Source: Clostridium sp.
GTDB taxonomy: Bacteria > Bacteroidota > Bacteroidia > Bacteroidales > Muribaculaceae
DNA: 64,000 bases
Direction of reading: 5' to 3'
Assembly: GCA_023663805.1 (NCBI GenBank)
Contig: JAMPGR010000001.1
Location: forward strand, 307,862-371,861
Below, in pieces: positions 1-64,000 of the stretch. The position numbers and the translations under genes are program-made. The stretch's first letter is position 1; each line of letters begins with the position of its first letter. The notes under the pieces were generated by a model that searched no databases, was not told the origin of the DNA, and was given only the letters and a program-made list of their open reading frames with translations.

Positions 1-886
1 AGATCGTGCAGATTCCCCGCTGGAGACGCACGCCCCAGTAGTCGCCGGGGGTGTCGTAGGGGACAGCCTCCTCCATAATCCGGCGCGTCGCCGTGGCGAG
101 GCCGTCGAGACGGTTGGTCTCGACAACAGCCATCGTACAGAACCGGTCAGCCGACGACTGCATCCGGTCGTAGTATTCGAATGTGTTCCGCGCCGCACGG
201 ACCAGGTCGGTCTCCCCTTCGGCAAAGAATACCGGAAGATTCAGGTCGTAGGGCATTCCGTTGACGGGTAGTTCGGTCGCCGAGGCAACGATACGGCGGG
301 CCGAGTTGCGGAGTTCATAGAAGACTTCGACGGTCCCCATATGGCAGCAATCGAAGTAGATCCAGTCGAGGTTCTTCCCCTCGAGAGCCGCCGACAGGTC
401 TGTCAGGGACATTCGGGCGCGGCCGACAAGTCCGAAGGAGCGTGTCACGCTCTCATCCATCCAACCCGTGCCGTGGCTCCATAGCACAAGTCCCATCGGG
501 GCGTTTCCGCCGAGCGATGCGGCCAGATCGACAACTTCCGACATTCTCTGCGGATCGAGCGATGCGGCAGTCTCTCCTGTCGCCGAATATTCGCGACAGA
601 TCGCGTAGGTTCCGTCTTTTTTCAGTTCGGAGAGGGTTGTCGAGCCGTCGGAGGCGTTGCGGTAGATAAAGAGCCGGCCGCCGTTACGGAGGGCTCCGGC
701 GGCGACGGCGCTCTCCATCTCGTCGAGGTCGAAGCGGTCGAACCCCTGCTGTCCGAGGTTGTTCTGGGCGACCATATAGACCAGGACGGTACGATTGACC
801 GTCGGGGTCTCGTCTTTTTCATGACAGGCGGCCATCAGGAATATGGCGGCTATGCCGAGGAGTATTCTTTGTATTGTTCGTTTCAT
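1..886 (-). CDS. Clostripain-family (C11) cysteine peptidase lipoprotein, 3' end cut by window
   Basis: The 295 visible codons encode a lipoprotein-type signal: a charged start, a hydrophobic stretch and a lipobox LMAAC with Cys at about residue 21. The mature protein shows the C11 catalytic pattern, with His in WSHGTGWM and Cys in FDCCHMG followed by VEVFYELR. The stretch after it, IVASATELP, resembles the substrate-pocket region of clostripain. Known members are secreted or surface proteases cutting after Arg or Lys. Anchoring in an outer membrane or the periplasm is inferred from the lipobox. The carboxyl end lies outside the window, so length and further domains are unknown. It is on the same strand as the AraC gene 80 bp upstream, but no promoter of the usual form is visible between them. 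Confidence 0.85.
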   Translation of the reverse strand, partial: MKRTIQRILLGIAAIFLMAACHEKDETPTVNRTVLVYMVAQNNLGQQGFDRFDLDEMESAVAAGALRNGGRLFIYRNASDGSTTLSELKKDGTYAICREYSATGETAASLDPQRMSEVVDLAASLGGNAPMGLVLWSHGTGWMDESVTRSFGLVGRARMSLTDLSAALEGKNLDWIYFDCCHMGTVEVFYELRNSARRIVASATELPVNGMPYDLNLPVFFAEGETDLVRAARNTFEYYDRMQSSADRFCTMAVVETNRLDGLATATRRIMEEAVPYDTPGDYWGVRLQRGICTI

Positions 887-966
887 AGATCGGTTTTCGT
901 TAATCCAAAAAGCGACAGTCCGAAACCATCGCATAATATAAACGGAACCGGGCTCCGTAAATTGTG

Positions 967-1869
967 TCACGAGCGCTGATATTCAGTCGGGGTCAGGCCG
1001 GTTGCGTGCTTGAAGTATTTTCCGAAGGCCGACTGGGTCGGGAAGTTCAGTTCGTCAGCGATCTGCTGGACGCTCAGCCCCGAAAACCGCAGCAGGTTCT
1101 TCGCTTCGAGAACAACGAAGTCTTCAATCCACTGCGTCGCGGTCCGCCCGGTCGATTCGCGGATGACCATCGAAAGATATTTCGGGGAGATAAACATCTG
1201 GTCTGCGTAGAACAGGACGGTCCGTTCGCGAAGGTGGTTTCGCTGAACAAGATCCATAAACTCACGAACATAGGCCTGTCGGCGCGACAGCCTCTGGTAT
1301 ATCCCCTCGTCATCGGGGGTTTTCTTTTTGGCCAGTTGAAGAATCTGATAGACAAGCGCAGCAATCAGACAACGAGAAATTCCACGGACATAAATGTCGT
1401 CGTCGTTCGAGAGCGTGTTGGCGTGGATCAATTCGAGATAGCGCCTGATCAGATCGGTCTCTCCGCCTGTGACAGCCATCAGCGGGGGGAGCAACGTGTT
1501 CGGGCGGTAGGCGCTCAGGACATTCATATCGAGGTTGACATCCTGGATGAACCGGGGGGAGATCGCGAAGATCAGGGCCTCGAAGCGTTCGGGGCTGACC
1601 GATTTGATCTGAAGCAGGTTTCCGCTGGTAATGACCAGCATCGAATTCGCCGTCAGACGACATGGCTGGAGGTCTATTTCAATCTCCATCTCTCCGGAGA
1701 GACAGAGTAGCGTTGTCAGGCCATCGATACGCATCGGCGATGTCTCTGAACTGAGCCCGGGCGTACGGGAGATCAGGTGGGAGTAGAGGTAGTCGTCACC
1801 ATAGTGGCTGAACTCCGTCGAGAATTTACGAAGACTGAAAAGGTCGGTTATGCGGTAGGATTTTTCCAT
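967..1869 (-). CDS. AraC-family transcriptional regulator
   Basis: About 300 residues. The N-terminal two thirds look like a cupin-type sensing domain; the last 100 residues form two helix-turn-helices ending in the AraC signature (LSVQQIADELNFPTQSAFGKYFKHATG, here split: IADELNF, then SAFGKYFK, GLTPTEYQRS). Such proteins bind DNA through the C-terminus and an effector through the N-terminus; the effector is not deducible. The frame is open up to 1929, but a Bacteroidetes -7 box lies at 1897-1904, so a start at 1869 (MEKSYR) or 1878 is preferred over 1929. The next gene downstream on the strand is the clostripain-like lipoprotein, a possible target. Confidence 0.88.
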   Translation of the reverse strand: MEKSYRITDLFSLRKFSTEFSHYGDDYLYSHLISRTPGLSSETSPMRIDGLTTLLCLSGEMEIEIDLQPCRLTANSMLVITSGNLLQIKSVSPERFEALIFAISPRFIQDVNLDMNVLSAYRPNTLLPPLMAVTGGETDLIRRYLELIHANTLSNDDDIYVRGISRCLIAALVYQILQLAKKKTPDDEGIYQRLSRRQAYVREFMDLVQRNHLRERTVLFYADQMFISPKYLSMVIRESTGRTATQWIEDFVVLEAKNLLRFSGLSVQQIADELNFPTQSAFGKYFKHATGLTPTEYQRS

Positions 1870-1896
1870 AGTTCCCATTCTTATCAAAAACTTCCG

Positions 1897-1904
1897 CAAA
1901 TATA
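1897..1904 (-). promoter_or_regulatory. -7 promoter box of the AraC-family gene
   Basis: Read on the minus strand the site is TATATTTG, a full match to the Bacteroidetes -7 consensus TAnnTTTG. No TTTG is found 19-21 nt upstream, so the -33 element is weak or absent. It places the transcript start near 1891 and helps choose the start codon. Confidence 0.5.
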
Positions 1905-2071
1905 GCAAGAAATCTCGATTCGGGCGCATCTATCCCGAAAATATTGCCTCTTTGCTCCAAAACCGGCCTGTGGGGCGATAGATAGAAATGGTAAACCATA
2001 TTGTCAACAAACCAAAAGTTTGGAATATTCGTTTATATTTCGCATCTTTACGTTCTAAAAACAAGACGATT

Positions 2072-2341
2072 ATGGCAATGACTATAAAAACATCACCCGA
2101 ACTGTGGGGCGAAGACGCGCGCGCGTTCGAAGAAGAGGCTGAGCGTAATGGCAAACTACCGACTCCGAAACTTTCCGAATCCCAGCGGAAAATTTTAACA
2201 ACAATGTTGGAGAGCGCAAAGGACTTTGTATTCCCCCCTAAAAAATATTCGAGGAAAATGGCTGGATATTCATTTGTTGAAGAGACCGTTATGATGCCAT
2301 ATACAAGAGAGGTTGCAGAATTCTGCAACCCTTTTTGTTGA
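2072..2341 (+). CDS. Small hypothetical protein, antitoxin-like partner of a lost GNAT gene
   Basis: An 89-residue frame, starting at the second possible Met (MAMTIKTSPELWG). Residues 1-55 (TIKTSP, DARAFEEEAERNG, SESQRKILTTMLESA) resemble the small proteins that Bacteroidales often encode just before a GNAT acetyltransferase, an arrangement like a toxin-antitoxin pair. This is recalled from family layout, not proven here. The last 30 residues run into a palindrome and look like out-of-frame readthrough into deleted sequence. The stretch is clearly more AT-rich than its neighbours, suggesting acquisition followed by decay. Confidence 0.5.
   Translation: MAMTIKTSPELWGEDARAFEEEAERNGKLPTPKLSESQRKILTTMLESAKDFVFPPKKYSRKMAGYSFVEETVMMPYTREVAEFCNPFC
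2311..2336 (+). terminator. Perfect 20-bp palindrome followed by a T run
   Basis: GGTTGCAGAATTCTGCAACC (2311-2330) is a perfect palindrome followed by C and five T. It would fold as an 8-bp stem with an AATT loop, a plausible intrinsic terminator. It lies within the 3' end of the small ORF and just before the GNAT fragment. A second palindrome, TTTTGTTG-A-CAACAAAA, follows at 2333-2349. Confidence 0.5.
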
Positions 2342-2537
2342 CAACAAAACCGCTTGCCGCTATATGATGGTAGATGCATATAATACCGAATCAACGCTCC
2401 ATTACTATGAAAAGAATGGGCTCAAACCTTTATACAAAAGTGAAAAAGCAGAACGAGATTCTTTCGGAATACCTGATGATGAAACTCTGAAAAGCCGGAT
2501 ATATTATTTTGACCTTAAATTGATAACCAGGTCCTGA
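2342..2537 (+). pseudogene. C-terminal fragment of a GNAT acetyltransferase
   Basis: The frame encodes about 65 residues matching only the last part of a GNAT fold: CRYMMVDAYN, then TLHYYEKNGLKPLY, which is the typical beta5 and following helix (…DAYN…FYEKNGF). The acetyl-CoA binding Arg/Gln-x-x-Gly-x-Gly/Ala segment and everything before it are missing. The fragment is in a different frame from the preceding small ORF, and two adjacent palindromes mark the junction. The simplest reading is a deleted acetyltransferase gene. AT-rich composition matches the preceding ORF. Confidence 0.65.
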
Positions 2538-2638
2538 TGATATAACAATTGCAGACACAATCCCAGTTGGTGATTCCCGGGAACAATCCGGGGGCGGGAG
2601 GCGTTGTAGGGGATATATGCCGAAAATGATGTTGCATT

Positions 2639-2887
2639 ATGTGTCTTGCTGTACCTGGAAAAATAACTGAAATCGCCGAGTCGGGGCCGTTCAGAATGGC
2701 AACGGTCGATTTCTGCGGCGTGCGACGCCAGATTTGCGTCGACACGGTCGAAAACGCCGCCGTCGGCGACTATGTAGTTGCTCACGCCGGCGTCGCTATC
2801 TCCGTCATGAACCGCGAAGAGGCCGAAGCGACACTCCGCGACCTCGAAACGATCACGGCTGAACGCGAAAAATCCTCCGGTCTATGA
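2639..2887 (+). CDS. hypC: Hydrogenase maturation chaperone HypC
   Basis: 82 residues beginning MCLAVPGKI, the diagnostic HypC N-terminus whose Cys2 (after Met removal) binds the iron precursor and the apo large subunit. HypC works with HypD and HypE to build and deliver the Fe(CN)2CO group of [NiFe] hydrogenases in the cytoplasm. The stop overlaps the hypD start in ATGA, so the two are translationally coupled. It is the first gene of the seven-gene hydrogenase operon. The 100 bp upstream has no clear TAnnTTTG; it holds a short inverted repeat CCCGG-N7-CCGGG at about 2577-2593. Confidence 0.96.
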   Translation: MCLAVPGKITEIAESGPFRMATVDFCGVRRQICVDTVENAAVGDYVVAHAGVAISVMNREEAEATLRDLETITAEREKSSGL

Positions 2888-3984
2888 ACCCCCTGACCGA
2901 TACCGCCCCCTGGCGCGACGTCGCGACGATGCGCGCCCTGATCGACCGGATATGCCGGACGGCCACACGGCCGTGGCGCGTCATGGAGGTCTGCGGCGGA
3001 CAGACATGGACCCTCTCGCGCTATCGTCTCGAAGAACTGATCTCGCCGGCCGTCACGATGATCCACGGTCCGGGATGCCCCGTCTGCGTCACACCCGAAC
3101 AGACCGTCGACAACGCCGTCGAAATTGCCCGCCGGCCCGATGTCATCTTCTGCTCCTTCGGGGATATGCTCCGCGTTCCGGGATCGGAGAAATCTCTGTT
3201 GCAAGCCAAGGCCGACGGGGCCGACATCCGTCTGCTCTATTCTCCTCTCGAGTCGCTCCATATCGCTCTCTCAAATCCCGACAAGCAGGTCGTTTTCTTC
3301 GCCATAGGCTTCGAGACAACGACACCGCTGTATGCCCTGCTTGTCGAACGCGCCGAGACGCTCGGCGTCCGCAATCTCTCGCTGCTGACGGCTCTCTTCA
3401 CCGTCCCCGCCACCGTCGACGCGATCCTCGGCGACCCCGACTGCCGGGTCGACGCGCTGATTGCCGCCGGACATGTCTGCGCAATCACCGGCCTCGGCGA
3501 ATACGAGGAACTCGCGCGGCGCAAGGCGATTCCGGTCGTCGTCGGCGGTTTCGAGCCTGTCGACATGCTCTACGCGATCTCGAAAGCGGTCGAAATGCTC
3601 GAGCTGGGCGAGACCGGGGTCGCGAACGCCTACGGCCGCGTTGTCGCCCCGGAGGGGAACCCCGCCGAGTGCCGGCGGGTCGACCGCGTTATGGAGATCG
3701 CCGCGACGCGATGGCGCGGTATCGGCGAAATCGCCGCCAGCGGAAGGAAACTGCGCCCCGGATTCGAACATTTCGACGCCGCCGTCCGTTTCAAACTTAA
3801 GTCCTCTCAACCCGAAATCGACCGGGGCTGCATCGCTCCGCAGATTATGAAGGGACTGCGGCTGCCGACAGATTGTCCCCACTTCTGTCGCAAATGCCAT
3901 CCGACATCACCGGTCGGCGCACCGATGGTCTCGGCCGAGGGAGTCTGCGCCGCCTATTACCGCTACAAAAACGAGCAGCCATGA
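2884..3984 (+). CDS. hypD: Hydrogenase maturation factor HypD
   Basis: 366 residues with the conserved HypD motifs: CGGQTWT near residue 38, GPGCPVCVTP near residue 61, and GFETTTP near residue 140. The C-terminal cysteine cluster includes DCPHFCRKCHPTSPVG and GVCAAYY and holds a [4Fe-4S] cluster. HypD is the iron-sulfur scaffold on which cyanide ligands from HypE are placed on iron. It starts within hypC and its stop overlaps the hypE start (ATGA), which fits co-translation of a HypCDE complex. The length is normal for the family. Confidence 0.97.
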   Translation: MNPLTDTAPWRDVATMRALIDRICRTATRPWRVMEVCGGQTWTLSRYRLEELISPAVTMIHGPGCPVCVTPEQTVDNAVEIARRPDVIFCSFGDMLRVPGSEKSLLQAKADGADIRLLYSPLESLHIALSNPDKQVVFFAIGFETTTPLYALLVERAETLGVRNLSLLTALFTVPATVDAILGDPDCRVDALIAAGHVCAITGLGEYEELARRKAIPVVVGGFEPVDMLYAISKAVEMLELGETGVANAYGRVVAPEGNPAECRRVDRVMEIAATRWRGIGEIAASGRKLRPGFEHFDAAVRFKLKSSQPEIDRGCIAPQIMKGLRLPTDCPHFCRKCHPTSPVGAPMVSAEGVCAAYYRYKNEQP

Positions 3985-5027
3985 ACCACTCATGTCCGAC
4001 ACAACAATACCTGACCGACCGCGTCGAACTCGCCCACGGAGGCGGGGGACGGATGACGGCTCGCCTGATCGAAAGCGTGTTCGCCCCGGCTTTCAGCAAT
4101 CCGATTCTTAACCGCGCCCACGACGGGGCGATTGCTCCGCCGATGACGGGGCGACTGGCGTTCTCGACCGACACATTCGTCGTAACCCCCCGCTTCTTTC
4201 CGGGAGGGAACATCGGCGACCTGGCGGTCAACGGAACCGTCAACGACCTTCTCTGCTGCGGCAGCAAGCCGCGCTATCTCTCCGTCGGGTTCGTCATCGA
4301 GGAGGGATTTCCTGTCGACGAACTGAAACGGATCGTCGCCTCGATGGCCGATGCAGCCCGCGAGGCGGAGGTCGAGATCGTCACCGGCGACACGAAGGTC
4401 GTCGGGCGCGGCGGTTGCGACGGAGTATATATCAATACGTCGGGTGTCGGGGAGGTACCGCCGGAACTGTTTCTCGATCCGGCGAATCTCCATCCGGGTG
4501 ACAGGATACTGATTTCAGGAACGATCGCGAACCACGGCATGGCGGTCATGTCGGTCCGCGAGGGTCTGGCTTTCGACTCGGAGATCGTCAGCGACACGGC
4601 GTCGCTCGGCGACCTGACGGCAGCCGTTCTGTCGGTCGCGCGCCGGGGACTCAGGGTTCTCCGCGATCCGACACGCGGGGGCCTCGCATCGACCCTGAAC
4701 GAATTCGCCGAAGCCTCGGGTGTCGACATAACGGTCGACGAAGAGGCTGTCGGAGTCCGTCCGGATGTCCGCAGGGCCTGTGAACTGCTCGGGCTCGACC
4801 CGATGTATGTCGCCAACGAGGGTGTCATGGTCGCCGTCGTCTCCGAAGCGGAAGCCGACGCGGCGCTGAAGGCGATGCGCCGGAGCGCCCACGGAGCCGA
4901 TGCTGCTATAATAGGGACAGTCGGGGAGAGACGCGGAGCCGACAGTGCCGTATGGGTCCGCATGCCGCTGGGGAACCGCCGGCGTCTCGAGATGATCAGC
5001 GGCGAACAACTCCCGCGAATCTGCTGA
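3981..5027 (+). CDS. hypE: Hydrogenase maturation factor HypE
   Basis: 348 residues from the ATG that overlaps the hypD stop; the frame stays open upstream to 3873 but that part is inside hypD. Motifs: ELAHGGGGR at the start, AFSTDTFVV and PGGNIGDLAVNGTVNDL in the ATP-binding half, and the C-terminal PRIC, whose last Cys receives the carbamoyl group and is dehydrated to thiocyanate. HypE passes cyanide to iron on HypC-HypD. The carbamoyl donor enzyme HypF is not encoded in this window and must be elsewhere. Confidence 0.97.
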   Translation: MNHSCPTQQYLTDRVELAHGGGGRMTARLIESVFAPAFSNPILNRAHDGAIAPPMTGRLAFSTDTFVVTPRFFPGGNIGDLAVNGTVNDLLCCGSKPRYLSVGFVIEEGFPVDELKRIVASMADAAREAEVEIVTGDTKVVGRGGCDGVYINTSGVGEVPPELFLDPANLHPGDRILISGTIANHGMAVMSVREGLAFDSEIVSDTASLGDLTAAVLSVARRGLRVLRDPTRGGLASTLNEFAEASGVDITVDEEAVGVRPDVRRACELLGLDPMYVANEGVMVAVVSEAEADAALKAMRRSAHGADAAIIGTVGERRGADSAVWVRMPLGNRRRLEMISGEQLPRIC

Positions 5028-5060
5028 GAAAACGATAAAACAACTATAAAACCGAGCCAT

Positions 5061-6158
5061 ATGAAGACATTCTACCAGGAACTCAAGGAGAAGGGCTACA
5101 CACGTCGCCAGTTTCTCAAATTCTGCGGCATAATGGGAACCATGATGGGACTCCGCCAGAGCGGCGTCGCCCAGATCGTCGACGCCCTCGACAAGAAGCC
5201 GATGCCGCATGTCATCTGGGAGCATTTCCAGGAATGCACCTGTTGCAGCGAATCGTTTATCCGAGCCTCGCACCCCCTTGTCAGCAAGATCCTGCTCGAG
5301 ATGGTCTCCGTCGACTACGACGACACGCTTATGGCTGCCAGCGGTTTTGTAGCCGAAGAGATGAAACACGAGGTCATGAAGGAACACTGGGGGAAATATA
5401 TCCTCTGTGTCGAAGGGGCGATCCCGACCGGAAGTTTCGGATACTGCACATGCGCCGGACGCTCGGCGCTCGACATCTTCCGCGAGGATGTCGAAGGGGC
5501 CGCGGCAATTATCGCCTGGGGAAACTGCGCCAGCTCGGGGTGTATCCAGGCGGCCCACCCGAACCCGACCGGAGCGAAACCGGTCCACAAACTTGTCTCT
5601 GGAAAGCCTGTCGTCAACGTCCAGGGTTGTCCGCCGATCGCCGACGTCATGGCCGGCGTGCTGGTCTATTACGTCACCTTCGAACGCCTTCCGGAACTCG
5701 ACAATATGGGGCGCCCGAAGATGTTCTACGGCCGGCGCATCCACGACACCTGCTACCGCCGCGCGTTCTACGACGCCGGCCTCTTCGTCCAGAGTTTCGA
5801 CGACGGGAACGCCAAGAAGGGATATTGCCTCTACTATATGGGGTGCAAGGGCCCGAATACGTTCAACTCCTGCGGTATAATAAAATGGAACGACTGTATC
5901 AGTTATCCGATCCAGAGCGGACACCCCTGCATAGGGTGTGCCGAACCGGGATATTTCGACCAGGAGCCGTTCTACCAGCACCTGCCGTCGGTCAACGGAA
6001 TCGGCATCGAGGCGACGGCCGACAAGATCGGCGCCGCCGCGACGGTCGCCGCCCTCGCCGGAGTATCGGTCCACGCCGTCGTGACAAACATTCAGAAACG
6101 CAAATTGATCCTCAACGAGGATGAACCGGTCAAAGAAGATGAAGTAGATGGAAACTAA
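5061..6158 (+). CDS. hyaA: [NiFe] hydrogenase small subunit, six-Cys proximal cluster type
   Basis: 365 residues. A Tat signal is present (TRRQFLKF, Arg15-Arg16), and a hydrophobic helix near the C-terminus (about 325-347) followed by KRK acts as membrane anchor. Aligned with E. coli Hyd-1, the proximal cluster ligands are Cys59, Cys61 and Cys62 (ECTCCSES), Cys156 and Cys161 (GNCASSGC) and Cys190 (QGCPP). These six cysteines are the hallmark of [4Fe-3S] clusters in oxygen-tolerant group 1 enzymes; standard enzymes have Gly at the positions of Cys61 and Cys161. Medial and distal cluster cysteines are present further on (HDTCYRRA, GCKGPNTFNSC, HPCIGC). The subunit carries electrons from the active site to cytochrome b. 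The large-subunit gene overlaps its end by 11 nt. Confidence 0.97.
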   Translation: MKTFYQELKEKGYTRRQFLKFCGIMGTMMGLRQSGVAQIVDALDKKPMPHVIWEHFQECTCCSESFIRASHPLVSKILLEMVSVDYDDTLMAASGFVAEEMKHEVMKEHWGKYILCVEGAIPTGSFGYCTCAGRSALDIFREDVEGAAAIIAWGNCASSGCIQAAHPNPTGAKPVHKLVSGKPVVNVQGCPPIADVMAGVLVYYVTFERLPELDNMGRPKMFYGRRIHDTCYRRAFYDAGLFVQSFDDGNAKKGYCLYYMGCKGPNTFNSCGIIKWNDCISYPIQSGHPCIGCAEPGYFDQEPFYQHLPSVNGIGIEATADKIGAAATVAALAGVSVHAVVTNIQKRKLILNEDEPVKEDEVDGN

Positions 6159-7953
6159 AGTTGTTGTCGACCCCGTTACCAGAATCGAGGGTCACCTCCG
6201 GATGGAGGCCGTCGTCGACGGTGGTAAGATAAAGGATGCCTTTTCGACCGGCACGATGGTGCGCGGCATCGAGATAATCGTCAAGGACCGCGATCCGCGC
6301 GATGTGTGGGCCTACGTCATGCGCGTCTGCGGCGTCTGCACGTCGATGCACGGCCTGGCGTCGGTACGCTCGATCGAGAACGCGATCGGAATCGAGGTCC
6401 CGAACAACGCCGAGATGGTCCGCAACATCATGCTCGGGACGCTCCAGTCGCGCGACCATCTCGTCCATTTCTACCAACTCTGCGCGCTCGACTGGGTCGA
6501 CGTCGCATCGGCGCTGAAGGCCGATCCGGCCCAGGCCGCCGCGATAGCCCAGTCGCTCTCGCCGCTCAACAGCGCCTACACCCCCTGGGGGGAGAATTCC
6601 CCGGGCTATTTCGCCGATGTACAGCGGAAAGTCGGCCGTTTTCTCGAGGCGAACCCGAAGAACAATCTGTTCTCGACCGGACGATGGTGCTGGGGCTCGA
6701 AACTCTACCGCCTCCCGCCCGAGGTCAACCTGATCGGCCTCGCCCACTATCTCCAGGCACTCGATTTCCAGAAAGAGATCTGCAAGATACAGACAATCTT
6801 CGGCGGAAAGAACCCACACCCGAACTACCTCGTCGGGGGGATGGCCTGCGCGATCAACATGCAGGACCCGAACGCGATCAATATGGAGCGCCTCGACTTC
6901 GTCAAACAGATAATCGAGCGGGTACAGACCTTCGCCAACGAGGTCTATCTCCCGGACTGCCTGGCCATCATGTCGTTCTACCCCGAATGGAACCAGATCG
7001 GCGGAGGACTGCGCAACTATCTCAGTTACGGCGACTATCCGATGAGCCATTTCGGCCAGACCGACTCCTATCTGTCGAACCGCGGCATCGTTATGGACCG
7101 CGACCTGAGCCATGTCGAGGAGTTCGATCCGCGCCGTCTCGACGGCCTCCAGGAGTTCGTCAACAACGCCTGGTATAAATACTCCGTCGGGAAGGACCGC
7201 GGTCTCCATCCGTCGGTCGGCGAGACGATTCTCGACTATACCGGCCCGACCGAGAAGTTCGACTGGCTCGGGGGTGACAAGCCCTACAGCTGGATCAAGA
7301 CCCCGCGCTATCTGAACCATCCGATGGAGGTCGGTCCGCTCGCCCGTCTGGCTGTCAACTATGCCTCGAAGAACGAGGCGACAGTCGATCTGGCCGACCG
7401 CGCCCTGGCGCGATGGCGCGAACTGTCGACGAAATTCAACGGCCGCGACTGCGGCATCACGATCCAGTCGTTCTTCTCGACCGCCGGGCGTATAATCGCC
7501 CGCGCCATCGACGCTACAGAAGCGGGCGACTATATGGCACGCTGTTACAACCAGTTGATTTCCAACATCCGCGGCGGCGACGAGTCGATGTTCAACGGTT
7601 CGAAATGGGAACCGGACTCCTGGCCGGCAGACTGTAGCGGATTCAGCCTGAACGAGGCTCCGCGCGGCGCTCTGGCCCACTACAGCCATATCAACCACCG
7701 CCGTATCGTGAACTACCAGATGGTCGTCCCGACAACCTGGAACGGCTCGCCGCGCGATCCCTTCGGTCAGCGTTCGGCCTTCGAGGAGTCGGTCATCGGA
7801 ACGCCGGTCGAAGGTTTCGCCCCCGATTCGCCGGAGATGGCCCTGAGCATTATCCGGACAATCCATTCGTTCGACCCCTGTATGGCCTGCGCTGTACACC
7901 TCTACGACGAGGATGGCCGGATGATCCACCGTCTGACAATCAACAACCCCTGA
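6148..7953 (+). CDS. hyaB: [NiFe] hydrogenase large catalytic subunit
   Basis: 601 residues. The nickel-iron ligands are visible as Cys60 and Cys63 (RVCGVC, followed by TSMHGLASVR) and Cys578 and Cys581 (DPCMACAVH). The 17 residues after His584 form the C-terminal peptide that an endopeptidase, probably HyaD here, would remove once nickel is inserted. The enzyme oxidises H2 on the periplasmic side and is exported together with the small subunit, which carries the Tat signal. The RIEGHLRME N-terminus and the overall length fit group 1 membrane-bound uptake hydrogenases. Its start overlaps the small-subunit gene. Confidence 0.97.
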   Translation: METKVVVDPVTRIEGHLRMEAVVDGGKIKDAFSTGTMVRGIEIIVKDRDPRDVWAYVMRVCGVCTSMHGLASVRSIENAIGIEVPNNAEMVRNIMLGTLQSRDHLVHFYQLCALDWVDVASALKADPAQAAAIAQSLSPLNSAYTPWGENSPGYFADVQRKVGRFLEANPKNNLFSTGRWCWGSKLYRLPPEVNLIGLAHYLQALDFQKEICKIQTIFGGKNPHPNYLVGGMACAINMQDPNAINMERLDFVKQIIERVQTFANEVYLPDCLAIMSFYPEWNQIGGGLRNYLSYGDYPMSHFGQTDSYLSNRGIVMDRDLSHVEEFDPRRLDGLQEFVNNAWYKYSVGKDRGLHPSVGETILDYTGPTEKFDWLGGDKPYSWIKTPRYLNHPMEVGPLARLAVNYASKNEATVDLADRALARWRELSTKFNGRDCGITIQSFFSTAGRIIARAIDATEAGDYMARCYNQLISNIRGGDESMFNGSKWEPDSWPADCSGFSLNEAPRGALAHYSHINHRRIVNYQMVVPTTWNGSPRDPFGQRSAFEESVIGTPVEGFAPDSPEMALSIIRTIHSFDPCMACAVHLYDEDGRMIHRLTINNP

Positions 7954-7975
7954 CAACATAATACCCCTCCACACT

Positions 7976-8746
7976 ATGAAATCAAGACGCAGAAATCTAC
8001 GGGAGGTGTATGTCTGGCAACTCCCCGTCCGGTTCTTCCACTGGATCAACGCCCTCTGTATAGTCGTCCTGTGCGTAACGGGCTATATCATCGGCGATCC
8101 GCCGGCGATCCAGCATGCGACCGAGGCGATCGACAACTACTGGTTCGGCTGGGTTCGGTTCGCCCACCTGGCGACCGGAATGATCTTCGTCGTCAACATA
8201 CTCGTCCGTCTCTACTGGGCCTTTGCAGGGAACACCTTCGCCCGCTGGCAGAATTTCGTTCCGCTGAAGAAATCGCAGTGGAAGAGCATTATGGAGACCC
8301 TGAAGGTCGACATCCTTCTGCTGACAAAGACTCCGGTCTACGACATCGGCCACAACTCCCTGGCGGCGACAACCTATCTCGGGCTGTTCCTGCTGTCGGT
8401 CATCCAGGCGCTGACCGGATTCATGATGATGTTCGTCACGACAAACAATGTCGGCGAACCGGCGACGACATGGATGCTCTTCGGGTTGAACGGATTCTTC
8501 GTTGTCCGCTATATCCATCATTTCCTGATGTGGGCCTTCGTGATTTTCATGATTATCCATGTCTATCTCGTGTTCTACCACGACTATATCGAGCGGAGCG
8601 GAATCGCATCGTCGATGATTGGCGGATGGAAATTCGTCCGCACCGACGTCTACCGTGACTTCCTCGAGGAGCGTGAGCGGGAATGTCTGGCGAAGAATCC
8701 CGATATGACCCGGGCCGAATGCCGGGAGGAGGTAGAGCATGAATGA
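7976..8746 (+). CDS. hyaC: Ni/Fe-hydrogenase b-type cytochrome subunit
   Basis: 256 residues with four hydrophobic segments, roughly at 25-45, 62-85, 130-155 and 175-200. His residues lie in RFFHWINA, RFAHLATG, RYIHHFLM and MIIHVYLVFYHDY; several of these are the conserved haem b ligands of the family. It anchors the hydrogenase to the membrane and passes electrons to the quinone pool. The C-terminal tail is charged and longer than the core. It ends inside the start of hyaD (8-nt overlap). Confidence 0.94.
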   Translation: MKSRRRNLREVYVWQLPVRFFHWINALCIVVLCVTGYIIGDPPAIQHATEAIDNYWFGWVRFAHLATGMIFVVNILVRLYWAFAGNTFARWQNFVPLKKSQWKSIMETLKVDILLLTKTPVYDIGHNSLAATTYLGLFLLSVIQALTGFMMMFVTTNNVGEPATTWMLFGLNGFFVVRYIHHFLMWAFVIFMIIHVYLVFYHDYIERSGIASSMIGGWKFVRTDVYRDFLEERERECLAKNPDMTRAECREEVEHE

Positions 8747-9218
8747 CACGGGCAGATCGCCAGTCCTGATCCTCGGGATCGGCAACCTCGTCCTCCAGGA
8801 CGAGGGGTTCGGGGTCCACGCCGTCAGCCTCCTGAGGTCGATGGTCCGCATCGACGAACCGATCGACCTTCTCGACGGCGGGACGGCGGGGCTCCATCTG
8901 ATGGGCTACCTGCGCAACTACCAGCGGGTCATCGTCGTCGACGCGTCGCTCGACAGTTTCCCGGAGGGGACCGTCAGGCGCATACGACCGCGCTACAACG
9001 AGTTTCCCCCGCTGGTGACGGCCCACGAAATCGGACTGAAGGATGTGCTGGAGGCGATGGAGATAACCGGCTACTGCCCCGACGTCGAACTGATTGTCGC
9101 GAGTGTCCGGAAATACACGTCGCTCGGAACCGAACTGTCGCCGTCGGTCGAAGCGGCTCTGCCGAAGGCGTGCGAAATGGCGCTCGCGGCGGCCCGGGAG
9201 TCGGTCGCAGCCGGATGA
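8739..9218 (+). CDS. hyaD: Hydrogenase maturation endopeptidase HyaD
   Basis: 159 residues of the HyaD/HybD/HupD family. GIGNLVLQDEGFGVH at the start contains the metal-binding acidic residue (E of DEG), DGGTAGLH gives the second (Asp), and TAHEIGL holds the third ligand (His). It cleaves the C-terminal peptide of the large subunit after nickel insertion. It is the last gene of the hyp-hya operon and faces a convergent gene after 13 nt, with no terminator hairpin visible between them. Confidence 0.94.
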   Translation: MNDTGRSPVLILGIGNLVLQDEGFGVHAVSLLRSMVRIDEPIDLLDGGTAGLHLMGYLRNYQRVIVVDASLDSFPEGTVRRIRPRYNEFPPLVTAHEIGLKDVLEAMEITGYCPDVELIVASVRKYTSLGTELSPSVEAALPKACEMALAAARESVAAG

Positions 9219-9231
9219 GCGCTCCGGCAGT

Positions 9232-9984
9232 TCACTCTATCTCGGTCGACACGTCGGGATCCCCTTCGGTGTCGATCTCCTCGGGGTGCTTCCGGAAATA
9301 CTCCCCTATCAGGTTTCCTATGTTGAAATAGAACCCCCCGGCGCTGCGACCGCCGGCATCCTCGACAGTTATATACTCGTAGCAGGGGTCGTAGAAGACA
9401 TGATTCGCAACGCGATAGCCCATCTGGTTCAGAAGGACATATTCGTGTTGCGTCTCGATTATATACCAGGCATTCTCCTCGTCGAGGCCTGTTCCGGTCG
9501 ATTCGATCGCCATCAGGATATAGCGGAGTTTATACTCCCATATCTTCGCCAGATTGACATTTCCCTTCGCTTTCAGCGCGTTGATCATCAACTGGATCTG
9601 GATACAGTCCAGAGGGTTGTCCGAGAGCGACAGGATCGCGTAGCGGATAATCGAGTCGGCCTCGGCGCGCGTCAGTTTCTCTTTAGAGTAGAGGGCCTGG
9701 ACGCGGTGTGGAACCGGGTAGGGGGGACGGTAGGGGTCGTAGTCCTCCTGAAAGAGGTAGCCGAGGTACAGATGGCGGTATTTGTCGAGTTTCATGACTG
9801 TGTCGTTCTTCTGAAACTCCTCGATCAGACGGGGGTAGAAATAGGGGGAGGTACGGTCGGTCACGTTACGGCGGATCTGTTCCATATCGGGAGCCTCGGT
9901 CTTGACTTTCGGAAACAGGGTCCGTTCTTGCGCGGCGACAGCGACCGCGAGGATAACTGTCAGTATCAGTAATATTCGTTTCAT
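9232..9984 (-). CDS. DUF4919 secreted protein
   Basis: 250 residues from MKRILLIL, which opens a signal peptide (hydrophobic stretch then AVAAQ). The body contains PYFYPRLIEEFQKND, YRHLYLGYLFQ and, near the end, GFYFNIGNLIGEYF, features I recognise as the DUF4919 family of Bacteroidetes, of unknown function. A longer frame starts at 10026, where its ATG overlaps the stop of the upstream membrane protein gene (ATGA). The signal peptide favours 9984, while the overlap favours 10026; both are possible. It is the last gene of the relA group. Confidence 0.75.
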   Translation of the reverse strand: MKRILLILTVILAVAVAAQERTLFPKVKTEAPDMEQIRRNVTDRTSPYFYPRLIEEFQKNDTVMKLDKYRHLYLGYLFQEDYDPYRPPYPVPHRVQALYSKEKLTRAEADSIIRYAILSLSDNPLDCIQIQLMINALKAKGNVNLAKIWEYKLRYILMAIESTGTGLDEENAWYIIETQHEYVLLNQMGYRVANHVFYDPCYEYITVEDAGGRSAGGFYFNIGNLIGEYFRKHPEEIDTEGDPDVSTEIE

Positions 9985-10022
9985 TGCAGGGAGGATATGG
10001 GATTGGTTTGTCTCAGCCGCGC

Positions 10023-10526
10023 TCATGTCAGCAGGGCGATATGGGGCGATCCGATGAAGAGCATGACGACGATAGCGACGATCGACAGGGTTATGACCGG
10101 GGGGAGGGCCTTCGCGCAGAGATAGTCGGTGAATCGGCGCGAGGGGAAGTCGAGGACGCGCCCGGCGGGCGTACGGCTGTAGGCCAGAGCGCCGCAGAAG
10201 GCTCCGACGACTCCTCCGAGAACCATCACGTTGGCCGAAACGAGCAGTCCGACAAAAAGTCCGGCTATCGTCGCGACAACGACATAGGCGACGCCGCGGC
10301 GCGAGGTGACGACCGGGGTCGGCAGAAGGACCGAGAGTCCGAAGACGATCACCGCCGCCGCACCCCAGAACCAGAGTTGCTCTCCGGCGACGTCGATCGC
10401 GCCGCTCCAGTTCAGGCAGATCATCCCTGCGAAAGCGGCCAGGGCGCTCCAGCCGCGGGGTATGAAACAGAAGGCTGTCGCGATTCCGAGCAGAAACGCT
10501 CCCAATATCATCAGTATCATTGTCAT
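10023..10526 (-). CDS. Small integral membrane protein, function unknown
   Basis: 167 residues with about five hydrophobic segments separated by short polar loops. A Gly-rich stretch (LGGVVGAFCGALAY) resembles DUF456-type membrane proteins, but I am not certain of the family. It lies between the PgpH-like phosphodiesterase and the DUF4919 gene on the same strand, 36 nt after pgpH, and overlaps the possible longer start of DUF4919. No catalytic motif is visible. Confidence 0.6.
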   Translation of the reverse strand: MTMILMILGAFLLGIATAFCFIPRGWSALAAFAGMICLNWSGAIDVAGEQLWFWGAAAVIVFGLSVLLPTPVVTSRRGVAYVVVATIAGLFVGLLVSANVMVLGGVVGAFCGALAYSRTPAGRVLDFPSRRFTDYLCAKALPPVITLSIVAIVVMLFIGSPHIALLT

Positions 10527-10562
10527 AATTCGGTCTGTTTTTCGGGGTTTATCGTTATAACG

Positions 10563-12659
10563 CTACACACCCCCCTTTTGCTCGGCTGACGGAGCGCCTG
10601 ACGCCGGAGTTTCCTCTTTTTTAACCGGTCGGACCGCCTCGGGATAGGAGATGCGCGAATGGAACATCGTCCGCAGGCGTTGGGCGAAGACCTCCTTGAT
10701 CTCGTTGACGTCGCGGAACGACAGGGGTGACTCGCTGTGGAGCCCCTCGGAGATCTGGGTGTCGATTATCTTGTTGACCAGGGCGTTGATTGCCGCGGGG
10801 GTGTGGTCGCTCAGTGAGCGGGAGGCTGCCTCGACGGCGTCGGCCATCATCAGGATCGACGTCTCGCGCGACTGCGGGTTCGGGCCGGGATAGGTGAACG
10901 GCGCCGGGTCGACATCCTCGTCGGGGTGGGCGTTCCGGTAGGTCGTGTAGAAGTAGCGGGCCTGTCCGCGGCCATGGTGCTCGGAGATGAACTGGCGGAT
11001 GATCGAGGGGAGTTTGGCGCGGTCGGCGCGGCGGAGTCCGTCGGTCACATGTCCGATGACAATCCGGGCGCTCTGGAGCGGCGAAAGGGCGTCGTGGGGG
11101 TTGACACCATGCTGGTTCTCGGTAAAAAACGCGGGGTTGTCGATTTTTCCGATGTCGTGGTAGAGCGCCCCGGCGCGGACGAGCTGGACGTCGGCGCCGA
11201 TGCGCGAGGCGGCGGCCGAAGCGAGGTTGCTGACGGCCATCGAATGCTGGAACGTTCCGGGACACTCCTCGGAGAGTTCGCGAAGGAGGGGGTTGTTTAT
11301 GTCGGAGAGTTCGACGAGGGTGACGCGCGAGGTGAAGCCGAATATCTTCTCGACGACGAACATCAGGATATAGGCGAAGGAGATGAACACCGAGTTGACG
11401 GCGAACCACCCGAACATCGCCGTGTCGATCGCCGCGAAGGTTCCGTTGTGCATCAGTTCGACCGCCATGAACGAGACGCTGTAGGCGACGAAGACGAAGA
11501 CAGCCGTGCGGACAAGTTGTGAACGGCGCGAGAGATCCTTCAGCGAGTCGATCGCGACAACTCCGGCGGTCATCTGCATGAAGATGAACTCCAGCGGAAA
11601 GGGAGCGATAATCGAACAGAGAAGGACCGTCACGGTGTGGGTGAAATAAGCCGTCCGCGAATCGAGGAAGATCAGGGTCATGATCGGCACCATCGAGAAC
11701 GGGACGACCCAGAGACCGTAGACCCAGCGCTTCGACAGGACGAAGGCGAACAGGGCGAACGCGACGATCGCAATCAGAAGGAAACATAGGGTCCGGTTGT
11801 CGCGGAAATATTTGTTACGAAAGATAAACAGGTAGCAGTAGAGGGTTCCGAAGAGGATCGCCATATAGAGTATCTGGCCGAGGATCGGGAGCCACATCGA
11901 CTCGCGCGAAAGGGCACCGCGCTCCTTCAGCATCTCCTCGTATTTCCGCAGAACGCTGTAGTGGCGGGCGGTGACGAGTTGTCCCTTGTCGATTATCCGC
12001 TCCCCTTTCTGGACAACCTCGGTCGCGACAATCGCGCGCTGGTAGATCTCGTTGTGGAGCCGCTCGGTCTCGACGCTGTCGGGGATTATGTTCGGGACGA
12101 GATGTTCGCTCAGGCGGGTCGCCGTGATGGCCGCGCGGAAACGGGGGTCGCGGAAGACGCTGTCGAGTCGGGCGTAGGCACTGCGGGCCGAAAGATATGA
12201 AGAGGTCGGAAGCGACATCGCGACATTGTCGTGGATCATCTTGACTCCCGGGAGGCTACCCTCGCGGATACGGGCGTAGGTCGCCGGGTCGACGATGCCG
12301 GCGCCGTAGATCGAACGGACTTCGTTGACGAGGCGGTTGCGTTCGGTCGGGGTCAGTTCCGTAGGGGTCGCGTTCAGGGTCGAGGCAAATTCCGACAGAA
12401 CGGTGTTCTGGATCTCATTGTCGCGGTAGTAGACCGGCTCGAAAGTTCGGTCGATGCTGTCCATGATTGCGCGTCGGGTCAGCGAGTCTTTCTCGACGGG
12501 GATGTCGAACGGGGCGGTCAGCAGGGAGTAGGTCCAGGGGTGGTCCTTCTCGTAGGTGTAACTGTTGTCGGCTTCCTTCGGGAAGAAATAGACGATTAGC
12601 GCCGTTGCCGCGACGAACAGGAGGGTCTTGATCAGTATGTCGTTTCCTTTTGTCTTCAT
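10563..12659 (-). CDS. PgpH-like 7TM-HD phosphodiesterase, probable c-di-AMP hydrolase
   Basis: 698 residues: an N-terminal membrane helix, an extracytoplasmic domain of about 240 residues, seven membrane helices (about 275-455), then a cytoplasmic HD domain. The HD domain shows GTFQHSMAVSNLAS, ALYHDIGKI, VIGHVTDG and SEHHGRG, all metal-binding positions of the family. PgpH of Listeria with this order hydrolyses c-di-AMP to pApA. The gene follows relA/spoT by 15 nt on the same strand, so the alarmone enzyme and this phosphodiesterase are probably co-transcribed. Confidence 0.88.
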   Translation of the reverse strand: MKTKGNDILIKTLLFVAATALIVYFFPKEADNSYTYEKDHPWTYSLLTAPFDIPVEKDSLTRRAIMDSIDRTFEPVYYRDNEIQNTVLSEFASTLNATPTELTPTERNRLVNEVRSIYGAGIVDPATYARIREGSLPGVKMIHDNVAMSLPTSSYLSARSAYARLDSVFRDPRFRAAITATRLSEHLVPNIIPDSVETERLHNEIYQRAIVATEVVQKGERIIDKGQLVTARHYSVLRKYEEMLKERGALSRESMWLPILGQILYMAILFGTLYCYLFIFRNKYFRDNRTLCFLLIAIVAFALFAFVLSKRWVYGLWVVPFSMVPIMTLIFLDSRTAYFTHTVTVLLCSIIAPFPLEFIFMQMTAGVVAIDSLKDLSRRSQLVRTAVFVFVAYSVSFMAVELMHNGTFAAIDTAMFGWFAVNSVFISFAYILMFVVEKIFGFTSRVTLVELSDINNPLLRELSEECPGTFQHSMAVSNLASAAASRIGADVQLVRAGALYHDIGKIDNPAFFTENQHGVNPHDALSPLQSARIVIGHVTDGLRRADRAKLPSIIRQFISEHHGRGQARYFYTTYRNAHPDEDVDPAPFTYPGPNPQSRETSILMMADAVEAASRSLSDHTPAAINALVNKIIDTQISEGLHSESPLSFRDVNEIKEVFAQRLRTMFHSRISYPEAVRPVKKEETPASGAPSAEQKGGV

Positions 12660-12674
12660 TGTCTGTTGTTTGGT

Positions 12675-14984
12675 TCAGGTTTTTCTTGAGTCGGCGGTCG
12701 CCAGCCTCCGGGCGGAGCGTATCCCCTCGATCCCCCCGATCGACGAGCAGACCGCTGCGACACGGCGTGTATCGGGAACCTTGACGGTTGTCAGGGCGGA
12801 GAAAACTTCGCCGTCGGCCTTGATTTCGAGGCTCCGTATGTCGAGATCGAGGGTCGTCGTCAGACATTGGGTCAGTTCCTGGAGTATCCCTTTACGGTCG
12901 ATCCCTTCGATTGAGATCGTTACCGGGAAAGTCATTTCGACCTTCTCCCAGCGGGTCGACAGCACCCGCGGCCCATATCCGGCCTTGAGCATCTGGGCGT
13001 GCTGGCATTTCAGTTCGTGGAGTTCGACGCGGCCGTCGTCGTTGATGAACCCCATCACATCGTCGCCCGGCAGGGGCTGGCAGCAGCCGCGGAGCACGAA
13101 GTTGCATGTCCCGTCGGCGCTGGCCGTCAGCGGATAGACGGCCTTCGGATCGATCTTCCGGGACGGCATTTCCCGGGCCGGTTCTTCGGCGGGAGCCGGG
13201 AGGGAGCGGCGTCCGGTCGCGATACGGAAGAGGCGTTTGACGATCGAGGCCCTGGCGGGACGGAGTTCGAATTTGTCGATCGAGACCCGTCCGTCGCCGA
13301 GGGCGCGGTAGAGGTCGTCGGGAGATTTGAAGTGGTAGAACGACATGATCTTCATGATCTGCTCGTTTGTCGGCTCGGCGACGCCGTTGGCTGAAAAGAA
13401 ATCGCGGACAATCCCCTTTCCGCGTTCGAGAACGGGACGCTCGAGGCGCCGCAGGGCGGCTCCGAGGCGAACGCGCGCCCGGGCTGTCACGACGATGTTC
13501 ATCCACTCCGGCTTCGGGGTCTGCTTTCCGGAGGTCAGCACCTCGACCTGGTCGCCGCTCTGGAGCTGGCAGGAGAGGGGAACGAGACGGTGGTTGACTT
13601 TTCCGGCGATACAGTGGTCGCCGAGTTCGCCGTGGATATGATATGCGACGTCGAGGACGGTCGCGTTCAGCGGCAGGGTTATCAGTTCACCCTTCGGGGT
13701 GAAGACCCCGATCTCCTGGGCGAAGAGATTCATCTTCAGTTTGTCGAAGAAATCGAGGTCGCCGGGGGTCGGGTCCTCGAGGATATCCTGGATCGTCTGG
13801 AGCCATTCGTTCAGTTCCGACTCGTCGTTGTCGCTCTCGCCGATTTTGTATTTCCAGTGGGCGGCGAACCCTTTTTCGGCGATTTCGTCCATGCGGCGCG
13901 AGCGGATCTGGACCTCGACCCAGTTCCCGTCTTTCCCCATGACGGTCACATGGAGCGCCTGGTAGCCGTTCGCCTTCGGGACGCTGACCCAGTCGCGGAA
14001 GCGGTCGGGGTGGGGATCGTAGAGGTCGGTTATGGCCGAGTAGATGCTCATGCAGATCTCCTTCTCACGAGCCGGGTCATCACATTCGAAGATGATCCTC
14101 ATCGCGTAGAGGTCATAGACATCGGAGAAGGGAACATGTTTCGTCTCCATCTTACGCCAGATCGAATAGACCGACTTCATCCGTGCCTTCGCCTCGTAGG
14201 TCAGCCCCATCCGGTCGAGGCGTTCGAGGATCGGCTGGGCGAAGTCGGCATAGACCGAATTGCGGCGCGCCTCGGTCTCGGCGACCTGCCGCTCGACGTC
14301 GGCGTAGGCCTGGGGGTGCTCATACTTGAAACTGAGGTCTTCGAGTTCGGTCTTGATCGGGAAGAGTCCGAGGCGGTGGGCCAGCGGAGCGTAGATATAG
14401 AGGGTTTCTCCGGCGATTTTATACTGTTTGTTCGGGGTCATCGAGCCGAGGGTTCGCATGTTGTGGAGGCGGTCGGCCATCTTGATCAGTATGACGCGTA
14501 TATCCTCGCTCATCGTCAGCAGAAGATGGCGGAAGTTCTCGGCCTGCATCGAGGCTTTGTCGCCGAAGATTCCGCCGGAAATCTTCGTCAGGCCGCTGAC
14601 CAACTGGGCGATTTTCGGACCGAAGCGCGACTCGATATCCTCGACGGTGTATTCAGTGTCTTCGACGACGTCGTGGAGCAGGGCGGCGCAGATCGATGTC
14701 GATCCGAGGCCGATCTCCTGGCTGACTATCTTCGCGACGGCAATCGGATGAAGTATATATGGCTCGCCTGAGCGCCGGCGGATACCGTAGTGGGCCTTCC
14801 GGGCGAACTGAAACGCACGCTCGATTATCTCGACCTTCTTACGGTGGTTCGAATTGAGGTAGCCGCTGAGAAGGTCCTGAAATTCGGCCTCGACAAGACG
14901 CGACTCCTCCTCGTGGCCCATGGCCGCGATTTCCTCGGGAGTCGGTTGTCCTGCATGCTCTTTTTTGTTATTCCAGTCCATCAT
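12675..14984 (-). CDS. relA: Bifunctional (p)ppGpp synthetase/hydrolase RelA/SpoT
   Basis: 769 residues. The hydrolase HD domain is intact (YILHPIAVA, AALLHDVVEDT, KMADRLHNMRTL). The synthetase domain shows VPKANGYQALHVTV. A TGS domain follows (VFTPKGELITLP, GDQVEVLTS), then a conserved Cys-rich/helical region (GCCQPLPGDDVMGF) and a C-terminal ACT domain. Both catalytic halves look active, as expected for the single long RSH enzyme of Bacteroidetes. The frame is open to 15014, but the promoter at 15012-15043 puts the transcript start near 15006, so 14984 (or 14981) is the start. pgpH-like, a membrane protein and DUF4919 follow. Confidence 0.96.
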   Translation of the reverse strand: MMDWNNKKEHAGQPTPEEIAAMGHEEESRLVEAEFQDLLSGYLNSNHRKKVEIIERAFQFARKAHYGIRRRSGEPYILHPIAVAKIVSQEIGLGSTSICAALLHDVVEDTEYTVEDIESRFGPKIAQLVSGLTKISGGIFGDKASMQAENFRHLLLTMSEDIRVILIKMADRLHNMRTLGSMTPNKQYKIAGETLYIYAPLAHRLGLFPIKTELEDLSFKYEHPQAYADVERQVAETEARRNSVYADFAQPILERLDRMGLTYEAKARMKSVYSIWRKMETKHVPFSDVYDLYAMRIIFECDDPAREKEICMSIYSAITDLYDPHPDRFRDWVSVPKANGYQALHVTVMGKDGNWVEVQIRSRRMDEIAEKGFAAHWKYKIGESDNDESELNEWLQTIQDILEDPTPGDLDFFDKLKMNLFAQEIGVFTPKGELITLPLNATVLDVAYHIHGELGDHCIAGKVNHRLVPLSCQLQSGDQVEVLTSGKQTPKPEWMNIVVTARARVRLGAALRRLERPVLERGKGIVRDFFSANGVAEPTNEQIMKIMSFYHFKSPDDLYRALGDGRVSIDKFELRPARASIVKRLFRIATGRRSLPAPAEEPAREMPSRKIDPKAVYPLTASADGTCNFVLRGCCQPLPGDDVMGFINDDGRVELHELKCQHAQMLKAGYGPRVLSTRWEKVEMTFPVTISIEGIDRKGILQELTQCLTTTLDLDIRSLEIKADGEVFSALTTVKVPDTRRVAAVCSSIGGIEGIRSARRLATADSRKT

Positions 14985-15011
14985 ATCTGTCGGAAATTTA
15001 AATCGGGGAAG

Positions 15012-15043
15012 CAAAAATAATAAATTCTGCTCCCTTCTCCAAA
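15012..15043 (-). promoter_or_regulatory. Promoter of relA/spoT
   Basis: On the minus strand TTTG (15040-15043) is followed after exactly 20 nt by TATTTTTG (15012-15019). This is a full match to the Bacteroidetes housekeeping promoter TTTG-N19/20-TAnnTTTG. The predicted transcript start is near 15006, giving a leader of about 22 nt. Confidence 0.8.
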
Positions 15044-15120
15044 TTTTTCCAGGCTAATGGACTTTACAGACCAACTTTGCCGGAGAATCAGCGGAGGCTG
15101 GCCATCAATTGCGTATGAGG

Positions 15121-15774
15121 TTACTCCTTGATGCCGTAGGCGAGGTCGCCGGCGTCGCCGAGGCCTGGGATGATGTAGGAGTGTTCGTTTATCTGGTCAT
15201 CGATGGCGCCGATCCAGACGGTCGTTTCAGCGTCGGGGAAGGTCTGGCTGACATAGTCGACGGCCTGGCGCGAGGCGATGACCGAGGCGACATGGACTTT
15301 CGCGGGGGTTCCTTTGGTCAGCAACGCACGGTAACTCAGTTCCATCGAGGCACCGGTCGCGAGCATCGGGTCGGCGAGGATCAGGGTCTTCCCGTCGAGC
15401 CGGGGCGAGGCGATATATTCGATGAAGACATCGAAGTTTTCTTTCTCTTTATATTTTCGATAGGCCGAGACGAAGGCGTTTTGGGCGTGGTCGAAGTAGT
15501 TCAGAAAACCCTGGTGGAACGGAACGCCTGCGCGGAATATCGTTCCGAGGACGATCTGCTCGTCGGGGATGTCGCAGAGGGCCTCTCCGAGAGGGGTCGC
15601 GACGGTTTCCTTGCGATAGGTCAGGGTCTTGCTGATTTCGTAGGCCATAATCTCCCCGAGACGCTCGAGGTTGCGGCGGAACCGGAGCATGTCGCCCTGG
15701 ACATTGACGTCGCGGAGTTCGGACATATACTGGCTTATCAGAGAGGGGGTTTCGGCGAAGTTGATTACTTTCAT
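15121..15774 (-). CDS. upp: Uracil phosphoribosyltransferase
   Basis: 217 residues from MKVINFAETPS; the open frame extends upstream to 15891 but that part overlaps nadK and is not coding. The PRPP-binding loop LADPMLATGASM is the UPRT signature. The region near the C-terminus (IIPGLGDAGDLAYG) matches the uracil-binding segment. It converts uracil and PRPP to UMP in pyrimidine salvage. It lies 35 nt downstream of nadK on the same strand with no promoter between them, so it is probably the last gene of that operon. Confidence 0.95.
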   Translation of the reverse strand: MKVINFAETPSLISQYMSELRDVNVQGDMLRFRRNLERLGEIMAYEISKTLTYRKETVATPLGEALCDIPDEQIVLGTIFRAGVPFHQGFLNYFDHAQNAFVSAYRKYKEKENFDVFIEYIASPRLDGKTLILADPMLATGASMELSYRALLTKGTPAKVHVASVIASRQAVDYVSQTFPDAETTVWIGAIDDQINEHSYIIPGLGDAGDLAYGIKE

Positions 15775-15809
15775 GGAGGGGGTTGGGTTTTTATGTTTTC
15801 TATATGTTT

Positions 15810-16691
15810 TCAGTCGGCGTTCCAGTGGAGTTTGTCGCGGAGGGTGTCGACAAAGCCGCGGTCGGTGCGTTTGGCGATCAACGCGTCGCAAGGGGCCCGC
15901 GTGATTGTCACCCTCGCCCCGTCGGCCAGTTCGGTCGCGTTGCCGTCGTAACTGAGCAGAAAAGAGCCTGTCCGCGAACTGACGGTCATGTCGACGATCG
16001 AGGTGTCAGGCAGGATCAGCGGGCGCATCGTCAGGGTATGGGCGCAGATCGGGGTGACGACGACGACGCCGGTCCGGGGGTCGACGATCGGGCCTCCGGC
16101 CGAGAGGTTGTAGCCGGTCGAGCCTGTCGGGGTCGCGACGATCAGACCGTCGGCGTGGTATGTCGCCAGACGCTGTCCGTCGACGGAGGCCTCGATCGTT
16201 ATCATCGACGCGCTGTCGCGCTTCAGGAGGGCAATCTCGTTCAGAGCCGTCGCCGGGCGCGGCGACCCTTCGGCGACCGCCATAACCATCCGCCGGTTCT
16301 CGACGACGTAGTCTCCCGCGAGGATCGTCGCGGCAACTGCGTCAGGCTCGGCGAGGGTCCAGGAGGTCAGGAAGCCGAGATGGCCGGTATTGATTCCGAA
16401 CAGCGGAACCGGGGAGGGGAGAACGCGGCTGGCGGCGTGGAGGAGGGTTCCGTCCCCGCCGAGACAGACCGCGAGGGATAGATCCTTCGCGGGGAAATCG
16501 CCGGGGAGAGGCCGCAATTCCGGGGGGAGGGTGGCTGTACGAAGGCGGAGATAGTCGAGAAAAGAGGGTTCGGCCAGGAGCGTGACCCCTGCCGACGAGA
16601 GTCTGAAGAGAAACACACGGATCGCATCGATATGGCGGTCCTGGTGGGTCGATCCGAATATGGCGAAGCAACGGGCGGGGTTTGATGTCAT
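15810..16691 (-). CDS. nadK: NAD kinase
   Basis: 293 residues. The signature GGDGTLLHAA is at about residues 71-80, NTGHLGFLT follows, then NEIALLKRD and the second signature DGLIVATPTGSTGYNLSAGG. It phosphorylates NAD to NADP with ATP or polyphosphate in the cytoplasm. Its start overlaps the stop of the preceding ACT-like gene by 4 nt (ATGA), and upp follows. Length is normal. Confidence 0.96.
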   Translation of the reverse strand: MTSNPARCFAIFGSTHQDRHIDAIRVFLFRLSSAGVTLLAEPSFLDYLRLRTATLPPELRPLPGDFPAKDLSLAVCLGGDGTLLHAASRVLPSPVPLFGINTGHLGFLTSWTLAEPDAVAATILAGDYVVENRRMVMAVAEGSPRPATALNEIALLKRDSASMITIEASVDGQRLATYHADGLIVATPTGSTGYNLSAGGPIVDPRTGVVVVTPICAHTLTMRPLILPDTSIVDMTVSSRTGSFLLSYDGNATELADGARVTITRAPCDALIAKRTDRGFVDTLRDKLHWNAD

Positions 16692-17062
16692 AGTTCGAGG
16701 TTTTTAAGCAGAAGATCGATCCGGTCGCGCATCGTGTCGGTCAGCGGCTCGGAACCTGCGTCGCCGTCGCCGACAATCTGGTCGACCTCGAAGCCGTAGC
16801 GCTCGAGCGAGCGGGCGACCCCGTAGCCGTTACGGACATTGACCCGGATGTCGACGCTGACGTCGCCGTAACTCTCGGGCTCGATCGACGTTACGTTCAT
16901 ATTGAGCAGATGGGCGTCGCAGTCCTCGACGGCGCGGGCAATCAGCGAGGCCGAGAAATCGGTCCGCGGACAGCGCAGGGTCAGTTCAGACCACTCTCTC
17001 TGGGGCGGGAAACAGCGCTCGGGAGCGTGTCGGATGGATAATATGTTATCTTTTGCGGTCAA
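16688..17062 (-). CDS. Stand-alone ACT-like protein upstream of nadK, TTG start
   Basis: 124 residues, read from TTG at 17062; an in-frame stop lies just upstream and no ATG is available before residue 55, so a TTG start is the best fit. The body (LTLRCPRTDFS, IARAVEDCDAHLLNMNV, DVSVDIRVNVRNGYGVARSLERYGFEV) looks like an ACT domain. In many Bacteroidetes the gene before nadK encodes a CBS pair joined to an ACT-like tail; here only the tail remains. It may be a trimmed regulator that still senses a nucleotide or an amino acid, but no ligand can be named. Coupled to nadK by ATGA. Confidence 0.65.
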   Translation of the reverse strand: MTAKDNILSIRHAPERCFPPQREWSELTLRCPRTDFSASLIARAVEDCDAHLLNMNVTSIEPESYGDVSVDIRVNVRNGYGVARSLERYGFEVDQIVGDGDAGSEPLTDTMRDRIDLLLKNLEL

Positions 17063-17090
17063 TCGTTATGGTTATTTTGTGAAAACTGAC

Positions 17091-17098
17091 TAATTTTG
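17091..17098 (+). promoter_or_regulatory. -7 promoter box of pdxJ
   Basis: TAATTTTG matches TAnnTTTG on the plus strand, about 112 nt before the pdxJ ATG. No TTTG stands 19-21 nt upstream. It lies between the divergent nadK-operon start and the minus-strand box at 17122-17129, so the two transcripts would overlap at their 5' ends. Confidence 0.45.
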
Positions 17099-17121
17099 CA
17101 GTCACGCCATAAAAGCGAGTG

Positions 17122-17129
17122 CAAATATA
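17122..17129 (-). promoter_or_regulatory. -7 promoter box of the ACT-nadK-upp operon
   Basis: Minus-strand TATATTTG is a full match to TAnnTTTG; the -33 element is not recognisable. A transcript start near 17116 would give a leader of about 54 nt before the TTG start of the ACT-like gene. Confidence 0.45.
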
Positions 17130-17209
17130 GGAAAATTTCCCGATATATCGCTCTCTCTTTTTATAACGGAAGATGGCAGCCAAAAGATTTATTATCGAAA
17201 GATTCACAG

Positions 17210-17923
17210 ATGACAAACTTAAGTGTTAACATCAATAAAGTGGCAACCCTGAGGAATGCCCGCGGAGAGAATCTCCCGAACGTACAGCAGTTCGCCACAG
17301 ACTGCGAGGCGATGGGTGCGAACGGAATAACGGTCCATCCCCGCCCCGACCAGCGTCATATACGCTACGACGATGTCTTTCTGCTTCGTCCTCTGGTCAA
17401 GACCGAATTCAACATCGAGGGATACCCCTCGCCGGAGTTCATGGATCTCGTTCTGAAAATCAAGCCGGCCCAGGTCACCCTCGTCCCCGACAGTCCCGAG
17501 GCTCTGACATCGAGCGCAGGATGGGACATCCGCGGGAACATGGAGTTCCTGACCGACATCGTCGAGCGGCTCCAGAACGCGGGGATTCGCGCGTCGATAT
17601 TCGTCGACACCGACATCGAGAACATTCGCCTGGCCGCCAAAACAGGCACGGATCGTATCGAACTGTTCACAAAGCCCTATGCCGACCTCTACCCGACCGA
17701 CCCCGAGGCGGCCGTCGCCCCCTACACCGCCGCCAGCATTGCGGCCCACAGTGCCGGACTCGGCGTCAACGCCGGCCACGACCTGAACCTCGAGAATCTC
17801 GCGTATTTCCACGACAACGTCCCATACCTCAACGAGGTGTCGATCGGCCACTCTCTGATTTCCGACGCCCTCTATCTCGGGCTGAAGGAGACGATCCGCC
17901 GCTACAAGGAGTGTCTTCAGTAG
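17210..17923 (+). CDS. pdxJ: Pyridoxine 5'-phosphate synthase
   Basis: 237 residues from [16 protein letters not shown]. Conserved PdxJ features are [22 protein letters not shown]-type segment ([13 protein letters not shown]), [10 protein letters not shown] and the C-terminal GVNAGHDLN…[14 protein letters not shown]. It condenses 1-deoxyxylulose 5-phosphate with 3-amino-2-oxopropyl phosphate to give pyridoxine phosphate. The frame extends to 17096, but that part reads through the leader. It is followed after 42 nt by the ExbB gene, the usual Bacteroidetes order. Confidence 0.96.
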
Positions 17924-17965
17924 TCCAACCGCTCTTTTCCAAACCCTATAACCGAACCCCGCAAA

Positions 17966-18742
17966 ATGTCTCTGTTTATGAACATAATGTCGCAGGCTGT
18001 CGAGTCAGCCGCCGACACCGCCGCCAACGCTGCCGCCAGCGAGGCGTCAACCGCGACCGACAGCGTCGTCACAACCCTCGCCGAAACCGCCTCCGCGGCA
18101 ACTCCGCCCGCCGTCGAACATTCGATTTCAGTCTGGGACCTGTGTGTCCAGGGAGGATTCATCATGGTCCCGCTTGCCCTGCTGTCGATTATCTGTGTCT
18201 ATATCTTCGTCGAACGGGCTGTCGTCATCGCCCGCGCATCCCGCGACGATGACTCGTTCATGCGCCGCATCAAGGACTATATCCACGAAGGGGATATCGA
18301 GGCGGCCGAGAGCCTCTGCGACAACACCGACACCCCCTGGGCGCGCCTGATCGGAAAGGGTGTGTCGCGAATCGGGCGCCCGATGAACGACGTCCTCGCC
18401 GCGGTAGAAAACACCGGTAACCTCGAGATCAGCCGTCTCGGCAAAGGTCTCCCCTGGCTGGCGACAACGGCCGCCGGAGCCCCTATGCTCGGCTTCCTCG
18501 GGACGGTCGTCGGCATGGTCCAGGCGTTCTTCAACCTCGCCGAAGCCGACTCCGGCGCAAACATCGGGATCCTCGCCGGAGGAATCTACGAGGCACTCGT
18601 CACGACCGTCGCCGGTCTGGTCGTCGGTATCGTCGCCCTGTTCGCCTACAACTATCTTGTCGCCCGGATAAACAAGGTCATGATGCAACTCGAAGGGAAG
18701 ACGATGGAATTTATGGATCTTCTGAACGAACCCTCCTGCTGA
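17966..18742 (+). CDS. exbB: MotA/TolQ/ExbB proton channel family protein
   Basis: 258 residues with three hydrophobic segments (about 55-80, 155-178, 205-230), matching ExbB/TolQ topology. There is an unusually long Ala/Thr-rich N-terminal tail before the first helix. Conserved segments are APMLGFLGTVVGMVQAF and ALVTTVAGLVVGIVALFAYN. Together with ExbD it forms the proton channel that drives TonB across the periplasm. exbD starts 7 nt downstream and a TonB-like gene follows, so the three form one energising unit co-transcribed with pdxJ. Confidence 0.92.
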   Translation: MSLFMNIMSQAVESAADTAANAAASEASTATDSVVTTLAETASAATPPAVEHSISVWDLCVQGGFIMVPLALLSIICVYIFVERAVVIARASRDDDSFMRRIKDYIHEGDIEAAESLCDNTDTPWARLIGKGVSRIGRPMNDVLAAVENTGNLEISRLGKGLPWLATTAAGAPMLGFLGTVVGMVQAFFNLAEADSGANIGILAGGIYEALVTTVAGLVVGIVALFAYNYLVARINKVMMQLEGKTMEFMDLLNEPSC

Positions 18743-18749
18743 GACGACG

Positions 18750-19196
18750 ATGGCCCTTAAACGTCAACACGACATGATGTCGCTCTTCTCGATGGCGTCG
18801 ATGACCGACGTCATCTTCCTGCTGCTGATCTTCTTTATGGTCACCTCGACCTTTGTCTTCCCGACCGCGCTCGACATAACCCTCCCACAGAGTTCGGAGC
18901 AGGTCGCCATACGACCGACGACGCGCATCTACCTGACCGGGGCGGGAGATATCTATGTCTCGCTCGCCGACAGCGAGCCTGAGACTATCTCCGACGACGC
19001 TCTCCGCGGCTTCCTCGCCGCACAGTCGCGCGAAAACCCCGCCTCGGTCGAGAATATCGCCGTCTACGCCGACAAAAACGTCACCTACGGCCGACTCGTT
19101 TCAATCCTCGACATCGGGGCGCAGTCGAACCTGAAGATGGTGCTCGCGACAAAACCCGCTCCGGTCTCCGCCCGGCCGGACTCCGGAGAAAACTGA
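18750..19196 (+). CDS. exbD: ExbD/TolR family biopolymer transport protein
   Basis: 148 residues with a short cytoplasmic start and one membrane helix (about 15-40). The helix contains the SMTDVIFLLLIFFMVTS motif, in which the Asp is the proton-carrying residue of ExbD/TolR. The rest is a periplasmic domain (VYADKNVTYGRLVSILD) typical of the family. Works as a dimer within the ExbB pentamer. It lies between exbB and the TonB-like gene with very short spacers. Confidence 0.93.
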   Translation: MALKRQHDMMSLFSMASMTDVIFLLLIFFMVTSTFVFPTALDITLPQSSEQVAIRPTTRIYLTGAGDIYVSLADSEPETISDDALRGFLAAQSRENPASVENIAVYADKNVTYGRLVSILDIGAQSNLKMVLATKPAPVSARPDSGEN

Positions 19197-19209
19197 TCCC
19201 GATACGCCC

Positions 19210-19989
19210 ATGAAGAATCCACGTCTGACAGGCGCTGCAGCGACCGTTCTTTTCCATGTCGCTCTGCTGCTGATTCTTATAACAGTCTGCCTGCGGTTCA
19301 CCCCCGACAATCCCGGGGAACGCACATGGCCTCCGGTCGACGAGAGCGAGATTCTCTTCGGCGGGGAGTATGTCATCGTCGGCGACGAACCGGTCGAGAC
19401 CGCCGCCGACGACGAAAGCCAGCCGGCGGCCGAAGCGGCCGCCGATCCCTCGGACGATCTCTCCGACGGAGGAAAGCCTGTCGAAGAGGCTCCGGCGGTC
19501 ATCTCGTCGAGCCGTGAAAGCACAGTCAAGACAAAGCCACAGGAACCGAAACCTGCCGGACCGGACAAGAAGGAGGTCGAGCGCCAGCAACAGCAGCGCC
19601 GCGAGAAGGAGGCTGCCGAGCGGATCAAAAACCAGGTTCAGTTCGGAACCGGGAGCGGAAGCGGCTCAGGCGGCAAACGCCCGGGCTCGAAAAACGGCAA
19701 CTCGGATAACGGCGCCCTGAGCGGTAAGCCCGGGACGGACCTGAAGGGTCGCTCGCTCGAAGCGTGGTCCGCACCGTCCGGCACGGCTACCGGAACGATC
19801 GTTGTCCGCGTCCATGTCAACCGGAAAGGGAAGGTCACCCGCGCCGAATACCAGCGTGGTTCGGGAGCGATCGCCGGCAACAGCGCGGCGCGCGAAAGTT
19901 GTGTCCGCGCAGCGCTGAAATCGCAGTTCTCTGTCGCGGAAGATGCCCCGGGCGACCAGGTCGGGACAATCACCTACCGTTTCGAATAA
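19210..19989 (+). CDS. TonB-like energy transducer
   Basis: 259 residues: one N-terminal membrane helix (about 8-28), then a long acidic and then Lys/Gln/Glu-rich periplasmic linker with a coiled-coil stretch (VERQQQQRREKEAAERIKN, about 120-140) and a Gly/Ser run. The C-terminal domain of about 75 residues (GTIVVRVHVNRKGKV, GTITYRFE) has the TonB/TolA-like fold. It probably passes ExbBD energy to outer-membrane receptors. The linker is more TolA-like than the Pro-rich linker of classic TonB, so a TolA role is also possible. It ends 17 nt from the convergent GT4 gene. Confidence 0.82.
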   Translation: MKNPRLTGAAATVLFHVALLLILITVCLRFTPDNPGERTWPPVDESEILFGGEYVIVGDEPVETAADDESQPAAEAAADPSDDLSDGGKPVEEAPAVISSSRESTVKTKPQEPKPAGPDKKEVERQQQQRREKEAAERIKNQVQFGTGSGSGSGGKRPGSKNGNSDNGALSGKPGTDLKGRSLEAWSAPSGTATGTIVVRVHVNRKGKVTRAEYQRGSGAIAGNSAARESCVRAALKSQFSVAEDAPGDQVGTITYRFE

Positions 19990-20006
19990 TCCGCCGTCCA
20001 TCCGGA

Positions 20007-21302
20007 TCAGTCTTTCCGTCGGCCGGTCAGTTCGTTGAACAGATCGACATAGCGGAGCGCGACCTGCTTCGACGAGAAGCGCTCGCGGACACTCTCGTGG
20101 AGCGCTCCGCGGTCGGGGTTCTGCGACAGGGCCCATTCGATCCCCTCGGCGACGCTCGCCGGATTCTTGTATTCGGCGATATATCCGTCCTTCAGATGGG
20201 TTATTATGTCGGACTGTCCGCCGCGCCCGAAGGAGACCGGAAGACACCCTGCGGCCTGCCCTTCGATCAGGGTTCCGGGGAGGGTTTCGTAGAGCGAGGT
20301 CGAGAGTACGACCTTCGCCGAGGCATAGAGCTGGCGAAGGAGCCGCCAGTCGTTGACGCGTCCGAGATGGACATGGGGGAAACGGAGGTTGTCGAGCCTG
20401 GAGCGGTCGCGGATCGCTCCGAAAAAGATCGCCTGGGAACGGCTCGCGAGTTTCGGGTTGGTATCGAAGAGGATGTTCAGCGCCTCGAGCGCATAGTCGA
20501 ACCCTTTGATCGGATCGTCGAGACGCGCCGCCCCCATCAGGATCGTGTCGCGGTCGTAGCGGATATTGAACGTACGGACCTGGTGGGTCGGTTCGGTCAG
20601 GAAGTTGTCGATCGGGAAGGCGTTCGGGATGACACGCACGTCGCGTCCGGCCAGGAGCGAACTCTGGCGCGCTTTTGCGGCGAGCCAGTTGCTGACGGCG
20701 ATGAAGGTGATTTTCCCGCTGTCGTAGAGTTCCTTTTTTCGGCGCCAGACCTTGTGGGAGAGGTCGCCGGCGCTCCGTCCGGTCAGGAACTGACAGTGGC
20801 CGCACTCCTCGCGCCAGGCCTCGCATTCGTAGGCATGGTGGCATATTCCGGTCAGGTTCCACATATCGTGCATGATCCATACGAGCGGCTTTCCCGTCCG
20901 GAGAAGACGTCCAACCCCGCGCAGCGACATCAGCCCCTGGTTGATCCAGCTCAGGGCAACGACATCGGCCTCCGCGACCCAGGGGTGGGAAGCGACGGGC
21001 ATTCCGGTGTTGGCAATCGAGACTTTGAAGAGGTTCCCGCGGTCGAAGCCGTTGGCAAGGAATATCCGCGCGCGCTCGGCCGCGAACCTCAGGCCGCGGA
21101 CAAAGCGGGTTCCGATCAGCGAGACATTCTCGCTGTCGCTGATTTTCGTGTAGACGACCAGCCGCGCGTCGATTCCCTCGCGCCGGAGAGCTTCGGCGAG
21201 GCGGTAGGTCACGACTGACGCTCCTCCGAGCATGTCGCTGTGGCAGACAAAGGTAACTTTCAGCGGGGGTGTCGCCCCCACGGGGGTGTCGTTTCCGGTC
21301 AT
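20007..21302 (-). CDS. Glycosyltransferase, GT4-type
   Basis: 431 residues. The start KVTFVCHSDMLGGASVVTYRLAEAL is the donor-independent N-terminal Rossmann fold, with a GGA loop for the acceptor. The C-terminal half holds ARLDDPIKGFDYALEAL and the ExxGxxxxE-like region (YETLPGTLIEGQAAGCLPVSF), where the last Glu binds the sugar nucleotide. It contains two Cys-rich segments (CHHAYECEAWREECGHCQ) often seen in GT4 enzymes of O-antigen loci. Acceptor and donor cannot be told. Last gene of the six-gene operon, its start overlapping the DUF389 stop (ATGA). Confidence 0.88.
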   Translation of the reverse strand: MTGNDTPVGATPPLKVTFVCHSDMLGGASVVTYRLAEALRREGIDARLVVYTKISDSENVSLIGTRFVRGLRFAAERARIFLANGFDRGNLFKVSIANTGMPVASHPWVAEADVVALSWINQGLMSLRGVGRLLRTGKPLVWIMHDMWNLTGICHHAYECEAWREECGHCQFLTGRSAGDLSHKVWRRKKELYDSGKITFIAVSNWLAAKARQSSLLAGRDVRVIPNAFPIDNFLTEPTHQVRTFNIRYDRDTILMGAARLDDPIKGFDYALEALNILFDTNPKLASRSQAIFFGAIRDRSRLDNLRFPHVHLGRVNDWRLLRQLYASAKVVLSTSLYETLPGTLIEGQAAGCLPVSFGRGGQSDIITHLKDGYIAEYKNPASVAEGIEWALSQNPDRGALHESVRERFSSKQVALRYVDLFNELTGRRKD

Positions 21303-22750
21303 CGGGATGATTGGTTGCTATGTTGTTCTTCTGTCGGTTTTGCCTCTTCGGCCGGGGTCGCAGCCGGGCGCTGGCGTTCGAATATACCGGTTCCGACCTC
21401 GACGATGTCGACATGGGTCAGTTTCAGGCGCGCCTCGAGATATTCGACCAGCCGTGCGCGCTCGGCGCCCGACATCGGCCGGCGGAAGTTTATCAGGGCG
21501 ATGTTGATCGTGTCGCTGGCCCCGGTCTCGACGTTAGCGAAAATAGAGCGCGACACGGAGAGTTCGCCGACCTGGGGGAAGAGAACCTTCACCTCGGGTG
21601 TGATCGTCGCAGCAGCGGCCCTGGATTCGGCCGAGAGGCGGTTTATCTGGCGCAGTGAGTCGATCGTTTCCTGCTGGCGGGTGATTGTCGACTGGGCGAC
21701 CTGGTAGATGTCGCGGACAGAGTTGCTCGAGGCATCGAGGAGTTCGGCCCGGGTCGGGGAGTCACCCTGGATTATATGGACGCGGGTTCCGGCGAGGCCG
21801 AATTCGGGGAGTTGCGATGTCAGGGCTATTTCGAGCGAGTCTGTCGGGAGGACACGGCCGATCAGGGTTATGTCGAGACAGCGGACGCCGTCTTCGTAGT
21901 ATGCCGATGTATTGAGCACCCGGGTCTGGGGGAAGCGGCATTCGGCGGCGACGAAGCGCTGGGCGTTCATCGAGAATTTGTTTTGCCGGAGCATGTTGTA
22001 GGTCAGCCAGATGCTCGGGAGCATCGTCAGGATAGCGGCGGCGTAGACGACATGCATGACGCGTTTGGCGCGGACGTTGTTAATCAGGTCCGGACCGCGG
22101 TATTTCATCAGTTTGACGCCGATGAATGTCGCGAAGGCGATATAGATCGAGTTGATTATGAAGAGATATGTCGCGCCGAAGAAGTAGTTCAACTGCCAGG
22201 TCGCGATGCCATAGCCGGCCGTGCAGAGAGGGGGCATCAGCGCTGTCGCGATCGCGACGCCGGGGATGACATTTCCCTTGCTGCGGCTTCCGATCGCGAG
22301 GATTCCGGCGAACCCGCCAAAGAAACCGATCAGGACGTCGTAGATCGTCGGGGAGGTGCGGGCCAGCAGTTCGCTGTGGCCCTCGGCGACGGGGGAGATC
22401 AGGAAGTAGAGCGTCGAGGCGAGGACAGAGAAGGCGGCGGCCATCAGGAGGTTGCGCAGGCCGCGTGTGATCAGGGTAAAATCGTGGATGCCGACACCGA
22501 GTCCGATGCCGATAATCGGTCCCATCAGCGGGGAAATTAACATCGCGCCGATTATGACTGCCGTCGAATTGGTGTTCAGTCCGAGCGAGGCAATCAGAAT
22601 CGCTATAATAAGGATTATAATACTCATTCCGCGGAAGGAGACACCTTCGCGGATGTCGGCCTCGGCCTCGGCCTGCGGAACGAGCTGGTCGGTCAGGGTA
22701 AAGTAACTGACGAAGAATTTTGTCAGACGGTTTTCAAGCGGGGATTTCAT
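21299..22750 (-). CDS. DUF389 membrane protein
   Basis: 483 residues. About six to seven membrane helices in the first half carry the DUF389 core (AVIIGAMLISPLMGPIIGIGLG, GFFGGFAGI, GVAIATALMPPLCTAGYG). A C-terminal periplasmic or cytoplasmic part of about 200 residues follows, with a coiled segment around QQETIDSLRQINRL. The family is widespread and of unknown function. It overlaps its neighbours on both sides by 4 nt (ATGA), so it is tightly coupled to the flippase and the GT4 gene. Confidence 0.9.
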   Translation of the reverse strand: MKSPLENRLTKFFVSYFTLTDQLVPQAEAEADIREGVSFRGMSIIILIIAILIASLGLNTNSTAVIIGAMLISPLMGPIIGIGLGVGIHDFTLITRGLRNLLMAAAFSVLASTLYFLISPVAEGHSELLARTSPTIYDVLIGFFGGFAGILAIGSRSKGNVIPGVAIATALMPPLCTAGYGIATWQLNYFFGATYLFIINSIYIAFATFIGVKLMKYRGPDLINNVRAKRVMHVVYAAAILTMLPSIWLTYNMLRQNKFSMNAQRFVAAECRFPQTRVLNTSAYYEDGVRCLDITLIGRVLPTDSLEIALTSQLPEFGLAGTRVHIIQGDSPTRAELLDASSNSVRDIYQVAQSTITRQQETIDSLRQINRLSAESRAAAATITPEVKVLFPQVGELSVSRSIFANVETGASDTINIALINFRRPMSGAERARLVEYLEARLKLTHVDIVEVGTGIFERQRPAATPAEEAKPTEEQHSNQSSR

Positions 22751-24261
22751 AGCGCGTTGTTTTCTTTTGTTTTACGGGCATGTTTCGTCAGTCCGGGGAT
22801 CGGGATATGTTCGTAGCGGACGGCGAATATGATGTAGGCCAGCAGAAGGGGGGTCCGCAGGGCCATGTCGATCCAGTTGTTTCCGGTCGAGATTGCTGTC
22901 GACAGGGCGTAGAGCCCCATGGCGACAGCGAAGTAGAGCGCCAGGCGCGGGATGTCGTAGTCGATCGGGTATTTGACGCGCCCGACGGACCAGGAGGCAA
23001 CCATCATGACGCCATAGCATCCCAGAGCGGCCCACGCACACCCCATATATCCGATCCGCGGCACCAGCAGGATGTTCATCCCGACGGTGACGGCCAGTCC
23101 GAGCAGGGAGAACCATGTCCCCCAGACGGTCTTGTCGGTCAGTTTGTACCAGAGCGAGAGGTTGAAGAAGACACCGAAGAAGAATTCGGCGAGCATCAGG
23201 ACCGGAACGACCTTCAGGCCGGGGAAGTATCGCTCGGCGATGAAATGGCGGAGGATGTCGAGATAGAACATGACACCGAGGAAGATGACCATCGCGAAGA
23301 TGACGAAATATTTCATCGCGTCGCTGTATGACTTCAGGCTGTCGCGGCGGGAGGCGTTCTTGTTCTGGGAGAAGATGAAGGGTTCGTAGGCGAAGCGGAA
23401 GGCCTGGATGAACATGACCATAACGATTGCGATTTTATAGTTCGCACCGTAGATGCCGAGTTCAGCCATCGCTTCGGCCTGGTCGGAGATCAGGTGGGGC
23501 AGGAGGATGTTTCCGAGGGTCTGGTTCATGATTCCGGCGATGCCGAGAATCAGCAGAGGGAAACTGTAGGCAATCATCTCGCGCCAGAGCGCGGGATTGA
23601 AACGCCAGCGGAAGCCGGTCAGTTCGGGAATCAGCATCAGGATCGTTACGGCCGAACTGACGAAATTCGCCAGGAATATATAGCCGATTCCGAAGTCGGG
23701 ATCATAGAACCATATGATCCAGTCCGGAGCCTGCTCCCAGAGCCAGGGGCAGAGGAGGATAAAGAAGAGGTTCAGCCCGATGTTCAGCCCGATGTTTATC
23801 AGTTTCAGGGCTGCGAACCTCATCGACCGGCGGCGGTAGCGGAGATAGGAGAAGGGGAGGCTGCCGAAGGCGTCGAAGGCGACGGCCAGCCCGATCATCC
23901 AGATATAGGATTCATGGCCCGCACACCCCATCGCGCCGGAGACCGGCCCGAGGAAACAGAGCAGTCCGGCGGCGAAGATTGTCGAACTGACAGCCAGGGA
24001 GATCAGCGCGGTCGAGTAGACGACCATCGGGTCGGGATAGCGTTCGTGGTTGGCGAAGCGGAAGAAGCCGGTCTCCATGCCGTAGGTCAGCACGATCAGG
24101 GCGATCGCGACGACGGAATAGACATAGGTGACAACCCCATACTCCCCGGGGAGGAACATGGCCGTATAGAGCGGGACGAGAAGCCAGTTGAGGAACCGCC
24201 CGATTATCGAACTGAGGCCGTAGACGGCCGTGTCTTTTGCCAGAGATTTGATTCCCGACAT
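22747..24261 (-). CDS. MOP-superfamily polysaccharide flippase
   Basis: 504 residues with about 12-14 membrane helices and the typical N-terminus of lipid-linked oligosaccharide flippases (KDTAVYGLSSIIGRFLNWLLVPLYTAMF, with the ALA/GLS-to-R pattern). Such proteins flip undecaprenyl-linked glycan across the inner membrane. It lies within an operon with three other likely cell-surface genes (GT9, GT4, DUF4254). Its stop overlaps the DUF389 start. The start at 24261 is 39 nt after ruvB. Confidence 0.9.
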   Translation of the reverse strand: MSGIKSLAKDTAVYGLSSIIGRFLNWLLVPLYTAMFLPGEYGVVTYVYSVVAIALIVLTYGMETGFFRFANHERYPDPMVVYSTALISLAVSSTIFAAGLLCFLGPVSGAMGCAGHESYIWMIGLAVAFDAFGSLPFSYLRYRRRSMRFAALKLINIGLNIGLNLFFILLCPWLWEQAPDWIIWFYDPDFGIGYIFLANFVSSAVTILMLIPELTGFRWRFNPALWREMIAYSFPLLILGIAGIMNQTLGNILLPHLISDQAEAMAELGIYGANYKIAIVMVMFIQAFRFAYEPFIFSQNKNASRRDSLKSYSDAMKYFVIFAMVIFLGVMFYLDILRHFIAERYFPGLKVVPVLMLAEFFFGVFFNLSLWYKLTDKTVWGTWFSLLGLAVTVGMNILLVPRIGYMGCAWAALGCYGVMMVASWSVGRVKYPIDYDIPRLALYFAVAMGLYALSTAISTGNNWIDMALRTPLLLAYIIFAVRYEHIPIPGLTKHARKTKENNAL

Positions 24262-24300
24262 ATCTGTTTCGTTTCTGTTTTGTTATTATGTTTCCCTCTT

Positions 24301-25338
24301 TCAGAACAATGTCGGTTCGCCGCCGGAGGTTCCGCGCGTCAGCCCGAGATGAGTCCAGGCGAGGTCGGTCACTTCGCGTCCGCGGGGCGTACGCTTGATG
24401 AATCCTTCTTTGATCAGGAACGGCTCGTAGACCTCCTCGATCGTTCCGGGGTCTTCGCCGAGGGCGGTCGCGATCGTCGTCAGCCCGACGGGCCCTCCTT
24501 TGAATTTCGAGATTATCGTCGTCAGGATTTTGTTGTCGATCTCGTCGAGGCCGTAGCGGTCGATATTCAGCGCCTCGAGAGCGAATCGGGCTATTTCGGG
24601 GTCGATTACGCCCGAGCCCTTGACCTGGGCGAAGTCGCGGACGCGGCGCAACAGGGCGTTGGCGATTCGCGGGGTTCCGCGGCTGCGCAGGGCGATTTCG
24701 TGGGCAGCCTCGGGGGTGCACCCGACGTTCAGTAGCCGGGCCGAACGGGCGAGAATCCGTTCGATTGTTTCGTGGTCGTAGTATTCGAGATGGAAGTTGA
24801 TGCCGAAACGGGCTCTCAGCGGGGCGGTCAGCAGGCCGCTGCGGGTCGTGGCGCCGACAAGGGTAAACGGTGCGAGCGACAACTGGACCGAACGGGCGCC
24901 GGGGCCTTTGTCGATCATGATGTCGATCCGGTAGTCCTCCATAGCCGAGTAGAGATACTCCTCGACGACGGGACTGAGACGGTGGATCTCGTCGATAAAG
25001 AGGACATCGTTTTCCTGGAGGGAGGTCAGGATGCCGGCAAGGTCGCCCGGCTTGTCGAGGACGGGACCGGAGGTGACCTTCATCCCGACACCGAGTTCGT
25101 TCGCGATAATCCCCGAGAGGGTTGTCTTCCCGAGGCCGGGGGGACCGTGGAGGATGACATGGTCGAGGGCTTCGTGGCGCATCTTGGCGGCCTCGACGAA
25201 TATCTTCAGGTTGCTGACTATGTTTTCCTGCCCGCAGAAGGAGTCGAACTGCGACGGGCGGAGGGCGCGCTCGATGTCGCGCTCGCCGTCGCCTCCGGCC
25301 TGGTTGCGGGCTTCTCTTATGTCGAAATCATCACTCAT
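24301..25338 (-). CDS. ruvB: Holliday junction helicase RuvB
   Basis: 345 residues. The RuvB N-terminal rule ([18 protein letters not shown]), Walker A ([11 protein letters not shown]), Walker B (LFIDEIHRL), sensor 1 (VGATTRSG) and arginine finger region (RARFGI) are all present, followed by the winged-helix C-terminus (RTPRGREVT). It drives branch migration with RuvA. It sits inside a glycan operon: it overlaps the GT9 stop by 8 nt and precedes the flippase. Confidence 0.97.
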
Positions 25339-26476
25339 CTTTTAGTGTCTCAGACTGTTTTTCATTATTCATTCTGGTCAGACGGTCGATCCGCCCGACG
25401 ATCATCTCCGGCGAGATCGAACGCATACAGAGGCCGGGCGTCGCAGCGAGGCGGCAGGGGAGGTTGCCGAACACCGAACAGGGGCGGCAGGGGAGTTCGT
25501 TCCCGATCAGCATGTCGTCCCCCTGGTTCCAGGGGCCGAAGCCACAGCAGACATGGGTCGGGCCCCAGACCGAAAGGGTCGGGACGCCGACGAGGCGGGC
25601 CAGGTGCATGTTCGCACTGTCCATCGACAGCATCAGGTCGACGCGGCGAAGGAGGTTGAATTCGGCCCCGAAGCCGTGGCGTTGCTCGGCCATCGAGACC
25701 GTCCGGGGATAGCGGGAGGTCCAGCGGCGGATCGCGTCGCGCTCGGTCTCGCCGGCGCCGAAGAGAAAGACCCGCGTAGAGGGGTCTCCGGTCAGCATCG
25801 CGATGACCTGCTCCATCATCTCCGGAGGATAGACCTTCGTTCGGTGGGCGGCGAAGGGGGCGATGGCGATCCACCGTTCACCCGGCTTTTTCTCGTCGCA
25901 GATTCCGCCGAGGGGGACCGGAGCGGGTATTCCGCCGGGGAAAATCCCTTCGAAGGGGAGGGTAGTCCGGTATCCGAGCCGCTCGAAGGGGGTGGCATAT
26001 CGCTCGGGGGTCGTTGTCAGCCGGGGGAGTTCATAGCGGCCGCCGAGACGGCGGCGGAGACGGACAAGACGTTTCTTTTCGGCGCGTCCTTTGTCGAAGA
26101 CGCTGACACGGATCCCAGCCAGCCGGGCCATCAGGCGCATCAGTTTTGTACGCGTCACATCGTGGAGGTCGACGAAGGCTGTCGGATTGTACAGCCGGCG
26201 GATGTCGGCGAAGAGACGGAATATTCCGGGGAACCCGCGGTGGCGTCCCTTCATATCTGCCCCGAAGACCTCGAGATTTCCGGGGGGATTGACAAAGATT
26301 CCGGCGGTCGGTTTTTTTGTGACGACAACGAAGCGGGTCTCGGGGTTGCTGCGGCATAGGGCGTAGAGAACGGGCACCGTCATCGCGACATCCCCCAGGG
26401 CGGAGAATCTCGCGACAACGACCGTTCCGGCGCCCGCTGATGCCGGATGTTTCCCTATCGTCTCATTTTCCGGCAT
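25331..26476 (-). CDS. Glycosyltransferase family 9 (heptosyltransferase-like)
   Basis: 381 residues with the GT9 layout. The N-terminus ([22 protein letters not shown]) is the family signature, in which Gly-Asp take part in catalysis. The C-terminal part has [25 protein letters not shown], the nucleotide-sugar binding site, followed by a Cys-rich region ([12 protein letters not shown]). Known members add heptose or related sugars to lipopolysaccharide core. It overlaps DUF4254 by 14 nt and ruvB by 8 nt. Confidence 0.92.
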
Positions 26477-27068
26477 AGAGAACCGGATTTGTCTCCGGGT
26501 CGTTATACATCTTCATCTGTTTATAGACCTTCATGACCTTCCGTCCCGCTTCGAGATCGTCGAGCAGTTCGGAGATGGCGCGGGAGAGGTCCTCGCGCTG
26601 GACAAGGAGCGTCCGGAGTTTGTCGCGGCATTTCGCGACATGCGCGGCCGAGGCGTCGGCGCGGTTTACTTCGGCGTCCATATGGTAGATCTTCAGGGCG
26701 AGGATCGACAGGCGGTCAACGGCCCAGGCGGGGGTCTCGGTGTTTATCCTGGCGTCGGGGAGCGCCTTCGACGGGGGAAATTTCTCGAGGAAGTAACTGT
26801 CGATACGCTCGACGAGATCGGTGCGGTCCTGGTTCGAGCGGTCGATGCGGCGTTTCAGTTCGAGCGCTTCGACCGGATCGATCTTCGGGTCGCGGATCAG
26901 GTCCTCCATGTGCCACTGAACTGCATCTATCCAGTTCTTCCGGAAGAGGTCGTGTTCGATTGTTCCTTCGGCATAGGGGTTCTCGACGGCGGCGTCGATA
27001 TCGTCGGTATAGTGATAGAGCTGGGTTGTGTTCCAGAATATCCGGTTACATTTTTCTGCGAAATCCAT
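26463..27068 (-). CDS. DUF4254 protein
   Basis: 201 residues from MDFAEKCNRIFWNTT; the frame is open to 27191 but crosses the promoter. All-helical and highly charged, with no signal peptide. The segments AEGTIEHDLFRKNWIDAVQWHMEDLIRDP (split: TIEHDLFRKNW, AVQWHMEDLIRD) and PALAVDRLSI-type (PAWAVDRLSILALKIYHM) mark the DUF4254 family of Bacteroidetes. In other genomes it also precedes a GT9 gene; its function is unknown. First gene of the six-gene operon. Confidence 0.88.
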   Translation of the reverse strand: MDFAEKCNRIFWNTTQLYHYTDDIDAAVENPYAEGTIEHDLFRKNWIDAVQWHMEDLIRDPKIDPVEALELKRRIDRSNQDRTDLVERIDSYFLEKFPPSKALPDARINTETPAWAVDRLSILALKIYHMDAEVNRADASAAHVAKCRDKLRTLLVQREDLSRAISELLDDLEAGRKVMKVYKQMKMYNDPETNPVLYAGK

Positions 27069-27112
27069 AGGCGGAATGTTTCGTGTTACGGGGTATTGAA
27101 AAGAACTGAACA

Positions 27113-27144
27113 CAAAACTACGACAAAATCCCGACACAAACAAA
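27113..27144 (-). promoter_or_regulatory. Promoter of the DUF4254-GT9-ruvB-flippase-DUF389-GT4 operon
   Basis: On the minus strand TTTG (27141-27144) is followed after exactly 20 nt by TAGTTTTG (27113-27120), a full match to the Bacteroidetes promoter. The transcript would start near 27107, about 39 nt before the ATG. It lies just downstream of the terminator at 27153-27193. Confidence 0.8.
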
Positions 27145-27152
27145 TAAAACAG

Positions 27153-27193
27153 AAAAAAACAATGGCTCCGCGCGGTCACCGCCGGAACCATTG
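27153..27193 (-). terminator. Intrinsic terminator, minus strand
   Basis: Imperfect long hairpin: CAATGG(C)TCCG(C)GCGG, loop TCA, CCGC CGGA(A)CCATTG, at 27160-27193, with about 14 paired bases. On the minus strand it is followed by seven T (27153-27159). It would end either the purU transcript, whose stop lies 240 nt upstream, or the small RNA proposed between them. Confidence 0.8.
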
Positions 27194-27306
27194 CTATAAT
27201 TTAACCTAACCAATCTTTTAATCAACCTTTTTCAATTCATTGTAGTATTTTCCCCTATATTTCGTAAGGTTTATTTTTTCCTGATGTTGTATTGCTTTTG
27301 TTTTCT
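27153..27306 (-). ncRNA. Candidate small RNA between purU and DUF4254
   Basis: A minus-strand TAATTTTG box at 27311-27318 (TTTG lies 24 nt upstream rather than 19-21) and the strong terminator at 27153-27193 frame a region of about 150 nt with no open frame. The RNA would be A-rich with paired ends such as AACCUU…AGGUU around its middle. It could be an independent small RNA, or only a long 3' untranslated region of purU. I do not recognise a known RNA family. Confidence 0.4.
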
Positions 27307-27310
27307 GTTG

Positions 27311-27318
27311 CAAAATTA
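27311..27318 (-). promoter_or_regulatory. -7 box for the candidate small RNA
   Basis: Minus-strand TAATTTTG, followed by CAACAG. A TTTG occurs upstream but at 24 nt, beyond the usual 19-21, so promoter strength is uncertain. Confidence 0.4.
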
Positions 27319-27432
27319 CATCCGGTTTCGCGATCGGTCTATCAAATTTTATTCAAATTCTAAAAATTTTATGCCGGGGGATTCAAATGCAACGAAATTA
27401 GCCTATTCTGCACAAATTTTAGCATTTTCGAT

Positions 27433-28305
27433 TCAACTGAAGATAATCGTCCGGTTGCCGTAGGTCAGGATTTTTCGCTGGATATGCTTCCCGACAGCCC
27501 GGGAGAGAACGATTTTTTCCAAATCGCGGCCTTTTTTTACAAGATCGGCGACCGAATCTTTGTGGCTGATGCGGGCGACATCCTGCTCGATAATCGGTCC
27601 GGCGTCGAGTTCGGTCGTGACATAATGGCTCGTTGCGCCGATCAGTTTGACGCCGCGTTCGTAGGCCTGGTGGTAGGGGCGGGCGCCGACGAAGGCGGGG
27701 AGGAATGAATGATGGATGTTGATGATGCGGTTAGGGTATCTTTCGATAAAGGCGGGCGACAGAACCTGCATATAGCGCGCCAGGACGATGAAATCGATGT
27801 TGTGGCTGTCGAGGATCTCGAATTCGCGCTGTTCCATCTCCGCTTTGTTCGAGCCGTTGACGGGGATGACTTCGAAGGGTATCCCGAACTGCCGGCCGGC
27901 GTCGGCGAGGTCGGGATGGTTGCTGATGATGACGGGGATATCGACATCCCATTCTCCGGAGACATAGCGTGCGAGCATATCGTAAAGACAGTGGGACATC
28001 TTGCTGACGAAGATCGCCATCCGCTGGCGGCGGCTGGAGAAACTGAGGCGGTAGGTCAGGCCGTAGCGGCGGCCGTAGAGGGTTCCTATATATTCGTCGA
28101 TTTTGTCGGCGGGGATGGCGAAGTTTTCGAGTTCCCATTCGACGCGCATGAAGAAGATGCCGTCGGTTCGGTCGACATACTGGTCTAGATAGATGATGTT
28201 TCCGCCATTGGTCGTTATAAACTCGGTTATGACGGCGATGATTCCCGGGCAGTCGGGGCAGTGCATCCTGAGGATGGCTGTATTCTGGTTCAGCGTTTCT
28301 GTCAT
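27433..28305 (-). CDS. purU: Formyltetrahydrofolate deformylase
   Basis: 290 residues: an N-terminal ACT domain (ILRMHCPDCPGIIAVITEFI) and a formyltransferase-like catalytic domain with NIHHSFLPAFVGA and ATSHYVTTELDAGPIIEQ. These carry the Asn-His-Asp set of the family; the Asn106/His108/Asp144-type residues are seen as N of INIHH, the second His, and D of LDAG. It releases formate from 10-formyl-THF, balancing one-carbon pools and supplying formate for purine synthesis. It follows the comM-like gene by 47 nt on the same strand. Confidence 0.95.
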   Translation of the reverse strand: MTETLNQNTAILRMHCPDCPGIIAVITEFITTNGGNIIYLDQYVDRTDGIFFMRVEWELENFAIPADKIDEYIGTLYGRRYGLTYRLSFSSRRQRMAIFVSKMSHCLYDMLARYVSGEWDVDIPVIISNHPDLADAGRQFGIPFEVIPVNGSNKAEMEQREFEILDSHNIDFIVLARYMQVLSPAFIERYPNRIINIHHSFLPAFVGARPYHQAYERGVKLIGATSHYVTTELDAGPIIEQDVARISHKDSVADLVKKGRDLEKIVLSRAVGKHIQRKILTYGNRTIIFS

Positions 28306-28352
28306 TTTGTTCTGGAGGTATGTGTAATGGAAAAAATGGAAGGAGAGGGGGG

Positions 28353-29912
28353 TCAGAGGGGGAGGTCCTGGGCGATGCAGCCCCAGGAGCCGCGGTCGAG
28401 GTTGCGGTAACTGACGGCTTCGGCGATGTGGTGGCTGAGGATCTGCTCGCTGGCGTCGAGGTCGGCGATTGTCCGGGCGACTTTCAGGATTCGGTCGTAG
28501 GCGCGGGCCGACATGTCGAATTTTATCATCGTTCCTTTCAGGATCTCCATGCCCCGCTCGTCGGGGCGGGCGTAGACCTGGAGCTGTCGCGAGGACATCA
28601 TCGCGTTACAGTAGATGTCGGGGTTGTCGGCGAAGCGGGCCGACTGTATCTCGCGGGCTTTCAGGACCCTGGCACGGATCGCTTCGCTGCTCTCCCCCGG
28701 AGCGGCCGAGGATATATCCTCGAAGGGGACCGGGAAGATCTCGACCTGGATGTCGATACGGTCGAGCAGGGGCCCGGAGATACGGTTCAGATATTTCTGG
28801 ACGGCGCCGGAGGAGCAGGTGCAGGCGCGGGTCGGATGGTTATAGTAGCCGCAGGGGCAGGGATTCATGCTGGCGACGAGCATGAATCCGGCGGGATAGT
28901 CGACGGTTGTCTTGGCGCGGGAGATCGTGATGCGGCGGTCTTCGAGCGGCTGGCGCATGACCTCGAGAACGCTGCGCTGGAATTCGGGGAATTCGTCGAG
29001 GAACAGGACTCCGTTCTGGGCGAGCGAGATCTCGCCGGGCATCGGGGGATTCCCGCCGCCGACGAGCGCGACGGGGGAGATGGTGTGATGGGGGGAGCGG
29101 AAGGGACGGGCGGTCATCAGACGGGAGCCGCGGCGGAGTTTCCCGGCGACGGAGTGGATCTTCGTTGTCTCGAGGGCTTCGGAGAGGGTCAGCGGGGGGA
29201 GGATCGTCGGGACACGCTTCGCCATCATCGACTTTCCCGCTCCGGGAGGGCCGACAAGGAGGATGTTATGGCCGCCTGCACAGGCAATCTCGAAGGCGCG
29301 CTTGACATTCTCCTGCCCTTTGACGTCGGCGAAGTCGACGTCGAAGAGGTTCTGGGCGCGGGCGAATTCCTCGCGGGTGTTGACGACGGTCGGCTGAAGA
29401 TCGAGTTCCCCTTTCAGGAAGTTGACGACCTCGCTGAGATGGGAGACTCCGTAAACCTCGAGATTGTTGACGACGGCCGCTTCGGAGACATTCGCTTCGG
29501 GGACAATCAGGCCGCGCATCCCCATACTCCGGGCGAGAATCGCGATCGGGAGCGCACCGCGGATAGGCTGCACCGACCCGTCGAGCGACAGTTCGCCCAT
29601 AATCATCATTCCGTTGAACCGTCCGGGGGGGATGATCTCGTTGACGCCGAGCATCCCGACGGCGAGCGGAAGGTCGTAGGAGGAGCCCTCCTTCCGGATG
29701 TCGGCCGGGGAGAGGTTGACAACATAGCGGCGGCGCGGGGGGGTCAGTCCCGACTGCTGCAGGGCCGCCAGCACGCGCTGATACGACTCCTTGACGGCGG
29801 TGTCGGGGAGACCGACCATACTGAAATTGAAGCCTGTCTCGGCGACAACTTCCATCATGACGGGAATCGCATCGATTCCCTGCATTGCGGCGGCTTGGAT
29901 TTTTATCAGCAT
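28353..29912 (-). CDS. YifB/ComM-type Mg-chelatase-like AAA+ protein
   Basis: 519 residues. The N-terminal part (about 1-170) is a Lon-protease-like fold typical of ComM/YifB. The AAA+ core has Walker A (LLVGPPGAGKSMMAKR), Walker B (GVLFLDEFPEF) and a Cys-containing insertion (MNPCPCGYYNHPTRACTCSSG). The C-terminal Mg-chelatase domain follows. In other bacteria ComM is a branch-migration helicase used in natural transformation, though many non-competent species have it. It begins 7 nt after the lipoprotein gene ends. Confidence 0.93.
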   Translation of the reverse strand: MLIKIQAAAMQGIDAIPVMMEVVAETGFNFSMVGLPDTAVKESYQRVLAALQQSGLTPPRRRYVVNLSPADIRKEGSSYDLPLAVGMLGVNEIIPPGRFNGMMIMGELSLDGSVQPIRGALPIAILARSMGMRGLIVPEANVSEAAVVNNLEVYGVSHLSEVVNFLKGELDLQPTVVNTREEFARAQNLFDVDFADVKGQENVKRAFEIACAGGHNILLVGPPGAGKSMMAKRVPTILPPLTLSEALETTKIHSVAGKLRRGSRLMTARPFRSPHHTISPVALVGGGNPPMPGEISLAQNGVLFLDEFPEFQRSVLEVMRQPLEDRRITISRAKTTVDYPAGFMLVASMNPCPCGYYNHPTRACTCSSGAVQKYLNRISGPLLDRIDIQVEIFPVPFEDISSAAPGESSEAIRARVLKAREIQSARFADNPDIYCNAMMSSRQLQVYARPDERGMEILKGTMIKFDMSARAYDRILKVARTIADLDASEQILSHHIAEAVSYRNLDRGSWGCIAQDLPL

Positions 29913-29919
29913 CTGGCAG

Positions 29920-30966
29920 TTAGTTTTTTCGGGAGGTTCGGGGGGAGAGGTTGTCGAAAGCTGCCCGGCGGGCGCGCCCGAAGGAACTTCCGCGGTAGAT
30001 CTGCGTTCCGGTCGAATCGATCAGAATATAGAAGGGCTGGCTCGCGACCGACAGGCGGCGCAGAACGGGCGAGGCGGCGCCGGAGGGCACCCACCCCTGG
30101 ATCCATCCGGCGCTGTCGCCGGCGATTTCGGAGCGCCAGCGCGACGAATCCTGGGCAAAGGATATCTCGAGAATGCGGAGGCGGAGCGAATCGGCAGCGG
30201 CGGCAAGCCGGCGGAGCGAATCGACCTGGCGGCCGCGCAGTGCCGCGTTGTCCGAGAGGACCGCGACAAGATTCTGTCGCCGCAGGCCCGGGCGGAAATT
30301 ATAGAGCGAATCGGTCGCCGTAAAGAGCGTAAAGGGGTAGATTTTCTCGGAGGTGTTGACCGGCAGCTGACGCGAGTTTGTTATGCCGAAGTTCATCAGC
30401 AGCGACTGGGGGCGGCTCTTCGGGTCGATCAGCGACAGGAGGCTGTCGGCGGCGGTCGTGTTGTCGCGCGAGTCGAACCAGCAGGCCAGCAGGGCGGTCG
30501 AGACAGGGTCGTCCGGGTGTTCGGAGATATAGGCGGCGACGGCGATATTGAGCGAATCGGTATCATCACGCTCGATCATCGCGCGGTTGTCGGCGACGAA
30601 GCGGCGGAGACGCTCGGTCTCGCGGCTCCCCTTGACGGATATCTCCGGGGGTTCCTCGCCGGAGATGGAAATCTTTGCGTGGGTTCCGTTCCGGAGAATC
30701 AGCGTCGCGACCGGCTCGCCGTTCGACCAGCAAAGCCATGCGACGGTCCAGTCAGGAGCGTTTCCGGAGAGTCTGGCCTTCCGCTTTTCGACTGCGGCGG
30801 TTTCGCGTTTGATGCCTCCGCTGGGACCGGTGTATGTCAGGGTGACGGTTCGTTCGATATCGGAGGAGAATTTCAGTTCGACCGAGAAATCCTTCCGGCC
30901 CGAGCAACCCTGAAACGACAGGAGAGTCGCCAGCGCGACAACAATATGGAGTAACTTGTTAGCCAT
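29920..30966 (-). CDS. Thioredoxin-fold lipoprotein lacking CxxC
   Basis: 348 residues. Lipobox LLSFQGC puts the lipid at about Cys20. Residues 25-110 look like a DUF4369-type beta domain (FSVELKFSSDIERTV, ATLILRNGTHAKI). The C-terminal 150 residues, with LRRLAAAADSLRLRI and QPFYILIDSTGTQIYRG, look like a TlpA/thioredoxin fold. No CxxC motif is present, so a redox role is unlikely. Other cysteines are WLCW and LLACW only. The promoter at 30971-31002 sits only 4 nt from the ATG, so the mRNA may be leaderless. First gene before comM-like and purU. Confidence 0.75.
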   Translation of the reverse strand: MANKLLHIVVALATLLSFQGCSGRKDFSVELKFSSDIERTVTLTYTGPSGGIKRETAAVEKRKARLSGNAPDWTVAWLCWSNGEPVATLILRNGTHAKISISGEEPPEISVKGSRETERLRRFVADNRAMIERDDTDSLNIAVAAYISEHPDDPVSTALLACWFDSRDNTTAADSLLSLIDPKSRPQSLLMNFGITNSRQLPVNTSEKIYPFTLFTATDSLYNFRPGLRRQNLVAVLSDNAALRGRQVDSLRRLAAAADSLRLRILEISFAQDSSRWRSEIAGDSAGWIQGWVPSGAASPVLRRLSVASQPFYILIDSTGTQIYRGSSFGRARRAAFDNLSPRTSRKN

Positions 30967-30970
30967 AGCG

Positions 30971-31002
30971 CAAAATTACGATAATTTTCGCAAGTTGACA
31001 AA
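30971..31002 (-). promoter_or_regulatory. Promoter of the lipoprotein-comM-purU operon, abutting the start codon
   Basis: Minus-strand TTTG (30999-31002), 20 nt spacer, TAATTTTG (30971-30978), then CGCT and the ATG at 30966. A start 5-7 nt after the -7 box would fall on or next to the A of ATG. The -33 box overlaps the T run of the upstream terminator. Confidence 0.8.
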
Positions 31003-31004
31003 AA

Positions 31005-31034
31005 AGAAGTCGCCTCCCGCAGCAGGAGGCGACT
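31005..31034 (-). terminator. Strong intrinsic terminator, minus strand
   Basis: A perfect 10-bp stem, AGTCGCCTCC (31008-31017) with GGAGGCGACT (31025-31034), and a 7-nt loop. On the minus strand it is followed by TC and a run of six T. It ends the candidate RNA, or the glycosyltransferase transcript, right at the lipoprotein promoter. Confidence 0.88.
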
Positions 31035-31070
31035 CCGATGGTCGAAAATTTAATTCTTTCTTCCGCCTGG

Positions 31071-31107
31071 TGTGTCTTTCTGTCTGTGTGTCTTTCTGTC
31101 TGTGTGT
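31071..31107 (-). repeat. Tandem 16-nt direct repeat, 2.3 copies
   Basis: On the plus strand TGTGTCTTTCTGTCTG occurs at 31071-31086 and 31087-31102, followed by TGTGT. On the minus (RNA) strand the unit is CAGACAGAAAGACACA, phase depending on start. It lies inside the closed loop of the candidate RNA. Confidence 0.9.
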
Positions 31108-31219
31108 TTGTTTATGGTCAGGCGTTATATCTGTGTATCTGAAACCCAAGGGGAAGCCTTGAATGTGTTGGTTATGACAGGGAGGTGCTCCGTCGGCAGG
31201 CGCCGACACTTTCTGTATG

Positions 31220-31227
31220 CAAAGTTA
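31220..31227 (-). promoter_or_regulatory. -7 box for the candidate RNA at 31.0-31.2 kb
   Basis: Minus-strand TAACTTTG followed by CATACAG, identical to the box before the GT2 gene at 32879-32886. No TTTG is found 19-21 nt upstream. Confidence 0.5.
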
Positions 31228-31289
31228 CGAAGAAGAGGGGACAGGGATTCTTTTTCGCGTTAAAGAATATTAAAATTATTACGCGATTG

Positions 31290-32081
31290 TTACGCCTCCG
31301 CCGATAACGCCTTGAGAATTTCGGTAGTTGTCGGTTTTTCCGCCGAGTAGACTCCGACGCCGAGCCGCCGGGCGACAGCGACCGGGAGGTAGTAACTGTA
31401 GGGGGAACGGGGGGTGAAGGCGAGCATATCGGCCTGCGCGATCATCGCGGAGAGGTCGGCGGCCTCGGGGAGCGGACCGGTCCATTCGACCGGGGCCCCG
31501 CTGGTGCGCACGAAGCGTATCAGGGGCATGACAAATCGTCCGCGCCCTTCGCCGGCGATCGTCAGTGTCCATCCCCGGGGAGCCGCGTCGACAAAACTGC
31601 GGATCAGCAGGTCGACTCCGGTTTCGGGGGTCAGCGGACCGCAGAAGAGGAGTTTCCGCCCGGCGCCGGGGTCTTTTTCGACGCGTTCGATGACGGGGAT
31701 GAACGGCTCGGGGGCATTGTCGTAGTCGACGAGACGGACGTCAGCACACTCGTCGATGAACCGTCGGGCGGATGCGTCGATCGGGGCGGAGGAAGGGAGA
31801 ACGGCGTCGACAGCGACCCGCGAACCGGCATCGCCGACGAGGCGGGCGGCCTGGATGGCGGTCGTTATGTCTCGGCCGCTGTGGGCGACGATGCGGTCGA
31901 TTTCGCCGCGGCGAACACGCCGCGCGAGCCGCGCCGGAGCGAATATCGCGGCGAGGCCGCCGCGATAACTGTCGATGACCTCTACAGAGTGTCCGACGGC
32001 CGCTTCGGCCGCAGCCATCGAGCGGGCGAGCATCGAGGCGTCGTCGACGGCGTCAGCCGATGAGAGATGGATTATCTTCAT
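31290..32081 (-). CDS. Glycosyltransferase, short GT4-like
   Basis: 263 residues, shorter than the usual 350-400. The N-terminal Rossmann fold is compressed (MKIIHLSSADAVDDASMLARSMAAAEAAVGH). The C-terminal half has LLFCGPLTPETGVDLLIRSF, LTIAGEGRGRF and PRSPYSYYLPVAVARRLGVG, which resembles the GT4 donor site, but the usual ExxxGxxxxE is replaced by SPYSYYLPVAVA. Activity is therefore uncertain. It overlaps the GT2 gene upstream by 29 nt, so they are co-translated. Probably acts on the same surface glycan. Confidence 0.72.
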   Translation of the reverse strand: MKIIHLSSADAVDDASMLARSMAAAEAAVGHSVEVIDSYRGGLAAIFAPARLARRVRRGEIDRIVAHSGRDITTAIQAARLVGDAGSRVAVDAVLPSSAPIDASARRFIDECADVRLVDYDNAPEPFIPVIERVEKDPGAGRKLLFCGPLTPETGVDLLIRSFVDAAPRGWTLTIAGEGRGRFVMPLIRFVRTSGAPVEWTGPLPEAADLSAMIAQADMLAFTPRSPYSYYLPVAVARRLGVGVYSAEKPTTTEILKALSAEA

Positions 32082-32871
32082 CTTTCGGATTGTTGTCTGT
32101 TGGTTTGACTGACTGGCACCTCTTCTGGCGGAGCCGGCGCGCTTCGCGGAAGGCGGTCAGAGATCCGACGGCGGCCTCCTCGCTGATCTGCCATCCGGCG
32201 CGTCCCTCGAACACACCCCCTTTGACAAGATAGGTGTCGAAGAAAGCCGACGCTGCCTTCAACCAGGGGGTCCAGGGGGCTACCGCACCCGCGGCGGCTA
32301 TCACTCGCGAACGGATCAGGGCGTGACGCTGCTGGGTCGTGTGATACTGCTCGCGCGTCAGACAGGGGTAGTGGAGCAAGTCGCCGCCGACAGGCTCGGG
32401 GTTGACCGAGTCGCGGAAGATGACCCCTTCGGAGATATCGTGGAGGTTCCAGTTTGCATAGCGTTTGTCGAAGAGGCGGATACAGCGGTCGGGATACCAG
32501 CCGCAGTGGCGTATCGGCTGGTTACAATAGAAGTTCAGCCGGCTGACCGAATAAACACGGTGGGCGAACCCCTCCTCCTTCAGGCGGCGGATCGACTCGG
32601 CCAACCGGGGGGAGACAACCTCGTCGGCGTCGATCGAGAAGACATAACTGTTGGTCGCCATCGAAGTCGCATATTGCCTCATCGCTCCGTAGCCCGAAAA
32701 CAGTCGGCGGGAGATCCGGCATCCATAGCGGCGGCAGATCTCGACCGTGCGGTCGGTCGAGTTCGAATCGACGACGATGATTTCGTCGGCGATATCGCGA
32801 ACCGATTCGAGACATCGTTCGATACGCTTCTCTTCGTTAAAGGTCAATATGGTGACAGAGAGTTTTTGCAT
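32053..32871 (-). CDS. Glycosyltransferase family 2 (WaaE/KdtX-like)
   Basis: 272 residues with a GT-A fold: SVTILTFNEEKRIERCLESV, then DEIIVVDSNSTDRT (nucleotide site), then FSIDADEVVS (DxD metal site). RHCGWYPDRCIRLFDKR and the downstream His/Glu segment match the beta-1,4-glucosyltransferases of lipopolysaccharide core (WaaE). The first ATG lies 7 nt after a TAACTTTG box, suggesting a leaderless or very short 5' end. The neighbour is the GT4-like gene, overlapping by 29 nt. Confidence 0.87.
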   Translation of the reverse strand: MQKLSVTILTFNEEKRIERCLESVRDIADEIIVVDSNSTDRTVEICRRYGCRISRRLFSGYGAMRQYATSMATNSYVFSIDADEVVSPRLAESIRRLKEEGFAHRVYSVSRLNFYCNQPIRHCGWYPDRCIRLFDKRYANWNLHDISEGVIFRDSVNPEPVGGDLLHYPCLTREQYHTTQQRHALIRSRVIAAAGAVAPWTPWLKAASAFFDTYLVKGGVFEGRAGWQISEEAAVGSLTAFREARRLRQKRCQSVKPTDNNPKDEDNPSLIG

Positions 32872-32878
32872 TGCGGTG

Positions 32879-32886
32879 CAAAGTTA
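32879..32886 (-). promoter_or_regulatory. -7 box of the GT2-GT4 pair, 7 nt from the ATG
   Basis: Minus-strand TAACTTTG, then CACCGCA and the ATG at 32871. A run of T lies at the -33 position (three of four matches to TTTG at 20 nt spacing). Confidence 0.6.
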
Positions 32887-33140
32887 CGACATTTGGCGTT
32901 CAAAAAAAAATCTATCCCCGTCAAGATCGGTAGGGGAGGGGAGGGGAGGGGGCGGATGAAGAGGCGGAGGCGGCCTTCCGAGAATCGAAAAATTCGGACG
33001 GCTCGACACTAAAGGCCCGAAAATTTAAACCTCAGGGGGTTAAATTAAACACATCACACTGTAATTCATCGCATTAACTCAATTTTACCACTTTAAATCC
33101 TCCGACAAACCAGACCTCGGAACCTCTTCGAAAAACTCGA

Positions 33141-33172
33141 TTTGCAGATTTTTCGGGGATTTTGTAATTTTG
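33141..33172 (+). promoter_or_regulatory. Promoter of ybeY-mnmG-apt-uvrC
   Basis: TTTG (33141-33144), exactly 20 nt, TAATTTTG (33165-33172). The start is near 33178, a leader of about 20 nt before the ybeY ATG. Confidence 0.8.
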
Positions 33173-33197
33173 TAGGTTATATTTTGAAGAACAGAAG

Positions 33198-33665
33198 ATG
33201 AGAAGCAATATCGAATGGACAACCGACGGCGTCGCGATGCCCAGAATCGACCGGGAGCGTGTCGGGCGGTGGATCGCCGAAGTCGCCGCAACCCACGACC
33301 GCATTGTCGGACCGATCGTCTACAGATTCTGCGGCGACGAACAGATTCTGGCCGTCAACCGCGAATTCCTCAGCCACGACTACTATACGGACATCATAAC
33401 CTTCGACTACTCGCGCCGCCGAATGATCTCCGGCGACATCGTCATCTCGCTCGACACCGTCCGGTCGAACGCCGTGATGCTCGGTGCCGGATATGACCGG
33501 GAACTCCATCGCGTCATCATCCACGGCATCCTCCACCTCTGCGGAATCAACGACAAAGGTCCCGGAGAAAGGGAAATCATGGAGAAAGCCGAGGACGACG
33601 CTCTCAGCCTCCTGTTCCCTGAACAACAACAGACAACGACTAACGACAACGACACGGAAAAATGA
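33198..33665 (+). CDS. ybeY: Endoribonuclease YbeY
   Basis: 155 residues. The zinc motif HGILHLCGINDKG is the family signature (HGxLHLxGxxH), though the third His of the usual HGxLHLxGyDH is replaced by Asn in GINDKG. YbeY takes part in 16S rRNA 3' end maturation and ribosome quality control. It also carries FLSHDYYTDIITFDYS, the conserved segment before the metal site. Its stop overlaps the mnmG ATG (ATGA). Confidence 0.9.
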   Translation: MRSNIEWTTDGVAMPRIDRERVGRWIAEVAATHDRIVGPIVYRFCGDEQILAVNREFLSHDYYTDIITFDYSRRRMISGDIVISLDTVRSNAVMLGAGYDRELHRVIIHGILHLCGINDKGPGEREIMEKAEDDALSLLFPEQQQTTTNDNDTEK

Positions 33666-35548
33666 GATTCGACTACGACGTTATTGTTATCGGTGCGGGC
33701 CACGCCGGATGCGAGGCCGCCGCGGCCGCCGCACGCCTCGGCGCGGAGACCCTGCTCGTCACCCTAGACATGAACAAAATCGCCCAGATGAGCTGCAACC
33801 CCGCCGTCGGCGGAATCGCAAAGGGGCAGATCGTCCGCGAAATCGACGCGATGGGCGGCGAGATGGGGAAGATCACCGACCGCACGGCGATCCAGTTCCG
33901 CATGCTGAACCGCTCGAAAGGTCCGGCGATGTGGAGTCCCCGCGCCCAGAGCGACCGGATGAAATTCAGCGAAGCCTGGCGCCGCACACTCGAGAACCAG
34001 GAACATCTGTCGATGTGGCAGGACGACGTGACCGGACTGATTCTCGACAGCGGCAACAGCCGTGTAGAGGGGGTCACGACACGCCTCGGAGCGACATTCC
34101 GCGCAAAGGCCGTCGTCCTGACCGCCGGAACCTTCCTGAACGGCCTGATGCACATCGGGCGCGTGCAGGTACGCGGCGGACGCGTCGCCGAACCAGCCTC
34201 GACCGGACTGACCGAGCAACTCCGCGACCTCGGGTTCGCGACAGCCCGCATGAAGACCGGAACACCCGTCCGCATCGACGGCCGGAGCGTCAAATGGGAA
34301 CACACCGTCGCGCAGCAGGGGGACAACGACCACCACAAATTCTCCTTCCTCCCCGACGTTCGTCGCGAACTCCGCCAGCTCGACTGCCATATACTCTACA
34401 CCAATCCCCGGACCCACGAAGTACTGCGCCGCGGCCTCCCCGATTCGCCCCTCTACAACGGACAGATCCGGAGCATCGGACCCCGCTACTGTCCGAGTAT
34501 CGAGACAAAAATAGTTACCTTCGCCGACAAAGAAGAACATCAGTTATTCCTAGAGCCCGAAGGGGTGGACACACAGGAATACTACCTTAACGGATTCTCT
34601 TCGTCCCTGCCGATGGAGATACAGATCGAGGCTCTCGAGACAATCCCCGCTCTCTCTGAAGTCGCCATCTATCGCCCCGGCTATGCGATCGAATATGACT
34701 TCTTCGACCCGACCCAACTGCGCCACACCCTCGAGACGAAACAGATCGGCGGACTCTTCTTCGCCGGACAGGTCAACGGCACGACCGGCTACGAAGAAGC
34801 CGCCGGACAGGGACTGATTGCCGGACTGAACGCCGCGCTGCTGGCGAAAAACGAGGAGCAGATCGTCCTCGGCCGCGACCAGAGTTATATCGGCGTACTG
34901 ATCGACGACCTTGTTACGAAGGGTGTCGACGAGCCATACAGGATGTTCACCTCCCGCGCCGAATACCGTATTCTGTTGCGCCAGGACGACGCCGACATGC
35001 GCCTTACTCCGCTGGCCCACCGGATCGGGTCGGCCAGCGATGAGCGTTTCGAACTGATGGAATCGAAACGGCGCCAGCGCGACGGCCTGATCGACTTCGC
35101 CAGCCAGTTCTCCGTCAAGCCCTCCCTAATCAACCCCTCGCTCGAGGCAATCGGCGAACAGCCGCTCAAACAGGGGGTCAAACTCCGCGACCTTATACTC
35201 CGCCCCGGCCTGACGATACGCTCGCTCGAGACAATGATCGAACCGCTGCGGCGCCATATCGACGAAAACATCGAGGCCGCACGCCGCGAGGAGATCGTCG
35301 AAGCCGCCGAGATCCTGATGAAATATCGGGGCTACATCGAGCGCGAGGAGGCGATCGCCCGCAAACTCCAGCGACTCGAGGATGTACGAATCAGAGGCAA
35401 ATTCGATTATTCATCCATAACGTCGCTTTCGACCGAAGCGCGCCAGAAACTCCGGAAAATCGACCCCGAAACGATCGGTCAGGCAAGCCGCATCCCCGGA
35501 ATCTCCCCGAGCGACATCAATATTCTCCTCCTTCTTCAGGGCAGATAA
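33662..35548 (+). CDS. mnmG: tRNA uridine-5-carboxymethylaminomethyl modification enzyme MnmG
   Basis: 628 residues. The FAD-binding site GAGHAGCEAAAAAARLG is at the start; the MnmG signature SCNPAVGGIAKGQIVREIDAMGGEMG follows, and GQVNGTTGYEEAAGQG comes later. C-terminal helices (about 560-628) bind MnmE. With MnmE it modifies U34 of several tRNAs in the cytoplasm. It is coupled to ybeY by 4-nt overlap; a parS site lies 11 nt beyond its stop. mnmG (gidA) lies next to oriC in many bacteria. Confidence 0.97.
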   Translation: MRFDYDVIVIGAGHAGCEAAAAAARLGAETLLVTLDMNKIAQMSCNPAVGGIAKGQIVREIDAMGGEMGKITDRTAIQFRMLNRSKGPAMWSPRAQSDRMKFSEAWRRTLENQEHLSMWQDDVTGLILDSGNSRVEGVTTRLGATFRAKAVVLTAGTFLNGLMHIGRVQVRGGRVAEPASTGLTEQLRDLGFATARMKTGTPVRIDGRSVKWEHTVAQQGDNDHHKFSFLPDVRRELRQLDCHILYTNPRTHEVLRRGLPDSPLYNGQIRSIGPRYCPSIETKIVTFADKEEHQLFLEPEGVDTQEYYLNGFSSSLPMEIQIEALETIPALSEVAIYRPGYAIEYDFFDPTQLRHTLETKQIGGLFFAGQVNGTTGYEEAAGQGLIAGLNAALLAKNEEQIVLGRDQSYIGVLIDDLVTKGVDEPYRMFTSRAEYRILLRQDDADMRLTPLAHRIGSASDERFELMESKRRQRDGLIDFASQFSVKPSLINPSLEAIGEQPLKQGVKLRDLILRPGLTIRSLETMIEPLRRHIDENIEAARREEIVEAAEILMKYRGYIEREEAIARKLQRLEDVRIRGKFDYSSITSLSTEARQKLRKIDPETIGQASRIPGISPSDINILLLLQGR

Positions 35549-35559
35549 ACGGCCGAAAT

Positions 35560-35575
35560 TGTTCCACGTGAAACA
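35560..35575 (+). other. parS centromere site for ParB/Spo0J
   Basis: TGTTCCACGTGAAACA is a perfect 16-bp match to the parS consensus, lying in the 84-bp gap between mnmG and apt. ParB proteins load here and the ParA-ParB system then moves the origin region. Such sites cluster near the replication origin. No parA or parB gene is in this window. The spacing does not interrupt any coding sequence. Confidence 0.92.
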
Positions 35576-35632
35576 CGCCGCTTATTCGCCCAAAAACAGG
35601 AAAAATTTTCTCAACAAACATAATCTGCAGAC

Positions 35633-36154
35633 ATGGAATACATCAAATCTAAAATCCGAGACGTCCAGGATTTCCCCTCGAAAGGGATTCTTTTCAAGGA
35701 CCTGACAACCGCTTTCAAGGACCCCCGCGCACTCCACATCATCGGATGGGATCTCTCGCAACTCTACCGCGACAAGGGTGTCACGAAGGTAGTCGGGATC
35801 GAATCGCGCGGCTTCATCGGCGGCTCGATCCTCGCTTTCGAACTGGGAGCCGGATTTGTCCCCGCCCGCAAACCGGGCAAACTCCCCGCCGATACCGTCA
35901 AGGCGACCTACCGGAAGGAGTATGGCACCGACACGATCGAAATCCACCGCGACGCGATAACCGAAGATGACATCGTTGTCATCCACGACGATGTGCTCGC
36001 AACAGGCGGAACAATGTCGGCCGTCTATGACCTCGTCAAGAGCATGAATCCGAAGAAAATCTACATCAACTTCATCATCGAACTCGGATCGCTCAACGGC
36101 CGCCGCAACCTCCCCGAAGACGCCGAGGTCAACTCGCTGATCATATACGAATAA
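35633..36154 (+). CDS. apt: Adenine phosphoribosyltransferase
   Basis: 173 residues. The PRPP loop VVIHDDVLATGGTMSA and the flexible region GIESRGFIGGSILAFELGAGFVPARKPGKLP are both diagnostic. It converts adenine and PRPP to AMP in purine salvage. The start at 35633 follows the parS site by 57 nt. uvrC follows after 25 nt. Confidence 0.96.
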   Translation: MEYIKSKIRDVQDFPSKGILFKDLTTAFKDPRALHIIGWDLSQLYRDKGVTKVVGIESRGFIGGSILAFELGAGFVPARKPGKLPADTVKATYRKEYGTDTIEIHRDAITEDDIVVIHDDVLATGGTMSAVYDLVKSMNPKKIYINFIIELGSLNGRRNLPEDAEVNSLIIYE

Positions 36155-36179
36155 CCCAATATCCAGAACTCTCCGAAAC

Positions 36180-38000
36180 TTGGCCAAATACAAAAAACCA
36201 AAAGAACTGACGGACAAAATAGCCGTCATGCCGACCACCCCCGGGGTCTATACCTACTACGACTCCTCGGGGGAGGTCATCTATGTCGGGAAGGCCGTCA
36301 ACCTGAAACGACGCGTCTCGTCATACTTCAACCGAACCCACGACTCGACCCGCACGAACCTGCTCGTCCGCGCCATCGCCGACGTCAGCTATATCGTCGT
36401 CCCGACCGAACAGGACGCCCTGAACCTCGAGAATTCGATGATCAAGGAGTATCAGCCGCGCTACAATGTCCTGTTGAAGGATGACAAATCATACCCCTGG
36501 ATCGTCGTCACAAACGAACGCTATCCCCGCGTCTTCATGACCCGGCAGAAAATCAAGGACGGATCGAAATACTACGGCCCGTATACCGACACCGGCTCGG
36601 CCCGAGTCATCCTCGAACTAATCCGCGAACTCTACCCCCTTCGCCACTGCCGCCACAATATCACGGCGGAATATGTCGGGCGCGACCGCGGACGTCTCTG
36701 CCTCGAATATCATATGAAACGCTGCCAGGGTTGCTGCAAGGGACTCGTCTCCCCCGAGGATTACGCCCGCCATATCGAACGGGTCAAACAGATTCTCCGC
36801 GGCGACACCGCCGAACTTCTCGACTATCTCCGCGACGAGATGAACTCGCTCGCCTCGCAACTGCGCTTCGAGGAGGCGGCCGAACTGAAAGCCAAATATG
36901 ACCGACTCGAGCGTTACCGGTCGAAGAGTGTCATCGTCAGCCAGGTCGTCGACCATGTCGACGTCTTCGGCGTCGACGACGACGGCGGCACAGATGTCTT
37001 CATAAACTACATGCACGTCAAGAAAGGGGCGGTCGTCAAAAGCGTGACACTCCAGTACAAGCGCCGTCTCGACGAGTCGGTTCCCGAACTGCTCTCGCTC
37101 GCGATGGCCCAGATCAGCCAGGACCTCGGTGTCGAATTCGAGGAGATCGTCATGCCCGCGCTCCCCGATGTCCAGCCCGAAGGGATCCGCTTCGCCGTCC
37201 CCCAGAGGGGCGACCGGGCGAAACTACTCGAGGTCTCGTCGCGAAACGCCCGCCAGTATCGCGTCGACATGCTGAACCGCCTCGAGCGGACCGACCCCGA
37301 GCAGCGCGTCGACAAACTGATGGAGCGCATGCAGGCCGACTTCCGCCTAAGCGTCCAGCCGCGCCATATCGAATGTTTCGACAACTCGAATATCCAGGGG
37401 ACGAATCCGGTCGCTTCGTGTGTCGTATTCCGGAACGGAAAACCCTCGAAGAAAGACTACCGCCATTTCAACATAAAAACCGTCGTCGGCCCCGACGACT
37501 TCGCCTCGATGAAGGAGGTCCTGACCCGCCGCTACACCCGGATGATGAACGAGGGGGAGGAGCTCCCACAACTCGTCGTCGTCGACGGCGGAAAGGGACA
37601 ACTCAGTGCGGCCGTCGAGGCGTTCGACCAGATGGGGATCCGCGGGAAGGTCGCCCTCGTCGGCATCGCAAAACGCCTCGAGGAGATATATTTCCCCGGC
37701 GACAGCGTCCCGCTCTATATCGACAAAAACAGCGACTCGCTCCGCGTTATCCAGCAACTCCGCGACGAAGCCCACCGCTTCGGTATCACCCACCACCGCA
37801 ACCGCCGCAGCAAGGGACAGACCATTTCAGCCCTCGACAAAATCGACGGCATCGGCCCGAAGTCGCGCGACGCGCTGCTGACCCGCTTCAAGAGCGTCAA
37901 ACGAATCTCCGAGGCCGACCTCGACGCGATCGCCGACGTCATCGGCCCCGCCAAAGCATCGATCGTCTACAATGCACTACACCCCGAACCGGAGTCCTAA
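36180..38000 (+). CDS. uvrC: Excinuclease ABC subunit C
   Basis: 606 residues, read from TTG (MAKYKKPKELTDKIAVMPTTPG). Domains: GIY-YIG nuclease (about 18-95; GVYTYYDSSGEVIYVGKA), a Cys-rich middle region (GRLCLEYHMKRCQGCCKG), the UVR motif (about 220; LASQLRFEEAAELKAKYD), the RNase H-like nuclease (ECFDNSNIQG and VVVDGGKGQL), and a C-terminal helix-hairpin-helix pair (IDGIGPKSRDALL). With UvrA and UvrB it makes both cuts in nucleotide excision repair. TTG is supported because no ATG lies at the conserved start. Confidence 0.96.
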   Translation: MAKYKKPKELTDKIAVMPTTPGVYTYYDSSGEVIYVGKAVNLKRRVSSYFNRTHDSTRTNLLVRAIADVSYIVVPTEQDALNLENSMIKEYQPRYNVLLKDDKSYPWIVVTNERYPRVFMTRQKIKDGSKYYGPYTDTGSARVILELIRELYPLRHCRHNITAEYVGRDRGRLCLEYHMKRCQGCCKGLVSPEDYARHIERVKQILRGDTAELLDYLRDEMNSLASQLRFEEAAELKAKYDRLERYRSKSVIVSQVVDHVDVFGVDDDGGTDVFINYMHVKKGAVVKSVTLQYKRRLDESVPELLSLAMAQISQDLGVEFEEIVMPALPDVQPEGIRFAVPQRGDRAKLLEVSSRNARQYRVDMLNRLERTDPEQRVDKLMERMQADFRLSVQPRHIECFDNSNIQGTNPVASCVVFRNGKPSKKDYRHFNIKTVVGPDDFASMKEVLTRRYTRMMNEGEELPQLVVVDGGKGQLSAAVEAFDQMGIRGKVALVGIAKRLEEIYFPGDSVPLYIDKNSDSLRVIQQLRDEAHRFGITHHRNRRSKGQTISALDKIDGIGPKSRDALLTRFKSVKRISEADLDAIADVIGPAKASIVYNALHPEPES

Positions 38001-38072
38001 TTTACATTTGAAAACAGAAGAGAGACTGACTTCTGATTAATAATTTACTGTATATCAGCACCATATAGCTAT

Positions 38073-38119
38073 ACTCCAAAAAATCGAAATTTTCTGTCGG
38101 TTTTTTGGAGTTTATTTTT
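38073..38119 (+). terminator. Terminator after uvrC, overlapping the dcw promoter
   Basis: A 15-bp stem with one U-G pair (38073-38087 with 38097-38111), a 9-nt loop, then TTTATTTTT. The outer part ACTCC…GGAGT is the only GC-rich part. It would end the ybeY-uvrC transcript. Its tail overlaps the TATTTTTG box used for rsmH. The inner stem is A/T-rich and would also work weakly on the other strand. Confidence 0.75.
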
Positions 38120-38120
38120 G
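38113..38120 (+). promoter_or_regulatory. -7 box of the dcw cluster
   Basis: TATTTTTG, a full match to TAnnTTTG, 70 nt before the rsmH start. No perfect TTTG lies 19-21 nt upstream, so the -33 element is weak; the box overlaps the terminator tail. Confidence 0.5.
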
Positions 38121-38190
38121 TAAATAACGCCGAAAAGCAGTAATTTTATACCCGATTTGGAGCAGATTTTCGCCCCAAGCATAACTAACA

Positions 38191-39117
38191 ATGAACCAGA
38201 CAGTTTATCATATACCCGCACTCCTGCCCCAAGTAATCGAAGCTCTCGCGATCCGTCCCGGCGGCCGCTATGTCGACGCGACATACGGCGGCGGAGGCCA
38301 TTCGCGCGCGATTCTCGACCATCTCGGGCCCGACGGCCGTCTCTTCGCCTTCGACCAGGATATCGACGCGATCGAGCGCGCTCAGGCAGATCCACGCTTG
38401 ACGATGATCCACGCCAACTTCCGCTACCTGTCGAACTTCATGCGCTTCTACGGCGTCACATCGCTCGACGGCGTGCTCGCCGACCTCGGCGTGTCGTTCC
38501 ACCACTTCGACGACTCATCGCGCGGATTCTCCTTCCGCTTCGCCGAAGGAGATCTCGACATGAGAATGAACCGCTCGAGCCGTACGACAGCCGCGGACCT
38601 GCTGAACGAATCCTCCGAAGAACGTCTCGCCGAGATCTTCCGCACCTACGGCGAACTTAAACAGGCCCCGCGCCTGGCCGCCGCAATCGTCCGCCGCCGC
38701 GCGACGAAACCGTTCGCGGCGACAGCCGACCTGACCGAAGTTGCCGAACCGCTCCTCAACAGGGCACGCGTCAAAAAAGAGATGGCCCCCCTGTTCCAGG
38801 CCCTGAGGATCGAAGTCAACGACGAGATGGGCGCCCTCCGGAGTTTCCTCGAACAGACAACACGCCTGACAGCCCCCGGCGGACGGCTCGCGATCATCAC
38901 CTACCACTCGCTCGAAGACCGGATGGTCAAGAACTTCATCCGGACCGGAAACATCTTCGGCCGCGGCGAGACTGACCTCTTCGGCCGCAGCAACTCACCC
39001 TGGCGCCCGCTCGGGTCGAAACCGATCGTCCCCGACGAGGCCGAGATCGAAGCGAACCCCCGCTCGAGAAGCGCAAAACTCCGCGTCGCCGAAAAGGTCG
39101 CCGAAGAGACGCGATAA
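38191..39117 (+). CDS. rsmH: 16S rRNA m4C1402 methyltransferase RsmH (MraW)
   Basis: 308 residues. The SAM-binding site YVDATYGGGGHSRAIL, then FDQDIDAIERA and ADLGVSFHHFDDSSRGFSFR, match RsmH. It methylates N4 of C1402 in 16S rRNA and is the usual start of division clusters. In most Bacteroidetes mraZ precedes it; here only the terminator and promoter do. The C-terminus (RSRSAKLRVAEKV) is typical. Confidence 0.97.
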   Translation: MNQTVYHIPALLPQVIEALAIRPGGRYVDATYGGGGHSRAILDHLGPDGRLFAFDQDIDAIERAQADPRLTMIHANFRYLSNFMRFYGVTSLDGVLADLGVSFHHFDDSSRGFSFRFAEGDLDMRMNRSSRTTAADLLNESSEERLAEIFRTYGELKQAPRLAAAIVRRRATKPFAATADLTEVAEPLLNRARVKKEMAPLFQALRIEVNDEMGALRSFLEQTTRLTAPGGRLAIITYHSLEDRMVKNFIRTGNIFGRGETDLFGRSNSPWRPLGSKPIVPDEAEIEANPRSRSAKLRVAEKVAEETR

Positions 39118-39194
39118 CCCCCCGGACAACTCAGACCCGACACGCACACACAGACTATATACACCCAGCTCCTCAATCACCATCCCCACGGATT

Positions 39195-39560
39195 ATGGCA
39201 CGAAACACCGAACAAATCGACACCCCGACATCAGGACTCCTGAGCGAAAACTCCTGGCTGAGGCGCACCGCCTTCGGGCAGGTCATCACGATCGACTTCT
39301 TTCTCCGCCACTGGCTGATCGTTCTGTCGGTCGTCGGGCTCGTCATCTTCTATATCTCCGGAAAATATCTTGTCATGACGAACATGCGCGAACAGAAACG
39401 CCTCGAGCGCCAGCTCGAGATCGTCGAAACCGAACGCATCCGCGAACGCGAACTCTACATGAGCCGAATCCGCGAGTCGCAACTGACCGAAATGATCGAC
39501 ACGGCCCGCCTCGGCCTGCGCGTCCAGAACAAACCCGCCTACGACCTCGACGCCCGCTGA
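39195..39560 (+). CDS. ftsL: FtsL-like division protein (Bacteroidetes type)
   Basis: 121 residues: a cytoplasmic tail of about 40 residues, one membrane helix (about 42-62, LIVLSVVGLVIFYISGKYL), and a periplasmic coiled coil (NMREQKRLERQLEIVETERI). Position between rsmH and ftsI and the shape identify it as the FtsL equivalent, which in other bacteria forms the FtsQLB complex. Sequence identity to classical FtsL is very low. Confidence 0.82.
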   Translation: MARNTEQIDTPTSGLLSENSWLRRTAFGQVITIDFFLRHWLIVLSVVGLVIFYISGKYLVMTNMREQKRLERQLEIVETERIRERELYMSRIRESQLTEMIDTARLGLRVQNKPAYDLDAR

Positions 39561-39634
39561 AACCGGCAGAAACAAACCGAACCACCAGTCCCGAAACCCA
39601 ATTTTCCGCCCACCATCCCCCCCCCCACTGACAA

Positions 39635-41755
39635 ATGAGTCCGAGAAAGAAAACAAAGAAAAACGGCCGCCAGCGGATCCTCTTCCGCTACGGCTTCATC
39701 ATAGCCCTGATGCTCCTGCTCGCAGGCTTCATCGTCTGGGCCCTGATCGACAACACAGTCGTTTCGGCCGAAGCCTGGAACAAGGCCGCCGACAAGGAGT
39801 TGTCGCGCGTCGACACGATCCGTCCCGAACGCGGCGACATCCTCGCCTGCGACGGCAGCATCCTCGCGACGAACATGCAGCTCTATACGATCCGCGTCGA
39901 TTTCAACGTCAAAAAATTCAAGACCCGGCGTTTCAAAGCCGCCCTCGACAGCCTGAGCGACTCCCTCGCACGCTACTTCCCCCGCCGCGACAAACAGGGG
40001 TGGAAAAAATATCTCGCCTCCCAGGTCAGAAACGCCGAAGGAGAGCGCTGGAGCTGCTGCCCCCTGGTCGCCCGGGCCTCCTATTCCGATTTCCAGAAGA
40101 TCCAGTCGTTCCCCTTCTTCAACATCGGACGAAAGGAATATACCGGCCTTTATAAAGAGCCGACGCTGATCCGCACGAACCCCTACGGACGGATGGCCCT
40201 GCGAAGCATCGGCCGCGTCGGCGAACAAGTCGACGACCCGACGCGCCGCGGCCGTTCCGGCCTCGAGATGGCCCTCGAGAAATATCTCTGCGGAACCCCC
40301 GGCTTCACGAAAAAGGTAGCGATGACAAGCGGCATCTCCGACTGGGTCGACATCCCCGCCGTCCGCGGCTACGACGTCATAACGACAATCGACATAAAGA
40401 TGCAGGACATCGTCGAAAACGAACTGAACAAGATCCTCGACGAGATCCAGAGCGACTGGGGCCTCTGCGTTCTGATGGATGTCAAGACCGGCGACATAAA
40501 AGCGATCTCGAACCTCGACCGGACAAAGAAAGGGACATACATCGAGGGTATGAACCGGGCCGTCCAGCAGATCGAACCCGGCTCGGTCGTGAAGGTTCTC
40601 TCGATGATGGTCGCCCTCGACAACGGAATCGTCAGCGTCGACGAACAGATCGACACCCACAGCCCCTGGATCTACCACGGACGCCGCCTGAGCGACACCC
40701 ACGTCAGCGCCTCGAAAACCCCCGAACAGATTATTATCGAATCATCCAACATCGGAATGGCCAAGATTATCACCCGCGCCTGGGAAAAGAACCCCGGCGA
40801 ATTCTACTCGGCCATCCGACGGACCGGATTCCTCGACCCGCTGAACACCGGGATCGCCGGCGCCCACCCCGCACGAATCGACAGCATCGCGAAAGCAAAC
40901 GGCGAGGGACAACTGCTTCTGTCCCGCATGGCTTTCGGCTACTCGACGATGATTCCACCGATGCAGACCCTCGCACTTTATAACGCGATTGCCAACGACG
41001 GAAAATTCGTCAGACCGCGTCTCGTGACCGGCATGCGCAACGCCCTGCGCGACACGACCTACGAAGTCCAGTATGTCCGCGACAGCATCTGCAGCCGCCG
41101 AACCGCACGGCTTCTGCGCAAATGGCTCGACGGAGTTGTCAACGACAAACACGGAACCGCCTACAACATGATCCACCGCGGCAACGTACGACTCGCCGGA
41201 AAAACCGGAACATGCAACGTCCATGACACGACGACGATGAGTTACCGCCCCGGCGTATCACGACTGGCCTTCTGCGGATTCTTCCCCTCCGACGAACCCC
41301 GCTACACCTGCATCGCCGTCGTCAGCCCCCCGCGCCAGAACTTCTTCGGCGCGGCGAGCACCAGCGGACGCGTCATCCGGAACATCGCCGAAAACTTCTA
41401 TGCCCGCGGCATGCTCGGCAATATCTCCGACTTCCGCGAGGATGCACGCAACAACACCGCCGCGAAACGACCCGCCCCAATCCACTTCGCCTCCGCCGAC
41501 CCCGGCAGGGCCCGCCGGGTCCAGCGCGACCTCGGCGTCAAGGCCGACAGCATCCACCACTTCGACAGTCCGGCATCACCCTCCTCGGGGGTCCCGAACG
41601 TCGTCGGCTACAATATCCGCGAGGCGATCGCCGTGCTCGAACAGGCCGGATACAACGTCGAATTCTCCGGCGCCGGATGTGTCTCCCACCAGAAGCCCGC
41701 AGCCGGCGCCAGCGCTCCCCGCGGAAGCCGCGTCGCCCTGAACCTCTCGAGATAA
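39635..41755 (+). CDS. ftsI: Penicillin-binding protein 3 / FtsI with C-terminal PASTA domain
   Basis: 706 residues. One membrane helix (about 21-42), a dimerisation domain, and a transpeptidase domain. The catalytic motifs are the Ser of GSVVKVLS (SxxK), SSN (ESSNIGMAK, SxN) and KTGT (LAGKTGTCN). Residues 650-700 form a PASTA-like domain (SGVPNVVGYNIREAIAVL, PRGSRVALNLSR). It cross-links septal peptidoglycan with FtsW. The PASTA domain may bind peptidoglycan. Lies 75 nt after ftsL. Confidence 0.96.
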   Translation: MSPRKKTKKNGRQRILFRYGFIIALMLLLAGFIVWALIDNTVVSAEAWNKAADKELSRVDTIRPERGDILACDGSILATNMQLYTIRVDFNVKKFKTRRFKAALDSLSDSLARYFPRRDKQGWKKYLASQVRNAEGERWSCCPLVARASYSDFQKIQSFPFFNIGRKEYTGLYKEPTLIRTNPYGRMALRSIGRVGEQVDDPTRRGRSGLEMALEKYLCGTPGFTKKVAMTSGISDWVDIPAVRGYDVITTIDIKMQDIVENELNKILDEIQSDWGLCVLMDVKTGDIKAISNLDRTKKGTYIEGMNRAVQQIEPGSVVKVLSMMVALDNGIVSVDEQIDTHSPWIYHGRRLSDTHVSASKTPEQIIIESSNIGMAKIITRAWEKNPGEFYSAIRRTGFLDPLNTGIAGAHPARIDSIAKANGEGQLLLSRMAFGYSTMIPPMQTLALYNAIANDGKFVRPRLVTGMRNALRDTTYEVQYVRDSICSRRTARLLRKWLDGVVNDKHGTAYNMIHRGNVRLAGKTGTCNVHDTTTMSYRPGVSRLAFCGFFPSDEPRYTCIAVVSPPRQNFFGAASTSGRVIRNIAENFYARGMLGNISDFREDARNNTAAKRPAPIHFASADPGRARRVQRDLGVKADSIHHFDSPASPSSGVPNVVGYNIREAIAVLEQAGYNVEFSGAGCVSHQKPAAGASAPRGSRVALNLSR

Positions 41756-41809
41756 CCAAACGAACCGAAACCGAAACAAAACGATAAAACACCGATATAG
41801 TATAGAAAA

Positions 41810-43273
41810 ATGAAGAAACTGTCCTATCTTCTGAAAGCGATCGACCCGGTCGAAACGATCGGGATGTCTGAACGAGACATCGAATCCGTCGAAAGCGACT
41901 CCCGCCGGATCAAACCGGGAGCACTATTCGTCGCCGTCCGCGGCGTCAACGTCGACGGCCACAAGTTCATCCCGCTGGTCACCTCCGCCGGTGCCGCCGC
42001 GATCGTCTGCGAGGAATTCCCCGAGAAAATCGACTCGACCGTTACATATATAAAGGTACCGGACAGCGCCGTCGCCCTCGGACGGCTCGCTTCGCAGTGG
42101 TATGACAACCCTTCACGCAAACTGCGCCTGGTCGGCGTTACCGGAACAAACGGAAAAACGACGACAGCGACCCTGATCTACGAGATGGCCCGCCTGATGG
42201 GGTTCAAGGCCGGACTCCTCTCGACCGTCTGCAACTATATCGACGACGAGGCGGTCCCGACAACCCAGACAACCCCCGATCCGCTGACACTCAACCGGCT
42301 CCTGGCGCGCATGGTCGAAGCAGGATGTGCCGTCGCCGCCATGGAGGTCAGTTCGCACGCCGCCCACCAGCACCGCATCGCCGGACTCCGCTTCGCCGGA
42401 GGAGTCTTCACGAACCTGACACGCGACCACCTCGACTACCACAAAACCGTCGAGAACTATCTCCGCGCAAAAAAATCGTTCTTCGACAACCTCCCCGAAG
42501 AGGCTTTCGCCCTGACAAACCTCGACGACCGCAACGGACTTGTCATGCTCCAGAACTCACGTGCAAACCACTATACCTACTCGATCCGCGAAGTCGCCGA
42601 CTTCCACGGCCGGATCATCGAAAGCCGCCTCGACGGAACGCTCCTGTCGCTGAACGGCCACGAGGTCGAAGTGCTCTTCACCGGACGCTACAACGCCTCG
42701 AACCTGACGGCCGTCTACGGCGTCTCGCGCCTGCTCGGATGGGAGGATGAACAGGTCCTTGCGGCGATGAGCCGCCTCGTTCCGGTCGCAGGGCGCTTCC
42801 AGACCTTCCGCAGCCGCCCCGAAGCGGGAGTTACCGCCGTCGTCGACTATGCCCACACCCCCGACGCGATCGTCAACGTCCTGACCGCCATCCGCGGTGT
42901 CATGGGCGTCGGCGGACGGATCCTGACCGTCGTCGGCGCCGGAGGGAACCGCGACCACGGCAAGCGCCCGATCATGGCGCGCGAAGCCGCCTCCCGCAGC
43001 GATATGCTCGTCCTGACGAGCGACAACCCCCGCGACGAAGAGCCCCTCGAGATCATCCGCCAGATGGAGGAGGGCCTCGACCCCGAAGCGCGCCGCAACA
43101 CCCTCACGATCGCCGACCGCCGCGAAGCGATCCGTACCGCCGTGCGCCTCGCCCGCCCGGGCGATGTCGTCCTCGTCGCCGGCAAAGGCCACGAAGACTA
43201 CCAGGAAATCAAAGGTGTCAAACACCATTTCGACGACCGCGAGGTCGTCGCCCAGGCGCTCTCCGAACTCTGA
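41810..43273 (+). CDS. murE: UDP-MurNAc-tripeptide synthetase MurE
   Basis: 487 residues. ATP loop [14 protein letters not shown], the carbamoylated-lysine region ([12 protein letters not shown]) and the DNPR motif (SDNPRDEEP) that selects meso-diaminopimelate. It adds the third amino acid in peptidoglycan precursor synthesis. The DNPR motif says that this organism has meso-A2pm in its wall. It is followed after 38 nt by mraY. Confidence 0.97.
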
Positions 43274-43311
43274 CCCCCGAAAACGAACGAACAAAAAAAC
43301 ACCGCTAAGAA

Positions 43312-44559
43312 ATGTTCTACTATCTGAGTGAATATCTGCTCGAATCAGGCGTTCCGGGCTCCCGGTTGATGACCTACGTGACCGTCCGCTCCGGATGCGC
43401 CTTCATCCTCTCCCTCTTTGTCGCCCTCTTTCTGGGCCACAAAATAATCGGGATGCTCCAGCGCCACCAGATCGGCGAAATCGTCCGCGACATGGGGTTC
43501 GCCGGAGAAAACCGAAAACGGGGAACCCCGACTATGGGGGGAATAATCATTATCCTGGCGATCGTCATACCCTGTCTGCTGGTCAGCCGCCTCGGAAACA
43601 TCTATATGATACTCATGCTCGTCACGACCCTCTGGCTCGGATCGATCGGCTTCCTCGACGACTGGCTGAAAATCAAACGCCGCAACAAAGACGGCCTCGG
43701 CGGATGGTACAAGATCGCCGGACAGGCCGTGCTCGGCGTCGTCGTCGGCATGACGATGTGGCTCAGCCCCGACATCGTAATCCGCCAGAACTACGAGATC
43801 GAGAACATCCCCGGTCAGGAAATCGAGGTAGAATACCGCGCCGACGATGTAAAGACCGCCGAGACGACGATCCCCTTCATCAAAAACCACAACTTCAACT
43901 ACAGCTGGCTGACCGCCTGGGCCGGAAAATACGCGACCGTCGGCGGATGGCTCCTCTTCGTCCTCGTCAGCATAATCGTCATCACCGGAACATCGAACGG
44001 CGCGAACCTGAACGACGGAATGGACGGGATGTGCACCGGCGTCTCGGCCATCATCGGCGTCGCCCTGGCAATCATGGCATATCTGAGCGCAAACATAATC
44101 TACGCCTCATACCTGAACATCATGTATATCCCCGGAAGCGAGGAACTCGTTGTCTTCATCGCCGCCTTCATCGGCGCCCTGACCGGATTCCTCTGGTACA
44201 ACACCGCCCCGGCCCAGGTCTTCATGGGGGACACCGGCTCGCTGACAATCGGCGGAATCATCGCCGTCTTCTCGCTGCTGATCCACAAAGAACTCCTCCT
44301 GCCGCTGCTCTGCGGGATCTTCTTCGTCGAGGCCCTCAGTGTGATTATCCAGACCCGCTACTTCCGCTGGTCAGGCGGCGGACGCGTCTTCAAATGCACC
44401 CCAATCCACGACCACTTCCGCAAACCGGGCGACGGCTCGATCCGCGCCCTGATCCAGCGCCCCTACACCGTCCTCGACGAACCGAAGATCGTCACCCGCT
44501 TCTGGATCATCGGCATCCTCCTTGCCGCCCTGACCTTCGTTACACTAAAAATTCGCTGA
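43312..44559 (+). CDS. mraY: Phospho-MurNAc-pentapeptide translocase MraY
   Basis: 415 residues with about ten membrane helices. Conserved DD and NxxNxxDGxDG motifs are GFLDDWLK and GANLNDGMDGM; the C-terminal GMDGxx and FRKPGDGSIRALIQRP-type region is also present (HDHFRKPG). It loads the precursor onto undecaprenyl phosphate to make lipid I. It has a longer periplasmic insertion of about 45 residues (near 160-205, NYEIENIPGQEIEVEY) than the E. coli protein, as usual in Bacteroidetes. Confidence 0.96.
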   Translation: MFYYLSEYLLESGVPGSRLMTYVTVRSGCAFILSLFVALFLGHKIIGMLQRHQIGEIVRDMGFAGENRKRGTPTMGGIIIILAIVIPCLLVSRLGNIYMILMLVTTLWLGSIGFLDDWLKIKRRNKDGLGGWYKIAGQAVLGVVVGMTMWLSPDIVIRQNYEIENIPGQEIEVEYRADDVKTAETTIPFIKNHNFNYSWLTAWAGKYATVGGWLLFVLVSIIVITGTSNGANLNDGMDGMCTGVSAIIGVALAIMAYLSANIIYASYLNIMYIPGSEELVVFIAAFIGALTGFLWYNTAPAQVFMGDTGSLTIGGIIAVFSLLIHKELLLPLLCGIFFVEALSVIIQTRYFRWSGGGRVFKCTPIHDHFRKPGDGSIRALIQRPYTVLDEPKIVTRFWIIGILLAALTFVTLKIR

Positions 44560-44565
44560 CAGACA

Positions 44566-45984
44566 ATGACAACCGAAAACAATAACACTAACAATAACAA
44601 TACAACCCCAACAGAGAACCGCCGCCGCCGCATCGTCGTCCTCGGCGGAGGAGAAAGCGGCGTCGGCGCCGCAATCCTCGCCAAAGACAAAGGTTTCGAC
44701 ATCTTCGTCAGCGACAGCGCCGCGATCCCCGAACGATACAAGGAGACACTCGAGCGCGAGCAGATTCCCTGGGAGGAAGGGGGACACACCCCCTCCCTGA
44801 TCCTCAACGCCGACGAAGTCGTCAAAAGCCCCGGAATCCCCCCGACCGCCCCGCTCGTCGTCCGTCTCCGGGAGCAGGGAACCCCGATCATCTCCGAAAT
44901 CGAATTCGCCGGAAGGTTCACCGACGCGAAGATGGTCTGCATAACCGGAAGCAACGGAAAGACAACGACGACCCTGCTGACCTACCATATCCTCCGACAG
45001 GCCGGCATCGACGCCGGCCTCGCCGGGAATGTCGGCCACAGCCTCGCCGCGCAGGTTGCCCGCGACCCCCACGACGTCTATGTCATCGAACTCTCGAGTT
45101 TCCAGCTCGAGAACATGTATCGCTTCAAGGCAAACATCGCCGTCATCCTGAACATCACCCCCGACCATCTCGACCGCTACGACTACAAGATGGAGAACTA
45201 CGTCAACGCGAAGTTCCGCATACTCCGCAACCAGACCCCCGAAGACGCCTTCATCTACTGGCAGGACGACCCCGTCATCCGCCGCCAGATCGAACAGATC
45301 GAAGTCGAGGCGCGCCAGTTCCCCTTCGCCGTCGAACAAGAAGGATCGACCGCCGCATACCTGACCGACAACGAAACCGAAATCCGGGTCAACACCCCCG
45401 GCGAACAGTTCGAAATGGCCCGCGCCGAACTCTCGCTCAGCGGCCTCCACAACCTCTACAACTCCCTGGCCGCCGCCCTCTCGGCCTGTCTGCTCCATAT
45501 CGGAAAAGAGGATATCCGCCGCTCGCTCAGCGACTTCCGAGGCGTCGAACACCGCCTCGAATATGTCGCGACGATCGACGGCGTGCGCTGGATCAACGAC
45601 TCGAAGGCGACGAACGTAAACTCCTGCTGGTATGCGCTCGAGAGCATGCCCGCCGGACGCCATACGGTCCTGATCCTCGGCGGAAAAGACAAGGGCAACG
45701 ACTACTCCGAAATCGCCCCGCTGGTCGGCGAAAAGGTCAAGACGATCGTCTGTATGGGGAAAGACAACACCCCGATCCTCGACTTCTTCCGCGGCAAAAT
45801 CGCCGACATCCGCGACACCCACACCCTGGCCGACTGTATCGCCGCCTGCCGCGCCGCCGCCGACGACGGCGATACAGTCCTGCTCTCCCCCTGCTGCGCC
45901 AGCTTCGACCTCTTCAACAGTTACGAAGATCGCGGCCGGCAGTTCAAAAAAGCGGTCCGCAACCTGCTCCCCCCGACAGATTAA
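44566..45984 (+). CDS. murD: UDP-MurNAc-L-Ala-D-Glu ligase MurD
   Basis: 472 residues. An Asn-rich N-terminal tail of about 20 residues, the Rossmann start RRRIVVLGGGESGVGAA, the ATP loop ITGSNGKTTTTLL and the carbamoylated-lysine region (MENYVNAKFRI), then the C-terminal DSKATNVNS. Adds D-Glu to UDP-MurNAc-L-Ala. The poly-Asn start is a run of AAC/AAT codons and is probably not part of the fold; a later start is not available. Only 6 nt after mraY. Confidence 0.96.
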   Translation: MTTENNNTNNNNTTPTENRRRRIVVLGGGESGVGAAILAKDKGFDIFVSDSAAIPERYKETLEREQIPWEEGGHTPSLILNADEVVKSPGIPPTAPLVVRLREQGTPIISEIEFAGRFTDAKMVCITGSNGKTTTTLLTYHILRQAGIDAGLAGNVGHSLAAQVARDPHDVYVIELSSFQLENMYRFKANIAVILNITPDHLDRYDYKMENYVNAKFRILRNQTPEDAFIYWQDDPVIRRQIEQIEVEARQFPFAVEQEGSTAAYLTDNETEIRVNTPGEQFEMARAELSLSGLHNLYNSLAAALSACLLHIGKEDIRRSLSDFRGVEHRLEYVATIDGVRWINDSKATNVNSCWYALESMPAGRHTVLILGGKDKGNDYSEIAPLVGEKVKTIVCMGKDNTPILDFFRGKIADIRDTHTLADCIAACRAAADDGDTVLLSPCCASFDLFNSYEDRGRQFKKAVRNLLPPTD

Positions 45985-46011
45985 CCCCGAAGAAAAACTC
46001 TCTATAACAAA

Positions 46012-47403
46012 ATGAACCCCCAGAACCCGACGACAACCGAACTCGAAACGACAGCGCAGGCCGCTCCGACCCTTAGCGAACGCGCCGCAGCGATCACCCC
46101 CCGAATGAAAGGGGACCGGTCGCTGTGGGGCATCTACCTGCTGCTGATCATCGTCTCTCTGGTCGAACTCTACAGCGCCTCCTCCCAGGAGGTCTCGGCC
46201 GAGAGCAGCTTCGGCGTATACTCCCCGATCATCCGCCACGGCGTACAGCTCTTCCTCGGATTCCTGATCATCCTCTTCATCCAGTCGAGAAGTTACGTAA
46301 ACTTTATCCTCTGGGGTCCACTGATCGCGATCGGCAGTTTCCTGATGATGCTCGCCGTGCTGAAATACGGCGAGGATATCAACGGCGCAAAACGAAGCCT
46401 CGACCTCTATTTCATAACCGTCTACCCCTCGGAGTTCATCAAACTCTCGGCCGCGATCATGATCGCCCTGATCATGGCCTGGACCCACTCGAAGAAGAAC
46501 AACGAGAAACTGAAGAACCTCGGCGTGTGGCTCTCGGCCGGAGTCGCCGTCATCTTCGGCGGTGTGCTCTTCACCCAGGGTCTGACCAACACAATCCTTC
46601 TGATGGGCATCAGTTTCGCCATGATGATTATCGGCGGCGTCGGTTTCAAACAGCTTGTCAAGGTGCTCTGTGTCTATCTTCTGGTTGCGCTTTTTCTCGG
46701 CGGAATCGGAATAATATGGAGCAAATCGACCGCCCCGGCCAAGACCGAACAGACCGGACAGGCCGCATTGACCGACGACGACGACGAACAGACAAAATCC
46801 GAAGCCGGACTGTTTGACCGCTTCGAGACTTGGATCGCACGCCTCGAGCGCTTCGCCCAGAAAGACTCGATCCCGAAATATGAGCAGCGCGTGACAGACA
46901 AAAACCGCCAGGAGATGTATGGCTACATGGCCCAGGCCCACGGCGGCCTGACCGGCGTACTCCCCGGCAACTCCCGCGAGACCGCCCGCCTGCCGCTCGC
47001 CTTCTCCGACTATATCTACTCGATCATCGTCGAAGAATGGGGGCTCGCCGGCGGTGTCTTCGTCATGATTCTCTATCTCTGGCTCCTCGCACGCGCCAGT
47101 TCAATCGCCTCGCGGTGTAACCAGCGTTTCGCCGCGCTGCTCGTCATCGGTATGGCCGTCATGATCGTCCTCCAGGCGCTGTTCCATATGGCGATCGTGA
47201 CAGGCGTGTTCCCCGTCTCCGGACAGCCCCTTCCGCTGATCTCGAAAGGGGGAACATCGATACTCGTCACCTCGATCGCCTTCGGCATCATGCTTAGCGT
47301 CAGCCGCTTCGGTCTGAAAACCGAACGACGCCAGGATGCATCCGAAGAAAGCGAACTACTCCCCGAATCGATGCGTTCGGAAAACCCCAACATGCTTGTC
47401 TGA
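46012..47403 (+). CDS. ftsW: FtsW peptidoglycan polymerase
   Basis: 463 residues with about ten membrane helices and SEDS-family motifs (RSLDLYFITVYPSEFIKLSAA, YIYSIIVEEWGLAGG, PLPLISKGGTSIL). An acidic insertion (TDDDDEQTKSEAG, about 245-257) lies within a large extracytoplasmic loop between helices. It polymerises septal glycan together with FtsI. The catalytic Asp of the family is probably in the loop near residue 280-300, which is not certain from reading alone. Confidence 0.95.
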   Translation: MNPQNPTTTELETTAQAAPTLSERAAAITPRMKGDRSLWGIYLLLIIVSLVELYSASSQEVSAESSFGVYSPIIRHGVQLFLGFLIILFIQSRSYVNFILWGPLIAIGSFLMMLAVLKYGEDINGAKRSLDLYFITVYPSEFIKLSAAIMIALIMAWTHSKKNNEKLKNLGVWLSAGVAVIFGGVLFTQGLTNTILLMGISFAMMIIGGVGFKQLVKVLCVYLLVALFLGGIGIIWSKSTAPAKTEQTGQAALTDDDDEQTKSEAGLFDRFETWIARLERFAQKDSIPKYEQRVTDKNRQEMYGYMAQAHGGLTGVLPGNSRETARLPLAFSDYIYSIIVEEWGLAGGVFVMILYLWLLARASSIASRCNQRFAALLVIGMAVMIVLQALFHMAIVTGVFPVSGQPLPLISKGGTSILVTSIAFGIMLSVSRFGLKTERRQDASEESELLPESMRSENPNMLV

Positions 47404-47411
47404 CAAAAACA

Positions 47412-48590
47412 ATGAAAACACCCGAAAACAACAACGATAAGAAAACCGCCCCCGGGCGCCATCCACGCATACTGATCAGCGGCGGCGGAACCGGCGGACA
47501 CATCTTCCCCGCCCTCGCCATAGCCGACGCCATACGCCGCCTGCGCCCCGACGCCGAGATACTCTTCGTCGGCGCCGAAGGGCGCATGGAGATGGAACGA
47601 GTCCCCGCCGCCGGATATCCGATCAAAGGACTCCCCGTCGCCGGTTTCGACCGCAAACACCTTCTGCGAAACATAAAAGTTGTCTGGAAACTCCTCGTCA
47701 GCCTCTGCCGCGCCCGCCGGATCCTGAAGGAATTCAAGCCCGACATCGCCATCGGCGTCGGCGGATATGCAAGCGGCCCGATGCTGAAAGCGGCCCAGAG
47801 ACGCCATATCCCGACCCTGATCCAGGAACAGAACTCATATGCCGGAGTGACCAACAAACTCCTCGGCGGCAAAGCCTCCGCGATCTGTGTCGCCTACGAC
47901 AACATGGAGCGCTTCTTTCCCGCCGACCGTATCATCCAGACCGGAAACCCCGTCCGCGAAAACCTGACCCGCGACCTTCCTCATAAGAACGACGCCCGCC
48001 GCGCCCTCGGTTTTGACCCCGAAAAACCCCTGCTGGTCGTCACCGGCGGAAGCCTCGGCGCCCGGACAGTCAACCGGAGCATGGCCGACGCCTTCCGTTC
48101 GCTGCTCGACAGGGATATCAACATCCTCTGGCAGACCGGAAACCTATACTTCGACGAATACGCCCCTCTGGCCGAAGGTATCGACCCCTCGCGCCTACAG
48201 ATCGTCCGGTTCATAACCGACATGCCGTCTGCCTACGCCGCCGCGACCCTCGTCGTCTCCCGCGCCGGGGCCAGCACGATCTCCGAACTCCAGCTCCTCG
48301 GGATGCCCGCCCTGCTGATCCCCTCGCCGAATGTCGCCGAAGACCATCAGCGCAAGAACGCAATGGCACTGGTCGAACGCCACGCCGCGGCCATGCTCTC
48401 CGACGACGACGCCCCCGCGATGCTCGGCGAAACCGTCGGACACCTGATCACCCACCCCCGCGAACTCGACCTTTTCTCCCGCAATGTCCGGCAGATGGCA
48501 CGGCATGACAGCGCGCGCGTGATCGCCCTCAAGGCCCTCGAACTCGCCGGATTCCCTCCGGTCGAAAACCCCCGAACAACGAAGAAATAA
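47412..48590 (+). CDS. murG: UDP-GlcNAc:lipid I transferase MurG
   Basis: 392 residues. SGGGTGGHIFPALAIA (acceptor loop), GVGGYASGPML, and GGSLGARTVNRSM followed by SRAGASTISELQLLGMPALLIPSPNVAEDHQ (donor site) define it. It makes lipid II at the inner face of the membrane. N-terminal 17 residues are polar and not part of the fold. The TAA stop shares its last A with the murC ATG, so the two are coupled. Confidence 0.97.
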   Translation: MKTPENNNDKKTAPGRHPRILISGGGTGGHIFPALAIADAIRRLRPDAEILFVGAEGRMEMERVPAAGYPIKGLPVAGFDRKHLLRNIKVVWKLLVSLCRARRILKEFKPDIAIGVGGYASGPMLKAAQRRHIPTLIQEQNSYAGVTNKLLGGKASAICVAYDNMERFFPADRIIQTGNPVRENLTRDLPHKNDARRALGFDPEKPLLVVTGGSLGARTVNRSMADAFRSLLDRDINILWQTGNLYFDEYAPLAEGIDPSRLQIVRFITDMPSAYAAATLVVSRAGASTISELQLLGMPALLIPSPNVAEDHQRKNAMALVERHAAAMLSDDDAPAMLGETVGHLITHPRELDLFSRNVRQMARHDSARVIALKALELAGFPPVENPRTTKK

Positions 48591-49987
48591 TGAACGAAGA
48601 CCTGTCAACATACCGAAATATCTATTTCGTCGGCGCCGGCGGCATCGGAATGGCCGCCCTCGAGCGCTATTTCCTGTCGCGCGGCAAAAATATCGCCGGA
48701 TATGACCGTACGCCCTCCGACCTGACTGCCGTCCTCCGGCGCGAAGGGGTCGCGATCTCCTACGACGACAACCCCTCGGCGATCCCCGCCGCGATGACCG
48801 ATCCGGCCGACACTCTCGTTGTCTACACCCCCGCCGTCGGCGAAGAGAACCGGATTCTGAACTATTTCCGCGACAAAGGCTTCACCCCCCTGAAACGCGC
48901 CCGCGTCCTCGGGCTGATCACCCGCAACTCCCGCGGACTATGCTTCGCCGGAACCCACGGAAAGACGACGACCTCGTCAATGGCCGCCCATATACTCCAC
49001 CAGGGGAGCATCGGATGTAACGCGTTCCTCGGAGGAATCCTGAGGAACTACGACAGCAACCTACTGCTGAGCGAAACATCCCCCTACAGCGTCATCGAGG
49101 CCGACGAATATGACCGATCCTTCCACCAACTGACACCCTGGGTCGCCGTCATAACCGCAACCGACCCCGACCACCTCGACATCTACGGAACCGAAGAGGC
49201 CTATCTCGAAAGTTTCCGCCGCTTCACCTCGCTGATACGCCCCGGAGGCGCCCTAGTCGTCCACACCGGACTGAAACTCCGCCCCGACCTCGCCGAAGGA
49301 GTCCGCCTGCTGACCTACAGCCGCGACAGCGGCGACTACCATGCCGAGGATATCCGCCGCGGCGACGGCGAAATCTCGTTCACCCTCGTCACCCCGACAC
49401 GCCGGATCCGCGACATCCGTCCCGGCGTCCCTGTCGAGATAAACATCGAGAACACAATCGCCGCGATGGCCGCCCTCGACGCCGCCGGAATCCTCGAGGA
49501 GGAGAGCGCACGCCGCGCCATGGCCTCCTTCATGGGGCCTAAGCGCCGCTTCGAATTCTGGCTGAAAGAACCGGGTCTGCCCGTACTGATCGACGACTAT
49601 GCCCACCACCCCGACGAACTCCGAGCATCGATTGCCTCGGTTCGTGCGCTCTATCCCGGCCGCCGTCTGACCGTCGCCTTCCAGCCCCATCTCTACAGCC
49701 GCACACGCGACTTCGCCCCGGAATTCGCCGCGGCCTTGTCGGCCGCCGACGATGTCGTTCTGCTCGACATCTACCCCGCCCGCGAAGAACCAATCGAAGG
49801 AGTCACGGCCGCGCTGATCTACGACCGGCTGACTTCCCCCTCCAGAACGATGGCCTCCAAAGAGAACCTCGCCGCGACAATCGCCTCCCGCTCCCCGGAA
49901 GTCGTCCTGACAGCCGGCGCCGGCGATATCTCGACGCTCCTTCCGGCGATCGCCGCGAAAATGAAAGAAACCCCGGTAAAATGCTGA
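48590..49987 (+). CDS. murC: UDP-MurNAc-L-Ala ligase MurC
   Basis: 465 residues. Start IYFVGAGGIGMAALERYFL, ATP loop GTHGKTTTSSM, EADEYDRSFHQLTP and the C-terminal DDYAHHPDELRASI. Adds L-Ala to UDP-MurNAc, the first committed step of the stem peptide. It overlaps the end of murG by one base and ends 3 nt before ftsQ. Confidence 0.97.
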   Translation: MNEDLSTYRNIYFVGAGGIGMAALERYFLSRGKNIAGYDRTPSDLTAVLRREGVAISYDDNPSAIPAAMTDPADTLVVYTPAVGEENRILNYFRDKGFTPLKRARVLGLITRNSRGLCFAGTHGKTTTSSMAAHILHQGSIGCNAFLGGILRNYDSNLLLSETSPYSVIEADEYDRSFHQLTPWVAVITATDPDHLDIYGTEEAYLESFRRFTSLIRPGGALVVHTGLKLRPDLAEGVRLLTYSRDSGDYHAEDIRRGDGEISFTLVTPTRRIRDIRPGVPVEINIENTIAAMAALDAAGILEEESARRAMASFMGPKRRFEFWLKEPGLPVLIDDYAHHPDELRASIASVRALYPGRRLTVAFQPHLYSRTRDFAPEFAAALSAADDVVLLDIYPAREEPIEGVTAALIYDRLTSPSRTMASKENLAATIASRSPEVVLTAGAGDISTLLPAIAAKMKETPVKC

Positions 49988-49990
49988 ACG

Positions 49991-50878
49991 ATGTTCGAAC
50001 GACTGAAAAAAACAAACCTGAGACTGGTTCTCAACATCGCACTGTCGCTGATGCTGCTCGGCTATCTCGTCGTCGCGCTCGGCTTCACGACCCGGCTGTC
50101 GTCCCAGCGTCTCTGTCAGGGAATCGGCGTCGAGATTCTCGACTCGGCCCGGAACGGTTTCGTCCGCGCCGCCGAAATCGAGCGCGAACTCGGTGATCTC
50201 TACACGACCGCCAAAGGAACACCCCTGTCACAGATCGACCTCCACGCGATCGAGCAACACCTCGCCGCCATCGACAAAATCGAACATGTCGAAGCGGTCG
50301 TCCTGACAAACGACTCGGTTCTGGTCCGCGTCACCCCGCTCGTCCCCGTCGCCCGGATCTTCGAGGAGGGCCACCCGTCGTACTACATCAACCATAGCGG
50401 AAAACGGTTCCTCGCCGACGCGCGCTACACAATGGATGTCCCGGTCATCCGCGGCGAATTCTCCCGTCAGACCATCGACCCGCTCGAACTGATACCCCTG
50501 GCCGAATATATCGAAAACGACCGGCGGCTGCGCGACATGTTCTCGATGATCGACGTCCGCTCCCGCAATGACATCTATCTCGTCCCGAACATCCTCGGCC
50601 AGGTCGTCGAATTCGGCACTGTCGACAATATCCCGGCCAAATTCCGGCGCCTCGAACGGTTCTACAAGGAGGTTTTGCCCGAAAAAGGATGGAACTTCTA
50701 CGACACAATCTCCGTCAAATGGAACGGGCAGGTTGTCGGGACCCTCGCGCGGAAACACACCCGCGACCCTCTTCCGGTCGTCATCGAGACCCCTCCGGCC
50801 GAAGCCGACGAAGAGGGGGTCGTTGTCTCCGGCGACTCGACCCTGCTGGTCAGAAAACCGGTCCCCGCCAGACAATGA
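49991..50878 (+). CDS. ftsQ: Cell division protein FtsQ
   Basis: 295 residues. One membrane helix (about 14-34) and a POTRA-like periplasmic domain (about 45-115; IEQHLAAIDKIEHVEAVVLTNDSVLVRVTPLVPVARIF) followed by a beta-rich region. It links FtsL/FtsB-like proteins with later division proteins. The C-terminus (about 255-295) is Pro/Glu-rich and disordered. Position between murC and ftsA supports it. Confidence 0.9.
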   Translation: MFERLKKTNLRLVLNIALSLMLLGYLVVALGFTTRLSSQRLCQGIGVEILDSARNGFVRAAEIERELGDLYTTAKGTPLSQIDLHAIEQHLAAIDKIEHVEAVVLTNDSVLVRVTPLVPVARIFEEGHPSYYINHSGKRFLADARYTMDVPVIRGEFSRQTIDPLELIPLAEYIENDRRLRDMFSMIDVRSRNDIYLVPNILGQVVEFGTVDNIPAKFRRLERFYKEVLPEKGWNFYDTISVKWNGQVVGTLARKHTRDPLPVVIETPPAEADEEGVVVSGDSTLLVRKPVPARQ

Positions 50879-50925
50879 AATTAATCTTGGAAAACCCGAA
50901 ATAAAACAAAATATAAAGACAACAT

Positions 50926-52257
50926 ATGGAAGCAAAACACTTAGTTGGAATAGAAATCGGCAGTTCGAAGATCAAGGCTGCGGTCGGATTCCTCGACCGC
51001 GACGGAGCCCTGACAATCCAGGCCGTCGAAGAGACCCCGATTCTCGACAGCGTGCGCTACGGCGTCATCTGTAATGTCGAACTCGTTGCGACATCCCTGG
51101 CGACACTCCTCTCCCGCCTCGGCGAGAGGTTCGAGCCCCGCCTGATCGAATCGGTCTATGTCGCCGTCGGCGGCCTCTCGACCGCGACCGTCAGCGTCGA
51201 GGTCGACCGCCAGCTTCCCGACGAAATGGAAATCACACGAACTCTGGTCGACCAGTTGAAAAACGAAGCCCTGTCGACAAACCGCTCCGGAAAAGATATC
51301 GTCGAGATCACTCCCGTACAGTATTCGATCGACAAAAAACCGACAGACCATCCCGAGGGTATGTTCGGACGCCATGTCCGCGCCCGCTTCAACCTGATCG
51401 CCTGCCGGCCCCAGATCAAGTGTAACCTCGTACGCGTCCTGGGCGACAAACTCGGCTTGAAGATCAACGGCCTGATCGTCCGTCAGATAGCCGAGGCCGA
51501 CGTCGTCATCACAAACGAAGAGAAGCGCCAGGGTTGCATGCTCGTCGATTTCGGTGCCGAAACAACGACAGTCTCGATCTACCGAAAGGGTACGCTCCAG
51601 TATATGGCGACGATTCCCCTGGGCTCGCGGAACATCACGAAAGACCTGATGGCGATCCACCATCTCGAGGAAAAAGCCGAGGATATCAAGAAAATCGGCG
51701 GCAGCGCGATCCCGACCAACGGCGGCGACCACTCCTCCGGAGTCGACTTCACTGAATCGAACAACTACGTCGCCGCACGCGCCGGCGAAATTATCGCGAA
51801 CATAAGGGCCCAGATTGAATATGCCGGGATGAAACCGGCCGACCTCCCCTCCGGAATAATCATTATCGGCAACGGCGCGAAACTCCGCGAATTCAACAGC
51901 CGCCTGCAGACCGTTACCAAACTCCCCGTCCGACAGGGATTCCCCTCCGGCACAATCCGTATCGCCGACAGCCGCATACGCCCCTCCGACTCGGTCGACA
52001 TCATCGGCGTCCTCGCCGCCGCCGCCGCGCTCCCCGAACCCCGCGAATGCATGCCCCTCCCCCCGGCCCCCGAACCGGAACCGGTCCCCGAACCGGTCGT
52101 GGAAACTGTCGCTGCCGAACCGGATCCTGATCCCGAGCCCGAACCCGAACGTCATACGACCCGCGACTCGTTCCTCAACCGGCTCGGACGCCGGTTCCGC
52201 AACCTGATGGACGGCCCCGACGACGAAGACGACGACTTCATCGACGACAAAGACTGA
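50926..52257 (+). CDS. ftsA: Cell division protein FtsA
   Basis: 443 residues of actin fold. The N-terminal nucleotide site (VGIEIGSSKIKAAVG), then LVDFGAETTTVSIYRKG, and IIIIGNGAKLREFN mark the nucleotide sites. The C-terminal tail is Pro/Glu-rich; near residue 418 an amphipathic helix (RDSFLNRLGRRFRNLM) would bind the membrane, followed by an acidic end (DDEDDDFIDDKD). The helix is usually last in FtsA, so the acidic extension after it is unusual. It anchors FtsZ polymers to the membrane. Confidence 0.96.
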   Translation: MEAKHLVGIEIGSSKIKAAVGFLDRDGALTIQAVEETPILDSVRYGVICNVELVATSLATLLSRLGERFEPRLIESVYVAVGGLSTATVSVEVDRQLPDEMEITRTLVDQLKNEALSTNRSGKDIVEITPVQYSIDKKPTDHPEGMFGRHVRARFNLIACRPQIKCNLVRVLGDKLGLKINGLIVRQIAEADVVITNEEKRQGCMLVDFGAETTTVSIYRKGTLQYMATIPLGSRNITKDLMAIHHLEEKAEDIKKIGGSAIPTNGGDHSSGVDFTESNNYVAARAGEIIANIRAQIEYAGMKPADLPSGIIIIGNGAKLREFNSRLQTVTKLPVRQGFPSGTIRIADSRIRPSDSVDIIGVLAAAAALPEPRECMPLPPAPEPEPVPEPVVETVAAEPDPDPEPEPERHTTRDSFLNRLGRRFRNLMDGPDDEDDDFIDDKD

Positions 52258-52333
52258 ATCCACCCCCCCGGCCTACCTGCCATAAGTAAGAAAAAACCAA
52301 CCAAGTGTGTTACAAGCAAAATAAACGAAAAAA

Positions 52334-53782
52334 ATGAACGACAATAACATATCATCATACGACGGCGGCGAAGTCAGAATCAACCCGAGCCTGAACGTCG
52401 AGCGTATCGCCAACCAGTTCGCCGAATCACCCAACGACACCGTCGAGGAACAGAAGGCGATAATCAAAGTCATCGGCGTCGGCGGCGGCGGAAACAACGC
52501 CGTCAACCACATGTACCGCCAGGGGATCGAGAATGTCTCCTTCGTCGTCCTGAACACCGACCGCCAGGCCCTGAAGAACTCCCCGGTCCCGACAAAAGTA
52601 CAGATCGGCAACGGCCTCGGCGCCGGAAACATCCCCGAAAAAGCCCGCAAGGCCGCCGAAGAAAATATCGTCAAAATCGAAAGCCTCTTCGACGACGACA
52701 CGAAGATGGTCTTCATCACCGCCGGAATGGGCGGAGGAACCGGAACCGGCGCCTCCCCGGTCGTCGCCCGCGTCGCCCGCGAACGCGGCATCCTGACGAT
52801 CGGTATCGTGACGATCCCCTTCGGTTTCGAGGGTGAGAAAAAAATTATCAAGGCCTACGGCGGCGCCGACGAACTGTCGAAATATGTCGACGCCCTGCTG
52901 GTCATCAACAACCAGCGCCTGACCGAAATCTACGGCGACCTCGACTTCCTCAACGCCTTCGGAAAAGCAGATGACACCCTCTCGACTGCCGCGCGGTCGA
53001 TTTCCGAACTGATCAACGACGACGGCTATATGAACGTCGACTTCGAGGATGTCGACACAACCCTGCGTAACGGCGGCGCGGCGATCATCTCCTGCGGCTA
53101 CGGCGAAGGGGAAAGCCGCGTCACAAAAGCAATCGAGGACGCGCTGAACTCCCCGCTGCTGCGCAACCGCGACGTCTTCGGCTCGAAGAAACTCCTCTTC
53201 CACATCTTCTTCTCCCGCAACGCCAACAAGAAATTCCTCATGAGCGAGGTCGACGAACTGACCAACTTCGTCAGCAGCATCTCCTCCGATGTCGACGTCA
53301 TCTGGGGCCTCGGTTTCGACGACGAACTCGGCGACCGCGTCAAGATAACAATCCTCGCCGCCGGATTCGACGCCTCGGTCTCCATCGACCGGAACCTTTC
53401 GCCGAACCCCGGCGCCTTCGCCGGCGGACATAAAACATCCCCTGCCGCCGCCGCCGACAAACAACCCTCCGCGCCGAAAAAGAAAGAACCGGACCACACC
53501 CCAGTCCCCGACGATGTCCGCCAGCGCCTCCACGACGACTACGGAACCGACCTCTTCGAAGGTATGGGGACACGCTACGCCGTCCTGCAGCCCGACCAGC
53601 TCGACGACGACTCCGTCATCGACAAGATCGAACACAACCCGACCTACAACCGCGACAAACGGACCGTCGACGAAATAAACCGCCAGGCCGACCAGCGCAC
53701 CACCCCGAAACCCGCCGCCCCGAAACCTTCCGACGGCGACCTCGGCAACGGTAAAATCGATTTTATGTCCTCCGGGAGATGA
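52334..53782 (+). CDS. ftsZ: Cell division protein FtsZ
   Basis: 482 residues. The tubulin signature GMGGGTGTGASPVVARV is present, as is the T7 loop (NVDFEDVDTTL) for GTP hydrolysis. The N-terminus has about 45 residues before the core (IIKVIGVGGGGNNAVNHM). The C-terminal region is Pro/Lys-rich; an IEHNPTYNRDK segment may be the partner-binding peptide, with about 40 residues after it, rather than at the very end. Its stop overlaps the next gene (ATGA). Confidence 0.98.
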   Translation: MNDNNISSYDGGEVRINPSLNVERIANQFAESPNDTVEEQKAIIKVIGVGGGGNNAVNHMYRQGIENVSFVVLNTDRQALKNSPVPTKVQIGNGLGAGNIPEKARKAAEENIVKIESLFDDDTKMVFITAGMGGGTGTGASPVVARVARERGILTIGIVTIPFGFEGEKKIIKAYGGADELSKYVDALLVINNQRLTEIYGDLDFLNAFGKADDTLSTAARSISELINDDGYMNVDFEDVDTTLRNGGAAIISCGYGEGESRVTKAIEDALNSPLLRNRDVFGSKKLLFHIFFSRNANKKFLMSEVDELTNFVSSISSDVDVIWGLGFDDELGDRVKITILAAGFDASVSIDRNLSPNPGAFAGGHKTSPAAAADKQPSAPKKKEPDHTPVPDDVRQRLHDDYGTDLFEGMGTRYAVLQPDQLDDDSVIDKIEHNPTYNRDKRTVDEINRQADQRTTPKPAAPKPSDGDLGNGKIDFMSSGR

Positions 53783-55443
53783 ACGCTGCAAAAACAATAA
53801 TCCTCGCCTCGGCCGTCGCCCTGATGCCGGCCCTGGCGCAGGCGGCCACGGGACGCCTTGCCTACACCGGAAACAACGAGATCTTCCGGCGCGACCGGAT
53901 CCGTCCGCTCGCCGAAAACCGAGACACAACCCTGACGCTCTGGCGCGGCGAACGCGCTTCGCTCGCCGCGATGTTCGTCGCCGGAAGTCCGACCGGACGC
54001 CTCGAGGTGCGCCTCGAACCCGACGGAACCCCGCTCCCCGACGGCTTCGACGTCCATTTCGCCGACTACGTCTTGTCGAACTCCTGGCAGGGATGCGGAT
54101 GGCCATCAGACACCCTCCCCCCCTTCGAAGTCGCCGACGCTCTTGTATCGAACCAGACGTCCGAGACCGCCGCTGGAGCCCAGCGACCGGTCTGGGCGAC
54201 GATCGACGTCCCCCGCGATGCCGCCCCCGGGACCTACCGCGGACAGATTATCGTCCGCGACCGCTACGCCCCGGCCGACCTCGACACCCTCTCCTTCGCC
54301 GTCGAGGTCATCGACCGTACGCTCCCCGCCCCTGGCGACCAGAAATTCTACCTGAACTTCTGGCAGCAGCCCTACGCCATCTCCCGCTACTACGGCGTCG
54401 AACCCTGGAGCGACGAACATCTCGAGCTGCTCGCCCCCTATGCCGACCTTCTCGCCCGAGCCGGACAGCGCAACGTCAGCGCAATCCTTTTCTACGAACC
54501 CTGGGGCGCGCAGAGCAACGACAAATTCGAACCGATGGTCGAGACCATCCTCGGCCCCGACGGAAAATGGAGTTACGACTACACGGTCTTCGACCGCTAT
54601 GTCGAATTTATGGGACGTCACGGAATCGACGGCGAGATCGACTGCTTCACGATGATCCCCTGGGACCGCAACTACCGCTACTTCGACCAGGCCGCCGGCG
54701 AATACCGTACCCTCGTCTGCTCCCCCGGAAGCGAAGAGTATGCCTCGCTCTGGAAATCCTTCCTCGGCGCGTTCGAAAAACACCTGAAAGAGAAAGGCTG
54801 GGACCAGCGCGCAATGATCTCCATAGACGAGAGATCTCTCGCGGATATGCAACAGGCCATCTCGATCGTCAAAGAGGCCGCACCAGGCCTTAAAATCGCT
54901 CTGGCGGGCAATTACCACCCCGAGATCTCCGACGACCTCTGGAGTTACACCCTGACTATGGGCGATCCCTTCCCCGAAGGGGTCATCGAGGAGCGCCGCT
55001 CCCGCGGACAGATCTCGCTCTACTACACCTGCTGCTCGAGTCCGGAACCGAACATTTTCTCGAACAACAACCCTGCCGACGCGGCCTTCATACCGGTGTT
55101 CTGCACCGCCAACGGCGCCGACGGCTACCTCCACTGGGCCTTCACGAACTGGACTGACAATCCGCTGCACGACACCCGCTTCTTCATGTTCGCCCCCGGC
55201 GACACCTACTGTGTCTATCCCGGGGGAGGGTCGTCGATCCGCTGGGAACGCTTCATCGAGGGAATCCAGACCTCGGAGAAGGTCCGTCTGCTCCGCGACG
55301 AACTCTCCGACGCCGGCCGGGTCGACGACCTGGCGCGACTCGACAACGCCCTCGCCCCGCTGGCCGGCGCCAAATGGGCCGACACCGCCGGGCGTCAGCG
55401 CCAGTACGACAACCTCCGCCTCGTCATCGCCTCGCTCCAGTAA
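53779..55443 (+). CDS. Secreted GH123/DUF4091-type glycoside hydrolase
   Basis: 554 residues with a signal peptide (MNAAKTIILASAVALMPALAQA). An N-terminal beta domain (about 25-185; TIDVPRDAAPGTYRGQIIV) and a TIM-barrel with YLNFWQQPYAISRYYGV, then ISIDERSLADM containing Asp350-Glu351, match the DE catalytic pair of GH123/DUF4091 proteins. GH123 enzymes remove terminal beta-GalNAc. TYCVYPGGGSSIRWERFIEGIQTSEKVRLLR is typical of DUF4091. Translation is coupled to ftsZ by a 4-nt overlap, and the terminator follows. Its job in the division operon is not known. Confidence 0.85.
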   Translation: MNAAKTIILASAVALMPALAQAATGRLAYTGNNEIFRRDRIRPLAENRDTTLTLWRGERASLAAMFVAGSPTGRLEVRLEPDGTPLPDGFDVHFADYVLSNSWQGCGWPSDTLPPFEVADALVSNQTSETAAGAQRPVWATIDVPRDAAPGTYRGQIIVRDRYAPADLDTLSFAVEVIDRTLPAPGDQKFYLNFWQQPYAISRYYGVEPWSDEHLELLAPYADLLARAGQRNVSAILFYEPWGAQSNDKFEPMVETILGPDGKWSYDYTVFDRYVEFMGRHGIDGEIDCFTMIPWDRNYRYFDQAAGEYRTLVCSPGSEEYASLWKSFLGAFEKHLKEKGWDQRAMISIDERSLADMQQAISIVKEAAPGLKIALAGNYHPEISDDLWSYTLTMGDPFPEGVIEERRSRGQISLYYTCCSSPEPNIFSNNNPADAAFIPVFCTANGADGYLHWAFTNWTDNPLHDTRFFMFAPGDTYCVYPGGGSSIRWERFIEGIQTSEKVRLLRDELSDAGRVDDLARLDNALAPLAGAKWADTAGRQRQYDNLRLVIASLQ

Positions 55444-55470
55444 AGATGTCGTATGGCGTCGCAAGACACC

Positions 55471-55517
55471 GCGACCAATAACTCGCAATTTTTGCGAGTT
55501 ATTGGTCGCTTTTTTTT
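55471..55517 (+). terminator. Very strong terminator of the dcw operon
   Basis: A perfect 18-bp stem (55471-55488 with 55492-55509), loop TTT, then eight T. It is 27 nt after the stop of the hydrolase. It ends the cluster that begins at rsmH. Confidence 0.95.
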
Positions 55518-55550
55518 ATCTTTCAAAAATTGCCACCCGGTAATGTCTTT

Positions 55551-56453
55551 TTATAATCCCAGATATTCCCTCACGGCCTTGATCTGGGCATCGTTCCGGC
55601 ACAATCCCCTGGTATTTTCCTTTTTCAGGCCCTCATCAATATATGCCGCAATATCCACATAGTCGTTGCCGCCAGCATCTCTTGTCGCTATTTTGCGAAC
55701 CATCCTGTCATTGGATCTTGCCATATAATAGAACCAGACATCATCAGCCGTAGGAGCAAGTTTCATGAACACACTTGCATCCATGGCCTTCTCGCCCAGA
55801 GAACGTGGCGGATAAAGAACGCCTCCCACACCTGTTGCAAAATTCAACGGGTGAACTCCGCATTCCTTCTCGTGATAACGCCACTTTTTATAGGTAAGAG
55901 GAACCCCGCTGCCATCGACAACCATACGGTGTACGCGTGCCGCACATATGTCGTCGGGATGTTCCAAATGTTCCGTCAGTAACCGTTCAACCAAATCGTA
56001 GTCATATATGCAGTCGTCGTCAATTGTTATAACCGTATCATTTGGATAACGATCCAAACAGTGTACTAATTTTTTATAACTGCGTATATCGGCTTCTGTA
56101 GCTACTATTTCCAGTCCACGCTCCTGCTGTCGCTTCAACGCCGCAGGCAGCGTTGAAGCATCATGACTGTCGATCCACAGTATCAGTCTGTTTGGTACAA
56201 CCGTTTGTTGCATGATCGACTCTATAGCACACCCCGCATCGTAGAGGCGACGGCCATGAGAGGTGAGCGACACGATCAGTTCTCCTTCCGGCAACAACTG
56301 TTCGGAAGTCACACCAGGTTTTGCAGATGTCATTATCAGGCGTTCCATTTCCCATCGTCGCTGCTCAGGCAATATGCGTTCCACTTTCGCGCGTAACGAC
56401 AATACAAAATCGTGAAACCGCACAAGTTTCGAAAAAAATTCGCCAGCCTTCAT
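55551..56453 (-). CDS. Glycosyltransferase-like protein, AT-rich, probably acquired
   Basis: About 300 residues from MKAGEFFSKLVRF; a longer frame starts at 56498. The GT-A type features are ELIVSLTSHGRRLYDAGCAIESIMQQT, LILWIDSHDAS and VITIDDDCIYDYDLVERLL (a DDD metal site). The C-terminal part has TADDVWFYYMARSND and a Cys. Codon use is clearly more AT-rich than in the flanking genes. It stands alone between the dcw terminator and tatD, in the slot where tyrS often lies in other Bacteroidetes. Donor and acceptor are unknown. Confidence 0.78.
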   Translation of the reverse strand: MKAGEFFSKLVRFHDFVLSLRAKVERILPEQRRWEMERLIMTSAKPGVTSEQLLPEGELIVSLTSHGRRLYDAGCAIESIMQQTVVPNRLILWIDSHDASTLPAALKRQQERGLEIVATEADIRSYKKLVHCLDRYPNDTVITIDDDCIYDYDLVERLLTEHLEHPDDICAARVHRMVVDGSGVPLTYKKWRYHEKECGVHPLNFATGVGGVLYPPRSLGEKAMDASVFMKLAPTADDVWFYYMARSNDRMVRKIATRDAGGNDYVDIAAYIDEGLKKENTRGLCRNDAQIKAVREYLGL

Positions 56454-56672
56454 AACATCCTTTTGCTCACTTAAATGTAACACATCGGTTATACACAAAT
56501 TTTGCTATGGTATATTTGTCTGACATATGTCTCGAGTCAAAATTTACAGTTCGTTTCGCGATGGCTCTTGATGAACGCATCTTGCTGGCCACAAAATTAC
56601 AAAAATTTTCGTTACCTCACAAAAACCTTCCGTCACACACAAGTGGTGGAAGAGTAGGTTATTATCGTCAAC

Positions 56673-57296
56673 TTACGTTCCAGCGAAGATACGGGAGGCG
56701 CTGGCGGCGGCCCGGTATAACAGGGCCGGAGCCGGGCAGCCGCGGACGGCAGCGACAGCGGCTGCAACCTTTTCGATTGTCGCTGTCGGCGAATCGTCGG
56801 TCTCGAGCAGCAGAGATTCCTCAGGGATCAGGGAGACCGACTCCGGATTGAACCGCTCGCCGATCGAGAGCAGAAAACCTTCACGTAGCAACTGACGCGC
56901 CAACTGTGGCTTTCCGCGGAATCCGTGGATTATCCAGGGCTGCGACGGGCCGACACGCCGCCTGAGATCGACAATTTCGTTCCAGCGGCCGACAACGTGA
57001 AGTATCAGGGGCTTGCGGAGCCGCTCGCTCAGTTCGATATGTCGCATCAGCGTCCCGGTCTGCTCCGCCGCAGAACCGCCGCGGTTGCGGTCCAGTCCGG
57101 TTTCGCCGATCGCGACAACCGAAGGCGACTCAGCCATTCGCTCGAGATTCCCGAATGCAGCCGAACCGGCCGGAGTGTTCCAGGGATGTATGCCGACCGA
57201 AAACGGCCCTTCGCCGGGGAGAGATCCGTCAACGGAAGGATCGACCGAGAGTATTCGTCCGGGGCCGGGATGATGGGAATGGATGTCGGCGATCAT
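56673..57296 (-). CDS. tatD: TatD-family hydrolase
   Basis: 207 residues, shorter than the usual 255-265. The metal-binding HSHH replaces the usual DxHxH pattern (MIADIHSHH). [29 protein letters not shown] and LLETDDSPT follow and match the family. TatD proteins are metal-dependent nucleases or hydrolases. It overlaps yidD by 4 nt. The short C-terminus may be trimmed, but all motifs up to the last Asp remain. Confidence 0.87.
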
Positions 57297-57538
57297 GGGA
57301 CAGGATCATAGCCTGATCCTCCCCAGGGGTGACAGCGCAGGATGCGCCTCAGCGTCAGCCAGGAGCCTTTCAGCGGGCCGTGGCGGCGCAGCGACTCGAT
57401 CGCATACTGGCTGCAGGTCGGCGTGAAGCGGCACGACGGAGGAAACATCGGGGAGATGCAGAGCCGGTAGAAATGGACGGGAAGGAGGAGGATTTCAGTC
57501 AGCGCCTTCGTTATCGGGGAGAGAATCTTTGTCATCAT
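57293..57538 (-). CDS. yidD: Membrane protein insertion efficiency factor YidD
   Basis: 81 residues from [13 protein letters not shown]. The family signature [21 protein letters not shown] followed by [17 protein letters not shown] is intact. It helps YidC-dependent membrane insertion. It starts within the end of rnpA (44-nt overlap), the usual linkage, and overlaps tatD. Confidence 0.95.
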
Positions 57539-57941
57539 AGTCTTTGATCGATTTAAAGAGGCGCTGGAGCGATTTTCGGCACGATCCGGAGGATTTTGTC
57601 CGGTCGGCCACATAAATGAAAGCGATGTCGTAACCGCGGCTCATAGAGGGGAAATCCGCGCGCATCAGACGGTAGCACTCGCGCAGGCGGCGGCGCATCG
57701 TGACGCGGTCGACGGCGTGGCGCAGGCGCCGTTTCGGAACGACAATCATGACACGGTTGAACCTGACTTCGGGATGGATGTTCGGCAGCCAGACGGCGCG
57801 CCACGGAAAAGCCATGGCCGCCATGGGGGTCTCGACGGGGACAGACGTAACAGAGCCGCCTGTCCGCGGGGCGAACAGGCGGTCTATATCGTACTTCGAG
57901 CAGAGACGCTCTTTTTTGTAGAGACGCTGGCCTTTGAACAT
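57495..57941 (-). CDS. rnpA: Ribonuclease P protein component
   Basis: 148 residues. [15 protein letters not shown] at the start and the core [24 protein letters not shown], the RNA-binding RNR-like motif, define it. It supports the RNase P RNA in tRNA 5' maturation. There is an insertion of about 25 residues before the core. The C-terminal tail is acidic and overlaps yidD. Confidence 0.94.
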
Positions 57942-57959
57942 CGTTTCGAGGTTATCGCG

Positions 57960-58706
57960 TTATTCTTCGGCGTTCTGTTTCAGATAGTTCTCCAGGGCGA
58001 CTGTCATCGAGGGAGCGGCCTTTGTCGGGGCCTCGACGTCGAGACGGAGTCCTGCATCCTTGACGGCCTGGGCGGTCGAGGGGCCGAAACAGCCGATACG
58101 GATGTCTTTCTGCTGGAAGTCGGGAAAATTCTTCAGGAGCGATTCGATACCCTGGGGACTGAAGAAGAGAAGCATGTCGTAGTCGAACGGCTCGTCGGTG
58201 CCGAAGTCGTTGCTGACGGTCCGGTACATGACAGCCTTCGAGTAGTCGAGGTTCATCGTGTCGAGGATTGTGACATCCTCTTTGTTGACGTCGGCCACGG
58301 CATAAAGAAATTTCTCTTTGTTGTGTTTGTTAAGATAATTCTGCAGGCCGTCGAGTTTTCCGTTGGTTCCGTGGAAAATCTTACGTTTGCGATAGACGAT
58401 ATATTTCTGGAGATAGAGCGCGATCGCTTCGGTCGTACAGAAATATTTCATCGTATCGGGAACAGTCACGCGAAGCTCTTCACAGAGTCTGAAGAAATGG
58501 TCTATGGCAGTACGGGCGGTGAAAATCACAGCCGTATAGTCCGATATATTGATCTTCGACTGACGGAATTCCTTTGCGGAGAGACCTTCGACCTTGATAA
58601 AAGGCCGGAATTCAATCTCGACTCCGTAGCGTTCTGCGATGTCATAGTAGGGCGACTTATCGGAAGCAGGCTTGGGCTGTGAAATTAAAACTTTCTTGAC
58701 TTTCAC
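57960..58706 (-). CDS. hemD: Uroporphyrinogen-III synthase
   Basis: 248 residues in two lobes with the weak HemD pattern: KVLISQPKPAS, TAVIFTARTAIDHFF, and LLFFSPQGIESLL, IGCFGPSTAQAVKDAGL. These correspond to the conserved Ser/Gly and Thr-containing segments. It closes the tetrapyrrole ring. Codon use is more AT-rich than the neighbours. In Bacteroidetes it lies between DUF4271 and rnpA, as here. Confidence 0.9.
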   Translation of the reverse strand: MKVKKVLISQPKPASDKSPYYDIAERYGVEIEFRPFIKVEGLSAKEFRQSKINISDYTAVIFTARTAIDHFFRLCEELRVTVPDTMKYFCTTEAIALYLQKYIVYRKRKIFHGTNGKLDGLQNYLNKHNKEKFLYAVADVNKEDVTILDTMNLDYSKAVMYRTVSNDFGTDEPFDYDMLLFFSPQGIESLLKNFPDFQQKDIRIGCFGPSTAQAVKDAGLRLDVEAPTKAAPSMTVALENYLKQNAEE

Positions 58707-58733
58707 TCTGTTAACGATTTGATATGTGTAGGT

Positions 58734-59654
58734 TTATAAATCAAGTGTAGCACTTGTCCGCAGTATGAAAAGCGGGGGGATTATTTCGAGTGTGCAAAGG
58801 TACAAAATAAAATAGACACAGGAAAATATATTCTTATAAAAAATCCTAATTCCCTTTACGATAAATACAATTCTCGCTATCAGATAGAGCCCGGCGCCGA
58901 CAGCTATCGACAGCGCCGCGCTGCCTGGCTCGAACAGCGAGACAAGCGCCGGAATAACCAGCAGAATCCCGAGCAGACCCTGCGAGCCGTTGAATCCCCG
59001 GAGCCATTCGGCACATTCGAAACTGCCGGTAAAGACACTTCCGACGGTCGAGTAGGCCGCCAGTTGGAACAGATAGTAGGCGAGCGACACGGCGACACAC
59101 ATAGCGATCGCCTCGGGTACGCCCAGCGGTATGGCGACTCCGCAGAGATGAGCCGCTCCGTAGACGAGGATGCCCTCGCAGAAACAGACGAGCAGCATCA
59201 GCGAGACCGACATCCACGCTCCGTTCGAAGCCGGTTCGTCGAAGACGTTGGTCCGGCGTCGGCGAATCGAGAAGGCGCTCTGAAACAAGGATTTGACGAA
59301 GTTACGACTCCGGCTGACCGAAGCGGCCATAAAGATGAACAGAACGATCAGGCCGCACATGATCATCGAGTCGTAGCCCGGAATCGCCGGGCGCGGTTCG
59401 AGCTCGATTCCCTTTGTGTAGGCCGCCAGCGGACGGGGTCGGAACGGCTCGCTGACAAGAACCGGGGCGTTCAGTTCGCGACAGACCGTCGTATCGGTCC
59501 GCAACAGGGCGCTGAGAGCCGGAGCGACATCGCCGGTCGAGGGCAGAGCCCTGACAGTGTCGGCCCGGGCCGCAGAGTTGTATGGCTGGGCTTGAACGGG
59601 ACTTACCGGGAGGGTATCGCGTGGCGGCTGGAATGTCTGGAGCGTGTCGGGCAT
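58734..59654 (-). CDS. DUF4271 membrane protein
   Basis: 306 residues from MPDTLQTF; a longer frame to 59906 lies inside the LOG gene. After about 130 polar residues come about six membrane helices (from MIMCGLIVLFIFMAAS to the end). The DUF4271 family is typical of Bacteroidetes and usually precedes hemD. Its function is unknown. It overlaps the LOG gene stop by one base. Confidence 0.85.
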   Translation of the reverse strand: MPDTLQTFQPPRDTLPVSPVQAQPYNSAARADTVRALPSTGDVAPALSALLRTDTTVCRELNAPVLVSEPFRPRPLAAYTKGIELEPRPAIPGYDSMIMCGLIVLFIFMAASVSRSRNFVKSLFQSAFSIRRRRTNVFDEPASNGAWMSVSLMLLVCFCEGILVYGAAHLCGVAIPLGVPEAIAMCVAVSLAYYLFQLAAYSTVGSVFTGSFECAEWLRGFNGSQGLLGILLVIPALVSLFEPGSAALSIAVGAGLYLIARIVFIVKGIRIFYKNIFSCVYFILYLCTLEIIPPLFILRTSATLDL

Positions 59655-60244
59655 CAGTTGATTTTCTGGGTGAAATCGGTTGACGTGTCGGGGAGGAGGG
59701 CTAGTTCGACCGCGCGGAGACCGCTGTCGGCGACGCTCCATAGCGCGGCGTGGTCGCTGTGCATGAATCCGCCGGCGATTGTCCGCGAGAGCATCTCGAG
59801 CAGGGGATCGTAGTATCCGTCGATATTGGCGATGACGATCTGGCCGCGGAAGAGTCCGAGCTGGCGCCAGGTTATCAGTTCGAGGAGTTCCTCGAGGGTT
59901 CCGCATCCGCCGGGCATCGCGATCGCCGCCAGGCTCATCGAGGCCATCAGCTGCTTGCGGCTGTGCATGTCGGGGGTTTCGATAACGCGGCTGAGTGAGG
60001 AGTGTTCCCAGCGGCGCTCGAGCATGAAGCGCGGGAGCACACCGATCGCGACGCCGCCGACGACGCTGAGCACACCGTCGATCGCCGCGGCCATCAGGCC
60101 GGATTTACCGCCGCCACAGACGAGCGGATGGCCCGAACGGGCAATAGCCGCTCCGGCCTCGAAAGCCTCGGTTTTGAACAGTCGGGCGATACTGTCGCTC
60201 GAAGCGCCGTAGACGCACACCCCGTTTTTTTCCAGTTGTTTCAT
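59654..60244 (-). CDS. LOG-family protein (cytokinin-type phosphoribohydrolase fold)
   Basis: 196 residues. GVCVYGASSDS at the start, then GGGKSGLMAAAIDGVL, then the LOG motif PGGCGTLEELLELITW. These are the nucleotide-binding and catalytic sites of Rossmann-fold LOG proteins, which hydrolyse nucleotide 5'-monophosphates. The start codon lies only 4 nt after the -7 box. It is upstream of DUF4271 and probably the first gene of the hemD-rnpA-yidD-tatD operon. Confidence 0.92.
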   Translation of the reverse strand: MKQLEKNGVCVYGASSDSIARLFKTEAFEAGAAIARSGHPLVCGGGKSGLMAAAIDGVLSVVGGVAIGVLPRFMLERRWEHSSLSRVIETPDMHSRKQLMASMSLAAIAMPGGCGTLEELLELITWRQLGLFRGQIVIANIDGYYDPLLEMLSRTIAGGFMHSDHAALWSVADSGLRAVELALLPDTSTDFTQKIN

Positions 60245-60248
60245 TCTG

Positions 60249-60279
60249 CAAAATTACCGAATTTCCGCGAATCAGCAAA
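60249..60279 (-). promoter_or_regulatory. Promoter of the LOG-DUF4271-hemD operon, 4 nt from the ATG
   Basis: Minus-strand TTTG (60276-60279), 19 nt, TAATTTTG (60249-60256), then CAGA and the ATG at 60244. The start site falls on the A of ATG or next to it. The -33 box lies within the last codons of the LD-carboxypeptidase gene. Confidence 0.82.
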
Positions 60280-61195
60280 GGTCGTAACTCAAGGTGACAC
60301 GCTCCGGGGTGACCGTCAGGGTCGCCGTCGACCCTTCGACGACGGGGATATTGTGGTCGACATGGCCTATCGGGGCGTTGAAAGCGACCGGATAGCGGCA
60401 GTCTCCGACGACACCGCTGATCATCTCCTCCATCGACTGGTGGTTTATGTCGGGGCTGTAGTCGGTGAACTGCCCGACGACAAGTCCGGCGAGTTTGTCG
60501 AGCACGCCGGCGAGCCGGAGCTGATATAGTTGCCGCTCGACCTTGTAGACCGGTTCGGCGATATCTTCGATAAACAGAATCGTTCCGGGACGTATGATGT
60601 CATAAGGAGTCCCGAACAGCCCCATTATGACGGCGAGATTTCCGCCGTAGATCCGTGCCGTGACCTCCCCCGGGCGGTTCAGGGGGGAGGAAGGGAAACT
60701 GATTTCCGGGGGATTTCCGGCGAGGATGTCGAACAGGGCCTCCGAGTCGTCGTCGCGGCCTCCGCTGCCGGCGAGATGCTTCGCCATCGGGGCGTGGAGC
60801 GACATGATTCCGTGGGCCGACAGAAGGGAGTGGAGGGCGGAGATGTCGCTGAAGCCGATCAGCCACTTCGGGTTCTCCCTGAGGGGCCATTTGTCGATTT
60901 CTTCGAGGAGATGGACGGCGCCGTAGCCTCCGCGCGAACAGAGGACGGCGTCGACCGTCGGCTCGAGCAGCGCGGCCTTCAGGTCTGCGAGGCGTTCCTC
61001 GTCGGTTCCAGCGAAACTGCCGGAGCGGCCGGTCGTGTGGGGCATGATCCGGACCTCGTAACCTCGGTCGCGCAGAACCCGCGCCGCTTTCGTGACAAAC
61101 TCCGGTTTGACCCACCCCGACGGCGAGACTATCGCGACGACGCTCCCCGGCTTCAACGACGGCGGAACGAGTATATCTTCCTGCGGCGTTGTCAT
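60272..61195 (-). CDS. LD-carboxypeptidase (peptidase S66)
   Basis: 307 residues. VAIVSPSGWV at the start; the nucleophile Ser is in IGFSDISALH. The Glu lies further on (FIEDIAEPVYKVERQL), and the His is in GHVDHN near the C-terminus. It cuts the L-D bond between the third and fourth residues of murein tetrapeptide in the cytoplasm for peptidoglycan recycling. Its start overlaps the radical SAM gene by 4 nt. Confidence 0.93.
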   Translation of the reverse strand: MTTPQEDILVPPSLKPGSVVAIVSPSGWVKPEFVTKAARVLRDRGYEVRIMPHTTGRSGSFAGTDEERLADLKAALLEPTVDAVLCSRGGYGAVHLLEEIDKWPLRENPKWLIGFSDISALHSLLSAHGIMSLHAPMAKHLAGSGGRDDDSEALFDILAGNPPEISFPSSPLNRPGEVTARIYGGNLAVIMGLFGTPYDIIRPGTILFIEDIAEPVYKVERQLYQLRLAGVLDKLAGLVVGQFTDYSPDINHQSMEEMISGVVGDCRYPVAFNAPIGHVDHNIPVVEGSTATLTVTPERVTLSYDLC

Positions 61196-61968
61196 GCGAC
61201 AGAAACTTCGAAACCTTCGCTGCGCAGACGCCCGGCAATCTTCTCGAGTTCGTCGCGTCCGACACGCTCGAGCGTTGTCGCCGGAGTTTTCCGGTCGAGC
61301 GAATAAATCATTATCGAACGGGGCTTTATTTTTCGGTAAGCCTCTGTGAGCGCCTCGATTTCCCCGTCGGTTGTGTTGTCGAAGTAGACGCCGTCCCAGT
61401 TTCCGCGGACAAATATCGTCTGGATAACTCCGTTGCCGGCGAACTGCCCGAGCCGGCCGACGACGCTGTCGACCGTGAATGCCGGAGAATTCGGGCGGTC
61501 TATGGCGCGCATTGTCTGCTCGACGGCCGAGTCGAGTTTCAGTATATTGTTGTCGACCTTCCGCAGGGCGGCGCAGACCGCCGGATCGTCGAGGCGCGTC
61601 GAATTTGTCAGAACGCTGATCTTCACATCGGGGAAGAAGCGGTCGCGCAGGGCGATCGTGTCGTCGATTATTCCGGCGAACTCGGGATGGAGCGTCGGTT
61701 CGCCGTTGCCGGAGAAGGTTATGACATCGAGATGTTCGCCGCGCTCTTTCATTCCGGCGAGTTTCTCGCCGAGCAGGCGCGCTACCTCCGTGCGCGGAGG
61801 CAGTCCGGATACTCCGGGGCCCTGGGCGTTGAATCCCGCCTCGCAGTAGAGACAGTCGAAGGAGCAGACCTTACCGTCGGTCGGCGAGAGATTGACGCCG
61901 AGCGAACTTCCGAGCCGTCGCGAGCGTATCGGCCCGAAGATGGTCGAATGGAAAAGAACCGTCTGCAT
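61192..61968 (-). CDS. Radical SAM protein
   Basis: 258 residues from MQTVLFHSTIFGPI (a longer frame to 61992 overlaps the mutarotase gene). The [4Fe-4S] motif CSFDCLYC and the GEP motif (FSGNGEPTLHPEF) define the radical SAM core. The rest resembles the short wyosine-type/YtqA-like proteins, but the target is unknown. It overlaps the LD-carboxypeptidase by 4 nt and follows the mutarotase. Confidence 0.87.
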   Translation of the reverse strand: MQTVLFHSTIFGPIRSRRLGSSLGVNLSPTDGKVCSFDCLYCEAGFNAQGPGVSGLPPRTEVARLLGEKLAGMKERGEHLDVITFSGNGEPTLHPEFAGIIDDTIALRDRFFPDVKISVLTNSTRLDDPAVCAALRKVDNNILKLDSAVEQTMRAIDRPNSPAFTVDSVVGRLGQFAGNGVIQTIFVRGNWDGVYFDNTTDGEIEALTEAYRKIKPRSIMIYSLDRKTPATTLERVGRDELEKIAGRLRSEGFEVSVA

Positions 61969-61975
61969 CGCGCCG

Positions 61976-62338
61976 TCAGTCGTCGAAGTCATAGAGATGG
62001 AATACCTGTTCCATCGGCTGCCATTTTTCGGCGCTTGTGGCCCCTTTTTTCGCGTTCTGGAAGATCGACATATAGTCTTCCCACTCCTGCTGGCGCGGAA
62101 GGGTCGCGAGGCGCTCCATCGCGGCGTCGAGGTCGAGGTCAGCCGGGGTTTCGAGGATCATGACAGCGCGGTTACCGAGCAGCCAGAGTTCCATCTCGAG
62201 GATACCGACCTCCTTTATTCCGCGGACGATTTCGGGCCATACACCCTCGCGGCTGTGGCGGTAGCGGTATTCGCGGATCAGTTCGTCGCTCATATTGAGG
62301 TCGAGCATCCGGCAGTAGCGTTTGATATCTTTGTTCAT
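61976..62338 (-). CDS. L-rhamnose/L-fucose mutarotase family protein
   Basis: 120 residues of the RhaM-like family: RYCRMLDLNMSDELIREY at the start (with the acid Tyr of RhaM), then PEIVRGIKEVGILEMELWLLGNRAVMILE and WQPMEQVFHLY at the end. It interconverts anomers of a deoxy sugar. Rhamnose pathway genes are not next to it, so the real sugar is unknown. Confidence 0.9.
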   Translation of the reverse strand: MNKDIKRYCRMLDLNMSDELIREYRYRHSREGVWPEIVRGIKEVGILEMELWLLGNRAVMILETPADLDLDAAMERLATLPRQQEWEDYMSIFQNAKKGATSAEKWQPMEQVFHLYDFDD

Positions 62339-62357
62339 AGTCAGGTTCAGTCTGTTT

Positions 62358-63662
62358 CTAGTCGTTCAGGTTGTATTTCCGATTGAAGTCGTCGAGTTTG
62401 CGGCTCCAGTAGGTTTTCAGTTCGTTCCAGTCGTAGTAGGGGCCTCCGACATGTCCGGCCGGAAGCGTGACTTCCTTTTCGTTCAGCAGGGCCTTGACAA
62501 GCACCGGAGCCGAAGGGTCGGAGAGGTTTCGGTAGAAAACGAGCTGGATGTTCGAGGCCATCGGAAAGATCTCGTAGTTGTGCCAGAGGGCGGCGACGGT
62601 CTCCGGATCTTTTATTTCGCGGCCGTAGTCGCCGAGTTCCATCAGAACTGTCGCGGGGAGGACGACAACCTCGTGGCCGAAGCGGAGCGTGGCGCTCTGG
62701 GTAGGGGAGGCGATAGCGGTGTCGGCGCTCGTGATGAAGGAGCGGAGAAGGCGGCGCTGGCTGAAGGGGGCGCCGTTGTCGGAGGCGACGGTATTGCCGT
62801 CGGCGAGGAACCAGTTAAGGTTCTCGTGCTCCCATTTCTGGCGGATTTCGCGGGGTGTGAAGATGTCGTGGAAAGAGGGCTGGTCGTCGTGGCTCTGGCT
62901 GTTGGCGTCGATCGCGAAGAGGTGGTAGAGCAGGGCTCCGCGGTCGATGCTGTCGTTGACGAACTGTCGGTCTGTAAAGAGTTTGTCGAGAAAGTCGTAG
63001 TCGTAGGGGTGGGCCTTCTCGTAGGCATTGAAGCCGGCGTGCCAGGCCTTGCCGCCGAGGCGTTTGGTCAGGGTGTCGGTCGGGTTCAGGACATTCAGGT
63101 CAGCATAGGTCGCGTCGAGGTCGATACGGAACGTCGGGTTGGCGGCGGCCATCTCGAGCAATTCGTTGTTCATCGAGAGAATACATCGGACGACGGGGGT
63201 CGAACGGGCGTTGATAAAAATGCTGTCGACGAAAATCTCCGGAAAGTTGGCCATCATGCGGCGGGCGATTCCGCGGTGCTGGCGCGCTCCCTTGGCGGTC
63301 AGTTCGCCGTCGCGGCCGCGCGACTTGACTTCGGTCTGACGGAGCTGTCCGAGTATTTCCTGTCCGCGCGGGGTCAGTTTCCCGTTCCGTTCGCCGACCT
63401 CGAGGAGTTCGACCGGGCGGGTGTACATCTGTTTGCCGATATGCCAGCGGCTGCCGTGGCGTCCGTAGTGTTCGATATGGAACGGACGGTATCCGTCGGG
63501 CGACGGCGTCAGAGGGGGAAGGGGATTCTCGGGATAGGGATAGGCATAGTAGTTGCTCGCATATTTCGCGAGGGAGTCCGGCTCGTTTGATACGGTCGCC
63601 GCGGCCGGAATGAGGGTTGCCATAGCGGTCGCCGTCAGGATAATTCGACGAAGGAACTTCAT
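62358..63662 (-). CDS. Secreted histidine phosphatase, MINPP/phytase-like clade 2
   Basis: 434 residues. Signal peptide (FLRRIILTATAMATLIPAAATV). The RHG motif (EHYGRHGSRWHIG) gives the phospho-His nucleophile, and LRFGHEVVVLP the later His-Glu pair of clade 2. Known relatives in gut Bacteroides hydrolyse inositol phosphates. Length and order agree with MINPP-type enzymes. It follows the partial gene at the window edge after 41 nt. Confidence 0.88.
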   Translation of the reverse strand: MKFLRRIILTATAMATLIPAAATVSNEPDSLAKYASNYYAYPYPENPLPPLTPSPDGYRPFHIEHYGRHGSRWHIGKQMYTRPVELLEVGERNGKLTPRGQEILGQLRQTEVKSRGRDGELTAKGARQHRGIARRMMANFPEIFVDSIFINARSTPVVRCILSMNNELLEMAAANPTFRIDLDATYADLNVLNPTDTLTKRLGGKAWHAGFNAYEKAHPYDYDFLDKLFTDRQFVNDSIDRGALLYHLFAIDANSQSHDDQPSFHDIFTPREIRQKWEHENLNWFLADGNTVASDNGAPFSQRRLLRSFITSADTAIASPTQSATLRFGHEVVVLPATVLMELGDYGREIKDPETVAALWHNYEIFPMASNIQLVFYRNLSDPSAPVLVKALLNEKEVTLPAGHVGGPYYDWNELKTYWSRKLDDFNRKYNLND

Positions 63663-63703
63663 TATGTCGTTCTGCTTGGATGGTTAGGTATTGATTTGTC
63701 GTG

Positions 63704-64000
63704 TTAGTTTTTTCCGGGGCGCGGAAGGGTGTTTTTTTCGGACGCCTGGAAGCGGGCCGATTCCTCGAAGAGTTCGTGGAGGTCGATCTGTCCTTTGGCG
63801 GCCATGCGGCTGACACACCGCTGGTTCGACCGCTCGGTCGGGCTCGTGTAGGAGGCCCAGAGCATATCGATCAGTTTTTCGGCTTCGGGGTTTGTACACG
63901 CACCCGGTGTGGCGAAATATGGGTGCGAGGCCAGGGCGTTCAAATCTCCTTTGCTGAAGGCTTCGCGGAGGGTTTCCCCGCCGGGATAGAGGCTCAGCGA
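63704..64000 (-). CDS. Partial gene of unknown function, 5' end outside the window
   Basis: The last 98 residues of a frame that continues past the window edge (no start visible; TTG/CTG codons only). The visible part contains EKLIDMLWASYTSPTERSNQRCVSR and is polar with no membrane segment. It is on the same strand as the phosphatase gene. I do not recognise the family. Confidence 0.45.
   Translation of the reverse strand, partial: SLSLYPGGETLREAFSKGDLNALASHPYFATPGACTNPEAEKLIDMLWASYTSPTERSNQRCVSRMAAKGQIDLHELFEESARFQASEKNTLPRPGKN

Follow-up and report, generated by a model that had tools for sequence, protein, structure and literature searches.

A predicted small RNA gene with an ECF sigma-factor-type promoter in a Muribaculaceae genome

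What is transcribed from the gap between a glycosyltransferase gene and a lipoprotein gene, both on the minus strand of a 64,000-nucleotide stretch of a Muribaculaceae genome (the window)? The original prediction held that the gap contains an independent structured RNA gene with its own -7 box, three small hairpins, a long-range stem closing a 49-nt loop that holds two exact copies of a 16-nt unit, and a terminator with six T residues, and that it encodes no protein. All of these elements were found on the minus strand within a few bases of the positions predicted for them (Table 1). The -7 box, TAACTTTG, is present and we take it to be of the sigma-ABfr type, going by general knowledge of the consensus of Bacteroides promoters. 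The small-RNA promoter overlaps the stop codon of the glycosyltransferase gene (31290), and the ATG of the downstream lipoprotein gene lies 34 nt past the small-RNA unit on the same strand. Directly upstream of the promoter core is a TAAC array that had gone unremarked in the original prediction and gives a stronger signal than any other part of the locus.

Table 1 Features of the small-RNA locus (window coordinates) and of a second unit in the same genome (coordinates of L204)
Feature	Position	Strand	Basis
Whole promoter, homologue of ECF sigma-factor promoters	31293-31217	-	R1 profile match
Upstream activator-like array, GTAAC/GTAAT/TTTAAT/TTTAAC, 10-11-bp steps	31293-31260	-	Position-weight matrix
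-7 box TAACTTTG	31227-31220	-	Direct sequence
Predicted small RNA of about 214 nt lacking an ATG	31214-31001	-	Promoter, terminator and no start codon; ends inferred
5' hairpin GUCGGC/GCCGAC	31207-31192	-	Fold
Second hairpin	31191-31181	-	Fold
Third hairpin	31164-31144	-	Fold
Stem CGCCTG (31124-31119)/CAGGCG (31069-31064), closing a 49-nt loop	31124-31064	-	Fold, predicted
Repeat copy 1, CACACAGACAGAAAGA	31106-31091	-	Sequence, TRF
Repeat copy 2, CACACAGACAGAAAGA	31090-31075	-	Sequence, TRF
Intrinsic terminator: 14-pair stem (including G-U), then T6	31036-31006 (stem), 31005-31000 (T6)	-	Fold, sequence
Putative lipoprotein-gene promoter: terminator T-run as -33, TAATTTTG as -7, ATG a few bases on	31005-30966	-	Sequence, inference
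Second sRNA-like unit, L204 (G000:C11:269000-275500)	3006-3088, onward to about 2880	-	R1 site

In BLASTN searches against relatives the region was matched only in its upstream part, as far as the end of the -7 box. The matched sequences were promoters of ECF sigma-factor genes, both in the same genome and in congeners. An 82-nt sequence-only profile (R1) was built from 20 aligned congeneric ECF promoters with the window site left out. Its consensus is TGTAACAAC..TGTAAC.ATTTTAAC.T.TTTTAAC, followed by an AT-rich -33 region and then GTAACTTTGCATTGT. R1 scored the window promoter at 44.8 bits (E 3.4e-11 when the genome was searched), and when the window alone was searched the same match had an E of 8.4e-13 and the runner-up site reached 11.2 bits. 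The ECF promoters themselves score 42-50 bits. A position-weight matrix of the repeat array, also made from ECF promoters, gave 35.4 bits at 31294-31259, the next best position in the window giving -3.5 bits and 5 Mb of simulated sequence of window composition a maximum of 5.7 bits. The array holds four TAAC repeats in 10-11-bp steps; direct repeats spaced by one helical turn (10-11 bp) are typical of the sites of dimeric OmpR/PhoB-type activators. The claim that the RNA has a promoter of its own is thus borne out by homology to ECF sigma-factor promoters. A small RNA of this ECF-type (TAAC) regulon is expected to have a promoter that fits the ECF-only profile plus a terminator at less than 250 nt and no start codon, and the window unit has both.

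R1 sites with E <= 1e-6 were found in 60 of 397 genomes of the family. Outside the genus, 19 of the 20 sites inspected precede an ECF-type gene and the other meets a contig end. Of the six sites in the window genome itself, two precede ECF genes and two fall at contig ends; the others are that of the window RNA and one at a secDF-porV unit. The last (40.4 bits) heads a unit that lies between secDF and porV (PF19572), is apparently non-coding and ends in a strong terminator; it also has a 5' hairpin and AGATTGATT repeats (L204 in Table 1). Within the genus the R1 promoter also precedes genes for C10 peptidases with a Spi-type (inhibitor) prodomain (L144, L168, L173), one gene for a GNAT protein and one for a laminin-G protein, and in congeners it stands before terminated stretches lacking an evident gene (L145, L149, L156, L166, L163/L169). 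The ECF-profile promoter, the second such unit in the genome and the units in congeners make an independent small RNA gene of the ECF-sigma regulon the most likely reading. We consider it probable that the locus is an intergenic gene of this kind, about 214 nt long, whose RNA would be induced along with the ECF sigma factor and would work in trans. The independent unit of the original prediction, with promoter and terminator of its own, is supported by the ECF-type promoter homology and by the lack of an ATG.

Two further groups of R1-type loci were seen. The same promoter precedes genes for short, degenerate-looking ECF-sigma-like proteins (L146:690-1184(+), L158 and L159), which are possibly sigma-factor mimics or decayed copies; no Pfam match was found for the L146 protein. 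In L174 (G018:C54) and L175 (G022:C184) an ECF gene with its terminator is followed immediately by a TAAC-array promoter. Beyond that promoter L175 has a further ECF-type gene, giving tandem sigma genes, and in L174 the contig stops too early to tell.

The RNA body was assessed by folding. The whole transcript from 31214 had a z of -4.2, and the terminator (z -5.4) and the isolated loop segment (z -5.8) are each improbable by chance. The terminator with its six T residues was as predicted, except that its stem has 14 pairs including G-U rather than 10 bp. All three small hairpins are present, but the first two taken together gave a z of only -1.9 and the third plus its flank was unremarkable (z -0.45). 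Both copies of the 16-nt unit are exact, and TRF reported a period of 16 with 2.4 copies at 100%. The tetranucleotide periodicity of the repeat is 22/28 at lag 4, the maximum among 396 background non-coding segments being 18. The CGCCTG/CAGGCG pairing expected to display the copies in a closed loop is found in the predicted fold, and CACACAGACAGAAAGA is mostly unpaired (probability 0.73-1.0 per position in the full-transcript fold), but the stem has a pair probability of only about 0.54 in the full transcript and hence competes with alternative folds. Display of the repeats in a closed loop is a possible structure. The 213 nt of transcript examined contain no ATG, and the unit is thus apparently non-coding, as had been claimed. 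A 77-aa GTG open reading frame (30976-31209) was rejected, as it extends past the terminator and has no Pfam match. The Infernal search of Rfam proposed in the original prediction did not assign the RNA to a family: none reached its gathering score, and relaxed thresholds gave weak, implausible matches only. The 6S models had no match in the window. Note that RF00013 was also silent across the whole genome and in a Bacteroides control, which marks it as a weak model for this phylum.

The original prediction had also named lack of conservation in relatives as evidence against it, and there the RNA body did poorly: BLASTN found no homologue of it among 60-61 relatives, the promoter part alone being convincing. 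The same held for phages, where BLASTN of the region gave nothing convincing beyond the promoter part. With no homologue of the body in relatives, loop and repeat stand without comparative support, the mode of action set out below is one that we infer, and the RNA could be young or non-functional. The surroundings also differ in relatives, in that the flanking genes are not syntenic, the glycosyltransferase gene has no congeneric homologue and the upstream regions of lipoprotein homologues are unrelated to that in the window. Short BLAST matches of the repeat in G032, G024 and G028 were discarded as low-complexity or coding sequence. A GACAGAAAGACAGA-type simple repeat with a terminator-like hairpin after it lies 3' of a rubrerythrin-like gene (L004, about 1490-1560, in G032:C74), and its resemblance to the window repeat is probably chance slippage. 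In a search of the whole genome for 21-nt complements with <=3 mismatches, none was found except the locus itself; the seeds of small RNAs are usually far shorter than 21 nt.

How might such a repeat act? In the original prediction the RNA was likened to CsrB-type RNAs, and by that logic it would titrate an RNA-binding protein through its two copies. The copies are identical and largely unpaired, related units have other tetranucleotide-type repeats directly before their terminators, and CsrB and RsmZ likewise repeat a motif in a loop. However, CACACAGACAGAAAGA lacks GGA and is present in only two copies, and slippage also generates low-complexity repeats. Moreover, neither CsrA (PF02599, detected in three control genomes) nor an RRM_1 protein (PF00076) had a match in the genome, which is 98% complete, so that these absences are good although not absolute. 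A CsrB-like protein sponge is disfavored because no GGA and no CsrA were found, and we regard titration of any RNA-binding protein as doubtful. Base-pairing of the repeat to mRNAs is more likely than its binding by a CsrA-like protein.

The units in congeners bear on a second alternative, which concerns the origin of the gene. In L141, L145, L149 and L156 at least two GAT[AT]GAT-type repeats stand right before the terminator, a feature of 0.6% of background segments. In G026 an ECF gene likewise has this motif plus a terminator after its stop codon, and its 3' UTR shares an identical block of 30 nt with the sRNA-like unit L156. L166 holds a GATTGGTTTA variant, as do the 3' UTRs L077 and L085. 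The GAT[AT]GAT motif was found in the 3' flank of 12/72 named ECF loci versus 5 in the control stretch, and hence it is not universal among ECF 3' flanks. As L156, L166 and L141 bear sequence like that of ECF-gene 3' UTRs, some of what such units contain may be left over from genes. No GAT[AT]GAT precedes the terminator of the window RNA, whose repeat is of the GACAGAAAGACA type; it is linked to the other units by promoter and overall layout. Near-identical ECF copies were seen within single genomes: L258-L260 (G007), L261/L262 (G005), L263/L264 (G030) and L266/L267 (G036). Their likeness begins near the promoter and ends near the stop codon, with unrelated flanks on either side, which suggests recent duplication or gene conversion. 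A mobile cassette was rejected, as no consistent target-site duplication was apparent at the copy ends.

The window unit could accordingly be read as a decayed ECF sigma cassette that kept its promoter and terminator, lost its coding part and yields a functionless transcript. The multiple near-identical ECF copies, the 30-nt block of L156 and the non-conserved body of the window RNA all fit such decay. In contrast, BLAST detects neither coding nor 3' UTR sequence of ECF genes in the window RNA, all four promoter repeats and the 14-pair terminator are intact, the 16-nt repeats are highly ordered and ATG is absent. We consider decay unlikely. A related and tentative idea, to which we give little weight, is that small RNAs have arisen from the ECF gene family, retaining its promoter and in several cases the 3' UTR motif, and form a feed-forward unit with the sigma factor. 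If true, these RNAs would mimic or titrate whatever binds the sigma mRNA and would also control genes of secreted proteases and type IX secretion, and no member would have diverged further than the window RNA.

The two remaining alternatives attach the RNA to its neighbors. It might have no start of its own and be part of a glycosyltransferase mRNA whose long 3' UTR runs up to the terminator; the strand is shared and no terminator lies between the stop codon and the unit, but the homologous promoter with its full activator array intervenes, which leaves such read-through very improbable. A 5' leader or attenuator of the lipoprotein gene, despite the shared strand and the nearby ATG, is hardly credible given the strong terminator in between, the separate -33/-7 promoter there and the lack of such a leader in the congeneric lipoprotein-gene homologues inspected. 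From its sequence the lipoprotein gene seems to be served by that separate promoter and to have almost no leader; a weak R1 match (30993-30970(-)) falls within that promoter.

Returning to an independent small RNA gene of the ECF-sigma regulon, its promoter is a near copy of that of the sigma-factor genes, and production of the RNA is thus probably coupled to that of the regulator. A putative activator, which from the repeat spacing we propose to be a dimeric OmpR/PhoB-type protein, would most likely bind the TAAC array and recruit RNA polymerase to the small-RNA gene as well as to the ECF gene. The RNA so produced would act in trans, and its exposed tandem repeat, rich in A, C and G, is the best candidate for the contact site.

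Muribaculaceae are abundant gut bacteria, and no small RNA study of the family was among the papers listed by a literature search. A promoter profile that locates sRNA-like units as well as ECF-sigma and protease genes gives a handle on the regulon and its post-transcriptional arm, and the regulon is open to testing in cultured relatives (Paramuribaculum, Duncaniella).

Among known systems, Porphyromonas gingivalis has a regulatory system, PorX/PorY, that together with the ECF sigma factor SigP controls type IX secretion genes (PMC4800418, PMC8265659). The likeness here is one of gene neighborhood, in that one R1-promoter unit adjoins porV. The paralogous small RNAs FopS and GibS of Bacteroides thetaiotaomicron consist of a single-stranded part and a terminator, and FopS is made from sigma-ABfr promoters (PMC11697453). 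Their partner RbpB has an RRM_1 domain, whereas RRM_1 proteins were not found in the window genome, so a partner of the RbpB type is disfavored for the window RNA. The latter matched no Rfam family at gathering score (the Rfam copy searched may or may not hold FopS), and it has an ECF-type promoter array of a kind that the accessible text does not report for FopS (PMC11697453). The streptococcal csRNAs are several intergenic small RNAs per genome, each having a promoter of the regulon of the response regulator CiaR, with TTTAAG-N5-TTTAAG direct repeats, followed by a terminator (PMC3091779). Their bodies are diverse, many with a 5' hairpin plus a terminator hairpin, although most have a nonamer in common, and they were predicted from an intergenic regulon promoter plus terminator; all those tested by northern blot were seen at the expected sizes (PMC3091779). 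This precedent makes transcription of the window RNA more credible and is silent on its targets. The window RNA is likewise an intergenic unit of regulon promoter plus terminator, one of several with differing bodies, although it belongs to another phylum and has four TAAC-type repeats, common to ECF sigma genes, upstream of a sigma-ABfr promoter. If the reading is true, a csRNA-like design has arisen separately in Bacteroidota.
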